A DNA stretch of 43,370 bases from Rhodobacter sp. GTDB lineage: Bacteria > Pseudomonadota > Alphaproteobacteria > Rhodobacterales > Rhodobacteraceae. The number at the start of each line of letters is the position of its first letter. Positions within the stretch are counted from its first letter, which is position 1. This document shows positions 1 to 43,370 of the stretch, piece by piece. The notes under the pieces were generated by a model. That model made no database searches and was not told the origin of the DNA. It saw only the letters and a list, made by a program, of their open reading frames with translations. The translations under genes and the position numbers were made by a program. The DNA lies in the NCBI GenBank assembly GCA_020250175.1, contig JADCEN010000040.1, positions 1 to 43,370 of the forward strand. The letters run 5' to 3'.

Positions 1-1
1 C

Positions 2-139
2 CAGACCTGGCTCAACGATGTCGCAGCCCTGTTGAACAACCGCCCCAGGAAAACCCTCGGCTGGAGAACCCCCGCAGAAGCCATGGCCGAAGAAATCGCG
101 GCCTTCAAATCAACCGTTGCACTTGAAGTTGGAATCTAA
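2..139 (+). CDS. IS30-family transposase, C-terminal end (partial)
   Basis: Only the last 45 codons are in the window, read in the frame that begins at base 2 and ends with TAA at 137-139. The peptide has NNRPRKTLGWRTPAEAM, the typical end of IS30-family DDE transposases (NxRPRKxLxxxTPxE). The right terminal inverted repeat of the element overlaps the end of the gene. The 5' end of an apparently identical kind of element, including the transposase start, is at the other end of the window (43288). The bases just beyond the IS are the broken end of a methyltransferase gene, so the insertion interrupted that gene. The IS30 assignment is from family motifs; the catalytic domain is not visible. 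Confidence 0.85.
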   Translation, partial: QTWLNDVAALLNNRPRKTLGWRTPAEAMAEEIAAFKSTVALEVGI

Positions 140-140
140 G
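116..140 (+). repeat. IS30-type right terminal inverted repeat
   Basis: The bases GTTGCACTTGAAGTT at 116-130, continuing through GGAATCTAAG to 140, match the reverse complement of 43232-43256 at about 19 of 25 positions, with the inner GTTGCACTTGAA identical. It lies at the 3' end of the transposase gene, as usual for IS30 elements. The outer boundary is placed at about 140 because homology with the methyltransferase resumes directly after it. The target duplication cannot be determined since the partner end of this copy is outside the window. Confidence 0.7.
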
Positions 141-846
141 GAGGTGCATTTCTCGTGACTAGATGCCCAGAACAAGCACTCAACCTACCTCGCATTCTGG
201 TGGCGTATTCAGACCGCGCGTCTTGCTTGTAAGTCAGCTCACTATCGTTGTTTCCAACAACAAGATCGGGCAGGTCGGATATTGCTTCTTCTACCGTAAC
301 CGGCCGGTCCGTGTCGTAGAGGTTTTCAAAAGAGAGCTTTTTCGACTTGCTTGCCGCACAAAAAAATCTGTTCCGTCTTTGCGGAACACCGCAACGCGAA
401 GCATCCGCAACTACTGTGGTCACATGGTATCCTAAACTTGATAGTCTAGTCTCGAGTTCCGCACGAAAGAAGCCACCATCTGTGTGCGTGATTCCCGCAA
501 CATTCTCAAAGACCACAAGTTCCGGCTTGAGGGCTTGAACAAACCTTAGAAATTCCTCGAAAAGCCAGTTATTTCCGTTCTGACGATTTCTATTTCTTTG
601 GTTCGATGTGGAGAACCCTTGGCATGGCGGCCCCCCAAAAACAACAAACGGGCGAGTTTTTACCAGAAGTTCAGTTGGGTCAATAAGACGGATATCGTTG
701 TTGATTACGGTTGTAGAAGGATTATTCAGTTCAAAAGTCTTGGCAGCTGCTTTTGAGATCTCGACAGCATGTGAAACATTAATCCCGGCGCTGTGCGCAC
801 CGAGAGAAAGCCCACCAGCTCCCGAAAACAGTTCAATGCCGATCAA
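136..846 (-). pseudogene. DNA cytosine-5 methyltransferase, C-terminus removed by IS30
   Basis: The 236-codon frame starts at TTG 844-846, with GGAG a few bases upstream; an in-frame TAG lies just before and there is no ATG. Visible C5-methyltransferase motifs: I (FSGAGG, residues 7-12), IV with the catalytic cysteine (GGPPCQGFS, Cys75), VI (ENV, 114-116) and VIII (PQRRNRF, about 155-161). Host-like sequence stops after the HLVTRN segment, where the IS inverted repeat starts (about base 140), so the last few residues and the stop come from IS DNA. The target-recognition domain and motifs IX-X are missing; complete members are generally 350-450 residues. The gene is clearly richer in A and T than its surroundings, consistent with acquired DNA, probably a restriction-modification or phage methylase. 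Activity is unlikely. Confidence 0.85.
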
Positions 847-974
847 TGCTGCTCCAGTCGTGCATGTATCGTCACAGAACTACACACACCTTGATGCTGC
901 AGCAATAGACCTTTTGGACTGGCGCTTGATGGGAGAACTATGCCGTGGACTACGAGGGCGCTCACAGTATCGGT

Positions 975-2141
975 CTAGTTGCCCACCACCCGCAACCGCA
1001 GCTTCAGCATCTCGCCGACAGCGTTCACCCCGGCTCGCAGGGGTGCATCGATCAAGTGGGCATAACGCTGGGTCGTGCCGATCTGGGTGTGGCCGAGGAG
1101 GCGACCGATCATTTCCAGCGAAGCGCCGCCGGAGACGAGCAACGAGGCGAAGGTGTGGCGTAGGTCGTGGATGCGGACGTCGGGGATCTGGGCCACCTTC
1201 TGCATCTTGGGCCAGAAGCGCTTGGGGTCACCGACCGGCTGGTCGGGCACGTCGCCCGGGAAAAGGAACGGGCAGTCCTTGGGGACGATTTCACGGCGCA
1301 AGCGGATCAACGCGACCGCCTCGTGCGAAATCGGCACGCGGTGGATGCGGCGCTGCTTGGTATAGGCGGCCTGCTTGGTCCAGATGGCGAGGTCGAGGTT
1401 GAACTGGTCGAAGGTGGCAGTGCGGACCTCGCCCAGCCGGGCGCCGGTCAGCATGCAAAGGCGGATGATGCTGGCGGCGCGCTGATCTTCGTCGACGGCC
1501 AGGGCGTTGGCCAGGCGTTCGATCTCCTCGAAGGACAGAAACCGGTCACGGGCGACCTCGGGCCGACGGCGGAAACCGAAGGCCGGATTGTCGGGGCGCA
1601 TCTTCCACAGCATGGCCAGATTGAACATCTTGCGCAGCATTTCACCCGCGCGGTTGGCCCGCACCGGCGTGGGCTTGGGCGGGGCCAGTTTCTTTCGCCG
1701 CTTCTGGGTCGGTTTTTTCTTCGACGGCCGCGCTCGCCCGACCGCTATCTTGGTCAGCAGGCGATCAACGTCAGTGGGCGTGATGTCGGCCACCTTGCGG
1801 TTCTTCCACTCCGGCAGGACCAGCTTTTCCAGCATGCTCTTTTGATCCGAGGCGTTGGTCGGGGCCAGCTTCGGCAGGTGTTCTTCGATGAAACGCTCGG
1901 CCAGTTCCTTGACCGTGGGCGCGCCGCGGGCAGCCTTGCGGGTGTCGAGCGGGTCCTCGCCGCGGTCGATCTCGCGGATCAGGCGCTTGGCCTCATCCCG
2001 GGCGGCGGTGACCGACCATGTCGGCCACACGCCGATGGTGAAGCGCTTCTGCTGGCCTGCGATCCGGTAGATCAGCACAAAGCCCTTGCGCCCGGTGGTG
2101 TAGACGCAGAGCCCGAAACCGGGGGTATCTTCGTCAAACAA
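975..2141 (-). CDS. Tyrosine recombinase / phage-type integrase 1 (start codon apparently lost)
   Basis: An island-type integrase that would cut and rejoin DNA at attachment sites. The N-terminus is the arm-binding DUF4102 domain (FDEDTPGFGLCVYTTGRKGF), followed by a core-binding domain and the catalytic domain with Arg (TGARLGEVR), HxxR (HDLRHTF) and the nucleophile Tyr (GTTQRYAHL). The first usable start in the intact frame is TTG at 2141, but domain-like sequence continues upstream to about 2201 (KAKLSERVVKAAEIGSRKY). There the expected ATG reads AAG. Restoring one base near 2199 would give ATG preceded by AAGGAG at good spacing, so the gene probably carries a one-base deletion, or the base is a sequencing error. 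It is about half identical by eye to integrase 2 at 37183-38448. Confidence 0.85.
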   Translation of the reverse strand: MFDEDTPGFGLCVYTTGRKGFVLIYRIAGQQKRFTIGVWPTWSVTAARDEAKRLIREIDRGEDPLDTRKAARGAPTVKELAERFIEEHLPKLAPTNASDQKSMLEKLVLPEWKNRKVADITPTDVDRLLTKIAVGRARPSKKKPTQKRRKKLAPPKPTPVRANRAGEMLRKMFNLAMLWKMRPDNPAFGFRRRPEVARDRFLSFEEIERLANALAVDEDQRAASIIRLCMLTGARLGEVRTATFDQFNLDLAIWTKQAAYTKQRRIHRVPISHEAVALIRLRREIVPKDCPFLFPGDVPDQPVGDPKRFWPKMQKVAQIPDVRIHDLRHTFASLLVSGGASLEMIGRLLGHTQIGTTQRYAHLIDAPLRAGVNAVGEMLKLRLRVVGN

Positions 2142-2445
2142 GACGTACTTGCGGCTGCCGATTTCGGCAGCCTTTACAACGCGTTCAGAGAGTTTTGCCT
2201 TCCTGCGACGCTCCTTTCACCCGCAGTCAGCGACGACCCGCGGCGCGGAGCAATGTCTCATTCGGGACAAACCGGCGCTGAGGCGGAAACTAAAGCTGCA
2301 ACAAAATTTGTGTCAACACTTGTGCAATATCTGTTGTTGCACTATCTTGGTTTACGCATGGCAGCCCCACCGTCTGACCAGCATCCACCGGCATACAGAT
2401 TACCGTGTGCTTCAACCGCAACCCTTGCACAGAGGAATTTCGGAC
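2142..2445. promoter_or_regulatory. Integrase upstream region with inverted repeat
   Basis: Bases up to about 2215 belong to the original integrase 5' end and its ribosome-binding site (AAGGAG on the minus strand). The remainder separates the leftward integrase from the rightward 72-residue gene and must hold both promoters. It is AT-richer around 2295-2350 and has GTGCAA at 2322-2327 facing TTGCAC at 2337-2342, plus several TTGTG/TGTTG words. This is a plausible operator or integrase arm-site region, but no specific protein can be named. Confidence 0.35.
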
Positions 2446-2664
2446 ATGGCTCGCAAGACCACCCGAACCACCCTCGAGGTCAAGATTTCCGGGCTCTTTT
2501 CCGGTAAGCTTGTCCACGAGTCCGAAACCGACTCTGGCTGTGCCTCCGATGGCGTCACCATCGACGGGACGGCAACGGACGTGACGAACGATCCCAAGCG
2601 GATCGAAAAGTCCCAGTCGTTGCCGCAACCGATCGCTGACCGCCAGAAGAAGAGCAGCCAGTAA
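2446..2664 (+). CDS. Hypothetical 72-residue protein
   Basis: ATG at 2446 is preceded by AGAGGA at good spacing. The protein starts MARKTTRTTLEVKISGLFSG, has a central stretch rich in Asp, Thr and Ser, and ends with a Lys/Gln/Ser-rich tail. No signal peptide, membrane segment or known motif is visible. It is the first rightward gene after integrase 1 and sits at the start of the segment that seems to have been inserted into the island. I do not recognise a family. Confidence 0.5.
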   Translation: MARKTTRTTLEVKISGLFSGKLVHESETDSGCASDGVTIDGTATDVTNDPKRIEKSQSLPQPIADRQKKSSQ

Positions 2665-2859
2665 GGAAGAGCCCCAGTGGCGTATCACCTTCACCTCATC
2701 GCACCACAACATGCTGCGCTAGACCTCTGCCCCAAAGCGGTGCAAGTCGACAGCAACGCGTCGGAGCCGACGCATGGATGCGGAATGGAGGGGCGCTGCT
2801 GGGGATCGACCCGGACCTGTGTGCATATCAAACGTGAGAGAACCGAGAAGGTAGCAACA

Positions 2860-3459
2860 ATGATAAAAGTACCGGCAGTCATTCAGACGCCGTCGCTATC
2901 ATTTCCTGGAGACGACCCGAAAGTGATCAGGCTAGCCGAATTTATGGCGAGGCACGGTGATCGAAAGGTTGAGAAGGAAACTTCTAGCGATAGGGGAACT
3001 GAAAAGTCGAAGTACCAACTGCAACTTCGGATGCCTGAAACCCAATTCAGGCAACTGGAGGCGCTTGCCGAAAGGGCTGGCGCTGAAACTGTGAGCGAAG
3101 TCATTCGGATGGCTTTGCGTGAACTTGAAAGGGCACTGCTATGGCTTGTCACAGTCGTGTTTGAAGATGGAAGGAGGATTTCTCTGAATGGAGTAAGTGC
3201 AGAAGTTCCAACTTTGGAACGAGCCACTAGTTCGCTGGATGGAGTTTCACAGCGAGTCAACGTGGTGCTCGGGAGACGGTCCGCCGAGCGATTGCGGTAT
3301 ATCCAAGCCGCATCGCCCGGATTCACTCTCGGCGAGATCGTTGAGGCCGCAATGGCAGTGCTGGACGACTCGCTTCAGGAAGAGGAGGCCCTAAGAGAGG
3401 AGGCTGAGAGGGTGACTAGCCCTCAACGGCCAGCTAATCCTCGTCGCAATCGAAGCTAG
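2860..3459 (+). CDS. Tandem ribbon-helix-helix (Arc/CopG-like) DNA-binding protein
   Basis: 199 residues from ATG 2860 (GAAGG upstream). The frame is open back to GTG 2677, but that extension has no domain character. Residues about 51-92 (KYQLQLRMPETQFRQLEALA and the helix ETVSEVIRMAL) form a ribbon-helix-helix: a short basic/hydrophobic strand, then two helices. Residues about 132-170 (QRVNVVLGRRSAERLRYIQA, then FTLGEIVEAAMAVL) look like a second copy. A protein with two such units could fold as a single-chain dimer and bind an operator, but this is inference. The tail is acidic, then basic. The gene is AT-richer than its neighbours and ends just before a strong terminator. No toxin gene is adjacent, so an antitoxin role is not supported. 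Confidence 0.6.
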   Translation: MIKVPAVIQTPSLSFPGDDPKVIRLAEFMARHGDRKVEKETSSDRGTEKSKYQLQLRMPETQFRQLEALAERAGAETVSEVIRMALRELERALLWLVTVVFEDGRRISLNGVSAEVPTLERATSSLDGVSQRVNVVLGRRSAERLRYIQAASPGFTLGEIVEAAMAVLDDSLQEEEALREEAERVTSPQRPANPRRNRS

Positions 3460-3478
3460 TCACCTCCCTGTTGAACTT

Positions 3479-3508
3479 AATGGCCCGTTAATTCGGGCCA
3501 TTTTTTTT
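3479..3508 (+). terminator. Rho-independent terminator
   Basis: AATGGCCCG and CGGGCCATT form a perfect 9-bp stem around the loop TTAATT, followed by eight T residues (3501-3508). It closes the transcription unit of the tandem ribbon-helix-helix gene. It lies directly upstream of an excisionase gene remnant, so the gene behind it (3598) needs its own promoter or read-through. Confidence 0.9.
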
Positions 3509-3509
3509 G

Positions 3510-3596
3510 CGCAACGGCAATGCTGTCCGCGACTACCTGAAGGAGCAGGAAGCGCGCAAGACCGGCCAGCACAAGGCCGTGGCCGGGCGGCGCTGA
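3510..3596 (+). pseudogene. Remnant of AlpA/MerR-like excisionase gene (C-terminus only)
   Basis: In the frame ending with TGA 3594-3596 the sequence reads RNGNAVRDYLKEQEARKTG and ends in GRR. This matches the C-terminal end of the excisionase-like protein at 39033-39290 (RRAAVEEWLEEQE ... GGRR). No start codon or helix-turn-helix part is present; the frame runs directly into the terminator at 3479-3508. In the second island the corresponding gene sits at the same place, before a small gene and an O-like gene. The 5' part here was therefore probably replaced when the 2446-3508 segment arrived. Confidence 0.55.
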
Positions 3597-3597
3597 G

Positions 3598-3804
3598 ATG
3601 GGGGCGCCAATGGCCAAACTCACCCCCGAGGGCCGGTTTCCGGTCGCTGCCCTGATCGCAGAAGCCCAGCGCGAACTTGACCTGCGGCGCCAGTTCTACT
3701 GGGCCAAGGTTCGGGCCGGAAAGATGCGCCAGGACGACGCGCATCTGCGGATCGCACTGATGGAGGCGATCGTGAAGCGCCTCACGGTGACGGCCGCGCT
3801 ATGA
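3598..3804 (+). CDS. Small phage/island hypothetical protein
   Basis: 68 residues from ATG 3598, with a second possible start at 3610 (MAKLTPEGRFPVAALI). The protein is helical and charged (AEAQRELDLRRQFYWAKVRAGKM), and its last four bases overlap the start of the O-like gene at 3801 (ATGA), so the two are probably translationally coupled. It has the size and place of the small gene between excisionase and replication genes in alphaproteobacterial islands. No function is recognised. Confidence 0.6.
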   Translation: MGAPMAKLTPEGRFPVAALIAEAQRELDLRRQFYWAKVRAGKMRQDDAHLRIALMEAIVKRLTVTAAL

Positions 3805-4784
3805 GCCATCGAGCCACCAACTGGGCGATCCAGCAGCGCGGGTTGGCGCCTGCGACCAAGCTCGTCCTCTGGCATCTCTGCGACCGGCACAACCCGGATT
3901 ACGGGTGTTTTCCGTCGCAAGACCAGTTGGCGGCCGATGCCGAAATCTCCCGCGCCAGCCTGAACGTGCAACTCGACAAGCTGGAACAGGCCGGGCTGAT
4001 CCGCCGGGAGCGGCGCCATTCTGAGGGCGCCCACCGGCGGCAATCGACCCGGTACTTCCTGGCCTTCGAACCGGAGTTTTCAGCGCAGGCGGAGCTGCCG
4101 CTCGACCCCAAAACCGGCCCCGACCCATGTCCAGAATCCAGACATGGAAACAGGCAAAAGCCATGTCCAGATTTCGCGAAAAGCCATGTCCAGATTCTGG
4201 ACACTAACCTTGTAAGTAAAGAACCAGCAATTACTACCGCGCGTGACGCGGGCGCGACGCGCGAGGGCCGGGCCGAGGTTTCCGCAGACGACCACGGCCC
4301 CGATCTGGACGCGGCAGAGGCCGCCTGCCTTGCCGCTTGCGGCGACGGCATGGCACCGGCAGCGCAGGCGGCGATCACCGCCACGACGGCCACGGTCGGC
4401 GCTTGGCTGAAGGCTTGCTACGACCTCAAACTGGACGTCCTGCCAGTGATTGCCGAACGGACGGCCAAGCCCAGGGGCAGCCCGATCCGGACTTGGGATT
4501 ACTTCAGCCAAGCGATCGCGGCACGCCATGTCCGTCGGATCGCCCAGGCGGCAAGGTTGCAAGGTGCTGGGGAAGCTGGCGCTGCCCCTGCCGTTGCGAC
4601 CGGCGGCCCTGCCGTGGTGCCCAGTACCCAGGGCGGCATTCCCGAACACCTGCTCCGCCTCGCCGCTTGGATCAACTCCGACAGCTACGTGCCGCCCAGC
4701 GCCTTCACCAACACCACCCGTGACGCCCTGCTGCGGGCGGGCCTTGTCACCGAGGCCACCCTGCGCGCTCGCCAAATCTACTAG
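3801..4784 (+). CDS. Lambda-O-like replication initiator with helix-turn-helix domain (copy A)
   Basis: 327 residues. The N-terminal 90 residues form a winged helix-turn-helix of the type found in phage replication proteins: PATKLVLWHLCDRHNPDYGC, then SRASLNVQLDKLEQAGLIRR. The middle (about 105-150) is a low-complexity linker whose DNA holds repeated CCATGTCCAGA words, a likely intragenic origin. The C-terminal 45 residues (LLRLAAWINSDSYVPPSAF, then TRDALLRAGLVT) are shared with copies B (5691) and C (39918) and may contact the replicative helicase or its loader; that role is inferred from the lambda O layout. It overlaps the upstream gene by 4 bp and precedes a DUF6362 gene. Annotation pipelines may simply call it a helix-turn-helix domain protein. 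Confidence 0.7.
   Translation: MSHRATNWAIQQRGLAPATKLVLWHLCDRHNPDYGCFPSQDQLAADAEISRASLNVQLDKLEQAGLIRRERRHSEGAHRRQSTRYFLAFEPEFSAQAELPLDPKTGPDPCPESRHGNRQKPCPDFAKSHVQILDTNLVSKEPAITTARDAGATREGRAEVSADDHGPDLDAAEAACLAACGDGMAPAAQAAITATTATVGAWLKACYDLKLDVLPVIAERTAKPRGSPIRTWDYFSQAIAARHVRRIAQAARLQGAGEAGAAPAVATGGPAVVPSTQGGIPEHLLRLAAWINSDSYVPPSAFTNTTRDALLRAGLVTEATLRARQIY
4125..4206 (+). repeat. Iteron-like repeats inside O-like gene A (putative origin)
   Basis: CCATGTCCAGA occurs at 4125-4135, 4161-4171 and 4184-4194 in direct orientation. An inverted copy (TCCAGACATGG) is at 4137-4147, and the last repeat runs into the palindrome GTCCAGA-T-TCTGGAC. The last two copies are 23 bp apart, close to two helical turns. 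An AT-rich segment with the word TAACCTTGTAAG follows (4204-4230). The arrangement resembles the lambda origin within gene O. Confidence 0.6.
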
Positions 4785-4801
4785 ACCGAAGGAGCCCCCC
4801 A

Positions 4802-5323
4802 TTGCGTCTGACGCCCCGTGAGATCGAGGATCGCCTCGAGGAAGCCGCCTACACCCTGAGGAACCTGCCCGAGAAGGATCGCCCTCGTGGCTATGGCAAT
4901 TCCTGGCCGCCTGTCGTCCACGACGCCCGCCACGCCTACGGTTACACGCCGGAACGGCCGATGCGGGTGATCCCCAGCGCGGCGGCCATCAGCCGGATGG
5001 AGGAATGCTTCGACTGGCTGCTCCTCCTCGATCCCGAGGATGCCCGGATCGTCTGGCTGCGGGCCGAGGGTGCCCGCTGGCGGCAGGTCTGTATTCGCGC
5101 CGGGGTGGTGCGATCGACGGCCTGGCGGCGCTGGGTGGCCGCCCTTCTGACCATCTCGAAGAAGCTGGAAAAGCTCGACAAATCAAAGGGCAAAGGCAAG
5201 GGCGCAAAACCCCTCACCGCAACCGCCCGCACACCCCCGCGCGAAAGCGGGGCCAAAGCGCAGGCCAACCCGCCCGATCCGTCGAACTTCGGGCGCGACA
5301 CTTTCCCGGGTTTTGACGCATAA
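4802..5323 (+). CDS. DUF6362-like phage protein
   Basis: 173 residues from TTG 4802, with AAGGAG ten bases upstream; no better start is near. The N-terminal part (LTPREIEDRLEEAAYTLRNL) and the segment around RPRGYGNSWPPVVHDARHAYG are typical of a small conserved family of alphaproteobacterial prophages. The central part (DPEDARIVWLRAEGARWRQV, then STAWRRWVAAL) reads as a helix-turn-helix resembling a phage sigma-factor or packaging regulator. The tail is Lys/Gly/Pro-rich and probably disordered. It follows the O-like gene by 17 bp and likely shares its transcript. Confidence 0.65.
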   Translation: MRLTPREIEDRLEEAAYTLRNLPEKDRPRGYGNSWPPVVHDARHAYGYTPERPMRVIPSAAAISRMEECFDWLLLLDPEDARIVWLRAEGARWRQVCIRAGVVRSTAWRRWVAALLTISKKLEKLDKSKGKGKGAKPLTATARTPPRESGAKAQANPPDPSNFGRDTFPGFDA

Positions 5324-5404
5324 AGAGGGCAAGATGGCGAAGGGTGCAGGCGACGGATCGCTTCACTCGACGCCCTCACCCCTGCTCCCGCCGCCGCTCC
5401 CGGC

Positions 5405-5454
5405 AGGCCCCCCGCCTTAGGTTCTCCCGGAAGGGAGACGTATGCGGGGGGCCT
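5405..5454. other. Nested perfect hairpin with GNRA tetraloop (candidate structured RNA or DNA site)
   Basis: The outer stem is AGGCCCCCCGC (5405-5415) paired with GCGGGGGGCCT (5444-5454), 11 bp without mismatch. Inside it is a 6-bp stem, TCTCCC (5423-5428) with GGGAGA (5433-5438), closed by GGAA, a GNRA tetraloop if transcribed rightward. The internal loop between the stems is 7 + 5 bases. No T-run follows, so it is not a standard terminator. It lies in the gap between the DUF6362 gene and the next O-like gene (5324-5690), which shows no protein gene. The same gap also has a GGGTGCGCG word repeated at about 5513-5536. Confidence 0.55.
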
Positions 5455-5644
5455 AGGCGCGTCTAACCGCTAGTGACAGAACAAAAATCTGGGTCCGCGC
5501 CTTGGGTGCGCGCTTTGGGTGCGCGGGTGCGCACCTGAGGCCGCCAGCGCGTACCCGCAGCCTCTTCCCCCTGCCGTTCCCCCCGCCCCTTCCCGGGCAT
5601 TGCGCCGCCCACCATGCCGCCTCTGCCCCCCGTCCCCCTCATCC

Positions 5645-5673
5645 GGCCCGGTGTTCATCACCGGGCCTTTTTT
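5645..5673 (+). terminator. Rho-independent terminator just before O-like gene B
   Basis: GGCCCGGTG (5645-5653) and CACCGGGCC (5659-5667) form a 9-bp stem with the loop TTCAT, followed by six T residues. It ends only 17 bases before the ATG at 5691 and just before its GGAG. A transcript coming from the left would stop here, so gene B would need read-through, antitermination or a promoter overlapping the hairpin. It may equally be the end terminator of an older element to which module B was joined. Confidence 0.8.
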
Positions 5674-5690
5674 CGTTTCTGGAGATCCGT

Positions 5691-6656
5691 ATGAGCCACG
5701 CCGCCACCAACTGGGCCATTGCCCAGCGCGGGCTGAAGCCTGCCACCAAGATCGTGCTATGGCTGCTTTGCGACCGCCACAACCCCGACTACGGCTGCTT
5801 TCCCACCCAGGCGCGGCTGGCCGAGGACGCGGAGATGTCCATCTCGGCCCTGAACGACCATCTGGCAACGCTGGAGCGCTGCGGCCTGATCCGCCGCATC
5901 CGCACCCACGATCCGCACACGCATCGGCGCATGCCCACACGCTACATCCTCGGGTTCGAGAAAGGATTTCCGCAGGACCCAACGCCGGAAAGCGGAGATG
6001 GCTTCCCTGAGAACACAGGCGAAAATGACGCCCCATCTCCGGAAATCACTGATGGGGCCATCTCCGAATTTGAGGGCGATCCATCTCCGGATTTTGCCGA
6101 AAGCCATCTCCGAAATCCGGAGAATAACCTTGTAAGGGAACCTTTAATTCAACCAGTAAAGGAGGAGGAGGGCGCGCAGGCGCGCGAGACCGAATTCGAT
6201 CGGTTGTTCGAGGAGCTGCTGAAAGCGCTGGGCATCAATCCCGACGGCGATCTGCCAGTTTGGTGGCAAGGCTGGCCAGCCCGGGCCCATGTCCAACGCT
6301 GGATCGACGACCTCGGCCTGACGGAAGATGAGATCATTGCAACAGCGAGGGCAACCCGGCAGGACCACCCTGCCCCGCCCGACGGACCCAAGGCGCTTGA
6401 CCGGGCAATGGAGCGGGCAGCGAAGCGGAACTCGCAAACTGCGGCGGCCTCTTCGAAACCTCCGAGCGGCAAGCGCCAGGCCAAGCCGACTGAAGGCCCC
6501 CGGCCCAGCACCGACGAACTCGCGGCCTTCTACGCCAACATGGTGAACTCGGACGGCTTCCTCCCCGCCAACACCATCAGTAACACCATCCGAGATGCGA
6601 TGCTGGCACGCGGTCTCGTCACGCCGGAACGCCTGCGGGCAAGGGGAGTGAGGTAG
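5691..6656 (+). CDS. Lambda-O-like replication initiator with helix-turn-helix domain (copy B)
   Basis: 321 residues from ATG 5691 (GGAG upstream). The N-terminal winged helix-turn-helix is close to copies A and C (PATKIVLWLLCDRHNPDYGC; SISALNDHLATLERCGLIRR). A variable linker encoded by repeated CCATCTCCGGA words follows, then a conserved central block (LPVWWQGWPARAHVQRWIDD) also found in copy C, and the shared C-terminus (FYANMVNSDGFLPANTISNT, then RDAMLARGLVT). The role, initiation of element replication, is inferred from this layout. It is nearer to copy C of the right island than to copy A beside it, so the left region is probably a composite of two elements. A terminator lies directly upstream. 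Confidence 0.7.
   Translation: MSHAATNWAIAQRGLKPATKIVLWLLCDRHNPDYGCFPTQARLAEDAEMSISALNDHLATLERCGLIRRIRTHDPHTHRRMPTRYILGFEKGFPQDPTPESGDGFPENTGENDAPSPEITDGAISEFEGDPSPDFAESHLRNPENNLVREPLIQPVKEEEGAQARETEFDRLFEELLKALGINPDGDLPVWWQGWPARAHVQRWIDDLGLTEDEIIATARATRQDHPAPPDGPKALDRAMERAAKRNSQTAAASSKPPSGKRQAKPTEGPRPSTDELAAFYANMVNSDGFLPANTISNTIRDAMLARGLVTPERLRARGVR
5993..6123 (+). repeat. Iteron-like repeats inside O-like gene B (putative origin)
   Basis: CCATCTCCGGA or CCATCTCCGAA is found at 6033, 6058, 6081 and 6104, spaced 25, 23 and 23 bp. An inverted CGGAGATGG lies at 5993-6001, and the last copy runs into CCGGAGA (TCTCCG-AAAT-CCGGAGA). An AT-richer stretch with TAACCTTGTAAG follows (6123-6165). Spacing and layout equal those in gene C at 40263-40353. 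Confidence 0.65.
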
Positions 6657-6755
6657 ACTCTGGCGGCTTTCGATCGCTAATCTGCTTTGCTCCGCTGGTC
6701 AGTGCAGCATACTCCCCAGCCCGGCCGCCTCGAACGCCACCTTCAGCGCCGGATC

Positions 6756-7034
6756 TCAGCCGGGATCGATCCGGGCCGGGCCATAGCCGTGAACCCGGTT
6801 CCAGCGATCGATCTCGCGCAGAGCGGCGGCGAATTCCTCGTCGGTGTCGCAGATAGTGCGGGTGACATCGCCCTCGGCGAAGTTGAGGATGGTGCGTTCG
6901 GAGGGTGAGGCCCAAGTGCCGAACCATGACGCATCCTGCGCGGTGTCGACCTGCGCCCATCCCCGGGCGCAGGAGCAAAGGTCGAAGTCGAAGCGATAGC
7001 GGTCGCCGGGTTCGAAGCTTCGGATGATCTTCAC
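6756..7034 (-). CDS. Hypothetical island protein, 92 residues
   Basis: The start is GTG at 7034, overlapping the stop of the upstream gene (GTGA), which supports the reading. The protein has a Cys pair in DFDLCSCARGWAQVDT and the block ASPSERTILNFAEGDVT; no signal peptide or membrane segment. It is the last of three leftward genes (7848 to 6756), converging on O-like gene B. Proteins of this size and style are frequent in Rhodobacteraceae prophages and plasmids, but I cannot assign a function. Confidence 0.6.
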   Translation of the reverse strand: MKIIRSFEPGDRYRFDFDLCSCARGWAQVDTAQDASWFGTWASPSERTILNFAEGDVTRTICDTDEEFAAALREIDRWNRVHGYGPARIDPG

Positions 7035-7615
7035 GCCCGGCCCTCCCGGGCCGCGATCGCCATCACAGCGAGGTCGCGATAGCGGGCCAGCGCTTTGGGG
7101 CTGGATGAGACCGGGTTGATCGAAATGGCACGCAGGCCGGTTACGTCGGCCTTCCCGGCCAGTTCCACTAGCGCGGCAAGCTTCGTGCGGAAGCGGGCGT
7201 GGGTCGGGGCAGAGAAGTCTGGCGGCGGAGGCAATTCGCCCTGCCGGGCCTTGGCTTCAATGTCGGCATCCCGGCGGCGACGCGGGGCGCTGGGCGCGGC
7301 GGCGGGTTCGGCCTCGGCAATCGGCGACGGTTCATCGGCCGGTTCCGGTGCGGCTTGCGGCGCCGTCGTTGCTGCCGGGGCATCCGGCTCGCAGGCGTCG
7401 AGTTCGGCCGCCAGCCGCCCGGCGGCGGTCTCCAAGCCCGGGGCGGTCAGGATAGCCTTGATGGCCTTCGGCGCGCGATCGGTGCCGATCTTGGCGGCCA
7501 GCAGCCGTTCAAACCGTTCGGCCGCGGCGGCCACGCTGGCGCTGCGCCCCAAAGGCGCCTCGCTCAGACGCTGGGCGAGGCGGTTGATCTGGACGGCGGA
7601 GAAGTTGGTGAACAT
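7031..7615 (-). CDS. Hypothetical island protein with Ala/Pro-rich linker, 194 residues
   Basis: ATG 7615 is preceded by AGGAGG at ideal spacing. A helical N-terminal domain (MFTNFSAVQINRLAQRL, continuing to about residue 75) is joined by a Pro/Ala/Glu-rich linker (about 78-125) to a C-terminal helical domain (HARFRTKLAALVELAGKADV, and ARYRDLAVMAIAAREGRA). There is no enzyme motif. It overlaps the downstream gene by 4 bp and follows the 73-residue gene by 11 bp, so the three form one leftward operon. Function unknown. Confidence 0.65.
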   Translation of the reverse strand: MFTNFSAVQINRLAQRLSEAPLGRSASVAAAAERFERLLAAKIGTDRAPKAIKAILTAPGLETAAGRLAAELDACEPDAPAATTAPQAAPEPADEPSPIAEAEPAAAPSAPRRRRDADIEAKARQGELPPPPDFSAPTHARFRTKLAALVELAGKADVTGLRAISINPVSSSPKALARYRDLAVMAIAAREGRA

Positions 7616-7626
7616 CGGGGCCTCCT

Positions 7627-7848
7627 TCAGGCGTTCTTGATGTGGGCGGAGCGGCCTTCGGCGGTGACCGCGTAGATCATGGTGCGGCTGTCGCCGAAGG
7701 TCGCGGCGAAGGCTTCGGCCTGATCGATCCGATCAAACCTGGCGCGGATGCGGGTCGCGGGTTTTGACCCGCGGCAGGCGATGAAATGGTCGGCGGCGGC
7801 GAGGCAATTGGCCTCAAAACCGGTCATCGGGGTGGTCTTGGCGGGCAT
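7627..7848 (-). CDS. Hypothetical island protein, 73 residues
   Basis: ATG 7848 has GGAGG at good spacing. The protein has an N-terminal helix with one Cys (FEANCLAAADHFIACRG) and a basic stretch (KPATRIRARFDRIDQAEAF), and ends in SAHIKNA. It is the first gene of the leftward trio and is divergent from the small rightward gene at 7940. No known domain is visible. Confidence 0.6.
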   Translation of the reverse strand: MPAKTTPMTGFEANCLAAADHFIACRGSKPATRIRARFDRIDQAEAFAATFGDSRTMIYAVTAEGRSAHIKNA

Positions 7849-7939
7849 CGGAAACCTCCGTTTCAAGGTGTCGCAGACATTGCGGAGACCGCCCGAAGAG
7901 CAAGTCCAAATCACTGACTTAATTGGAGAGTGTCGAAAG

Positions 7940-8125
7940 ATGGGGCTGACGCGGCGCGCCTATGCCGCCCTGCGCGAGGTGCAGACGCGCGCCGTGCACA
8001 AGGTTATCGCCACGGGGCGGATCACGCTTGAGGCCGACGGCACCATCGACGCCGCAAAGGCCGATGCGATGTGGGATGCCTCGACCGATCCGGCGAAACA
8101 GTTGGCGCTAATGCCCACGCCATGA
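7940..8125 (+). CDS. Small helix-turn-helix phage protein ('elements of external origin' type), probably shortened
   Basis: 61 residues from ATG 7940 (GGAGAG upstream). The sequence RRAYAALREVQTRAVHKVIA, then GRITLEADGTIDAAKADAMW, matches the start of small alphaproteobacterial phage proteins resembling terminase small subunits or Nu1-type DNA-packaging binders: a helix-turn-helix and then a 'DPAKAD.W' segment. Those proteins usually continue for another 80 or more residues, so this one looks cut at its C-terminus. It marks the right end of island-type genes; from 8126 to the permease stop at 8273 I see nothing functional, and an island border may lie there. Confidence 0.6.
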   Translation: MGLTRRAYAALREVQTRAVHKVIATGRITLEADGTIDAAKADAMWDASTDPAKQLALMPTP

Positions 8126-8272
8126 ATCTTGGGCGGGGCTCACCGGCCGCCACACGGGCGGTGGCGGTGGCAAATGGTTGGCTGAGGCAAAACTAGAAGC
8201 TCAATAGATTGCCGCGGAAGTTGACGCCGGTTCTCTTGCCTAGCAACCGCGATCCACGTTCACGGCAATCCG

Positions 8273-9322
8273 TCACCGCCGCTTCGCCATCATCCAGATG
8301 AAGAACACCCCGCCGATCAGGCCGGTGACAACGCCGATGGGCATGTCTTCCGGGGCCATCACGACGCGCGCGGCTGCGTCGGCCCAGATCAGGAAGACAG
8401 CCCCAGCAAGGGCCGATCCGGGCAGGACGCGGGCATTGTCCCCGCCGACGACCAGCCGCATCAGATGCGGCATCATCAGCCCGACAAAGCCGATCAGGCC
8501 GGAGAACGCCACCATCACCCCGGTGATCAAGGCCGCTGCTACAAAAACGGTCAGGCGGAACCGCCCGACCTCAATCCCAAGGCTGGCTGCGGTCTCATCG
8601 CCAAGGCTCATGGCGTTCAGCCGCCCGGCCTGCGCCCACAGCCAGAGGCCGCAAGGGATCAGCACGGCCAGCGGCCAGATCAGATGGCTCCACTGTGCCA
8701 GACCCAGCCCGCCCAGCATCCAGAATACCACCGTATGCGTGGCGCGCGGGTCGCCCAGAAAGATCAGGATGTTGGCGCAGGCCATGATGACAAAGCTGAC
8801 CGCAACCCCGGCCAGCACCAAACGGTCGGCGCTGCTGGCACCGGCCAGCCGGGCCACGCCCAGCACCAGAACCGTTGCGGCAAGCGCGCCACCAAAGGCC
8901 ATCAAGGGTACGGTCAGAAGCCCGAGGAAAAGCCCGGTATGCAGCAGCGCCGCTATCGCACCAAAGGCCCCGCCTGACGAAATCCCCAAAAGATGCGGGT
9001 CTGCCAGCGGATTGCGCGTAACCGATTGCAGCGCCGCCCCCACAAGACCCAGGCCCGCCCCGACAAGCCCGGCCAAGACGACACGAGGGAAACGAATCTC
9101 CCAGACGATGCTGGCGCGACCGGCGCTCCAGTCCGGGGTCACGACCCCCGGCAGAATGCGGTCGATCGCGACACCCCAGACCGTGCCCAAGGGAATGGCC
9201 ACCGCCCCCACCGACACCGCAACGACGACGGAAACCAACAGCACCGCAGCCGCCGCAAGGGCGATGCCGGTGCCCGTCCCGATCCTGCGGGCCAGCGATG
9301 GAAGGGCGGTGGCGTCAACCAT
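8273..9322 (-). CDS. FecCD-family ABC transporter permease (cobalamin/cobalt uptake likely)
   Basis: 349 residues with about ten hydrophobic segments. Family blocks of BtuC/FecCD permeases are clear: VWEIRFPRVVLAGLVGAGLG, GAALQSVTRNPLADPHLLGI and SGLIGFVGLMMPHLMRLVVG. It is the channel of an importer that takes substrate from the periplasmic binding protein encoded directly upstream (3 bp gap) and is driven by the ATPase encoded before that. The operon begins behind a cobalamin riboswitch, so the substrate is most likely vitamin B12 or a related cobalt compound rather than a ferric siderophore; the protein family alone cannot tell them apart. It is the last gene of the operon. Confidence 0.88.
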   Translation of the reverse strand: MVDATALPSLARRIGTGTGIALAAAAVLLVSVVVAVSVGAVAIPLGTVWGVAIDRILPGVVTPDWSAGRASIVWEIRFPRVVLAGLVGAGLGLVGAALQSVTRNPLADPHLLGISSGGAFGAIAALLHTGLFLGLLTVPLMAFGGALAATVLVLGVARLAGASSADRLVLAGVAVSFVIMACANILIFLGDPRATHTVVFWMLGGLGLAQWSHLIWPLAVLIPCGLWLWAQAGRLNAMSLGDETAASLGIEVGRFRLTVFVAAALITGVMVAFSGLIGFVGLMMPHLMRLVVGGDNARVLPGSALAGAVFLIWADAAARVVMAPEDMPIGVVTGLIGGVFFIWMMAKRR

Positions 9323-9325
9323 GGC

Positions 9326-10258
9326 TTATTGACCCCAGAAGCCCGCAACCAGCTTTTCCACCGCTTCGATGTTGCGCGGCCCTGGTGTTGCCTCGACGTA
9401 CTCGAGCACGACGAAACAGTTGTTCACCACGGCGTCGATGCTGGCGAAGGCCGGGTTGGTGCGCATGAACTCGATCTTCTGTTCGGCGGTCACGTCGCCG
9501 TAGTTGACGATGACGATGACCTCGGGGTTGCGTTCGACCACGGGTTCCCAGCTGATTTCGGCCCAGCTTTTCTCCAAATCGTCCATGATGTTGATGCCGC
9601 CCGCCGCCGCGATCAGGGCCGTCGGCATGGCATAGCGACCAGCGGTGAAGGGCGCCTCTTCGCCCGAGTCATAGACAAAGACCCTCAGAGGATCGGACAT
9701 GTCCACGGCCGCAGTCACCTCGGCCAGCCGCGCTTCATAGCCTGCAACCAGCGCCTCGGCGCGTTCCTCGACTCCGAAGATGCGGCCGAGGTTCAGAAGG
9801 TCGTTGTACATGTCCGCCATCGAGATCCCGTCACGCGGGCCGATGTGGATGCAGCTTTCGGTCAACTCGTAGACCGCGATGCCGAAAGGAGCGAGCGACT
9901 CGGGCGTCACTTCGCCACCAACCCGCATCCCATAGTTCCAACCGGCAAAGAAGAAATTCGGCTCGGCCGCAACGAGGACTTCCTTGGTGGGATAGAGCGC
10001 CGAAAGTTCGGGCAATTCAGCTACGCCTTCGCGCATCTGTTCATCAAGCGTCTTCCAGCCCGAAATGCCCGTATAGCCCACCATGTTGTCGCGCAGGCCA
10101 AGGACCAGCATCATCTCGGTCAGGTTGACATCGTTCGATATGGCCCGGGTGGGGGCGGCCTCGAAGGTGATCTCGCGGTTGCAGCTTTGGACAGTCACGG
10201 GAAAGGCGGCGGCGCTGGTGGCCGACAGAAACAGGGCAAGCAGGGAGAGACGGATCAT
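9326..10258 (-). CDS. Periplasmic metal-chelate/cobalamin-type substrate-binding protein
   Basis: 310 residues with a signal peptide (cleavage likely after ATSAAA). It belongs to the class III periplasmic binding proteins (BtuF/FhuD/FecB): an N-lobe with RAISNDVNLTEMMLVLGL, a long connecting helix (MADMYNDLLNLGRIFGVEE) and a C-lobe (WEPVVERNPEVIVIVNYGD). It would deliver its ligand to the permease encoded 3 bp downstream. No lipobox is visible, so the protein is probably soluble in the periplasm. Riboswitch control points to cobalamin or another cobalt compound; binding residues cannot be read by eye. Confidence 0.85.
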   Translation of the reverse strand: MIRLSLLALFLSATSAAAFPVTVQSCNREITFEAAPTRAISNDVNLTEMMLVLGLRDNMVGYTGISGWKTLDEQMREGVAELPELSALYPTKEVLVAAEPNFFFAGWNYGMRVGGEVTPESLAPFGIAVYELTESCIHIGPRDGISMADMYNDLLNLGRIFGVEERAEALVAGYEARLAEVTAAVDMSDPLRVFVYDSGEEAPFTAGRYAMPTALIAAAGGINIMDDLEKSWAEISWEPVVERNPEVIVIVNYGDVTAEQKIEFMRTNPAFASIDAVVNNCFVVLEYVEATPGPRNIEAVEKLVAGFWGQ

Positions 10259-10273
10259 TGTCGGTCCTTTGGG

Positions 10274-11059
10274 TCAAAGATGAAAGGAAAAGCGGGGTGC
10301 GGGTCCTGTCCGGTCGGTGCGCGCCTTGACGTGGAACGCATCGGCGAGGGTCGTCTCGGACAGCGTCACGTCAGGCGGGCCATCGGCCAGGATGCGGCCT
10401 TCGCGCAGGATCAGCACGCGTTCGGCAAATTCGGCAGCAAGGGTCAGGTCATGCAACGTCGCGATGACTGTCAGGCCAAGACCTTTCAGCAGCGCCAGAA
10501 GTTCCAGCTGATGGCGGATATCCAGATGGTTGGTCGGTTCATCCAGCACGATCACGCGCGGCTGCTGCGCCAGGGCACGGGCCACCATCACCCGCTGACG
10601 CTCGCCCCCCGACAATGTGCCAAAGGCGCGGTCGGCCATGCCGCGCAGATCCATCCGCAGGATCGCGGCCTCGATGATCGCAGCATCCTCGGCCCCGGCG
10701 GCGGACAGGCCCGTGCCCCAGCCCCGCCGATGCGGCAGGCGGCCCAGGGCCACAATCTGCCGGGCGGTCAGCGCGAAATCCGTGGGCTGCTCTTGCAGGA
10801 CAGCGGCAAGACTGCGGGCCGCTTCGGGGGCGGTCATCAGCCAGATATCCTTACCCAACAGCCGGACGCTGCCGCGACGCGGGGCTTGGTGGCGATAGAT
10901 CAGCCGCAGAAGCGAGGATTTCCCCGCCCCGTTCGCCCCGCAGATCGCCATGATCTGCCCCTGCGGCACGGCAAAGCTGATGTCCGACAGGATATCCTGG
11001 CGCCCTTTCGGGCCCCATGACACCCCGGTCAGTTCGACAGCATAGGCGGGGGCGGTCAC
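10274..11059 (-). CDS. ABC transporter ATP-binding protein (FecE/BtuD type)
   Basis: 261 residues: Walker A GANGAGKSS (about 38-46), Q-loop VLQEQPTDF, signature LSGGERQRV, Walker B VIVLDEPTNHLD and the switch His in ATLHDLTLA. This is the energy unit for the FecCD permease and binding protein encoded downstream. It overlaps the DUF1636 gene by 4 bp, so translation is coupled. All four genes are read from the riboswitch-controlled promoter upstream of 11508. Confidence 0.9.
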   Translation of the reverse strand: MTAPAYAVELTGVSWGPKGRQDILSDISFAVPQGQIMAICGANGAGKSSLLRLIYRHQAPRRGSVRLLGKDIWLMTAPEAARSLAAVLQEQPTDFALTARQIVALGRLPHRRGWGTGLSAAGAEDAAIIEAAILRMDLRGMADRAFGTLSGGERQRVMVARALAQQPRVIVLDEPTNHLDIRHQLELLALLKGLGLTVIATLHDLTLAAEFAERVLILREGRILADGPPDVTLSETTLADAFHVKARTDRTGPAPRFSFHL

Positions 11060-11508
11060 TGGATCGCCCCTTCGCGGGTGACGAACAGCGCCGCCGGAAT
11101 CCGCGCCAGCGTGTTGTCGCAGAGGCGCGGGGGGCAGTCTCGGCCACTCATCCAGCCATCGTCCAAAGCTACATAAAGGCGAGAGAATTCCACAAGATCA
11201 TTAATCGGCTGGGCCGGATCAATGTCACCAAACAGCCAAGTCGCCTTGGCATTGGCCCGCCAGCCGACCACGCAAGGCCCGCCATGATCTGGCACACAGC
11301 CTGCAAGGCAGGCGGTCCCGGACACTTCGAATTCATCGCCGAGACCTGCCGCCGCAATGGCCGCGCGCAGCTTTTTCAGCAGGGCAAAGCCCGGCGCGCA
11401 ACTGCTGCCTTTGTGCTTGCAGGCCTTGCATACCAAGATCTGATGCGGCGCAGACTGCGCCACGGAATAGGCAGGCGTGCCCACAGGCCGCCACGGTCTA
11501 TCGTCCAT
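11056..11508 (-). CDS. DUF1636 family putative metal-binding protein
   Basis: 150 residues from ATG 11508, with AAGGAG seven bases upstream; seven extra codons to 11529 have no such site. Cysteines are arranged as HQILVCKACKHKGSSCAPG and SGTACLAGCVPDHGGPCVVG, a pattern like thioredoxin-fold 2Fe-2S ferredoxins. DUF1636 proteins are often encoded with cobalamin or cobalt uptake genes and COG0523 GTPases, and here the gene is the first after a cobalamin riboswitch. A role in metal or cobalt delivery, or in redox handling of the imported compound, is inference. The stop overlaps the ATPase start. Confidence 0.75.
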   Translation of the reverse strand: MDDRPWRPVGTPAYSVAQSAPHQILVCKACKHKGSSCAPGFALLKKLRAAIAAAGLGDEFEVSGTACLAGCVPDHGGPCVVGWRANAKATWLFGDIDPAQPINDLVEFSRLYVALDDGWMSGRDCPPRLCDNTLARIPAALFVTREGAIQ

Positions 11509-11539
11509 CGAAGACTCCTTCCGGGGCACCCCGCCCGGT

Positions 11540-11735
11540 GGTTGCTGACTTCGATGGCAGGTCTCCTGACTCGCGGGTCTGGGCTTGCCCCGCCTTCCCA
11601 GCCTGCATCAGGCCAGTGGCACCGGGGGTCGCTCGCCGCTTACAGTTGCGGGGGCAGTCACGGAATTGGCGGCTAATGCCTACACCACACCGTATTCCCT
11701 TTTCACCCAGCCGCGCGTGGTTTGGCCGGGAACCA
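11540..11735 (-). promoter_or_regulatory. Cobalamin (B12) riboswitch
   Basis: Read on the minus strand, the conserved core is complete: AAGGGAATACGGTG (about 11703-11690), the B12 box GCCCCCGCAACTGTAAGCGG (about 11657-11638), GCCACTGG (about 11618-11611), GGGAAGGCGGGG and the closing TCAGGAGACCTGCC (about 11569-11556). It lies directly upstream of the DUF1636-ATPase-binding protein-permease operon, which would be switched off when adenosylcobalamin is plentiful. Between the aptamer and the AAGGAG of the first gene, CCGGG and CCCCGG words can pair, a likely expression platform. The outer limits are approximate. Confidence 0.92.
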
Positions 11736-11841
11736 TCATGCGCATTGATGCCGCCGCCTGTGGGCGTGGTCAATCCGCATTCCGACCGGACAGATCCACC
11801 AAACGACATTGCAGTTCCTTGTGATTCGCTCTAAGCCGCAT

Positions 11842-11854
11842 GTTATCTTATAAC
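11842..11854. promoter_or_regulatory. Zur-like box upstream of zigA
   Basis: GTTATCTTATAAC is a 5-3-5 palindrome, extended to the right by ATAAC; it resembles the core of known Zur operators (GTTATA-N-TATAAC). It lies 15 bases before the zigA ATG and overlaps a possible -10 (TTATCT at 11843, with TTGTGA as -35 at 11819 and an 18-bp spacer). Repression in zinc-replete cells is expected. The same 13-bp pattern recurs at 21673 and, more weakly, at 30844. Confidence 0.75.
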
Positions 11855-11869
11855 ATAACAGAGTGAGCC

Positions 11870-13084
11870 ATGCCCAAAAGCCAAACCGACCCGCGCCTGC
11901 CCGTCACCGTGCTTTCCGGCTTTCTGGGCGCCGGAAAGACCACGCTTCTGAACCATGTCCTGAACAACCGCGACGGCCGCCGCGTGGCAGTGATCGTCAA
12001 CGACATGTCCGAGGTGAACATCGACGCCGACCTGATCCGCGAAGGGGCCGAACTGAGCCGGTCAGAAGAAAAGCTAGTCGAGATGACCAACGGCTGCATC
12101 TGCTGCACCCTGCGCGATGATCTTCTGACCGAGGTGCGGCGGCTGGCCTCCGAGGGGCGGTTCGACTATCTGCTGATCGAAAGCACCGGCATTGCCGAGC
12201 CGCTTCCCGTCGCCGCGACCTTTGATTTTCGCGATGAGAATGACGTCAGCCTGTCAGACGTGGCGCGGCTGGATACCATGGTCACGGTGGTTGATGCCGT
12301 GAACCTGCTGCGCGACTTTTCCAGCTATGACTTTCTGGCTGACCGGGGCGAAAGCCTTGGTGATCAGGATACGCGCAGCCTTGTGAACCTGCTGACCGAG
12401 CAGATGGAGTTTGCCGACGTCATCGTGCTGAACAAGGTGGGCGACGCCACGCCAGCGCAGGTCGATGCCGCCCGCAAGATCATTCACGCACTGAACCCTG
12501 ATGCGCGCGTGATCGAGACCAGCCATTCGCGCGTGGACCCGGATCAGATCTTCGACACAGGGCTTTTCGATTTCGACAGCGCGCACGAACATCCGATGTG
12601 GGCCAAGGAGCTTTATGGCTTCGCCAACCACACTCCGGAAACCGAGGAATACGGGATTTCCTCTTTCGTCTACCACGCCCGCGAGCCCTTTGATCCGGCC
12701 AAAATCCATGCCGTGCTGAACGGTCCCCTGCCGGGTGTGATCCGCGCCAAGGGGCATTTCTGGGTCGCCACGCGGCCCGATTGGGTGGCCGAGTTCAGCC
12801 TGGCCGGGGCCATGTCATCCGTCACGCCCCTGGGGCGCTGGTGGGCTTCGGTCCCCGCTGAACGGCTGCCCAAGCACCCCGAGGCGCAGGCCGAGATTGC
12901 CTCGAAATGGGCCGAACCCTGGGGCGACCGTCGGCAAGAGATCGTCTTTATCGGCGCGGACCTTGACCGAGAGGCGATTTGCGCCGCGCTGAACGCAGCC
13001 CTTGTCACCAGTTGCGCTTTCACCCCGCAAGCGTGGACCAGGCTTCCCGATCCTTTCCCGCAGTGGACTGCGAAAGCTGCATGA
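11870..13084 (+). CDS. zigA: COG0523 zinc-metallochaperone GTPase, ZigA/YciC type
   Basis: 404 residues. G1/P-loop GFLGAGKTT (17-25), the metal-binding motif GCICC (75-79) and the G3-like ESTGIAEP region are present. The C-terminal half has [20 protein letters not shown] and [12 protein letters not shown], typical of the ZigA/YciC subgroup. Such proteins hydrolyse GTP and are thought to pass zinc to essential enzymes during starvation. The G4 motif reads NKVG-D instead of NKxD. The gene sits behind a Zur-like box, and its stop overlaps the start of a DUF1826 gene (ATGA). Control by zinc is inferred from the box and from known Zur regulons. Confidence 0.88.
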
Positions 13085-13728
13085 CGGGCGCGCTTCGCAA
13101 ACCCCGCCCGCGCGCAGTCTGGGTGGCCGCCTCTGACCAAGCGGACGGCCTTGGGCACATCCACAACCCGGGTGTCGCGGCAACGCTCTGGCGCAGGCGG
13201 CGCGATCTGGACTTTGCCGCATGGATCGAGGGAGTGTCTCCCTACAAGCTGCCGCGTCTTCGCGCGCAAATGGCTGTGACCGAGGTTGAGGCGGCAGTCC
13301 ATGCCGCCTGCGACGTCACCGGTCTGGGTCTGTCGCAAGGGCGGCAAACGCTCGCGTCAGATGTTGCCGCGCTGGCCAGGGTTTTCGGCGCCGTCATGGC
13401 GACGACGCAGGTGCAGGTTCGTCTTGATGTCATCCGGACCAACGCCTGCCACAAGTTCCACTGTGACCGGATCGCTGCGCGCCTTCTGTGCACCTATCGC
13501 GGACACGGCACCGAATACGGGCCCGCCGCGGCTGATGGAACTGTCCCAAGACACGACGCCCTTCAGCCCTTTGACGCCGCGATCTTTCGCGGCACGCTTT
13601 GGCCAGGCGAGGATTGCGGGCTCCTCCACCGCTCACCCCCCATCGCTGGCACCGGCGAAACGCGGCTGTTGCTGGTGGTTGACCTGCCCGAAAACGAAGA
13701 GGATTGCGACTGTGGGTTGCCGCATTAG
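13081..13728 (+). CDS. DUF1826 family protein (zinc-regulon associated)
   Basis: 215 residues from ATG 13081, overlapping the zigA stop by 4 bp. The frame extends upstream inside zigA, but the coupled start is the natural one. The DUF1826 core is visible: [34 protein letters not shown] and [11 protein letters not shown]. The HxFHxD and His/Cys residues could bind a metal, and the C-terminus ends in a Cys pair (DCDCGLPH). DUF1826 genes commonly accompany COG0523 GTPases in Zur regulons; the biochemical function is not established. The next gene converges from the other strand 15 bp away. Confidence 0.8.
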
Positions 13729-13743
13729 GAGCCCCGTCCCGCA

Positions 13744-14280
13744 CTACTCATGTCGGCTGGCTTTCACTGTTGCCGCTCGAACGAAGTCGGTTTTGGCGTC
13801 GGCGTAAAGGCTGCGACCCGCATCCCCGAGCCGTTTGACGAGGCTTTGCTTGAGAAGCGAGTATTTGTCCCGTAGCTCCGCGTCGGCGCGCAGCGCGTCG
13901 CGGAAGGTGATCTGGTCGAAGTATTCGGGGTCGTCCAGACGGTAGAGGTGGAGGTTGTGGGTTCGCACATCAACGTCGCGCAGACGGATGAAGAGGCGCC
14001 CCGATCTGAAGCCACGGTCAATATAGCCCAGCCCAACGAGCGCCTGAGCGATGCGATCCTCATCCCGTTCCTTGGCGCGCATGGCGATGTCGAGGATGGC
14101 CTTGGCGGGAAGGCCGGGCACGGCGGTGCTGCCGATGTGATCGATTTCGAACACAACATCCGCGAGCGCGTCGCGAATAGACCTTGCCTCCGTAGCGAAT
14201 GCACTCGCCCACTTGGTATCATGAGGGACCAGTTCGAGGGTCCCTTGACGGAGTCCGAGCGGCGTTGCTCCTCTGGTCAT
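13744..14280 (-). CDS. GrpB family (UPF0157) protein
   Basis: 178 residues. The GrpB/UPF0157 signature is clear: LVPHDTKWASAFATEARSI, IDHIGSTAVPGLPAKAILDI and RTHNLHLYRLDDPEYFD. The fold is nucleotidyltransferase-like; some members occur fused to CoaE, but the substrate of stand-alone proteins is unknown. It lies downstream of the zinc operon in the same direction with a 176-bp gap that shows no terminator, so some read-through is possible. It may have no link to metals. Confidence 0.85.
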   Translation of the reverse strand: MTRGATPLGLRQGTLELVPHDTKWASAFATEARSIRDALADVVFEIDHIGSTAVPGLPAKAILDIAMRAKERDEDRIAQALVGLGYIDRGFRSGRLFIRLRDVDVRTHNLHLYRLDDPEYFDQITFRDALRADAELRDKYSLLKQSLVKRLGDAGRSLYADAKTDFVRAATVKASRHE

Positions 14281-14456
14281 CAGGGTGAAGACTCACGCTT
14301 CCAACGCGGCAAATTTCCTATCTTGAAAATCTTGCGAACAGGTATGTCGGCGACGGCACAATGTCAATTCTCGGTCCAGACCACGCTTGACTGCTATGTC
14401 AAAGGCAGCGACGCCAGGGAAAAGCCGCTATGGCCAATGTCGATATAGAGAAGCGT

Positions 14457-14858
14457 TTAGCGGCGAAGCCCGGTGGAATCATTGGGGCCTTCGAACGATG
14501 CGGTACCCGGAGTTTCTCTTGCAGTGCTTGACGCAATCACCACATTGAAGCGCATCCGCACCGGCATCGCCCGCAGGATGGCGATGATCCGGTCGGCCAC
14601 GGCGGGCGGGCCTGCGTCGATGAGGATGCGCCTTGCCAGCGGCTGCGAGGCCGTACGCAACAGGCGCTGGCGCGGATGGCTATCAGGCAGGCAGCAGGTG
14701 CAGCCGGGCCTCATCAGCCAGTCAAGCGGGGTGCAGGGGGCATCGCCCGTTTCAGCCAGGATGAGGGGAGGATGGCGCGAAGAGCGGGCAAGGTCCGCAA
14801 TGCGCGCCAGACGGGCCTCGGCTCCGTCGTCCTCGATCAGGTGGACAAAGCTGGTCAA
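14457..14858 (-). CDS. P-loop-less mini CobW-like protein
   Basis: 133 residues from TTG 14858, overlapping the stop of the upstream gene (TTGA). The segment PLILAETGDAPCTPLDWLM, then PGCTCCLPDSHPRQRLL, aligns with the COG0523 block 'VVNEFGDVG..DHDLI ... GCxCC..R.DL'. A strand RRILIDAGPPAVADRII stands where full GTPases have 'IETTGLADPAPI'. The CxCC metal site is kept, but the P-loop (GxxGxGKT) and the G4 region are absent, so GTP binding as in CobW is not expected. It is the last gene of the zinc operon. Kinship with COG0523 is my inference from this motif order. Possible roles are a zinc-relay partner of the full-length GTPases or a decayed copy. Confidence 0.6.
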   Translation of the reverse strand: MTSFVHLIEDDGAEARLARIADLARSSRHPPLILAETGDAPCTPLDWLMRPGCTCCLPDSHPRQRLLRTASQPLARRILIDAGPPAVADRIIAILRAMPVRMRFNVVIASSTARETPGTASFEGPNDSTGLRR

Positions 14859-15127
14859 GGGGCCGGGACACTCGATCTCAGCGATTGCACTTGCGCTTCA
14901 GTGACTTCTGCAGCCGAAGACGGAAAGCGCAGGACAAAGCGGCGGCGGTCAGCAAAGGTGACGGTCACCACGGTTTCGAGATCCGGGCAGCCGGGTTCAT
15001 GGCAGGCAAGCTCGGCAATGGCGATGTGATCCTTGTCGCCCAGAGACATAAGGCTTGCGATCCACGCCTTCAGCCGGGCAACAGCTTCGGCATCCGGGCG
15101 GGGGCGACGGGAGAAGAGGCCCAGCAT
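14855..15127 (-). CDS. Small conserved CobW-associated protein with CHEPGC motif
   Basis: 90 residues, start at ATG 15127 overlapping the stop of the WD40 gene (TGATG). After a basic N-terminus comes a helix (AVARLKAWIASLMSLGDKDH), then a strand with IAELACHEPGCPDLETVV (Cys42, His43, Cys47), followed by a beta-rich part. The Cys/His cluster could bind one zinc ion with other ligands. I recall similar small proteins beside COG0523 GTPases but cannot name a family with certainty. Coupled translation on both sides supports a shared function with its neighbours in the zinc-starvation operon. Confidence 0.65.
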   Translation of the reverse strand: MLGLFSRRPRPDAEAVARLKAWIASLMSLGDKDHIAIAELACHEPGCPDLETVVTVTFADRRRFVLRFPSSAAEVTEAQVQSLRSSVPAP

Positions 15128-16152
15128 CAGCTTGCGCCCAAGGGTGCCCAGAGGACCCCACCCTGCTCATCCGCCGCCAGCAGCCAGCCGGTGAGCGACG
15201 TGACGGCCAGCAGGGTGACCGGTGCTCCGGTCGGGCGTTTGACGGCGCGGGGTTCGGCGATCTGGTCGATCTCGGAGTAGATCACCGCGCCCGAGGAATA
15301 GCCCGCCAGCACCGCCTCATGCCCCGGCAGGGCGCAAACGACCGAGACATAGCCGCGCCCGCCCCAGGCCAGTTGCATCGGCCCCCGCCCCATCGGCCCC
15401 TGCGGCCCGTCAAAGGGCCACAGGATCGCCTCATCTGCGCCGGTGGTGGCAAGCCATGGCAGCTTCCCCGCCCAGGCCCAGCCCTTGACCTTGGTCGGAT
15501 AGCCCGACATGCGCAGGTCGGCCTTGTCGCGCAACCGCCAGCCGTGCAGCGCGTTTTCCTGCATCCTTGTCATCACAAAGCGGTCGTCGGGGCTGAAAGT
15601 AACGGCCGTGTGGCTGCCCGCCCATTTGAGGGCCGTGGGTTTCCACCCGCGCTTTTCCCGCGCCCAGATCGTGACGCCGCCGTAATGCGCCACGGCCAGC
15701 CGCCCGCCCTTGCGGTCGAAGGCGAGGCCGCCGACGGTCGAGGGGGTTTCCAGCACCTCGCGCCGGGTGCCATCCCAAAGATGCACCTCGCGGCCCGCCG
15801 AGTAGGCAAAGACCCCGCCCACACCCGCCGCCACATGATCCACCCATTTCGGAAAGGCCGCAATCTCGGTCACCCCCTCCGGCGTGATACGGCAGAACCG
15901 GCCGTCATCGCCGCCGGTCAGGATCATGCCCGACGATTCGGCGACCATCGACAGCACCGCACCCTTGTGGACAGGCAGCGCCTCGGGCTCTGCGCCGGGG
16001 CGGAAGGCGCGGATCACGCCGTCCCCCCAGGCGGTGAACGCGGTATCGCCGACCGTCGTCACCGCCACAGGAACGGCGTCGAAGTCGAACCTGCGTCCGC
16101 CCTTTTCGATGCGGGTCGGCGCGAGGGGATCATGCCGTTCCAGCACCGGCAT
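15127..16152 (-). CDS. WD40-like repeat protein in the zinc operon
   Basis: 341 residues of repeating beta-strand character with WD40/beta-propeller features: VLSMVAESSGMILTGGDDGR, AYSAGREVHLWDGTRREVLE, VTFSPDDRFVMTRMQENALH and WLATTGADEAILWPFDG. No signal peptide is visible, so it is probably cytoplasmic. It overlaps the COG0523 gene before it and the 90-residue gene behind it (stop/start overlaps). The propeller may be a docking platform for the zinc GTPase or its client; there is no experimental basis for this that I can cite. Similar WD40 genes are known beside CobW-type genes in Zur-controlled loci. Confidence 0.75.
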   Translation of the reverse strand: MPVLERHDPLAPTRIEKGGRRFDFDAVPVAVTTVGDTAFTAWGDGVIRAFRPGAEPEALPVHKGAVLSMVAESSGMILTGGDDGRFCRITPEGVTEIAAFPKWVDHVAAGVGGVFAYSAGREVHLWDGTRREVLETPSTVGGLAFDRKGGRLAVAHYGGVTIWAREKRGWKPTALKWAGSHTAVTFSPDDRFVMTRMQENALHGWRLRDKADLRMSGYPTKVKGWAWAGKLPWLATTGADEAILWPFDGPQGPMGRGPMQLAWGGRGYVSVVCALPGHEAVLAGYSSGAVIYSEIDQIAEPRAVKRPTGAPVTLLAVTSLTGWLLAADEQGGVLWAPLGAS

Positions 16153-17114
16153 CAGGCGGCCTTGCAGGCGGCAAAGCCCTCGGCCAGCCCCATCTTGTCC
16201 AGGTCGCGCCCGATGAACACGAGCTTTGACGCCCGCGGCTTGCCCTTGGGCCAGGGACCAAGCGGCGCGCCGTCGGTCAGCATGTGGACGGCATGGACGA
16301 CGAACCGCTCGTCCTGACCCTTGAAGTCGAGGATGCCCTTGGACCGCAGGATATCCTGCCCCCGCTCGCGCAGAAGCTTGCCGAACCAGGCCTGGAACTT
16401 GCGTTCGTCAAGCGGCGTGTCCGAGGCCAGCGAGACAGAGGTGATGTCTTCCTCATGCTCATGCGTATGGTCTTCGTCCAGGAAATCCGGCTCGATCTCC
16501 AGCACCCGTTCCAGGCTGAAGGCATCAAGGCCCAGCACCTGATCCAGCGCCACGCTGCACTTCTCGGTCTTCACGATCTTCGCATAGGGATTAATCGCCT
16601 TGATCCGCGCCTCGGCGGTCGCAAGACCGGCGGCATCGACCAGATCGACCTTGTTCAGCAGGATGATGTCGGCAAAGGCGATCTGCTCGGCCGCCTCATG
16701 CGCCTCATCCAGATGGGTGGAGAGGTTGACGGCATCGACCACGGTCACGATGGCATCAAGCCGCGTCTTCTCGGCCACGTCCTGATCGACATAGAAGGTC
16801 TGCGCGACAGGCGCAGGGTCGGCCATGCCGGTCGTCTCGATCAGGATGCCGTCGAAATCCTTGCGCTTCATCAGCCCGCCGAGGATGCGGATCAGGTCGC
16901 CCCGCACGGTGCAGCAGATGCAGCCGTTGTTCATCTCGAAGATTTCTTCATCGGCGTCGATAACCAGCTCGTTGTCGATCCCGGTCTCGCCGAATTCGTT
17001 GATGATGACGGCGTATTTCTTGCCATGCGGCTCGGTCAGGATGCGGTTTAGAAGGGTGGTTTTCCCGGCGCCAAGAAAGCCGGTGAGCACGGTGACGGGG
17101 GTTTGGGCGTTCAT
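16152..17114 (-). CDS. COG0523 (CobW/P47K family) GTPase
   Basis: 320 residues: P-loop GFLGAGKTT (12-20), GCICC (64-68), ETTGMADPAPV, G4 NKVD, and the CobW C-terminal domain with DERFVVHAVHM. An acidic/His stretch (DEDHTHEHEED, about 223-233) could collect zinc. It is likely a GTP-driven metal chaperone working with ZnuABC under zinc limitation; its place inside the zinc operon makes a cobalt/cobalamin role less likely. Its start overlaps the stop of the flavin oxidoreductase gene (4 bp), and its stop overlaps the WD40 start. Confidence 0.88.
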   Translation of the reverse strand: MNAQTPVTVLTGFLGAGKTTLLNRILTEPHGKKYAVIINEFGETGIDNELVIDADEEIFEMNNGCICCTVRGDLIRILGGLMKRKDFDGILIETTGMADPAPVAQTFYVDQDVAEKTRLDAIVTVVDAVNLSTHLDEAHEAAEQIAFADIILLNKVDLVDAAGLATAEARIKAINPYAKIVKTEKCSVALDQVLGLDAFSLERVLEIEPDFLDEDHTHEHEEDITSVSLASDTPLDERKFQAWFGKLLRERGQDILRSKGILDFKGQDERFVVHAVHMLTDGAPLGPWPKGKPRASKLVFIGRDLDKMGLAEGFAACKAA

Positions 17115-18034
17115 GGTGAGGACTCCGTGAAGGGGGGAAAACGGTCGGGGAACAGCAGCGACTGATGCGCTGCCGTTCCGGCGATAACGCCATCGGCCAG
17201 CGCCGGGGTGACGACTCCTGCGGGGCGGGTGATGTCGCCTGCGGCCAGAAGGCCCGCGCGGCTGGTCATGCGGAAATCGGTGGTGGCAAGGTAAGGGCCG
17301 GTCGGGCCCGGGCGGGTGACCAGGCCCAGGTCGGCGACGAAAGGCGCGGCGAAGCTGGTTTCACCGTGCAGGAACAGACCCGCAGTGAAAAGGTCGCTGC
17401 CATCGGCCAGGGTCAGCCGCGCGCCATCGCCTTCGGCGACCGCCTGAACCAAAGGCGACCGCCGCAATGTCACGTCCAAGGCGCGCGCTTCGTCCTCGGC
17501 GTCTGGGCCAAGGTCGTCTTGCGCGATCAGGGTCACATCGGCGGACCAGTCGGTGCGCAGCATCCGCGCCATGTGCAGGGCCATCGGCCCCTTTCCGAGG
17601 ATCGCGAGCGGTCGCCCCTTCACCTCATAGCCGTGGCAGTAGGGGCAATGGAGCGCCCACTTGCCCCAGCCCTCGGCCAGCCCTTGGATATCTGGCAGCC
17701 GGTCGGTCACCCCGCAGGCAAGGATGACGCGGCGGGCCGTGACCTCACCACCCGCTGTCGTCAAACGGAACGCATCGGCCTCGCCCGACAAGCCGGTCAC
17801 CGCATGATCTGCGAAGCTGACCGTCGGATAGGCCGCTGCATCCTTGCGGATCGCAGCCAATATCTCGAACGGCGGGCGGCCGTCCCAGCCGGGCACGCCA
17901 TGCGCGGCTGGCGAGGCCGCGTTGCGCGGACGGCCCGTGTCGAACACGGTCACCGTCCGGCTGGCGCGGCCCAGTTGCAGCGCGGCGGTCAGGCCGGCAA
18001 AGCTGCCCCCGACGATGGCGACATCCAGCGTCAT
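17111..18034 (-). CDS. Thioredoxin-reductase-like FAD/NAD(P) oxidoreductase
   Basis: 307 residues: FAD-binding VAIVGGSFAGLTAALQL at the N-terminus, the redox pair in HCPYCHGYE, an NAD(P)-binding GKGPMALHMARML and a C-terminal FAD segment GLLAAGDITRP. The fold is that of thioredoxin reductase with CPYC in place of the E. coli CATC. In a zinc operon it might keep the cysteines of zinc carriers reduced or release zinc from thiolates; this is inference from context. It overlaps znuA (start at 18034, znuA stop at 18031) and the COG0523 gene. Confidence 0.85.
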   Translation of the reverse strand: MTLDVAIVGGSFAGLTAALQLGRASRTVTVFDTGRPRNAASPAAHGVPGWDGRPPFEILAAIRKDAAAYPTVSFADHAVTGLSGEADAFRLTTAGGEVTARRVILACGVTDRLPDIQGLAEGWGKWALHCPYCHGYEVKGRPLAILGKGPMALHMARMLRTDWSADVTLIAQDDLGPDAEDEARALDVTLRRSPLVQAVAEGDGARLTLADGSDLFTAGLFLHGETSFAAPFVADLGLVTRPGPTGPYLATTDFRMTSRAGLLAAGDITRPAGVVTPALADGVIAGTAAHQSLLFPDRFPPFTESSP

Positions 18035-19044
18035 TGCGACAGGGCCCCGGTCAGCTGGCCGATGTTGTGACGCATCATCGTCAGATAGGTCCCGGCGGGA
18101 CCTTCGGGGCCGGAAAGCGCGTCGGAATAAAGCGTGCCACCGATCTTCGCGCCCGTTTCAGAGGCGATCTGGTCCAGGAGACGGGGGTCGGCAATGTTCT
18201 CGACGAAGACCGCCGCGATGCCCGCATCGCGGATCTGGGTGATCAGGGCAGCCACGTCCTGGGCGCTGGCCTCGGCCTCCGTCGATACGCCCTGCGGCGC
18301 GACGAAGGTTAGCCCGTAGGCAGCGGCGAAATAGCCGAAGGCGTCGTGCGAAGTGACGATGGTGCGGCGATCCTCCGGCAGCGCGGCGACGGCCGCCTTG
18401 ATCTCGGCATCCAGCGCGTCGAGTTCGGCCAGATAGGCGGCGGCATTGGCCTTGTAGGTTTCGGCCCCTTCCGGGTCGGCGGCGGCAAGGCCGCGCTCGA
18501 TGTTGCCGACGTAAAGCGCCACATTGGTCACGTTTTGCCAGGCATGCGGGTCCTCTGCACCGTGGTCGTGGCCGTCATGCCCATGATCGTGACCGGCCTC
18601 TTCCTTGGCGTGGTCGTGATCGTGCGCCTCGCCTTCGGCATGCTCATGGTCGTGGTCGTGCGCTTCGCCTTCGGCGTGGCCGTGGTCATGCCCCTCTTCG
18701 CCAAAGGCGATGGGCGTCACGCCTTCCGACGCCGTGATGATCGCGGCCTTGGTGCCCGAAGCTTCGACCAGCCGGTCCATCCAGCCTTCGAACCCAAGAC
18801 CATTGGCGACGATCACATCGGCACCCGCCACAGCCTGGGCATCGGCAGGTGCAGGCTGGAACACATGCGCATCGCCATCCGGGCCGACGAGCGTTGTCAC
18901 CTCCACCCTGTCGCCGCCGACATTCTGCACGATGTCGCCCAGGATCGAGAAGGAGGCGATGACGTTCAGTTTGTCCTGTGCGAAAGCGGGCGCGGCAAAG
19001 GCAATCGCGGCGGCTGAGGCGAGCAGCAGACGACGGGTCAGCAT
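18031..19044 (-). CDS. znuA: Zinc ABC transporter periplasmic binding protein ZnuA
   Basis: 337 residues with a signal peptide (about 1-22, ending AFA). Cluster A-I binding-protein ligands are visible: His60 (DGDAH), His167 (DPHAW) and a third His in VTSHDAFGYFA. Residues about 119-161 form a long His/Asp/Glu loop with the unit HAEGEAHDHDH occurring twice, typical of ZnuA and absent from manganese-binding relatives. It captures zinc in the periplasm for ZnuB. The gene is 12 bp downstream of znuB. The His loop is encoded by a repetitive GTGATCGTG-like stretch that is prone to length change. Confidence 0.93.
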   Translation of the reverse strand: MLTRRLLLASAAAIAFAAPAFAQDKLNVIASFSILGDIVQNVGGDRVEVTTLVGPDGDAHVFQPAPADAQAVAGADVIVANGLGFEGWMDRLVEASGTKAAIITASEGVTPIAFGEEGHDHGHAEGEAHDHDHEHAEGEAHDHDHAKEEAGHDHGHDGHDHGAEDPHAWQNVTNVALYVGNIERGLAAADPEGAETYKANAAAYLAELDALDAEIKAAVAALPEDRRTIVTSHDAFGYFAAAYGLTFVAPQGVSTEAEASAQDVAALITQIRDAGIAAVFVENIADPRLLDQIASETGAKIGGTLYSDALSGPEGPAGTYLTMMRHNIGQLTGALSQ

Positions 19045-19056
19045 GGGGATATCCTT

Positions 19057-19920
19057 TCAGGCTTCAAGATGGGCGCGCGGCCAGAAGCGGGCGGCAAGGC
19101 TGCCCGAGGGACCGAACACGAGGGAGAGGAGGTAGAGGGTTCCAGCAGCCAGGATGATTGCCGGGCCGGAAGGCAGCCCTGCATGGTAGGAGGCCAAGAG
19201 CCCCGCGACCGACGAGATTGCCGCGACACATGCGGCCACCGCCAGCATCCCGCCGATGGAGGTTGCCCAGAACCGGGCGGCGGCGGCGGGCAGGATCATG
19301 ATTCCCACCGCCATCAGCGTGCCAAGCGCCTGAAACCCTGCGACCAGATTCAGGACCACAAGGCCCAGGAACAGGAAATGCACTGGCCCGCTCCACCGGC
19401 TGACCGACCGCAGGAAGCGCGGATCGGCACATTCCAGAACCAGTGGGCGATAGACCAGTGCCAGCGCGACAAGCGTGACCGTGGCAATCGCGCACAGCAG
19501 CGTCAGCGCGGCATCGTCCAGCGCCAGCACGGTGCCGAACAGGACATGCATCAGGTCCACGTTTGACCCCTTGAGCGAGACGAGAAGCACCCCCAGGGCC
19601 AACGAGATCAGGTAGAAGGCGGCCAGCGAGGCATCCTCGCGCAGCGCCGTGAAGCGCGCGACCGCCCCAGTCAGCACCGCGACAACCAGCCCGGCGGCGA
19701 CCCCGCCGATGGTCATCGCGCCCAGGTTCAGCCCGGCCACAAGATAGCCCACCGCCGCCCCCGGCAGGATCGCATGGGCCATGGCATCGCCCGTTAGGCT
19801 CATCTGTCGCAAGAGCAGGAACACCCCCACCGGCGTGGCCCCGAGCGAGATCGCAAGGCACCCCAAGAGCGCGCGCTGCATGAAGGCGAAGTCGGCGAAA
19901 GGGTCGATCAGCCAGCTCAT
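19057..19920 (-). CDS. znuB: Zinc ABC transporter permease ZnuB
   Basis: 287 residues with seven to eight hydrophobic segments. ABC-3 family blocks are present: GVFLLLRQMSLTGDAMAHAI, PGAAVGYLVAGLNLGA and LVVLNLVAGFQALGTLMAVG. It forms the zinc channel in the inner membrane with ZnuC and receives zinc from ZnuA. It overlaps znuC by 4 bp and precedes znuA. The order znuC-znuB-znuA in one direction differs from the divergent znuA/znuCB layout common in enterobacteria. Confidence 0.93.
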   Translation of the reverse strand: MSWLIDPFADFAFMQRALLGCLAISLGATPVGVFLLLRQMSLTGDAMAHAILPGAAVGYLVAGLNLGAMTIGGVAAGLVVAVLTGAVARFTALREDASLAAFYLISLALGVLLVSLKGSNVDLMHVLFGTVLALDDAALTLLCAIATVTLVALALVYRPLVLECADPRFLRSVSRWSGPVHFLFLGLVVLNLVAGFQALGTLMAVGIMILPAAAARFWATSIGGMLAVAACVAAISSVAGLLASYHAGLPSGPAIILAAGTLYLLSLVFGPSGSLAARFWPRAHLEA

Positions 19921-20669
19921 GCGGCCCCCCGCTTGGCGGGCTGTTCGGCGGGCCGGGCGCAGACATTCGCGTCGTCATCGAAGGCCTCGGACATCTGGCG
20001 CGCGCGGAACAGGTTCTCGGCCGTCAGGACGGTGTCGGTCGCGCCATGCGCCACCTTCTCGCGCGCCAGAAGCAGCGTTTCGGGGAAATGGCGCCGCACG
20101 GCCTCGATATCATGCAGCACCGCCAAAACCGTGCGCCCCTCGCCATGCCAGCGCTGAACGACGGCCAGAAGATCGGCGGCAGTCTTGGCGTCCAGCGCCG
20201 TGAAGGGCTCGTCCAGAAGGATCAGGTCGGCATCCTGCAACAGAAGCCGCGCGAACATCACCCGCTGCACCTGCCCGCCGGAAAGGGCCGAGATTGGGCG
20301 GCGTTCAAACCCGGTCAGGCCGACGGCGGCCAGCGCCTCACCCACGCGAGAAAGGTCGGCGCGCGACAGCCCGCCAAAAGCCCCCGTGCGATGCCAAAGG
20401 CCCATGGCGACGAAAGCCTTCACCGACAGCGGGAAACTGCGGTCTACCTCGGAGAGTTGCGGCAGATAGGCCACCCGCGCCGCGCCGCGCTCGATCTTCC
20501 CCTCCAGCGGCGGCAACTCACCCATCACGCCTTTCAGGAAGGTGGATTTGCCCGCCCCATTCGGTCCGACAATCGCGGTCAGGCTGCCCTCCGCCAGTTC
20601 AAGGTCAAGGTGATGCACTGCGGGATGGCGGTCATAGCCAAGCGTCAGGTCGCGCACACGCAATGCCAT
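19917..20669 (-). CDS. znuC: Zinc ABC transporter ATP-binding protein ZnuC
   Basis: 250 residues, the usual ZnuC length: Walker A GPNGAGKST (about 36-44), Q-loop YLPQLSEVD, signature LSGGQVQRVMFARLLLQ, Walker B LILLDEPFTALD and the switch His in LAVLHDIEAVRRHFP. It drives zinc import through ZnuB. The start is 3 bp after the stop of a 33-residue membrane-peptide gene and its stop overlaps the znuB start, so all are co-translated within the zur operon. Confidence 0.93.
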   Translation of the reverse strand: MALRVRDLTLGYDRHPAVHHLDLELAEGSLTAIVGPNGAGKSTFLKGVMGELPPLEGKIERGAARVAYLPQLSEVDRSFPLSVKAFVAMGLWHRTGAFGGLSRADLSRVGEALAAVGLTGFERRPISALSGGQVQRVMFARLLLQDADLILLDEPFTALDAKTAADLLAVVQRWHGEGRTVLAVLHDIEAVRRHFPETLLLAREKVAHGATDTVLTAENLFRARQMSEAFDDDANVCARPAEQPAKRGAA

Positions 20670-20672
20670 GGC

Positions 20673-20774
20673 TCAGCCCGCCACCAGCCAAAGGCCCAGC
20701 CACAAGAGCCCCGAAAGACCAAGCGCGAACACCAGCCGAACCAAGGCCCCGGACAAAAGAAGATCGCGCTTCAT
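20673..20774 (-). CDS. 33-residue single-span membrane peptide between zur and znuC
   Basis: ATG 20774 overlaps the zur stop (ATGA) and TGA ends 3 bp before the znuC start, the same tight packing as the real genes around it. The peptide begins MKRDLLLSGALVRLVFALG and continues as a Leu/Trp/Gly-rich hydrophobic helix to the end, with positive charges at the N-terminus: one transmembrane segment. It could be a small subunit or regulator of ZnuBC, by analogy to other transporter micropeptides; that function is inference. Gene finders often miss genes of this size. Confidence 0.6.
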   Translation of the reverse strand: MKRDLLLSGALVRLVFALGLSGLLWLGLWLVAG

Positions 20775-21169
20775 GCCCGATCCTCCGCGCAGTCACCGCA
20801 ACGGCCATGCACTTCGATTGTCTTGCGGGCCTCGGCAAATCCCTCGGCGACCAAACGTTCATGCAGGCTTTCCAGAAGGCCCGGCGCCTCGACACCACGC
20901 ACCGTTCCGCAATCGTCGCAGATCACCACAACGCCCGGGCGTACTGTCGCGACCGGAGCCCAGGCGCGAAGGGTCTCGATCCGGCGGATCAGGCCCGCCT
21001 CTTCCAGCGCCTTCAACGCGCGATAGACCGTCGGCGGGGCCACCGCACCCCGATCATTCTGCATCCGGCCCAGAAGCTGATAGGCGGTCATCGGCGCATT
21101 GGCCGCGCGCAAATGGCCCAGAACCTGTGACTGATTGAGGGTCAGTTCACCCGCCGCCTGCGCCATCAA
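20771..21169 (-). CDS. zur: Fur-family zinc uptake regulator Zur (reduced sensor site)
   Basis: 132 residues; starts at ATG 21169 (overlapping the hisI stop) or at the next ATG. The winged-helix domain (APPTVYRALKALEEAGLIRR) and the structural zinc site with two CxxC pairs (Cys84/87, Cys124/127) are present. The His residues that usually form the regulatory zinc site before the first CxxC (for example HxxxxxxHT in E. coli Zur) are missing: the segment reads RAWAPVATVRPGVVVICDDC. The protein is also short for Zur. It lies in a znuCBA operon behind a Zur-like box, so autoregulation by zinc is the best reading, but its sensing chemistry may differ. Confidence 0.85.
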   Translation of the reverse strand: MMAQAAGELTLNQSQVLGHLRAANAPMTAYQLLGRMQNDRGAVAPPTVYRALKALEEAGLIRRIETLRAWAPVATVRPGVVVICDDCGTVRGVEAPGLLESLHERLVAEGFAEARKTIEVHGRCGDCAEDRA

Positions 21170-21636
21170 AGCACCGTCGGGTTGGGGGCGTCACCATAGA
21201 CGGCAACCGGATCAAAGCGGCGCTGGCTTTCGGTGTAGCGCAATGGCTCGCCTGCTTCGGCCCCGAATGGCACCGCGCGGTAGAAGCAGGACCGGTATCC
21301 GACATGACAGGATGCCCCCGTGCCCGCCACTTGAACCGCCAGCCAAACCGCATCCTGATCGTCGTCGATCCGCATCTCGACGACGCGCTGCACAAGGCCC
21401 GAGGTCGCCCCCTTGTGCCAGACCGCCTGCCGGGTTCGGCTGAAGTAGTGCGCCTCGCCGGTTTGGATCGTAAGGCGCAGCGCCTCGGCGTTCATCCAGC
21501 CGATCATCAGAACCGCGCCGTCGCCCGCATCGGTCGTCACGCAAGGCATCAGCCCGTCCATCGGAAACCGCGGGGACAGGGCGTGCCCTACTTCCACGTC
21601 CTGAACTGAAATGCGGGGGGCAAAGGTCACGGTCAT
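21166..21636 (-). CDS. hisI: Phosphoribosyl-AMP cyclohydrolase paralogue (zinc-sparing HisI type)
   Basis: 156 residues from ATG 21636, the first gene of the zinc operon. HisI opens the purine ring of PR-AMP in histidine synthesis. Conserved blocks: VLMIGWMNAEAL, EAHYFSRTRQAVWHKG and SCHVGYRSCFYR. Standard HisI binds zinc with three Cys. Here Cys110 and Cys117 remain, but the first (in the DCDxD block) is Asp: RIDDDQD, residues 90-95. HisI paralogues in Zur regulons are known as stand-ins used under zinc starvation, and loss of a zinc ligand fits that role. The Asp residues for magnesium are kept. Confidence 0.85.
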   Translation of the reverse strand: MTVTFAPRISVQDVEVGHALSPRFPMDGLMPCVTTDAGDGAVLMIGWMNAEALRLTIQTGEAHYFSRTRQAVWHKGATSGLVQRVVEMRIDDDQDAVWLAVQVAGTGASCHVGYRSCFYRAVPFGAEAGEPLRYTESQRRFDPVAVYGDAPNPTVL

Positions 21637-21672
21637 CGGGGGTTGCTTTCGGGGGATCACTGGTGGATATAC

Positions 21673-21685
21673 GTTATAGTATAAC
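21673..21685. promoter_or_regulatory. Zur-like box between hisI operon and divergent COG0523 gene
   Basis: GTTATAGTATAAC, a perfect 5-3-5 palindrome, matches the core of known Zur operators. It lies 37 bp upstream of hisI (minus) and 15 bp upstream of the COG0523 start at 21700 (plus). On the minus strand TATACT/TATAAC inside the box can serve as -10. One bound repressor could silence both the 11-gene operon and the divergent gene. Confidence 0.85.
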
Positions 21686-21699
21686 ATAGCGCAAGCAAC

Positions 21700-22824
21700 A
21701 TGACACAACGCATCCCGCTGACCCTGATCACCGGCTACCTCGGTGCCGGAAAGACCACGCTTCTGAACGCGCTTTTGCGAGATGCCTCGGCAGGCCGCAT
21801 CGCCGTGGTAGTGAACGAGTTCGGCGATGTGGGCCTTGACCACGACCTGATCATCGAGACGACCGAAGAAACGGTGCTGCTTTCCTCGGGCTGCATGTGC
21901 TGCACGGTGCGCGGCGATCTGGTGCAGGCGCTGGAGGGGCTGTTTGAAAAGCGCGCCGCGGGCAAGCTGGACTTCGACCGTATCGTGATCGAAACCACCG
22001 GCCTCGCCGACCCTGCGCCAATCCTGCACACGCTGATCGTGACGCCCGGCCTTGGTGCGGCGCTGCGGCTGGATGGCGTCGTCACCGTCTGTGACGCCGT
22101 GAACGGCCCCGCCACACTGGACGCCGGGTTTGAAAACGTCAGCCAAGTGGCCATGGCCGACGTGCTGGTGATCTCGAAGACCGACCTTGTGACGCCCTCA
22201 CAGGTGGCGAAGTTCCGCACCCGTCTGGCGGCTCTGGCACCGGGCGCAAAGATCGTCACCGCAAACCAAGGCGCGGCTCCCATCGCCGACCTGTTCGGCC
22301 ACGGCGCGCCCGACATGAACGGCGCCCTGCCCGAGGCGGAGGCTTGGGTCAACGCGCCCGCCTTTGCGCTGTCCCCTCTGCCGCTACCCGCCTTGACCAA
22401 GCCTTTCGCCCATTTGGCCAATACTGGCCCCAGTTACGGCCTGTTCGCCATACCCCCCGCACCGACCACAAGCCTGATGAGCGTCATCGCCCCGGCGGCG
22501 CGTCACGATGACCGGATAACCTCGGTCTCGATGGTCTTTGACGAACCCATAAACCCGATCATGCTGGACATCTGGATGGAAACCCTGATTGCCGCCCGGG
22601 GCCCCGACATCCTGCGCCTGAAGGCTGTGATCTGGGCCGATGGTTTCGACACACCCTTCGTGATCCACGGCGTGCAGCACATCATCGACCCACCCATCCG
22701 CCTTGCCCGATGGACCGGCGCAGACCGCAAAAGCCGCGTGGTCATCATCGGGCGCGATCTACCACGCGATGTGCTGCTGGACAGCCTTGAGGTCCTGAAG
22801 ACACGACCGCTGGTGCACGGCTAG
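21700..22824 (+). CDS. COG0523 GTPase (CobW-like), Zur-box associated
   Basis: 374 residues: P-loop GYLGAGKTT (12-20), GCMCC metal motif (64-68), ETTGLADPAPI, and the CobW C-terminal domain (TPFVIHGVQHIIDPP). G4 reads SKTD in place of NKxD, a mild variant. It lacks a His-rich segment, unlike the GTPase at 16152. It is expressed divergently from hisI-zur-znu with one Zur-like box between them. A zinc chaperone role under starvation is likely; its client could be HisI or another neighbour, which the sequence cannot show. There is no clear Shine-Dalgarno before ATG 21700, perhaps a weak or near-leaderless start. Confidence 0.87.
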   Translation: MTQRIPLTLITGYLGAGKTTLLNALLRDASAGRIAVVVNEFGDVGLDHDLIIETTEETVLLSSGCMCCTVRGDLVQALEGLFEKRAAGKLDFDRIVIETTGLADPAPILHTLIVTPGLGAALRLDGVVTVCDAVNGPATLDAGFENVSQVAMADVLVISKTDLVTPSQVAKFRTRLAALAPGAKIVTANQGAAPIADLFGHGAPDMNGALPEAEAWVNAPAFALSPLPLPALTKPFAHLANTGPSYGLFAIPPAPTTSLMSVIAPAARHDDRITSVSMVFDEPINPIMLDIWMETLIAARGPDILRLKAVIWADGFDTPFVIHGVQHIIDPPIRLARWTGADRKSRVVIIGRDLPRDVLLDSLEVLKTRPLVHG

Positions 22825-22947
22825 CAGGGCGAAGCTCTGTCGGGATTGTTGGTTTGCTCTTTCGGTGTCTGGTCCCGTTTCCCGGTCTATCGCACTGGAT
22901 GCTTTCCTGTTCTACACGGACCGGAGTTACAGATCAGAGGGCGCATT

Positions 22948-24231
22948 ATGGCAACCAAGGGTACAGTGCTTGACTACGATGCCGTCGTCGTTGGTGCCGG
23001 TGCGGCAGGCATCGCGGCCACCGGCGCGCTGCACGCGGCGGGCCTGAAGGTGATTTGCGTCGAGGCCGCAGACCGCATCGGCGGGCGTGCCCATACCGAT
23101 ACCGCGATCTTCGGTGTTCCCTTCGACATGGGCGCGCATTGGCTGCACAACGAACATGTGAACGCGCTCAAAGCCCCGGGACTTGCGCTTGGACTTGACC
23201 TTTATCCGGCCCCTGAGAACGGGGTGACGCATGGGTTGCCGGACCCGTCGATCCTTTGGGATGATGTTGACAGGCTTTACGACGCTATCGGCCAGGCCGC
23301 GCAGGACGATGCTGAAACCGAAAGGGCGACCGGCAGGCCGACCGACCGCTCACTGGCCGATCTCTTCGTCGACAAAGGTCCGTGGTCGTTTACAGCCGCC
23401 ATGATGCTCGCCCTGTCGATCGGCCGGGATCTGCCAGACACGTCGTTGCGGGACATGGCCACATGGGAAGGCGGCGACGACTGGTTCTGCCGCGAAGGCT
23501 TCGGGCATCTTGTCGCGCGCATGGCCGAAGGGCTGCCCTTCAGGCTGTCCACGCCCGTCACCGATATCGAGGCCCTGCCGAGGGGTGTGCGGGTCAAGAC
23601 CCGTTCGGGCGAGATCACGGCGCGGGCGGTCATCGTCACGGCCTCGGTCGGCGTTCTGGCCGAGGATGTGATCCGGTTCGACCCGCCGCTCGAGGCAGAC
23701 CGCCGCGCGGCGTTCGAGCGTGTTACCATGGGCGATTACAATCATGCCGCCTTGTTGTTCCGACCCGGCGTGGTGCCGGTGCAGCCGGACACCTGGCTGA
23801 CCTACCAGATGCAGCCGGGCGCAACCGGCGTCGCGCTCGGGGGCGGGTTTCTGTGCAATATCTCAGGCACGAACCTGACAACTTTCGAGACCTCGGGCAG
23901 TTTTTCCCGCGCCCTGCAGGCAGCCGGGCCAGAGGCAGCAATCGACCATGCGCTCGAGACGCTGAGCGGCATCTTCGGGTCAGCCATCAAGCGGGATTTC
24001 GTCAAGGGACATGCAACCGCATGGCGGCAAGAGCCCTATGTGCGCGGCTCTTACGCAGGTGCTATGCCGGGAGGGCACAGCCAGCGCAAGGTGCTTGGCC
24101 GTGCTCATGCCGAACGGGTTCATTTCGCGGGCGAGGCCAGCCATGTCGGGCAGCAATGCTCGGTCAGCGGTGCCCATCTTGAGGGGCTGCGGGCGGCAAG
24201 GGACGTGATGGCCCAGTTGGGCCGGGCCTGA
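22948..24231 (+). CDS. FAD-dependent amine oxidase family protein
   Basis: 427 residues from ATG 22948 (AGAGGG upstream); the longer frame to 22846 has no ribosome site and no domain. FAD-binding VVVGAGAAGIAATGALHAAG with RIGGRAHT at the N-terminus, a middle substrate domain, and the C-terminal FAD block VHFAGEASHVGQQCSVSGAH define the flavin monoamine/polyamine oxidase family. The substrate is unknown. No signal peptide is visible. It lies between the zinc and copper groups in the same direction as the COG0523 gene, 123 bp behind it, and converges with trmO. Its part in metal handling, if any, is unclear. Confidence 0.82.
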   Translation: MATKGTVLDYDAVVVGAGAAGIAATGALHAAGLKVICVEAADRIGGRAHTDTAIFGVPFDMGAHWLHNEHVNALKAPGLALGLDLYPAPENGVTHGLPDPSILWDDVDRLYDAIGQAAQDDAETERATGRPTDRSLADLFVDKGPWSFTAAMMLALSIGRDLPDTSLRDMATWEGGDDWFCREGFGHLVARMAEGLPFRLSTPVTDIEALPRGVRVKTRSGEITARAVIVTASVGVLAEDVIRFDPPLEADRRAAFERVTMGDYNHAALLFRPGVVPVQPDTWLTYQMQPGATGVALGGGFLCNISGTNLTTFETSGSFSRALQAAGPEAAIDHALETLSGIFGSAIKRDFVKGHATAWRQEPYVRGSYAGAMPGGHSQRKVLGRAHAERVHFAGEASHVGQQCSVSGAHLEGLRAARDVMAQLGRA

Positions 24232-24255
24232 CCACCCTGAGCCGGGCAAGATGCT

Positions 24256-24747
24256 TCACGCCCGGAAGCCAGGGGGAATATCGACCGAAGCCAACCACGG
24301 TTTGATGTCCAGGACAGGCGTGCCGTCGAAGGCGTCGATGGCATCGATGGTAAGGGTCCCGCTGTCCGCCTGGATGGCCAAAAGGCGTGTGACGGCCAAA
24401 GCAATCGGGTTCGGGCGCGCAGGCGATCGCAGGGCGAAGGTGCCTGTCGGTCCATCGCGATGCGCAGGGGATTGCACGATCAGATCGCGGCGGGCGGCGT
24501 CCATCCAATAGAGGACCACGATGGCATCCCCCACCGATAGGCCCAGCAGGCCCGCACGATAGGGCGGGTCGATCTGAACCGTGAAGCTGCCCCCCGCCGC
24601 CCGCGCCTCGCGCAGGTTCTTGGGGCTGTTGCCCTTCGCCCAGGGCGACCCGATGCGCCCGATGAAGGCAAGCGTCGGCCCGTCGACTGTTGCCGGGTCA
24701 AGGCCCAGCAGGACCTCTCCGGGTCGGGGCGGCTGTGGTTGGGTCAT
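24256..24747 (-). CDS. trmO: TrmO/TsaA-like tRNA methyltransferase
   Basis: 163 residues. TrmO (UPF0066, beta-barrel SAM fold) adds a methyl group to t6A37 of tRNA. Family blocks: FIGRIGSPWAKGNSPKN, LRSPARPNPIALAVTRLL and DGTPVLDIKPWL. It overlaps the start of the CopC-CopD gene's last codons (4 bp), so it is transcribed with the copper cluster. Some TsaA-type genes travel with metal transport genes, so a moonlighting role is possible, but only the family is supported here. Confidence 0.82.
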   Translation of the reverse strand: MTQPQPPRPGEVLLGLDPATVDGPTLAFIGRIGSPWAKGNSPKNLREARAAGGSFTVQIDPPYRAGLLGLSVGDAIVVLYWMDAARRDLIVQSPAHRDGPTGTFALRSPARPNPIALAVTRLLAIQADSGTLTIDAIDAFDGTPVLDIKPWLASVDIPPGFRA

Positions 24748-26307
24748 TCCGTCTGTCCTTCCGTCACCAGTTCGCCCGACAGGGTGACCTGTTCGAAATC
24801 GGTGACCAGCAGCACCAGCTTGACCTGCCAGGGGCCGGGGCTTGGTAGGGTGAGGGGCGGGGTGGTCCAGTGCCCCGGTTCTTGCCGGTTCGCCTGAACG
24901 GTCAGCGGGCCTATTCCGGCAGCGGGGTCGGTCAGGGCAAGGCGCACCTCTTGCGGGTCAAGCGGGCCAAAGTCGCCATCGGCCAGAAAGAGGTCAATCG
25001 TGACCGCACCCGGAGGGCTGGCCGACAGAACGACATCGGCCATCGCCTTGGTCGTGTGGATATGCACCCGGGGCGGATCGGCCATCGGGGCGGTCGGCGG
25101 CGGCGCCAGACGAAACCCCATGGCAAGGCACAGCACGATCAGGCCAAGGGCAGCCTCTGCCCGAACCGTCCGGCGCACAGGTGCCGCATGCTTGCTTGCC
25201 AGCATCGGCACGGCCCGCGCCCGGTGCCAGACCGCGAGCGCCAGCATCACGGCCACCAACGCCAGCTTGGCCCCCAGAAGCCGCGCCCATGGGGTGGACA
25301 GGGTATCCATCTGCAAGGGCCGGATCAGAATCAACCCGAGCCCAGAGCCGATCAGCACCAGCACTGCCGCCACGGCAGGGCGCGAGAAGCGGCGCAAGAG
25401 GGCGGCGCGGGCGGATGCATCGAGCGGGGTCAGCGCGGCAGCAAGTGGGATCAGCGCGCCCACCCAGAACAGCATCGCACCGCCATGTAGGGCCGTCAGT
25501 GGTAGGGCAAGGGGTGTCGGTGCGGAAAGGGCATGACCCGAGGCGGGGAAGGACAGGGCCGCCAGTCCAAGGGCCGCCAGCGCGGCCATGCGTGACCCGG
25601 TCAGCAAAGCCGCGGCCGCAAGCGCGGCGGCGCTGGCGGCCAGCAAGACGGTGTACAGAACAGGCGACCGAATGGCCTCGGTCCAGACCGCGCCTTGCGC
25701 CAGAGCCGAAACGGGAAGTCCCAGCCGGTCCATCCCCTCGGCCCCCAGCCAAAGTAGCCCAAAGGGCAGCACCAGCACGGCCATACCCAAAGCCATCCGC
25801 GCCATGCCCGCACTGACCGGGGCAACTGAAGCGGTGAACACAGCAGCCCCGACCGACAGGACAAGCGCCATCACCATGACGGCACGCAAGGCTACGGTGA
25901 CAAACGCGCTCCGTTCCGCCGTGTCAGGCGCGGCCCCCGTGACCTCGCCCACCGAAAACACCAGCGATCCGGCCACCGGGTGCCCGTCGGCCGATGCCAC
26001 ACGCCAGCGAAGCACATAGGTACCACGCCCGGCCTCGGGCGGGGGGGGGCACGGTCAGGGACGTCGCACCGGTCTCGCCCAACGCCTCAACTCCGCGCCC
26101 GTCCGGCAGGCGCCAGGTCAGCGCAAGGACGCCGACCTGTTCGGAGAACTCTAGCCGCACCTCGGCGGGCAGCGCGTCAAGGAGGCTGTCCTGCACGGGC
26201 AAGCTGCCGCGAAACTCGGCATGGGCATGGGCCGTGGCGGCAAGGAAGAGACAGGACAGCCCAAGAAACAGGGCAGAAACCCATTTGGCAAAAGGCGTGG
26301 ATTTCAT
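24744..26307 (-). pseudogene. CopC-CopD (YcnJ-like) copper protein, frameshifted in a G9 run
   Basis: Two frames make one protein of about 520 residues. The first (from ATG 26307) has a signal peptide ending AHA and a CopC domain (HAEFRGSLPVQDSLLDALPA; VRLEFSEQVGVLALTWRLPD). The second continues CopC (TYVLRWRVASADGHPVAGSL) and then has about eight membrane segments of CopD plus a C-terminal periplasmic YtkA-like domain. The frames meet at nine G residues (26041-26049, plus strand); eight would keep the frame. This is a real mutation, slip-strand switching or a sequencing error. The intact product would import or bind copper at the inner membrane. A strong hairpin with T-run lies between this gene and the PepSY gene. 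Confidence 0.82.
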
Positions 26308-26330
26308 CGTCTGCTTCCCCTTACCATACT

Positions 26331-26371
26331 AAGAAAAGGGCCCCCGCCGGGTGCAAGACCCGGACGGGGGC
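26331..26371 (-). terminator. Terminator-like hairpin upstream of the CopC-CopD gene
   Basis: On the minus strand GCCCCCG-T-CCGGGT pairs with ACCCGG-CGGGGGC around a 5-base loop (one bulge), followed by CCTTTTCTT. It lies between the PepSY gene and the CopC-CopD start at 26307, so it should reduce expression of CopC-CopD and trmO relative to the genes before them. Confidence 0.75.
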
Positions 26372-26408
26372 AGTCGGCCCCGGCCCCACGGGAATGAAGG
26401 GCCAAGGA

Positions 26409-26452
26409 CACGGCCTTGCGGGTTACGGGACGCCTCCCCCCGCAAGGCCGTG
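26409..26452. repeat. Perfect 14-bp inverted repeat behind the PepSY gene
   Basis: CACGGCCTTGCGGG (26409-26422) and CCCGCAAGGCCGTG (26439-26452) are fully complementary with a 16-base loop. It starts 6 bases after the PepSY stop on the minus strand, with the terminator-like hairpin 38 bases further on. It may be a transcript-end stabiliser or a second terminator; there is no T-run on the minus strand. Confidence 0.7.
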
Positions 26453-26458
26453 GGTTCT

Positions 26459-27862
26459 TCAGCTGAGCGCGCGCCTCAGCGGCGGCACGGCGGAGAGGAT
26501 CACCAGGTCCAGCACGATGACCGCCAGAAGGGTCAGTCCCAGCATCGGGAACGCCAGCGACATCGCCAGCGTGATCAGAAGCGCGCCCTTGGCATAAGGA
26601 ATATCCTCGGGCCGCGGCGGGGCCCCCAGACGCGCGCCCGAGGGGCGGCGTTTCACCCACATGACCACGCCTGACACCGACACCAGAACCAGCGACAGAC
26701 AGAACAGGGTGTTCAGCGCCAGGTTCCAGACCCCAAGGTCGCCCTCGTGGAAGGCGATCCCCCAGGCCATGGCCCTGGCATAGACCGAGTAATCGGCATA
26801 GCGCACATCGGCCAGCACGTTGCCGGTATACTGGTCAATGTGGATGGTGCGATCCGCCGAGGGGCTTGGCCCGTCGTTCGACATGCTGTCATGGCTGATC
26901 GTCCAGACACCCTTCTCGTCGCCCGGCAGGTTCAGCTGAAAGCGGCGGTCAAAGCCCAGCATCGCGGCAAAACCGGTGACGCTGTCGATGGTCACCGGCC
27001 CCGCTACGGCGGCGGTTCCGGCAAGCGAACCAGACTCTGGCATCGGCGTCTGTTCCAGCGTCCAGGGCACCTCTTTGGCCGCACCATGGTTCATCTCGGC
27101 ATGGGTGGCGTCCGACAGGGGCACGGCATCCCATTTTTCGGCAGGGAAGGTGTTCCAGGCCTGCACGAACTTGGCCCCCCAAAGCCCGGCCCAGGACAGG
27201 CCCGAGATCAGGAAGATCACCAGCACAACGCTGACCCAAAGGCCCACCGCACCGTGCAGCGACTTCCAGAAGGCACGACCTTTCGCTGCAGTCTGCACCG
27301 TCAGGCTTTTGCCCCAGGTCGCCCCGTTGCGGGGCCAGTGCAGGTAGATGCCCGTGACAGTCAGCAAGAGCGCAAGGCTAGCCGCCGCCTCGATCAGCCA
27401 GTCGCCGGTATTGCCGATCAGGAGAGTGCCGTGGATGTCGGTGGCAAAGTCATACCACCCGGCCCGCCAGGGGAAGGTCTCGACCACCTCGGCGGTATAG
27501 GGGTTGACGGTCACGCCCGTCGTGTCCTCGCCAACCTTTACGGCAAAGGCCGCAACCCGGTCTGCCCCCATGGGCGAGATGTATTGCGTGGCCGCCCCAC
27601 CCGGAACGGCGGCTTCTGCGGCGGCCTGCAATTGGCTGACGGGCAGAAGGGTTTCCCCCACAGCCACATAGGCCCGCTCGCCGTTCAGTTCCGTGACCGA
27701 ACTCACCCAAAGCATGATCAGCCCGGTGATTGCCAGCATCAAGAGGAACGGAACGACATAGAGTCCGGCATAGAAGTGCCAGCGCCATGCCGCGAAATAG
27801 AGCCGGTTGACCGCGCGCGGGGCGCGGTCCTCGGCCAGTTCAGGATCTGTGATCGATGTCAT
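26459..27862 (-). CDS. PepSY-associated membrane protein
   Basis: 467 residues from ATG 27862 (AGGA upstream; the open frame begins at TTG 27877). Four main hydrophobic segments (WRWHFYAGLYVVPFLLMLAI; SLALLLTVTGIYLHWPR; VGLWVSVVLVIFLISGLSWA; LFCLSLVLVSVSGVVMWVKR) with large periplasmic loops containing PepSY units (VTVNPYTAEVVETFPWR; IHIDQYTGNVLADVRYADYS). His residues in WRWHFYAG, ATDIHGTLL, WKSLHG and AFHEGDLG suggest haem or metal binding, as in the iron-uptake/YcnI-associated members. It probably acts in electron transfer for metal reduction at the membrane; inferred. Confidence 0.82.
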   Translation of the reverse strand: MTSITDPELAEDRAPRAVNRLYFAAWRWHFYAGLYVVPFLLMLAITGLIMLWVSSVTELNGERAYVAVGETLLPVSQLQAAAEAAVPGGAATQYISPMGADRVAAFAVKVGEDTTGVTVNPYTAEVVETFPWRAGWYDFATDIHGTLLIGNTGDWLIEAAASLALLLTVTGIYLHWPRNGATWGKSLTVQTAAKGRAFWKSLHGAVGLWVSVVLVIFLISGLSWAGLWGAKFVQAWNTFPAEKWDAVPLSDATHAEMNHGAAKEVPWTLEQTPMPESGSLAGTAAVAGPVTIDSVTGFAAMLGFDRRFQLNLPGDEKGVWTISHDSMSNDGPSPSADRTIHIDQYTGNVLADVRYADYSVYARAMAWGIAFHEGDLGVWNLALNTLFCLSLVLVSVSGVVMWVKRRPSGARLGAPPRPEDIPYAKGALLITLAMSLAFPMLGLTLLAVIVLDLVILSAVPPLRRALS

Positions 27863-27873
27863 GTGATCTGTCC

Positions 27874-28395
27874 TCAATGCTCATGGCCGGGTTCGACGAT
27901 CTTCACGCCCGGAGCGGGGCTTTCCAGATCATGGGCGTCCTGGCCTTCGGCGGGGATATCGATCCAGCGCTCCGCGCCGTTGGCGCATTCCTGAATGGTC
28001 GGGAAATAGACCATCGAGCCGACGGCAAAGGCATCGCTCATCGTGCCACGGAACACGAATTCATCGTAATGCGCGTCAAGCAGTTCGCCGGTCCAGATGA
28101 TTTCCTTCACACCCTCAGTGATCTTGCGACCATGGTTGGTGTATTCGGCTGCATAGGGGCCGACGACGGTTTCCAGCGTCCAGCCCGCCTTTGGCATCGG
28201 CTTGACAGAGTGCATGCCCTCGGGGATCTGGATGCGCACCTTCAGCGTGGCTTCGCCGTTGCAGCCATGCGGCACCCGCAGAACGGCCTTGTAGCCAGCA
28301 CCCTGCTGGGCCTCGCCCTTTTCGAAAGTAGCATGGGCGAATGCCCCGGTGGCCGTCATGGCCAAAACGGCGGCAGAGATCAGTGTGAGTTTCAT
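27874..28395 (-). CDS. YcnI/DUF1775 periplasmic copper-binding protein
   Basis: 173 residues. The signal peptide ends ATGAFA, leaving a mature N-terminal His (HATFEKGEA), the copper ligand of the YcnI mono-histidine brace; the conserved acidic residue is in the same segment. Further DUF1775 blocks: AVLRVPHGCNGEATLKVRIQ, PKAGWTLET and FPTIQECANGAERW. The C-terminus is acidic and His-containing (EPGHEH). It lies between the di-haem cytochrome and the PepSY gene, 11 bp before the latter's start region. It probably passes copper to the CopC-CopD protein encoded downstream. Confidence 0.9.
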   Translation of the reverse strand: MKLTLISAAVLAMTATGAFAHATFEKGEAQQGAGYKAVLRVPHGCNGEATLKVRIQIPEGMHSVKPMPKAGWTLETVVGPYAAEYTNHGRKITEGVKEIIWTGELLDAHYDEFVFRGTMSDAFAVGSMVYFPTIQECANGAERWIDIPAEGQDAHDLESPAPGVKIVEPGHEH

Positions 28396-28418
28396 GGGAT
28401 TTCCTTCCTATCGGGTTT

Positions 28419-29528
28419 TCAAGGCATCTGTCGTGTTGCACTGGCCGGGTGCCCTTCCGGCCAGGGGTCTGAAAGGGTGGGATCGGTGAGGAACCCCTCA
28501 TCCGTCAGGCTTTCGAGAAAGGCGATCAGGTCGGCAATTTCGGCATCCGTGGCGGTAAAGCCCTGAATCATGCCGTCCTTCATCGGATGGTCCGGCGCGC
28601 GGCCCGCGTTGGCGTAATGCGCGATCACGCCGCGCAGGTCGGGGATTGACCCGTCGTGCATGTAAGGGGCCGTCACCGCGACGTTGCGCAAGGATGGCGT
28701 GCGGAACCGGCCCGCGTCTTGCGGGCGGCCAGTGATTTCGATCAGGCCCGGCACGGCCGCAGGATAGTCCGTGTATAGCCCCGTGTTGTGAAACCCCACC
28801 TCGGCCTGAGGCATCAGCGCGGTTTGCAGCGTGTCGGTGAAATGCACACCGGAATGGCAGTGATAGCATTCGAAGCGGTGGTCGAAGAACAACTGCTCAC
28901 CCCGCTTGGCGGCATCGGTCAGCGCGGTCTTGTCGCCCATCCGCTTGAAGCGGTCATAGGGCGAGCCAACCGAGATCAGGCTGCGCTGGAACGCTGCCAG
29001 CGCCCGCGTGATGGTGAAGAGGTCCGGTTGCGGCTGGTCCGGGAAGGCAGCTGCGAACGCGGTGGCATAGTAGGGATCGGCGGCAAGCCGGTCAAAGATT
29101 ACCGCCTCTTGCCCCACGCTGCCCATCTCGTCCGGGTTCTCGCCGAACAGCGGGATCAGCGCCTGAAACTCCAGGCTGTCCATATGCGGATTGGCCCAGG
29201 TCAAGACCGGCATGTAGCCGACATTGGCGAGACTCGGCGCGTTCTTCACGCCCACCGTGCCGTTGATTCCGACCGGCACCTGCCGCCCATCGGTAAAGGC
29301 CAGGCCCTGCACATGACACGATGCGCAAGCCACCGTGTTGTCACGCGACAGCCGCACGTCGTAAAAGAGGTGACGGCCCAGATCGACCTTTGCGGCTGAC
29401 ATCGGGTTGTCATCCGGCACGGGCGGCGGGGGCATCCAGTCGGGCAGCGGCCAGTCATAGCTGGTGGTCAGGGCGAAAGCCGCCCCGGCCAGCAGGCTGA
29501 CCGCCGCCCCAAGAAGGGGGCGGCGCAT
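28419..29528 (-). CDS. Di-haem cytochrome c of the MbnH/MauG type (metallo-mystery pair)
   Basis: 369 residues with a signal peptide or anchor and two haem c sites, CASCH (68-72) and CYHCH (221-225), in the arrangement of bacterial cytochrome c peroxidase/MauG proteins. Downstream blocks GRFRTPSLRNVAVTAPYMHD and GSIPDLRGVIAHYANAG are characteristic. MbnH enzymes oxidise a Trp of their partner MbnP to kynurenine, creating a copper site; the partner gene is directly upstream (4 bp). No methanobactin precursor gene is visible, so this is a stand-alone pair. It acts in the periplasm. Confidence 0.87.
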   Translation of the reverse strand: MRRPLLGAAVSLLAGAAFALTTSYDWPLPDWMPPPPVPDDNPMSAAKVDLGRHLFYDVRLSRDNTVACASCHVQGLAFTDGRQVPVGINGTVGVKNAPSLANVGYMPVLTWANPHMDSLEFQALIPLFGENPDEMGSVGQEAVIFDRLAADPYYATAFAAAFPDQPQPDLFTITRALAAFQRSLISVGSPYDRFKRMGDKTALTDAAKRGEQLFFDHRFECYHCHSGVHFTDTLQTALMPQAEVGFHNTGLYTDYPAAVPGLIEITGRPQDAGRFRTPSLRNVAVTAPYMHDGSIPDLRGVIAHYANAGRAPDHPMKDGMIQGFTATDAEIADLIAFLESLTDEGFLTDPTLSDPWPEGHPASATRQMP

Positions 29529-29532
29529 TGGA

Positions 29533-30408
29533 TCAGCGCGTCGAGACGAGCGCTTGGGTGCTCGCGGGCATGTCCATGTAAGGCAGGCCCAGCTTGCCCA
29601 TCACGGTCATGCAATCGGCATCCTTCGGGAAAGACATGCAGCCGGGCGAGGTTTCGGGGGCGTTCACCATCAAGTCCGCCTCGGCAAGCACGGGGGCGGG
29701 ATCGATGACGACAGTGTTCGCCGCCGGGTCGAACCCGTCCAACCGGATCGCCATGCGGTTTTCATTAGCGCAGGCTGTCGGCGCCTCGGTCTTCGATGCC
29801 GCGTCGCACATGGTGGACCCCAGATGCAGGAACCAGCCCTTGGCCTTACCATGGCCGCCACCAGCCGCGGCCCCGGCCTCTTCGGTCATGCCCATCATCG
29901 CGGTCGGCACGAGATCAATCCGGACAAACTTGTAACCGCCCTGCCAGTTCCAGAACATTGCCGTGGTGTTCAGGGGGGCCGCAGACACCGTGGGGTCCAC
30001 GTGGTTTTGCGCGAATGGCACGCCGATGGTGAAGGCAAGGCCGGTATAGTCCCCGTCCGGCACCGTGCCGCGCAGGGTGGTGTTCACGCCTGCCGTGCCG
30101 TTGGCGCAGGCGCCACTGGCATCCTCGAAGTCCAGCAGGGCGAGACCGTCAAGCTGCCATTGGCCATCCTGCTCCAGTGTGATGGGCTGCAGGCTGCCAT
30201 CAGCCTTCATGAGAGCCGCCTCGGACACGAACAGGCGGTAATCGACGGCTTGCACCTCGGTGGCCGTGCTGCCGAGCCCAGCAAAGGTCTCGGCGCAGGA
30301 AAACGGCTTGCCGCCGATCTCGGCCGCAAAGGGGATTGAAACCGTCATGTCGGCCAACGCTGGTGTGGCGACAAGGGCGGCAAGCGCCGCAATATAGAAA
30401 CGGGTCAT
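29533..30408 (-). CDS. MbnP family copper-binding protein (four-Cys metallo-mystery pair partner)
   Basis: 291 residues from ATG 30408 (signal peptide to about residue 19, ending ALA); the frame is open to 30438. Cysteines occur in FSCAETF, SGACANG, GSTMCDA, PTACANEN, SPGCMSF and ADCMTV, and Trp/His residues in FWNWQGGYKFVRIDL and KGWFLHLGSTMCD, as expected of MbnP proteins. It binds copper in the periplasm after modification by the MbnH-type enzyme. The long insertion MMGMTEEAGAAAGGGHGKAK between these blocks is unusual in composition. Second gene of the copper cluster. Confidence 0.85.
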   Translation of the reverse strand: MTRFYIAALAALVATPALADMTVSIPFAAEIGGKPFSCAETFAGLGSTATEVQAVDYRLFVSEAALMKADGSLQPITLEQDGQWQLDGLALLDFEDASGACANGTAGVNTTLRGTVPDGDYTGLAFTIGVPFAQNHVDPTVSAAPLNTTAMFWNWQGGYKFVRIDLVPTAMMGMTEEAGAAAGGGHGKAKGWFLHLGSTMCDAASKTEAPTACANENRMAIRLDGFDPAANTVVIDPAPVLAEADLMVNAPETSPGCMSFPKDADCMTVMGKLGLPYMDMPASTQALVSTR

Positions 30409-30471
30409 GGGATATACCTGTGGCTTGGGCGCGGTCATGCGCCCGGTTGATCGGGTTTGACGAAAACGCGA

Positions 30472-30834
30472 TCAGGCCAGAGGGGGGGCACGCATCCCGA
30501 GGGCAGGGTCAAGAACGCCACGCACCGCACGGCTTTCGCGCGGCGCGACAACCTTGGCAACAAAGGCCAAGTCGGCATCATGGAGGGTCAGGTCTGCGTC
30601 CGGCAGATCAGGCGAGGCAACAATGTGACAGGCAGGACAGTCACCGTGGTCAGGCTGGCCGTCGCCATCGGTATCTGCGCAAAGATCGGCGAGCGATCCG
30701 CCAGACAAAAGAAAAGCTTCAATCATGCTGTCGTTCGCCGATGGTATACGGTGCCCGTAGCCCGTCGCAACCAGTGCTACGGTCAGGGCAAAAATCAGCA
30801 CAAGCCGATGGAAAAGGGTGACCGCGTTTCGCAT
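30472..30834 (-). CDS. DUF2946-like small protein with CPACH motif
   Basis: 120 residues from ATG 30834; the longer frame to 30924 would run through the regulatory region. One N-terminal hydrophobic segment (LVLIFALTVALVATGYG) serves as signal or anchor, followed by LADLCADTDGDGQPDHGDCP, then ACHIVASPD. The Cys and His cluster resembles DUF2946/DUF2946-like periplasmic proteins near copper genes. It is the first gene of the leftward copper cluster; a Zur-like box lies 10 bp upstream of the start. Metal binding is inferred from the motif only. Confidence 0.7.
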   Translation of the reverse strand: MRNAVTLFHRLVLIFALTVALVATGYGHRIPSANDSMIEAFLLSGGSLADLCADTDGDGQPDHGDCPACHIVASPDLPDADLTLHDADLAFVAKVVAPRESRAVRGVLDPALGMRAPPLA

Positions 30835-30843
30835 GACACCCAC

Positions 30844-30856
30844 GTTATGCTGTAAC
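30844..30856. promoter_or_regulatory. Weak Zur-like box upstream of the copper cluster
   Basis: GTTATGCTGTAAC has the same 5-3-5 design as the boxes at 11842 and 21673 with one mismatch between the arms (GTTAT/GTAAC). It lies 10 bases before the ATG of the first gene of the cluster (minus), where CATAAC could be a -10. Regulation of the copper-type genes by Zur is a hypothesis resting on this site. Confidence 0.4.
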
Positions 30857-30995
30857 AGCGACGAAAACTCAAGCTCGTGTCGGGCGGAGCAGTGCGACAG
30901 ATTGCGCCATTTCCCTTCGGCCAAACCGCTGGGTGAACCGCGCCTTCTAGGGATCTCGTCGGAAGCGCGACACAGGAAGAGAGAGGCCTTTCTGG

Positions 30996-31214
30996 GTGCT
31001 TGACGGCCCCACCAAGGTCGAACGCCATATCCTGTCGCTCCCCTTCAGCCGTGAAGAGACCCGGCTGTCCTGGCTGAACCGTTCAGTTGCGCTGTATCGG
31101 CTGGCGTTCGGGCAGCCGCGGCAGGACGATCTTCTCGCTTTGCTGGATCAGGTGCGGGACGAGAGCGCGCCGGAGGTGCTCGCCCAACTGCAGATCAGCC
31201 TTCGTCCCGATTGA
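30996..31214 (+). pseudogene. C-terminal fragment of a larger, unrecognised protein
   Basis: The frame ending with TGA 31212-31214 contains GTG 30996 but reads sensibly already upstream (RDTGRERPFWVLDGPTKVER), starting directly after a TAG at 30948. The peptide goes on with HILSLPFSREETRLSWLNRS and FGQPRQDDLLALLDQ, which looks like the end of a bigger globular protein rather than a complete one. There is no ribosome-binding site before GTG. It lies between the copper cluster and the tRNA scar, a likely rearrangement junction. I cannot name the parent family. Confidence 0.45.
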
Positions 31215-31330
31215 GCGCGCTCAGTTGCGGTTTTCGCGCGCTCTGCGTCCTGTCGACCCCGTATCCCACTGTTTTCGCACGTCGTTTTGGCCCGTTTGTT
31301 GACCTATTGTTGACCCGTCGTTGGGACAGC

Positions 31331-31354
31331 AAAAAGCCGCCCGGGAGGGCGGCT
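31331..31354 (-). terminator. Rho-independent terminator of the tRNA-fMet locus
   Basis: AGCCGCCC and GGGCGGCT make an 8-bp perfect stem with a 4-base loop; on the minus strand it is followed by TTTTT. It is 30 bases beyond the 3' end of the tRNA-fMet fragment, in the right orientation to end that transcript. So the sequence left of the fragment is probably the original downstream side of the tRNA gene. Confidence 0.85.
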
Positions 31355-31383
31355 GCTAACCTATTGAGGTCATTGTATAAAAC

Positions 31384-31430
31384 TGGTTGCGGGGGCAGGA
31401 TTTGAACCTGCGGCCTTCAGGTTATGAGCC
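31384..31430 (-). other. tRNA-fMet 3' fragment, probable attachment site (att scar)
   Basis: The minus strand reads GGCTCATAACCTGAAGGCC and on through the T-arm GCAGGTTCAAATCCTGC to CCCCGCAACCA. This is the initiator tRNA-Met from the anticodon stem-loop (CAT) to the CCA end. The 5' half (acceptor, D-arm) is missing; the sequence changes character right after the anticodon region. Tyrosine integrases often use tRNA 3' ends as attB and leave such a partial copy at the far border. By the orientation, the integrated element lies to the right of this point. No intact copy is in the window. Confidence 0.8.
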
Positions 31431-31747
31431 AAAACCCCAGCAAATACAACAACTTAGACATTTCAACGACTTGCGCGCCAAGCCTTTGTTAAGGCAAGAT
31501 TTCAACCCTTGCATTCACCGGTATTGGCCCGGATCAAGCTGCAAAACTGCCGTGAAACGTGTAGTCGCAGGTTGATGTGGCGTTGATGTAAACTGATCGA
31601 GGGTGAGATGATCATAATCGCTTTCGGCCCTTTTGCGGACCGTCGGTCATCGTCACGAGCAAGATTGGAGGCTCTTCCAAGGAGGCGTTCATGCGCAATT
31701 CAACGAAAGCAATCCGCGCGTGCCCTTTGGGCTCCAACCCGTGCTGT
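31431..31747. other. Gene-free element border region
   Basis: No credible gene, RNA or terminator is seen here. The stretch is AT-richer than the surroundings and begins directly at the tRNA scar, so it is probably the terminal part of the integrated element. A TTGATG word occurs twice near 31571-31590. The last 20 codons of a possible leftward fragment (ending GPQKGRKRL near 31612) have no recognisable relative. Confidence 0.4.
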
Positions 31748-32860
31748 TCAGTTCGCCGTGGTGATCCGTCGCAGGACCACCTCCAGCGGGCCGCGCTGGA
31801 AAACGCGGCTCCATGCGAAGGCCAGCAACATGCCGCCCGCCGCAATGGCTAGGGATAGGATCAGCAGCTCCGCCTGCCCAAGCTGGCCGTACAGCCCAAG
31901 GCCATAGCCGCCAAAGACCGCGCCAGCGACAACACCTTGCAGGACATAGCCCGACAGAGAATTGCGCCCCGAGGCCAGCCACCCCGGCCCTGGATGGGCG
32001 CGTCGCGCAAATCGGATGATGCCGACCAGATAGACCGCAGCCAGCATCGGTGCGCCTAAGGACAACGACATCATCCCCAAGCCCTGTGTGATCCCTGCGG
32101 GGTCGGGCAACAGCGCACTCATCGCCGCCGCATAAAGCAGGTTGAGCGGAACCCCGACGGACAGAAGGACCGGCACCGCGCGCGACAGCCGGGCGAACTG
32201 CGGGCTACCCGGCGCAAAGAAGTCGACCTTGGCGGCAGCAATGCCCATCGCAAAGGCACCTAGTGCCAGCGGCCCATTGAACAGGGCGACGAACAGGAAG
32301 GTCATCGGCCAATCCATGATCCGCGTGGCCACACCTTGGGCAAAACTGCCGCCCAAACCCGGCCCACTGGGGATCGGAACCGGTGCGGACAGGGCCAGCG
32401 CGATGATCCCCATCGCGACCGCCGCCAGCGGCACCATCTTTGCCGCGAACATGACCAACTCGCGCGGGGTCTTGTTGCGCTGCCGCCAGATCAGCGCGCC
32501 TAGGACGGCATAAAGCACCAGAATGTCGCCGGTGAACACCAACGTCGCATGCAGGGCCCCCAAGAGGGCAAGCCCGGCCAGGCGGCGTGCGTATCTCTGG
32601 CCAAAGCTGACATTGGACCGCGCTGCCGCCTGATCCTGAATGTGCATCCCCCAGCCGAAGATGAAGGAAAAGATCAGAAAGAACTTGCCCTGAAACAGCG
32701 CCTCGACGGCAAAGACGGCTGCCCGATCGGCAAAGGCCACGGGTGGCACCAGTTGCTGGGTGACCGTCAGGCCGAAGAAGGGAATGTTGACGATGCAGAT
32801 GCCGATCAGGGCAAAGGTTCGGATCGTGTCAACCACGATGTTGCGGGGTGACGGGGTCAT
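31748..32860 (-). CDS. DUF418 family (YeiB-like) membrane protein
   Basis: 370 residues, about ten hydrophobic segments. DUF418/YeiB features: N-terminal VVDTIRTFALIGICIVNIPF, then KFFLIFSFIFGWGMHIQ and ARRLAGLALLGALHATLVFT, and the C-terminal GRNSLSGYVLQGVVAGAVFG. The family is of unknown function and related to acyltransferase-3-type membrane proteins. A TetR-type operator (32873-32888) lies 13 bp upstream of the start, so it is likely repressed by the TetR protein at 34226. Confidence 0.88.
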   Translation of the reverse strand: MTPSPRNIVVDTIRTFALIGICIVNIPFFGLTVTQQLVPPVAFADRAAVFAVEALFQGKFFLIFSFIFGWGMHIQDQAAARSNVSFGQRYARRLAGLALLGALHATLVFTGDILVLYAVLGALIWRQRNKTPRELVMFAAKMVPLAAVAMGIIALALSAPVPIPSGPGLGGSFAQGVATRIMDWPMTFLFVALFNGPLALGAFAMGIAAAKVDFFAPGSPQFARLSRAVPVLLSVGVPLNLLYAAAMSALLPDPAGITQGLGMMSLSLGAPMLAAVYLVGIIRFARRAHPGPGWLASGRNSLSGYVLQGVVAGAVFGGYGLGLYGQLGQAELLILSLAIAAGGMLLAFAWSRVFQRGPLEVVLRRITTAN

Positions 32861-32872
32861 GGCGGGTCTCCT

Positions 32873-32888
32873 TTGAGCGATTGCTCAG
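32873..32888. promoter_or_regulatory. TetR-type operator before the DUF418 gene
   Basis: TTGAGCGATTGCTCAG is a near-perfect palindrome (TGAGC-N4-GCTCA) directly upstream of the DUF418 start. The same word pattern occurs twice in front of the tetR gene at 34166-34203. Its position next to the ribosome site suggests that bound repressor blocks transcription. Confidence 0.75.
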
Positions 32889-32985
32889 TCATGGGGCAAG
32901 TGAGGCCTGCGGCAGGTGTGACTGCGGGGTCAATGGCAGGCTTGGCGGGGGCAAGGCTTTGGTCGGCAGGGCGGTACCCCGGCGA

Positions 32986-34056
32986 TCAAGGGCCGGTGGA
33001 CACGGTCGTGATCCAGTCAGTTAAAGTGGTCAGAACCTCCGGCGCATAGGCATCGCGGCCTGACAAGAGAAACCGGGCTTGGGCCAGCGCGGGCCATTGC
33101 GAGGGCAATTGATAGTTGTAATAGGCAGCCTGCAGCAGCGAATGGGTCGCCCCCGGCACCAGCACGAACCGGTTGTGCGGGTTGGCCCCGGCAAGGGCCG
33201 TGCTGTAGACAGACTCCGTCTGCGCCCCGTCCACGTTCAGATCATCGGCACCGGACAGGACCAGCACCGGCAGAGTCAAACCGGGCAGAAGGCCGCGCAC
33301 ATCCTCGGCAAAGTTGCGCTGCACAAAGCCGAACCGTGCTTCGGTCATCAGCGCAGATCCGGGTGTTCCGGCCTGCTGCTCCACCTCCAGATAGTCGGCA
33401 TAACTTGCCTCCGGGGCAAAGCTGATGAGGGCGCGCGCCATCTGCGCCTGCAAGACTTCGGCAATCATTACTGGGGTTTGGCCTTCGGCCTCCAGTCGCC
33501 GGGTGGTGAAATAGGCGCCTTGCTCCTGCCAGCTAACCGCCGCCCCGATCAGCACCAGAAAGGCGGCATCCTTGGTCAGCCCCGGCACGCGCGGCAGCAC
33601 CCAGCCGCCTTGCGAAAACCCGATCAGGCCGAGGGCCCGCTTTTCCATGCCGGGCATCTCGCGCAGGGCGGCGAGGGCGGCCACGGCTTCGGCGGCGCGA
33701 TCTTGCATGCCTTGATCCAGCCAGTCGCCGGTCGAGGCCCCAACCCCCGGCTTGTCCCAACTGAACACCGAAATCCCGGCGTCGGTCAGCGTGTTGACCA
33801 TGGGCAGATAACCACCCTCCGACGTGCGATCCTGTGCTGCATCGCCATGCACCAACAGCGCGATCGGTCCGTCGTTGGAGGCGTCATAGAGCGTGCCCTG
33901 CAAGACATGGCCCCCCTGTTCAAAGCTGACATCGCGGGTTGTGACATCGGGCGGATCGAAATCCGCGACATTGGACAGGCTAAGGACCAGCAGAACCGCC
34001 ACCCCCAGCATGCCAGCGATCCCGATCAGGGCAGTCCATCTTGTCACGCGGGGCAT
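32986..34056 (-). CDS. Alpha/beta hydrolase with N-terminal membrane anchor
   Basis: 356 residues from ATG 34056 (GGAG upstream). One hydrophobic segment at the start (WTALIGIAGMLGVAVLLVLS) acts as anchor or signal. The fold's marks are the oxyanion/N-terminal HGDAAQDR, SWDKPGVGAS, the nucleophile elbow GFSQGG, the acid in VLSGADDLN and the His in PGATHSL. This is a serine hydrolase (esterase/peptidase class) facing the periplasm; the substrate is unknown. Divergent from tetR with two operators between them, so it belongs to the same regulon. Confidence 0.85.
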   Translation of the reverse strand: MPRVTRWTALIGIAGMLGVAVLLVLSLSNVADFDPPDVTTRDVSFEQGGHVLQGTLYDASNDGPIALLVHGDAAQDRTSEGGYLPMVNTLTDAGISVFSWDKPGVGASTGDWLDQGMQDRAAEAVAALAALREMPGMEKRALGLIGFSQGGWVLPRVPGLTKDAAFLVLIGAAVSWQEQGAYFTTRRLEAEGQTPVMIAEVLQAQMARALISFAPEASYADYLEVEQQAGTPGSALMTEARFGFVQRNFAEDVRGLLPGLTLPVLVLSGADDLNVDGAQTESVYSTALAGANPHNRFVLVPGATHSLLQAAYYNYQLPSQWPALAQARFLLSGRDAYAPEVLTTLTDWITTVSTGP

Positions 34057-34165
34057 GGGTCGTCTCCGTGAAGGGGCAAGGATCAGGCTTGCCATGGTCA
34101 AATCAAGCTTGCGTCGAATTCTGTCGACATCGGCGTGGGCTTCGGTATGGTCCGGCTGAACAACG

Positions 34166-34203
34166 TTGAGCAACTGCTCAAGCCCTATTGAGCAAACGCT
34201 CAG
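34166..34203. promoter_or_regulatory. Tandem TetR-type operators
   Basis: TTGAGCAACTGCTCAA (34166-34181, perfect palindrome) and TTGAGCAAACGCTCAG (34188-34203) are 22 bp apart start to start. They lie between the divergent hydrolase (start 34056) and tetR (start 34226) genes. Both match the operator at 32873. Autoregulation and control of the hydrolase and DUF418 genes follow from this layout. Confidence 0.8.
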
Positions 34204-34225
34204 CCCCGTCAAGAGGATTCGCAGC

Positions 34226-34816
34226 ATGACCGACACTGATGCGGCTGAAGACCGCCAAACCCCTGATCGGCGGACGCAGATCCTGCATGCGACGGTCGAT
34301 CTGCTGCTGGAAAACGGTCTGGCTGCAACGCGGACCCGCGCTGTCACTGAACGCTCGGGCGTGGGGACAGGGCTTCTGAACCACTATTTCCGCTGGAATG
34401 ATCTGCGCGCTGCGGCCTGGAAACTGATCTTTGACGAAGTCGCCAAGGATACATTCGCCCCCGGCTTGCCGCCTGATCAGGTGATGGACCGATACTTTGC
34501 CGAGGCCTTCGCCCCCGAAGCCGAACGGTTCTGGCGCTTGTGGCTGGAGGCGACCGAACTTGCCAAGCAAGACGAGGCCATCGCGCGCGTACTGGGCGAG
34601 GCGCAGACAAGACTGGACAGCGCCCTGTGCGATGTTCTGACTGCGGGACAAGCGGCGGGCCTCTGGACGCTTGCCGACCGCGACGCAACCGCCACTCGCC
34701 TTGGCGCGCTTCATGACGGGCTGGCGGGCCTCTTGCTCAGCGGTTCACCGCGCCTGACCCGCGCCGCCGCCGAGGTGCATCTGCGGCATCTCTTCGCGCT
34801 TGAATGCGCGGGTTAA
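34226..34816 (+). CDS. TetR/AcrR family transcriptional regulator
   Basis: 196 residues from ATG 34226 (AGAGGA upstream); the open frame to 34166 would include the operators. N-terminal TetR helix-turn-helix: RRTQILHATVDLLLENGLAA, then VTERSGVGTGLLNHYFRW. The C-terminal half (FWRLWLEATELAKQDEAIAR; LHDGLAGLLL) is of the BetI-like type. Ligand unknown. Two likely operators lie directly upstream and a third before the DUF418 gene. The next gene (S41 peptidase) starts 4 bp behind and is probably co-transcribed. Confidence 0.88.
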   Translation: MTDTDAAEDRQTPDRRTQILHATVDLLLENGLAATRTRAVTERSGVGTGLLNHYFRWNDLRAAAWKLIFDEVAKDTFAPGLPPDQVMDRYFAEAFAPEAERFWRLWLEATELAKQDEAIARVLGEAQTRLDSALCDVLTAGQAAGLWTLADRDATATRLGALHDGLAGLLLSGSPRLTRAAAEVHLRHLFALECAG

Positions 34817-34820
34817 ACAT

Positions 34821-36161
34821 ATGCAACCGGCAAAACGCACTGCTGTGAAGCGGCTTTTGCGCGCAAGTGCTTCCCTGATTCTGATTGTCGCCACGACTGC
34901 GGTGGCAAGCTGGGTCATCTGGATGCCGAAGGCAGACCTGCGCGGGGTCTGGCGGACCGAAGGCTATGGCTTCGTCCTAGATGTCGGAGCCTTCTCAATT
35001 GATATCTATGAAACATCGGCCGTATCTTGCCTGCGCACCCTGCAGATTCCTGCCCATCTGGGCCTGATCCGGCTGGTCGAAGGGGTCAATCTGGGCAGTG
35101 ACAACGGTCGGTTGTCGATGTCCTTCGATGGGGCCATCGGGGCAATCCGCGCCGACAGGCTTGACGCGTTGCCCGGGCCTTGCGCCCAAGGATCACCGCC
35201 GCGGCCCGGTACGGCGCAGGAGAACTTTGATGTATTCTGGGCAAAGATGGATGAGCACTATGCATTCTTCGACCTGCACAGCGTTGATTGGGCCGCCCGA
35301 CGTGCCGCGCTGCGCCCCGGCAAGGATGAGGTCCTGACCGATGATGCCCTCTTCGCCCTCCTCAGCGACGCCCTGACCGGACTGGACGACGAGCACCTTA
35401 CCTTGTCCCGTGCAGGCGAGACATTCAGCCCAGCCCTCCGTCCCGACTGTTATGCCAACCGCCTTGAGATGCGCGCCGTCACATGGTCGTCGATCCCCGG
35501 TGGACTGACGGAAGTGGCGGATACGGGCCTGTCCTACGGCTTTGCGGCCCCTGGCGTCGGCTATGTCAGCATCGCCCATATGAAGGTCTTGCCCGGCTTC
35601 GGCACCAGCCTTGAGGCTTTTGCGGCCAAAGCCTTTGTGCCCGTCGCCGCCGCAATGGCCCCGGCGCGTACGATCATCGTCGATATCCGCACCAATCCCG
35701 GCGGATCGGATCTGATCGGTCTGGCCTATGCAGGTTACTTCACCGCCACCCCGGTGCCAGTGCTGTCAAAGACGACTCGCACCAGCACTGGCTACTCCGC
35801 TTCGTTGCATCACGTGCTGCAACCGCAAGGCGGCCCCGTCCTGTCGCAACGGGTGATCCTCTTGACTGGACCCTTGACGGCAAGTGCTGCCGAGATCTTC
35901 ACGCTGGCCATGCGGGACCTGCCGCAAGTCACGGTTCTGGGCGCGCCTACAGCCGGTGCCCTGTCCGACATCCTTGACGTCACTCTGCCCAATGGCTGGA
36001 CCCTGGGCCTGTCTCACCAGCGGTACCTGGACCAACGGGGCACACTTTTTGAAGCTGTCGGCATTCCCCCGGACCTTGTGCGCCCGGTCGATATTGCCGG
36101 TCTAGCCGCTGGTACGGATAGCTTGATGGCAGAGGCCGCAGCGATCGTGCCCGCGCCATGA
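34821..36161 (+). CDS. S41-type peptidase (C-terminal processing/tricorn-like) with N-terminal anchor
   Basis: 446 residues from ATG 34821; a TTG at 34800 would overlap tetR. The N-terminus is basic with a hydrophobic segment (ASLILIVATTAVASWVIW). After a small beta domain, a helical S41 N-domain (NFDVFWAKMDEHYAFFDLHS) leads to the protease core with VDIRTNPGGSDLIGLAYAGY and the Ser in LTGPLTASAAEIFTLAMRDL, then LGAPTAGALSDI. This matches S41 serine peptidases acting outside the cytoplasm. The role with the hydrolase and DUF418 protein may be envelope upkeep or resistance; inferred from shared regulation. Confidence 0.83.
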   Translation: MQPAKRTAVKRLLRASASLILIVATTAVASWVIWMPKADLRGVWRTEGYGFVLDVGAFSIDIYETSAVSCLRTLQIPAHLGLIRLVEGVNLGSDNGRLSMSFDGAIGAIRADRLDALPGPCAQGSPPRPGTAQENFDVFWAKMDEHYAFFDLHSVDWAARRAALRPGKDEVLTDDALFALLSDALTGLDDEHLTLSRAGETFSPALRPDCYANRLEMRAVTWSSIPGGLTEVADTGLSYGFAAPGVGYVSIAHMKVLPGFGTSLEAFAAKAFVPVAAAMAPARTIIVDIRTNPGGSDLIGLAYAGYFTATPVPVLSKTTRTSTGYSASLHHVLQPQGGPVLSQRVILLTGPLTASAAEIFTLAMRDLPQVTVLGAPTAGALSDILDVTLPNGWTLGLSHQRYLDQRGTLFEAVGIPPDLVRPVDIAGLAAGTDSLMAEAAAIVPAP

Positions 36162-36557
36162 GGTCCAGATTTGCGGTGTAAATTGGCGCAAATCCGTCAC
36201 TGACAGAAGAGACCATGAACGACTGAACTCCGCCCAGATCGACGGACACTCGCCACCACCGTCCGCTTGCCAAACCCTACAGTTCAACCGTCCCACAAGG
36301 GAAGCTTCGCTTATCCACAGCAACATTTTTTTCACCCTCTTGCTCCGAATCGAGCGCCCGTGCAGCTTGTGCGAGTGGGGAGAGCAGTCCTCAACCAAAA
36401 GCAAAACAGGTCTATCGGAAAAGCAGCTTCGGCGGCTGAAGGCGCGACAGCGCCTCTTATGTCGTTGTGTCCGGTCACTTACCCCGCGCCGTCGTGGCGC
36501 GGGCTGCAGGCGGTTTGAGCACAGATCATCCTCGGTTCATTTGAGGATGTTGCAGAC
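36162..36557. other. Intergenic region with an 8-bp hairpin
   Basis: No gene is well supported. A perfect hairpin, CCCGCGCC (36483-36490) with GGCGCGGG (36496-36503), has no T-run. An open frame at 36340-36585 (starting LRIERPCSLCEWGEQSST, with Lys/Arg-rich helices) reads somewhat protein-like but has no ribosome site and overlaps the next gene. A T8 run at 36327-36334 stands alone. An element junction may lie in this stretch. Confidence 0.4.
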
Positions 36558-37157
36558 ATGGCCTTACCCGCCCGCGTTTATCTGACCCTTCACGAAACCT
36601 CAGCGCGCTGGGGGTGCAACATCGCAGATATCGCCGGGTGGGCCGATGCAGGCAGGTTCAGGATCCTGACCGGCATCACTGCGGTCCGCTGTGGCGACGA
36701 GGTCTTTGCAGGCAAGGTTACCCTGTCGCCGATGGAGTTGATGCCGCTTTTCCGGCGTTGCGGGACGGGGCCTTCTGAAGGGATCATGCGGCGCATTCAG
36801 CCTGCCGGGCGTCAGGATTGGTTGCTGATCACCGATCCAGTGTTCGGCATAACGGTGGCGGTGGCTGATATGGTGATCATGGCCGAAGAGGTTCACGCCT
36901 TCGAGGACGAGAACGACATGATCCGACGTGTGGCGGCCGGGCCCGGCGTTTCAACTTCCTATGATTGGGAAGGGATGAACATCGCGCTGATCGTGCGCAT
37001 TTTCGATCACGGTCTGCCCGACACCCAAACCGACCTGGTTGCCGAGATGCAGGAGTGGTTCGCGGATCGGTCGGACGGCAAGAAGATGCCCGATAGCCGC
37101 AGCATCCGGCGGCGGATCACGCCGATATGGAGGGCGTTGCAGCGCGGGGACGCTTGA
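36558..37157 (+). CDS. Hypothetical island protein, 199 residues
   Basis: ATG 36558 opens a protein starting MALPARVYLTLHETSARWG, with a segment CNIADIAGWADAGRFRILTG resembling the helix-turn-helix of Cro/AlpA-like proteins. A central mixed region (DWLLITDPVFGITVAVADMV) and a C-terminal helical tail (SRSIRRRITPIWRALQRGDA) follow. The N-terminus may bind DNA; the remainder is unrecognised. It converges with integrase 2 (25 bp gap), as is often seen for regulatory genes near integrases. No Shine-Dalgarno is clear. Confidence 0.6.
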   Translation: MALPARVYLTLHETSARWGCNIADIAGWADAGRFRILTGITAVRCGDEVFAGKVTLSPMELMPLFRRCGTGPSEGIMRRIQPAGRQDWLLITDPVFGITVAVADMVIMAEEVHAFEDENDMIRRVAAGPGVSTSYDWEGMNIALIVRIFDHGLPDTQTDLVAEMQEWFADRSDGKKMPDSRSIRRRITPIWRALQRGDA

Positions 37158-37182
37158 TGATCCCGGTCCGTGGCTGCCCGGA

Positions 37183-38448
37183 TCACGCGGTCTTTCGGCC
37201 ACCTTGATCGTCGGCATCGTGAACCAATTGGGGCCTTGGCCGGAAGGCGCTGGCCACAGCATCGACGCCCGCACGGAGCGGCGAGTCCATCAAGTGGGCA
37301 TAGCGCAGCGTCGTTTGCATCTGGCTGTGGCCCAGCAGCTTGCCAATCATTTCCAGCGAGGCACCGCCGCTGACCAGCAGCGATGCAAAGGTGTGGCGCA
37401 GGTCGTGGATGTGGACTTCCTGCAGCCTACACTCCTTCTGGATCTGTGCCCAGAACCGCCGCACCTCCTGCACGGGCTGGCCGGGCGTGTCGCCTGGGAA
37501 CAGCCACGGCGTGCCACGCGGTACCGACAGCTGGCGCTGGCGCACGATGCTGGCGGTCTCATCCGAGATCGGCACGCGATGGACTCGGCGCTGTTTGGTC
37601 ATGGCGGGCGGCTTTGACCAGCTCATGTGTTCAAGGTTGAACTGTTCGAACCGGGCCTGCCGCACCTCGCCCAGACGGGAGCCGGTCAGCATGCACATGC
37701 GGATGATGTCGGCCGCGCGCCGGTCCTCGGCAGCATCAAGGGCTGCGGCGAGACTGTTGATTTCATCCTTTGACAGGAACCGCTCCCGCGCTGTTTCAAT
37801 CCGGCGATGGAAGCGTTGGGCGGGGTTGTTCTCGCACCACCCCCATTCGACCGCCAAGGTGAACATCTTGCGCAGTACCTCCCCGATGCGATTGGCGCGC
37901 ACCGGCGTGGGCTTAGCGGGCTGCAGCTTTTTGGCCCGGTTGTTGGGTTTTTCCTTGTGCGGCCGGGGCCGACCCTCGGCCACCTTGTTCAACAGCTTGT
38001 CGACGTCGGTCGAGGTGATTTCCGTTACCAGCTTCCGGCCCCAGACCGGGGCGACCATCTTGGCCAGCGCGGACTTCTGGTCAGACGCATTGCGCTCGGC
38101 CAGTTTCGGCAAGTGCTGGGCGCAGTAGCGTTCGATCAGATCGTCCACACGCGGCGCTTCGCGCAACGCCCCGCGCTGGGCCAGAGGGTCAGCACCAGCG
38201 TCGATCTCGCGCCGGATTTCCTTGGCGCGCTCGCGTGCCGCCGACACCGACCATTCTGGCCAGCGCCCGAAGGTCATCCGCCGCTGCCGCCCGGCATGGC
38301 GGTAGTCCAGCGTGAAAGCCCGGCCGCCCCCGCGGTAGATGCAGGCGGCGAACCCGCGCACCTCCGTGTCGAAGAGCTGATAGTCGCGCCCCACGATGGG
38401 CACGGCTTCACGGAGCACTTTTTCAGTCAGCTTGATGCGTTCGGGCAT
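37183..38448 (-). CDS. Tyrosine recombinase / phage-type integrase 2
   Basis: 421 residues from ATG 38448 (AAGGA upstream); the open frame to 38610 runs into the repeat region and is not used. Arm-binding DUF4102 domain (YQLFDTEVRGFAACIYRGGG), core-binding domain (HLPKLAERNASDQKSAL), and a catalytic domain with Arg (TGSRLGEVR), HxxR (HDLRHTF) and Tyr (TTLRYAHL). It is related to integrase 1 but far from identical, so the two islands are separate acquisitions of one family. It would excise or integrate the element to its right; the att site used cannot be fixed from this window. Confidence 0.9.
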   Translation of the reverse strand: MPERIKLTEKVLREAVPIVGRDYQLFDTEVRGFAACIYRGGGRAFTLDYRHAGRQRRMTFGRWPEWSVSAARERAKEIRREIDAGADPLAQRGALREAPRVDDLIERYCAQHLPKLAERNASDQKSALAKMVAPVWGRKLVTEITSTDVDKLLNKVAEGRPRPHKEKPNNRAKKLQPAKPTPVRANRIGEVLRKMFTLAVEWGWCENNPAQRFHRRIETARERFLSKDEINSLAAALDAAEDRRAADIIRMCMLTGSRLGEVRQARFEQFNLEHMSWSKPPAMTKQRRVHRVPISDETASIVRQRQLSVPRGTPWLFPGDTPGQPVQEVRRFWAQIQKECRLQEVHIHDLRHTFASLLVSGGASLEMIGKLLGHSQMQTTLRYAHLMDSPLRAGVDAVASAFRPRPQLVHDADDQGGRKTA

Positions 38449-38509
38449 GCGTTGGATCCTTCTTGCATCCGACATGAGGCGTGGTTCCGCCGCACTATCA
38501 AGGCAAGCA

Positions 38510-38965
38510 TGGCAGCTCGGGTGGCGGGAAGGCGCAGGGTGGCGGAAAGGTCGCCCTCCTTGCGCCACCCCTTGTTTCACTGAGAGTTTAACTCTGGCCG
38601 GGCCGAGCATCGCCGCGTCTGATCATGGCTGTCAGCCTCTCCCGCGCTCAACCGGGCGTCCGCCAGGCTGGAATCGCCGATGCAAGGCATGCTGCGCCTG
38701 TAAATCTCCAAGCAAATCAAGGGGTGGCAGGGGTGCCGCGCCGGATGCCACCCCCTCTTTGCCTGCCAATGCCGGTCAATCCCCTGTAAATCCGGGTGTT
38801 CGCAGGTGTTTGCAGCTTTGGCGTCCATTTGCCCCATGGGCCAGGACAGCTTGCCCGACCCCGCGCTACGTCGTCCGACGCGAAAAACCCAATGAAACAA
38901 GGGGTGGCGCGAGGTTGCGTTCCTTTGCGCCACCCGGCGCCTTCCCGCCACCCCTTCGGCCCTGC
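38510..38965. repeat. GGTGGC/GCCACC repeat region between integrase and excisionase
   Basis: The space from 38449 to 39032 has no gene. GGTGGC or GCCACC words appear at about 38519, 38538, 38565, 38724, 38752, 38904, 38929 and 38949 in both orientations. Two longer copies on opposite strands share GCGCCACCCCTTGTTTCA (about 38561-38580) and its complement (about 38893-38910); a third pair, GGGGTGGCA/TGCCACCCCC, is at about 38722-38758. They may be arm sites for integrase and excisionase or repressor operators controlling the two divergent genes. Confidence 0.6.
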
Positions 38966-39032
38966 GCTCACTGGTCTCTGCAAACGCCCCCTGACGCCTA
39001 GCGTCATCGGGGCCTGGAACAGGGAGACCCAA

Positions 39033-39290
39033 ATGCCACGCCTTGGATCGATGCCAGACCCGAAGGACAAACCCCGCACGTTGCTGGTCGGCTGGATCAG
39101 CCGTCTTGATCTCGCCGTGGAACTCGGCCTGTCGATTGACACGCTGCGCCGCTGGGAGGCCCAGCGCACCGGTCCCACCTGCGTCCGCGCCGGGCGCAAG
39201 GTCTACTACCGTCGCGCCGCCGTCGAGGAATGGCTGGAGGAGCAAGAGCAGGCCGCCCCGCGCCGCCGTCGTGCCGGAGGGCGCCGTTGA
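39033..39290 (+). CDS. AlpA/MerR-like excisionase (helix-turn-helix)
   Basis: 85 residues from ATG 39033. The helix-turn-helix is DLAVELGLSIDTLRRWEAQR followed by the wing GPTCVRAGRKVYYRRAAVEE, the form seen in AlpA/Xis-type DNA-binding proteins, with an Arg-rich tail. It probably aids excision by integrase 2 or controls transcription of the right-hand island genes. It is divergent from the integrase across the GGTGGC region and starts a run of five overlapping genes (TGATG with the next). A broken relative is at 3510-3596. Confidence 0.75.
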   Translation: MPRLGSMPDPKDKPRTLLVGWISRLDLAVELGLSIDTLRRWEAQRTGPTCVRAGRKVYYRRAAVEEWLEEQEQAAPRRRRAGGRR

Positions 39291-39532
39291 TGCTTGTGCA
39301 CCCCCGCAATTCCGACTGGCCAGCCGACCGTGTCGCCGAGGCCCGCGCCGTCATCGCTGATGTCGCCCATCACAGCGACCACCTGATCCGGCTCGCCTGC
39401 AATGTCCTTATCGCCCACGGCGTAACTGCCGCCGAACGCAAGGAAGCCAGCGTCTTGCGACTCGTGGTCGACGCGCGACAACCGGTCCGCCAAGCCCAAC
39501 GCCGGGATCAGCACGATGGGGTGGCGCGATGA
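39290..39532 (+). CDS. Small island hypothetical protein, 80 residues
   Basis: ATG 39290 shares its A with the stop of the excisionase gene (TGATG), and the stop overlaps the next start, so coupling is clear. The sequence DWPADRVAEARAVIADVAHH, then LIRLACNVLIAHGVTAAERK, is helical; the end is Arg/Gln-rich. It occupies the slot filled by the 68-residue gene (3598) in the left island but is not clearly similar. Function unknown. Confidence 0.6.
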   Translation: MLVHPRNSDWPADRVAEARAVIADVAHHSDHLIRLACNVLIAHGVTAAERKEASVLRLVVDARQPVRQAQRRDQHDGVAR

Positions 39533-39921
39533 TCCGCCGTAATACCCCCGAAGCCGATTTGCAGCGCGCTGTCGTCCAGGCGCTGCGCGTTGCCCTGCCC
39601 CGCACGGCCATCATCCACCATTGCGCCAACGAGGTGACAGAACCCGGGCCGCGCGGTGCAAAGCGTCAGGCCATTCTGGTCGGTATGGGCGTGCATGCCG
39701 GTTTTGCCGATCTGATGGTGATGAACGATGGGCGCGTCCTGTTTCTGGAATTGAAGGCACCCAAGGGCCGCTTGCGCCCTGACCAAGAGGCTTTCCGGGA
39801 TGCCGTTCTTGCGCAAGGCTTCGGCTGGGCGCTGGTTCGCAGCCTCGACGACGCGCTGGGCGCTTTGGCCGATCATGGTTTCACCAGCCGTGTCCGCCCG
39901 GTGCGGAGGGCAGCACCATGA
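39529..39921 (+). CDS. VRR-NUC domain nuclease
   Basis: 130 residues. The VRR-NUC (PD-(D/E)xK-like) core is readable: TPEADLQRAVVQALR, a helix; GVHAGFADLMVMNDGRVLFL, then ELKAPKGRLRPDQEAF, with the catalytic D, E and K. Stand-alone VRR-NUC proteins in phages probably act on DNA ends or junctions during replication or recombination. It overlaps both neighbours by 4 bp and sits directly before the O-like replication gene. Confidence 0.88.
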   Translation: MIRRNTPEADLQRAVVQALRVALPRTAIIHHCANEVTEPGPRGAKRQAILVGMGVHAGFADLMVMNDGRVLFLELKAPKGRLRPDQEAFRDAVLAQGFGWALVRSLDDALGALADHGFTSRVRPVRRAAP

Positions 39922-40868
39922 GCCACAAGGCAACCGTCTGGGCCATCCAGCAGCGCGGGTTGAAACCTGCCACCAAGATCGTGCTCTGGTTCCTCTGCGA
40001 CCGACACAATCCGGATTTCGGGTGTTTTCCGACACAGGCGCGGCTGGCCGACGATGCGGAAATGTCGATCTCGGCGCTGAACGAACACCTCGCCCGGCTC
40101 GAGGAGTTGCGCCTGATCCACCGGGTTCGCGTCCATGATCCCCGCACCCACAAGCGTCAGGCCACCCGCTACATCCTGGGGTTCGAGGATGGATTTCCAC
40201 AAGAGCCAACTCCGGAAACAGGAGACGGGTTTGATGAAACGGACGAGGAACAAGACGGCGGCCCAACTCCGGATTCCGGACATGGAGCCATCTCCGGATT
40301 TTCGGCAAAGCCATCTCCGGATTTTGCCGAAAGCCATCTCCGGAATCCGGAGACTAACCTTGTAAGAGAACCCCTAAGTAAACCTGTAAAGGAGGAGGAG
40401 GGTGCGCAAGCGCGCGAGGCGATCTCGAATGAATTTTTCGGGGAACTGCTCGCAGCGCTGGGCCTCGATGCCACCGCCCTGCCCGGCTGGTGGCAAGGCT
40501 GGCCACCCCGGCTGCACGTCCAGCGATGGCGCGATAAGCTGGGGCTGACCGAGGCGGAAATCGTCGCCGCCGCCGAGGCGTCCCGCCAGGAACACCCCGA
40601 ACCGCCCGATGGGCCAAAGGCGCTGGACCGCTCCATGCAGCGCGCCGCCCAGCGCAAGCTCGAGGATGCTGGCCGAAAACGCCGAAAGCCGAAGGCGGTA
40701 CCAGCACCGGCGGCAAAGCCGATCACTGACCTGCCCGCATTCTACGCTAAGATCGTCAACGCGGACGGATACCTGCCGGTCAGCGCGATCAGCAACACCA
40801 TGCGCGATGCCATGCTAGGCCGGGGGCTGGTTACCGCCGAACGCCTGCGCGAGCGGGGGATCCGGTGA
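39918..40868 (+). CDS. Lambda-O-like replication initiator with helix-turn-helix domain (copy C)
   Basis: 316 residues from ATG 39918 (overlapping the nuclease stop). Winged helix-turn-helix at the N-terminus (PATKIVLWFLCDRHNPDFGC; SISALNEHLARLEELRLIHR), an iteron-encoded linker (about 100-155), the block LPGWWQGWPPRLHVQRWRDK shared with copy B, a Lys/Arg-rich stretch and the shared C-terminus (FYAKIVNADGYLPVSAISNT, then RDAMLGRGLVT). Replication initiation is inferred from the same design in all three copies. Its stop overlaps the methyltransferase start. Confidence 0.72.
   Translation: MSHKATVWAIQQRGLKPATKIVLWFLCDRHNPDFGCFPTQARLADDAEMSISALNEHLARLEELRLIHRVRVHDPRTHKRQATRYILGFEDGFPQEPTPETGDGFDETDEEQDGGPTPDSGHGAISGFSAKPSPDFAESHLRNPETNLVREPLSKPVKEEEGAQAREAISNEFFGELLAALGLDATALPGWWQGWPPRLHVQRWRDKLGLTEAEIVAAAEASRQEHPEPPDGPKALDRSMQRAAQRKLEDAGRKRRKPKAVPAPAAKPITDLPAFYAKIVNADGYLPVSAISNTMRDAMLGRGLVTAERLRERGIR
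40206..40355 (+). repeat. Iteron-like repeats inside O-like gene C (putative origin)
   Basis: CCAACTCCGGA at 40206 and 40263, CCATCTCCGGA at 40288, 40311 and 40334; the last four are spaced 25, 23 and 23 bp, as in gene B. The last copy forms the palindrome TCTCCGG-AAT-CCGGAGA (40337-40353), followed by TAACCTTGTAAG and an AT-richer stretch to about 40390. Confidence 0.65.
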
Positions 40869-42025
40869 ATGGCATGGTGTCACGTCCCCGGCACGGATTG
40901 TCCCTCTGCGCAGGCGGCGGAGGCCTTGATCTGGGCCTCATGCTCGCCGAACCCGGTTTTCACACCCGCGCCTTCGTCGAGTGGGAGGACTGGCCACGAA
41001 CGGTCCTCATCGCAGCCCAGCGCGCAGGATATTTCGCCCCTGCCCCAATCTGGGATGATCTTCGAAGCTTCGATGCCCGGCCTTTCCTCGGTGCCTTCGA
41101 CATCATTCTCGCCGGATATCCCTGCCAGCCCTTCAGTGCCGCTGGCAAACGCGAGGGTGCCAACGATCCCCGGCACCTCTGGCCAGATGTCGCACGGATC
41201 ATCTTCGAATGCCGCCCCCAATGGGTGTTTCTCGAAAACGTCGCCGGCCACGTCACCCTCGGACTTGAAACCGTCCTGCGAGAGCTTTGGGCAATGGGCT
41301 ACACGCCTGCGGCGGGTTTGTTCTCGGCGGCAGAAGTTGGCGCGCCGCATCAACGCCTCCGGATCTTCATCCTGGCCCACACCGATGAGCCTGCATCCCG
41401 GCACCGCGAACTACAATCCGGCCGGGAACAGCGACTTCACCCGCAAGGCGGAGGCACTGGCGCGGGGCATCACCGGCAACTGGTCGACGCCGAAAGCGAC
41501 CGATGGCGCGAAGGGTGGGCCGGGCCAGAGTTATGGATCGGGCGGGACGCCGCCACTGCCAGCGCAGGCCGCGCAATGGCCGACCCCGGCAGCGCAGAAC
41601 TGGAAAGGCAGCTCGGAGGCCAGCATCACCCGGGCCGATGGCAAATCCCGGATGGATATCCTGCATTACCGGGCGGAACAGGGCTTCACCCGCCCGGCCC
41701 CGGCGATCACGCCGGATGGGCTGCAACCCTCGCATCACGCCCCGATCTCGCGCCCGCTCTGGGCTTCGATGATTGCCTCGCATGGGCGTGTCGTCTCGCG
41801 GCGGATCCTGAAGGGCCGATCACGGCGGCGGCTGAACCCGCTCTTCGTCGGATGGCTGATGGGCTGGCCAATCGGGCACGCGCTTTGCGCTTGCTCGGCA
41901 ACGGAGTTCACCCTCTGGCAGCGGCACATGCGTGGCGCACTCTCGCAGCTGCCCATGGCCTCCGGCCCGTGGATCTGGCGGCCAACGGACCAGTCCCAAC
42001 GCTCGGCACAGATGTCCTTGTTTGA
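40865..42025 (+). CDS. Phage-type DNA cytosine-5 methyltransferase
   Basis: 386 residues. Motif I LCAGGGGLDLG (about 14-24), motif IV GYPCQPFS with the catalytic Cys87, motif VI ENV (124-126), motif VIII GAPHQRLRIFIL, and near the C-terminus RMADGLANRARALRLLGNGV, then HPLAAAHAWRTL, as motifs IX/X. The protein is thus complete. It would methylate element DNA, probably against host restriction; the target is unknown. It overlaps the O-like gene by 4 bp. A second frame is open across the whole gene (40869-42041) and encodes another methyltransferase-like C-terminus; see the separate entry. Confidence 0.85.
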   Translation: MNGMVSRPRHGLSLCAGGGGLDLGLMLAEPGFHTRAFVEWEDWPRTVLIAAQRAGYFAPAPIWDDLRSFDARPFLGAFDIILAGYPCQPFSAAGKREGANDPRHLWPDVARIIFECRPQWVFLENVAGHVTLGLETVLRELWAMGYTPAAGLFSAAEVGAPHQRLRIFILAHTDEPASRHRELQSGREQRLHPQGGGTGAGHHRQLVDAESDRWREGWAGPELWIGRDAATASAGRAMADPGSAELERQLGGQHHPGRWQIPDGYPALPGGTGLHPPGPGDHAGWAATLASRPDLAPALGFDDCLAWACRLAADPEGPITAAAEPALRRMADGLANRARALRLLGNGVHPLAAAHAWRTLAAAHGLRPVDLAANGPVPTLGTDVLV

Positions 42026-42041
42026 GGGGATGCAGCCGTGA
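40869..42041 (+). other. Overlapping +1-frame open reading frame across the methyltransferase gene
   Basis: 390 codons without a stop in the next frame. Its N-terminal half is Ser/Pro-rich and mirrors the methyltransferase frame. From about residue 165 it has SSWPTPMSLHPGTANYNPAG, QWPTPAAQNWKGSSEASITR and RRRLNPLFVGWLMGWPIGHA, blocks I know from the C-terminal target-recognition parts of phage cytosine methylases (WPTP...; LNPxFVxWLMGWP). Its end (MSLFEGMQP) overlaps the next gene start. It may be an expressed overlapping protein, or a frameshift-accessible alternative C-terminus. Long second frames are common in GC-rich DNA, so only the motifs make it notable. Confidence 0.45.
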
Positions 42042-42700
42042 CCATGCAACGACAGATCGGCCGCACGGGCCACACAAAGGTGAAACGCGCGCTGGGCGTG
42101 CAGGCGGCGCTGGAATGGGCGTTTCGGGTGGAGCAAGCGCAGCTGGAACTGCCGCCGCCAAAGGACGTGACTGAGGAAGGCTTCGGCTTTGGCCTAGAAT
42201 ACGTCCTGCTGCAACGCGCCATGCTTGGCTGCAAGGTGGACGGCGGCCAGCACAAGATGGGCAGTTACACCCATCCCGACGCCGAGGTGATCGCCGCCAC
42301 CGTCGCAGGTATGCCAGACCGCCTCGGCGGCATTCGAATGGCAATCCAGGTGGCCGAACTATCGCGTGCTGGAATGACCCCGGACTGGATGCCGGGCGTC
42401 GTCCCGCGCTGCGTGCCGATGGAAACCAAGAACAACCAGCACGGCGAACGGGCGACAACCGTCGTCGTCGGCACCGAGCGGGTGAAAACGCGCGGTAAGT
42501 GGCGAACGGTCGAGTTGCTGGCTTGCCCGGTCACCTGGCGGCCGCATCCGGAGCAGATCGCGTCCGCACGGCGCGGCTATGGCGACTGGTGGCAGGCGCT
42601 GGGCTGGGTCCGCGCGGGGCTGATCGCGGGTAGCATGCTGCGCGAGGTCGAAGTGACGGCGGCGATGCCGAAGGCGCGGCCTTGGCTGTCGGCCAGATAA
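42038..42700 (+). CDS. Phage hypothetical protein, 220 residues
   Basis: The start is GTG 42038 or ATG 42044 (MQRQIGRTGHTKVKRALGVQ). Segments EEGFGFGLEYVLLQRAMLGC, KMGSYTHPDAEVIAATVAGM and GRWRT-like GKWRTVELLACPVTWRPHPE are readable, but no enzyme motif is. Genes like this commonly follow the methyltransferase gene in alphaproteobacterial prophages. There is no membrane segment. It is the last gene of the right-island run that starts at 39033. Confidence 0.65.
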   Translation: MTMQRQIGRTGHTKVKRALGVQAALEWAFRVEQAQLELPPPKDVTEEGFGFGLEYVLLQRAMLGCKVDGGQHKMGSYTHPDAEVIAATVAGMPDRLGGIRMAIQVAELSRAGMTPDWMPGVVPRCVPMETKNNQHGERATTVVVGTERVKTRGKWRTVELLACPVTWRPHPEQIASARRGYGDWWQALGWVRAGLIAGSMLREVEVTAAMPKARPWLSAR

Positions 42701-42841
42701 GGCCGCGTGCTGTTCACCGCCCGTCAAGCCTTTGGAAACCCCGAGCAACTGTCCTAAACCGCTTCCGTTGGGCGGTTGTGCCGTCTATTGTCGCCGGAAA
42801 ACATTGTCGCGGCGGCGGCAGCCGGGGCAGGAAGGTATCTG

Positions 42842-43333
42842 ATGACGACGATTGAACAAGCTGAGGTCCGCTTTGTCGAGTTGATGGCGGAACTGCTTAG
42901 GCTGGATGAAGCGGACCGCCTCGATTTTGGATTTTACCGAGTCATTCGACACCATAATCAGGAAGTGAAAGCATTCCTTGGTCAAGTGGTCGAAAAGAAC
43001 GGCAGCAAAGCGCTGGAAGGCGGAAAGCTGTCTGAAATCCTCGCCACAGCTTTTCGCAAAGCAGATGATGAGGAATCAGCCGGAGATCGTCTTCGGCTTA
43101 AGCAAATCGAAGGCGAATTCGGCATCAAGCCGGGTATGAACGATCAAGAGCGGCTCGACCTACTGGATCAGGCCGAACGCTTTCCGGCCTTCAAATCGAA
43201 AGTCGACGAATACCGCTCGCTTCAAGAACAGCTTAGGCTCAAGTTTCAAGTGCAACACCCGGAGCCTGAAAGGTATAGGATGTTGCGATGGACCAAGGAA
43301 GCAAGCACCTCAGCAGTGAGGAACGTGGCGTGA
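42842..43333 (+). pseudogene. N-terminal part of a larger protein, cut by IS30 insertion
   Basis: ATG 42842 has AGGAAGG upstream. About 130 host residues (TTIEQAEVRFVELMAELLRL; DFGFYRVIRHHNQEVKAFLG; and a coiled helical part to VDEYRSLQEQ) are followed from 43232 by IS-derived codons to a stop at 43333. The N-terminal pattern reminds me of large DNA methyltransferase/helicase proteins of type III or related defence systems, but confidence is low. Base composition is AT-richer than in the gene run before it. With its downstream part missing in this window, activity is not expected. Confidence 0.55.
43232..43256 (+). repeat. IS30-type left terminal inverted repeat
   Basis: CTTAGGCTC (43232-43240) and AAGTTTCAAGTGCAAC (43241-43256) are, in reverse complement, the partner of the repeat at 116-140. 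The transposase ATG lies 31 bases further in. Left of it, the open frame of the interrupted gene is continuous up to this point. Confidence 0.7.
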
Positions 43334-43370
43334 TCTTTTCCGAGCATAGCCGTGGGAGTAGCCAGCGAGC
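43288..43370 (+). CDS. IS30-family transposase, N-terminal end (partial)
   Basis: ATG 43288 opens MDQGSKHLSSEERGVIFSEH, then SRGSSQR, the usual start of IS30 transposases: the 'hLsxEERxxI' segment of the N-terminal helix-turn-helix that binds the inverted repeat. The window ends in codon 28. Together with the left repeat it shows a complete 5' end. The C-terminal part of such a transposase is at 2-139. Confidence 0.85.
   Translation, partial: MDQGSKHLSSEERGVIFSEHSRGSSQR

What the first reader, a model, noticed from the sequence alone, without database searches (positions are those of the whole stretch)
3801..6656. Origins hidden inside lambda-O-like genes, with the iteron word changed between copies
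Three helix-turn-helix genes (3801, 5691, 39918) share N- and C-terminal domains, and each has phased direct repeats in the linker-coding DNA: CCATGTCCAGA in A, CCATCTCCGGA in B and C, at 23-25 bp spacing. Each set ends in a palindrome, then the common TAACCTTGTAAG and an AT-richer stretch. This is the lambda O/ori plan. Copy A differs both in its repeat word and in its helix-turn-helix residues, as if protein and site changed together.
Basis: partly seen in the sequence, partly recalled or inferred. Interest (0 to 1): 0.75.

Follow-up and report, generated by a model that had tools for sequence, protein, structure and literature searches.

The report
Phage replication starts with a recognition code
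Three phage genes in this bacterial window each seem to carry, inside their own protein-coding sequence, the DNA landing site where their protein starts DNA copying, and in close relatives of these genes a few amino acids of the protein change in step with single letters of that site.

Summary
Genes A (3801-4784), B (5691-6656) and C (39918-40868) encode O-like initiators (PHROG_345). Their linker-coding DNA holds phased repeats (iterons), a terminal 17-bp dyad, then TAACCTTGTAAG and an AT-richer stretch.

Across 223 distinct genes the repeats exceed synonymous-codon shuffles. In 192 of 226 they occupy all three reading frames, so selection acts on DNA.

The hunch that protein and site change together holds in the core clade. 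Among 223 genes (three register slips dropped), Arg51 (recognition helix) goes with G5 of the half-site in 136/136, other residues with C5 in 86/87. Gln80 (wing) goes with G3 in 125/125, Arg80 with A3 in 82/83. Twenty scored held-out genes obeyed. Of 47 left-out anchored genes, mostly distant, 31 do not fit residue 51/base 5.

Downstream, AACC-N1-2-GTAA units 12-13 bp apart stay the same while iteron words change.

Best reading: λ-plan origins inside initiator genes, with a natural residue-base code and a conserved unwinding or loading element. Binding and origin activity are inferred, not shown.

The parts
3801..4784 (+). Gene A: O-like initiator (327 aa); R51, V56, R80; word CCATGTCCAGA
   Evidence: PHROG_345 E 1.4e-26, Pfam HTH_36 E 5.6e-14; translation
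4125..4135 (+). A iteron 1 (inverted near-copy at 4137-4147)
4161..4171 (+). A iteron 2
4184..4194 (+). A iteron 3, left half of the terminal dyad
4187..4203 (.). A terminal 17-bp perfect dyad, TGTCCAGA-t-TCTGGACA
4206..4241 (+). A AACC..GTAA unit and AT-richer tract (58% AT, then 20%)
5691..6656 (+). Gene B: O-like initiator (321 aa); I51, D56, R80; word CCATCTCCGGA
   Evidence: PHROG_345 E 4.8e-24
6033..6114 (+). B iterons at 6033, 6058, 6081, 6104 (25, 23, 23 bp apart; three reading frames)
6107..6123 (.). B terminal imperfect dyad
6126..6162 (+). B array: AACC units at 6126, 6139, 6151 (13 and 12 bp apart), 64% AT
39918..40868 (+). Gene C: O-like initiator (316 aa); I51, E56, R80; word CCATCTCCGGA
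   Evidence: PHROG_345 E 1.1e-23
40263..40344 (+). C iterons at 40263 (CCAACTCCGGA), 40288, 40311, 40334; inverted near-copy 40275-40285; further CCAACTCCGGA at 40206
40337..40353 (.). C terminal perfect 17-bp dyad TCTCCGGA-a-TCCGGAGA
40356..40392 (+). C array: AACC at 40356, 40369, 40381 (the middle unit, AACCCCTAA, is degenerate), 61% AT

Best explanation
A, B and C are prophage initiator genes that contain their own replication origin. The N-terminal winged-helix domain, probably as a dimer, binds dyad-like iterons, mostly 23-25 bp apart, in the DNA that codes for its own disordered linker. The assembled nucleoprotein then opens the adjacent AT-richer tract and brings in the helicase. That tract carries AACC-N1-2-GTAA units, 12-13 bp apart, which serve the unwinding or loading step. 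The specificity of each origin lies in a few contacts. Residue 51, at the start of the recognition helix, reads half-site base 5 (Arg/G, otherwise C). Wing residue 80 sets base 3 (Gln/G, Arg/A). Residue 56 reads bases 8-9 (Arg/TC, otherwise mostly CG or CA). Protein and DNA change together because both lie in one gene. So A (R51, R80, V56: CCATGTCCAGA) and B and C (I51, R80, D/E56: CCATCTCCGGA) differ where the code says. Shown by sequence: repeats, dyads, arrays, DNA-level constraint, co-variation in the core clade. Inferred: binding, dimerisation, opening, helicase loading.
For: Family: PHROG 'replication initiation O-like' for all three; lambda O matches PHROG_345 over residues 16-169, E 5e-17. 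DNA-level selection: repeats beat synonymous shuffles and use three frames in 192 of 226 genes, two in 32, one in 2. The dyad centre is 11 nt before AACC in 214 of 226 (odd-centred). Code: R51 to G5 in 136/139, or 136/136 after dropping 3 register slips; non-R51 to C5 in 86/87. Q80 to G3 in 125/125, R80 to A3 in 82/83. R56 to T8C9 in 14/17, or 14/14 after the same drop; other residues have C8 in 207/209. A screen of N-domain columns puts 51 first for base 5 (0.78, next 0.41), 80 for base 3 (0.56, next 0.24), 56 for base 9 (0.50, next 0.38). Independent pairs on supported branches, whole-protein tree without helix 3 and linker: 51/5, 7 of 7 same (p 0.016); 80/3, 8 same, 0 opposite, 3 no difference in 191 of 200 pairings (median p 0.008); 56/TC, 5 of 5 (p 0.0625). 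Held-out: 20 of 20 scored genes obey 51/5 and 80/3. Near-identical forms: N-domains alike in 79-81 of 92 residues, with residue 51 the only difference in helix 3, go with CCGTGTCC (R51) versus CCGACTCC (L51) in the terminal left half. The model places 51 at the start of the recognition helix (51-63), 80 between strands 67-70 and 84-87, and most of 101-165 as low-confidence. Lambda ori has the same order inside O. Cultured Rhodobacter phage RcOceanus (V51) and Labrenzia phage V1 (R51, R56) carry the plan and fit the code; both were in the set from which the rule was drawn.
Against: No binding, footprint or replication data. The code does not hold in the 47 left-out genes with an anchor read at the fixed register: R51 to G5 in 6 of 18, other residues to C5 in 10 of 29, Q80 to G3 in 8 of 30, R80 to A3 in 3 of 10. 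Six marine genes with E51 show G there. Some of the 47 are visibly mis-registered, but the code must be taken as limited to the core clade. Upstream iterons follow less strictly (G5 in 512 of 566 copies for R51 genes, C5 in 297 of 349 for others). Bases 8-9 have an exception (L398: E56 with TC); column 69 ties with 56 for base 8 (0.41 each); D/E56 versus G9 is not significant on the tree. On the N-domain-only tree only 2 of 8 pairs lie on supported branches. Column 73 nearly matches column 80 for base 3. Linkage of HTH and iterons in one gene would also keep old pairs together. No lambda P-like loader was found among the neighbours scanned. BLASTP of C with lambda O finds nothing significant.
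Confidence: 0.8

Rival explanations
1. The repeats are operators by which the protein represses or activates its own operon; the HTH gene is a regulator, not an initiator.
For: HTH_36/MarR-like domain. Phage records name it an HTH protein or transcriptional regulator in many of the listed rows.
Against: PHROG profiles assign replication initiation. The AACC anchors lie 330-558 nt inside the gene in the 58 representatives, and an AT-richer tract with a second phased array follows, as iterons and an AT-rich tract stand in lambda ori. Promoters were not scanned.
Confidence: 0.12
2. The protein-site association is only shared ancestry: HTH and linker travel together, and no residue contacts the co-varying base.
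For: Both are in one gene; only 2 of 8 pairs are on supported branches in the N-domain tree. Columns 49, 82 and 76 also track base 5 in part.
Against: On the whole-protein tree, supported pairs agree 7 of 7 (51/5), 8 of 11 with none opposite (80/3) and 5 of 5 (56/TC). The top columns for bases 5, 3 and 9 are recognition-helix and wing residues. The LSRS/LSLS forms, alike in 79-81 of 92 residues, differ at the site as predicted.
Confidence: 0.1
3. The repeats reflect protein-level or codon constraint on a low-complexity linker.
For: Repeated PCP/PSP peptides in the linker; for A alone, 61 of 300 shuffles give 3 copies with one mismatch allowed.
Against: Repeats in all three frames in 192 of 226 genes; 217 of 223 genes versus 66 of 223 shuffles with >=3 copies, 123 versus 1 with >=5; linker predicted with low confidence, as for disorder.
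Confidence: 0.03

Closest known systems
Phage lambda O gene and ori
   Same: Iterons in the middle of the initiator gene, AT-rich tract on their 3' side; the N-terminal part of both matches PHROG_345.
   Different: Different words and terminal dyad; no AACC-N-GTAA array seen by eye in lambda's tract; the C-terminal end of B and C matches phrog_35955, of unknown function, which is not among lambda O's listed matches; no P-like neighbour found among those scanned.
Salmonella phage L gene 18 and P22 gene 18
   Same: Distantly related initiators each with their own repeat word inside the coding region (PMC8022706, passages).
   Different: The passage compares three phages and gives no residue-base rule.
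V. cholerae PLE RepA_N and its origin
   Same: DNA-binding domain and origin co-vary; origin swaps show specificity (PMC8263062, passages).
   Different: Origin is intergenic, protein family is RepA_N, co-variation is described at module level.
13-mers of E. coli oriC and RK2
   Same: Short repeats in the AT-rich opening region next to initiator sites (PMC5043065, passages).
   Different: Here the units are coding DNA and read AACC-N1-2-GTAA; their sequences were not compared with the 13-mers.
B. subtilis DnaD
   Same: Foldseek's best match to the model is the DnaD N-domain, weak, E 0.04; DnaD reads a strand-specific ssDNA element at oriC (PMC10201434, passages).
   Different: Host protein acting at oriC; iterons in its gene were not examined.

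Membership tests
lambda-O-type phage initiator with internal origin | Protein belongs to an O-like profile family | tested here: met
   PHROG_345 for A, B, C; lambda O also matches it over residues 16-169. Pairwise BLASTP with lambda O alone is not significant.
lambda-O-type phage initiator with internal origin | Several phased iterons in the middle of the initiator gene | tested here: met
   lambda control
lambda-O-type phage initiator with internal origin | AT-rich tract directly beside the iterons | tested here: met
   59% and 56% AT in the first two 20-nt bins from the anchor versus 28-51% in the other bins
lambda-O-type phage initiator with internal origin | N-terminal domain binds the iterons | not testable with these tools
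   Co-variation and model only
lambda-O-type phage initiator with internal origin | Helicase loader P (or phage helicase) encoded alongside | tested here: inconclusive
   C is followed by a DNA methylase, A by DUF6362. RcOceanus has an AAA ATPase four genes upstream and no clear P among the 7 proteins scanned.
lambda-O-type phage initiator with internal origin | Replication starts there | not testable with these tools
   none
MarR-type transcription regulator | MarR profile above curated cut-off | tested here: inconclusive
   A passes PF01047 (27.7 vs 24.6), B does not (16.0), C is not listed for it; HTH_36 scores far better for all three
DnaD-type primosomal protein | Fold and function of DnaD | tested here: inconclusive
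   Foldseek E 0.04; general winged-helix matches

The most novel reading that the evidence does not exclude
These initiators carry a natural, near-deterministic three-contact code (residue 80/base 3, residue 51/base 5, residue 56/bases 8-9) that lets the origin word be read off the protein across a phage clade. They share a second, slowly changing cis element, a 12-13-bp array of AACC-N1-2-GTAA, as a common unwinding or loading module. Related arrays (AACCAGTCA, AACCGGGAA, AACAGTAGG and the like) stand at the same place, by eye, in O-like genes of Vibrio, Salmonella, Serratia, Burkholderia and cyanobacterial phages, so origins would consist of a fast-changing lock and a slow-changing opener.
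Probability: 0.45. Interest if true: 0.75.

Novelty: new variant of a known kind. Interest (0 to 1): 0.66.

Why it matters
Origins inside O-type genes are known, but I know of no such family in which the change of origin word can be followed residue by residue in about two hundred natural pairs (recall, plus the listings of searches, where I saw none; that library lacks most subscription papers). If right, it predicts origins for many prophage genes annotated only as 'helix-turn-helix protein', predicts which co-resident prophages could cross-activate each other, gives a clean system for how initiators and origins stay matched while changing, and points to an unassigned conserved array that may be the unwinding element.

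Tried and rejected
Incompatibility idea: that co-resident prophages avoid equal words. Not borne out by inspection: five copies in one genome (G949) all have CCATCTCCGGA, and B and C share a word.

Host-origin idea for AACC..GTAA: pattern AACCN{1,2}GTAANNGAACC in the own genome gave 3 matches, all in O-like genes (C10, B, C), and 0 for the reversed control. A and the C47 copy have variants that this pattern misses. It does not look like a host oriC motif in that spacing.

Peptide-repeat idea (EPVK/EPVR) for the array: rejected because marine relatives keep the same DNA units while coding other peptides, and because Val is GTA in 261 of 276 codons of the 45 nt after the first unit versus 210 of 3238 in the rest of 268 anchored genes.

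First attempts at site registration by regex or by the CC start gave register errors and were replaced by dyad symmetry. High scores for base 2 and base 11 look like clade effects (2 effective sequences vary at base 2) and are not claimed. D/E56 versus G9 was not significant. Gene neighbourhoods gave no clear helicase loader. Extending the code to the 47 left-out anchored genes failed.
Full report
What is there. The window is the whole contig C35 of genome G000; the closest protein matches in named genomes are mostly Rhodobacterales. Genes A, B and C have HTH_36 domains and match PHROG 'replication initiation O-like'. Two more copies lie on contigs C47 and C10. A lies near an integrase at 975-2141 (-). 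C lies near an integrase at 37183-38610 (-), a VRR-NUC-like gene (just under Pfam's cut-off) and a DNA methylase. So both ends of the contig look prophage-like, with ordinary host genes such as CobW and FecCD between.

The repeats. Words, coordinates and spacing were checked base by base. I collected relatives from viral contigs, genome contigs and whole genomes: first 223 distinct genes, later 311. In the 223, >=3 copies of a 10-mer with <=1 mismatch occur in 217 versus 66 synonymous shuffles; >=5 copies in 123 versus 1. In the 226 genes that have an anchor, a dyad and an upstream copy, iterons use three reading frames in 192, two in 32 and one in 2. Codon constraint is therefore a poor explanation.

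The site. Each of these origins ends in a dyad whose centre lies 11 nt before AACC in 214 of 226 genes (odd-centred). I number the left half-site 1-11, e.g. C1 C2 G3 T4 G5 T6 C7 C8 G9 G10 A11.

The code. Registration used dyad symmetry, not the letters under test. R51 goes with G5 in 136 of 139; the three exceptions, L307, L233 and L433, I read as register slips and dropped afterwards. Non-R51 goes with C5 in 86 of 87. Among the remaining 223: Q80 with G3 125/125, R80 with A3 82/83, K80 mixed (5 A, 2 G). R56 goes with T8C9 in 14 of 17 before dropping, 14 of 14 after; other residues have C8 in 207 of 209. Upstream iterons follow less strictly: base 5 is G in 512 of 566 copies for R51 genes and C in 297 of 349 for the others. 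A screen over N-domain columns (223 genes, about 55 effective) ranks column 51 first for base 5, 80 for base 3 and 56 for base 9; for base 8, columns 56 and 69 tie. On a whole-protein tree without helix 3 and linker (222 rows), residue 51 and base 5 each change 14 times and 7 of 7 supported independent pairs agree (p 0.016). For 80/3, 8 agree, none oppose and 3 show no difference in 191 of 200 pairings. For 56/TC, 5 of 5 agree (p 0.0625). On a tree of the N-domain alone (188 rows) there are 8 pairs over all branches, but only 2 lie on supported ones; both agree, which is too few to test. With the best two-way split of every column, column 51 alone reaches accuracy 1.00 for base 5 (next 0.91); for base 3, column 80 leads (0.986) but column 73 is close (0.955).

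Held-out test. With the rule fixed, further searches gave 75 loci: 51 gene hits already seen and 21 new distinct genes, one without an anchor. All 20 scored obey 51/5 and 80/3; R56/TC 3 of 3 and other/C8 17 of 17. They are relatives of the training set, and two of the 21 N-domains are identical to earlier ones.

Limits. Of the 78 genes of sufficient length that were left out, 31 have no anchor. The 47 others, read at the fixed register, mostly do not follow the rule: R51 to G5 in 6 of 18, others to C5 in 10 of 29, Q80 to G3 in 8 of 30, R80 to A3 in 3 of 10; six marine E51 genes have G at base 5. Several are visibly mis-registered, but the code must be taken as a property of the core clade.

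A change caught half way. Five genes have N-domains alike in 79-92 of 92 residues. L003 (contig C47 of this same genome) and L324 read LSRSALNEHLLRLE and have CCGTGTCCGGA as terminal left half. L199, L202 and L390 read LSLSALNEHLLRLE and have CCGACTCCGGA. Residue 51 is the only difference inside helix 3, though 10-12 other N-domain residues differ. The right arm of the dyad is the same (GTGTCCGGA) in all five, and outer iterons of L003 are mixed.

The second array. After the dyad come units AACC-N-[GT]TAA (1-3 free bases were allowed in the count): 1.98 per gene in 304 genes versus 0.12 in synonymous shuffles, spaced 13 (123), 12 (107) or 25 bp (74); 38 of the 304 have none. Beyond the first unit, Val is GTA in 261 of 276 codons against 210 of 3238 elsewhere. 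The array persists in marine relatives with wholly different iteron words. By eye, related arrays stand at the same place in phages Vibrio D65, Serratia Parlo, Salmonella SI8, Burkholderia Bcep176, Pam5 and Rhizobium PPF1, six records that I picked from the 45 with hits. Lambda's tract shows none by eye.

Structure. The AlphaFold2 model of C (mean pLDDT 76.5, pTM 0.35) has helix 40-47, recognition helix 51-63, strands 67-70 and 84-87, and low confidence over 101-153 and 155-165, the iteron-coded linker. So 51 is the first residue of the recognition helix and 80 lies in the wing. Fold matches are general winged helices; Foldseek ranks the DnaD N-domain first, but weakly.

Known or not. Lambda O with its iterons and AT tract is the model system (PMC7466680 and PMC5043065, passages; record). 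Phage L was already described with its own repeats inside gene 18 (PMC8022706, passages). PLE RepA_N and its origin co-vary (PMC8263062, passages). As far as these searches show, the residue-level code, its tests and the conserved array are new.

Verdict. Function remains to be shown at the bench.

Noticed in passing
window 6756-7034 and 7031-7615 (-): Two overlapping ORFs match consecutive parts of phrog_24512, so the gene looks split.
   Followed up: no
window 4802-5323: A DUF6362 gene follows A; the same family is gp57 of Rhodobacter phage RcOceanus, four genes after its initiator.
   Followed up: partly
L599:8975-10300: RcOceanus gp48, five genes before the initiator, carries FtsK-gamma stretches and a GapR-like domain.
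   Followed up: no
L199, L202, L390: Left arm of the terminal dyad reads GACTCCGGA while the right arm keeps GTGTCCGGA; why the arms differ is unexplained.
   Followed up: partly
L406, L408, L411, L417, L420, L431: Marine relatives keep a repeat-then-AACC..GTAA plan with AT-rich words such as TCTGCA and GTGAAAAATTTACA, outside the core code.
   Followed up: partly
L592-L595, L513, L515: Arrays resembling AACC-N-GT(A/C)A stand at the same place in O-like genes of gamma-, beta-, alpha- and cyanophages (by eye).
   Followed up: partly
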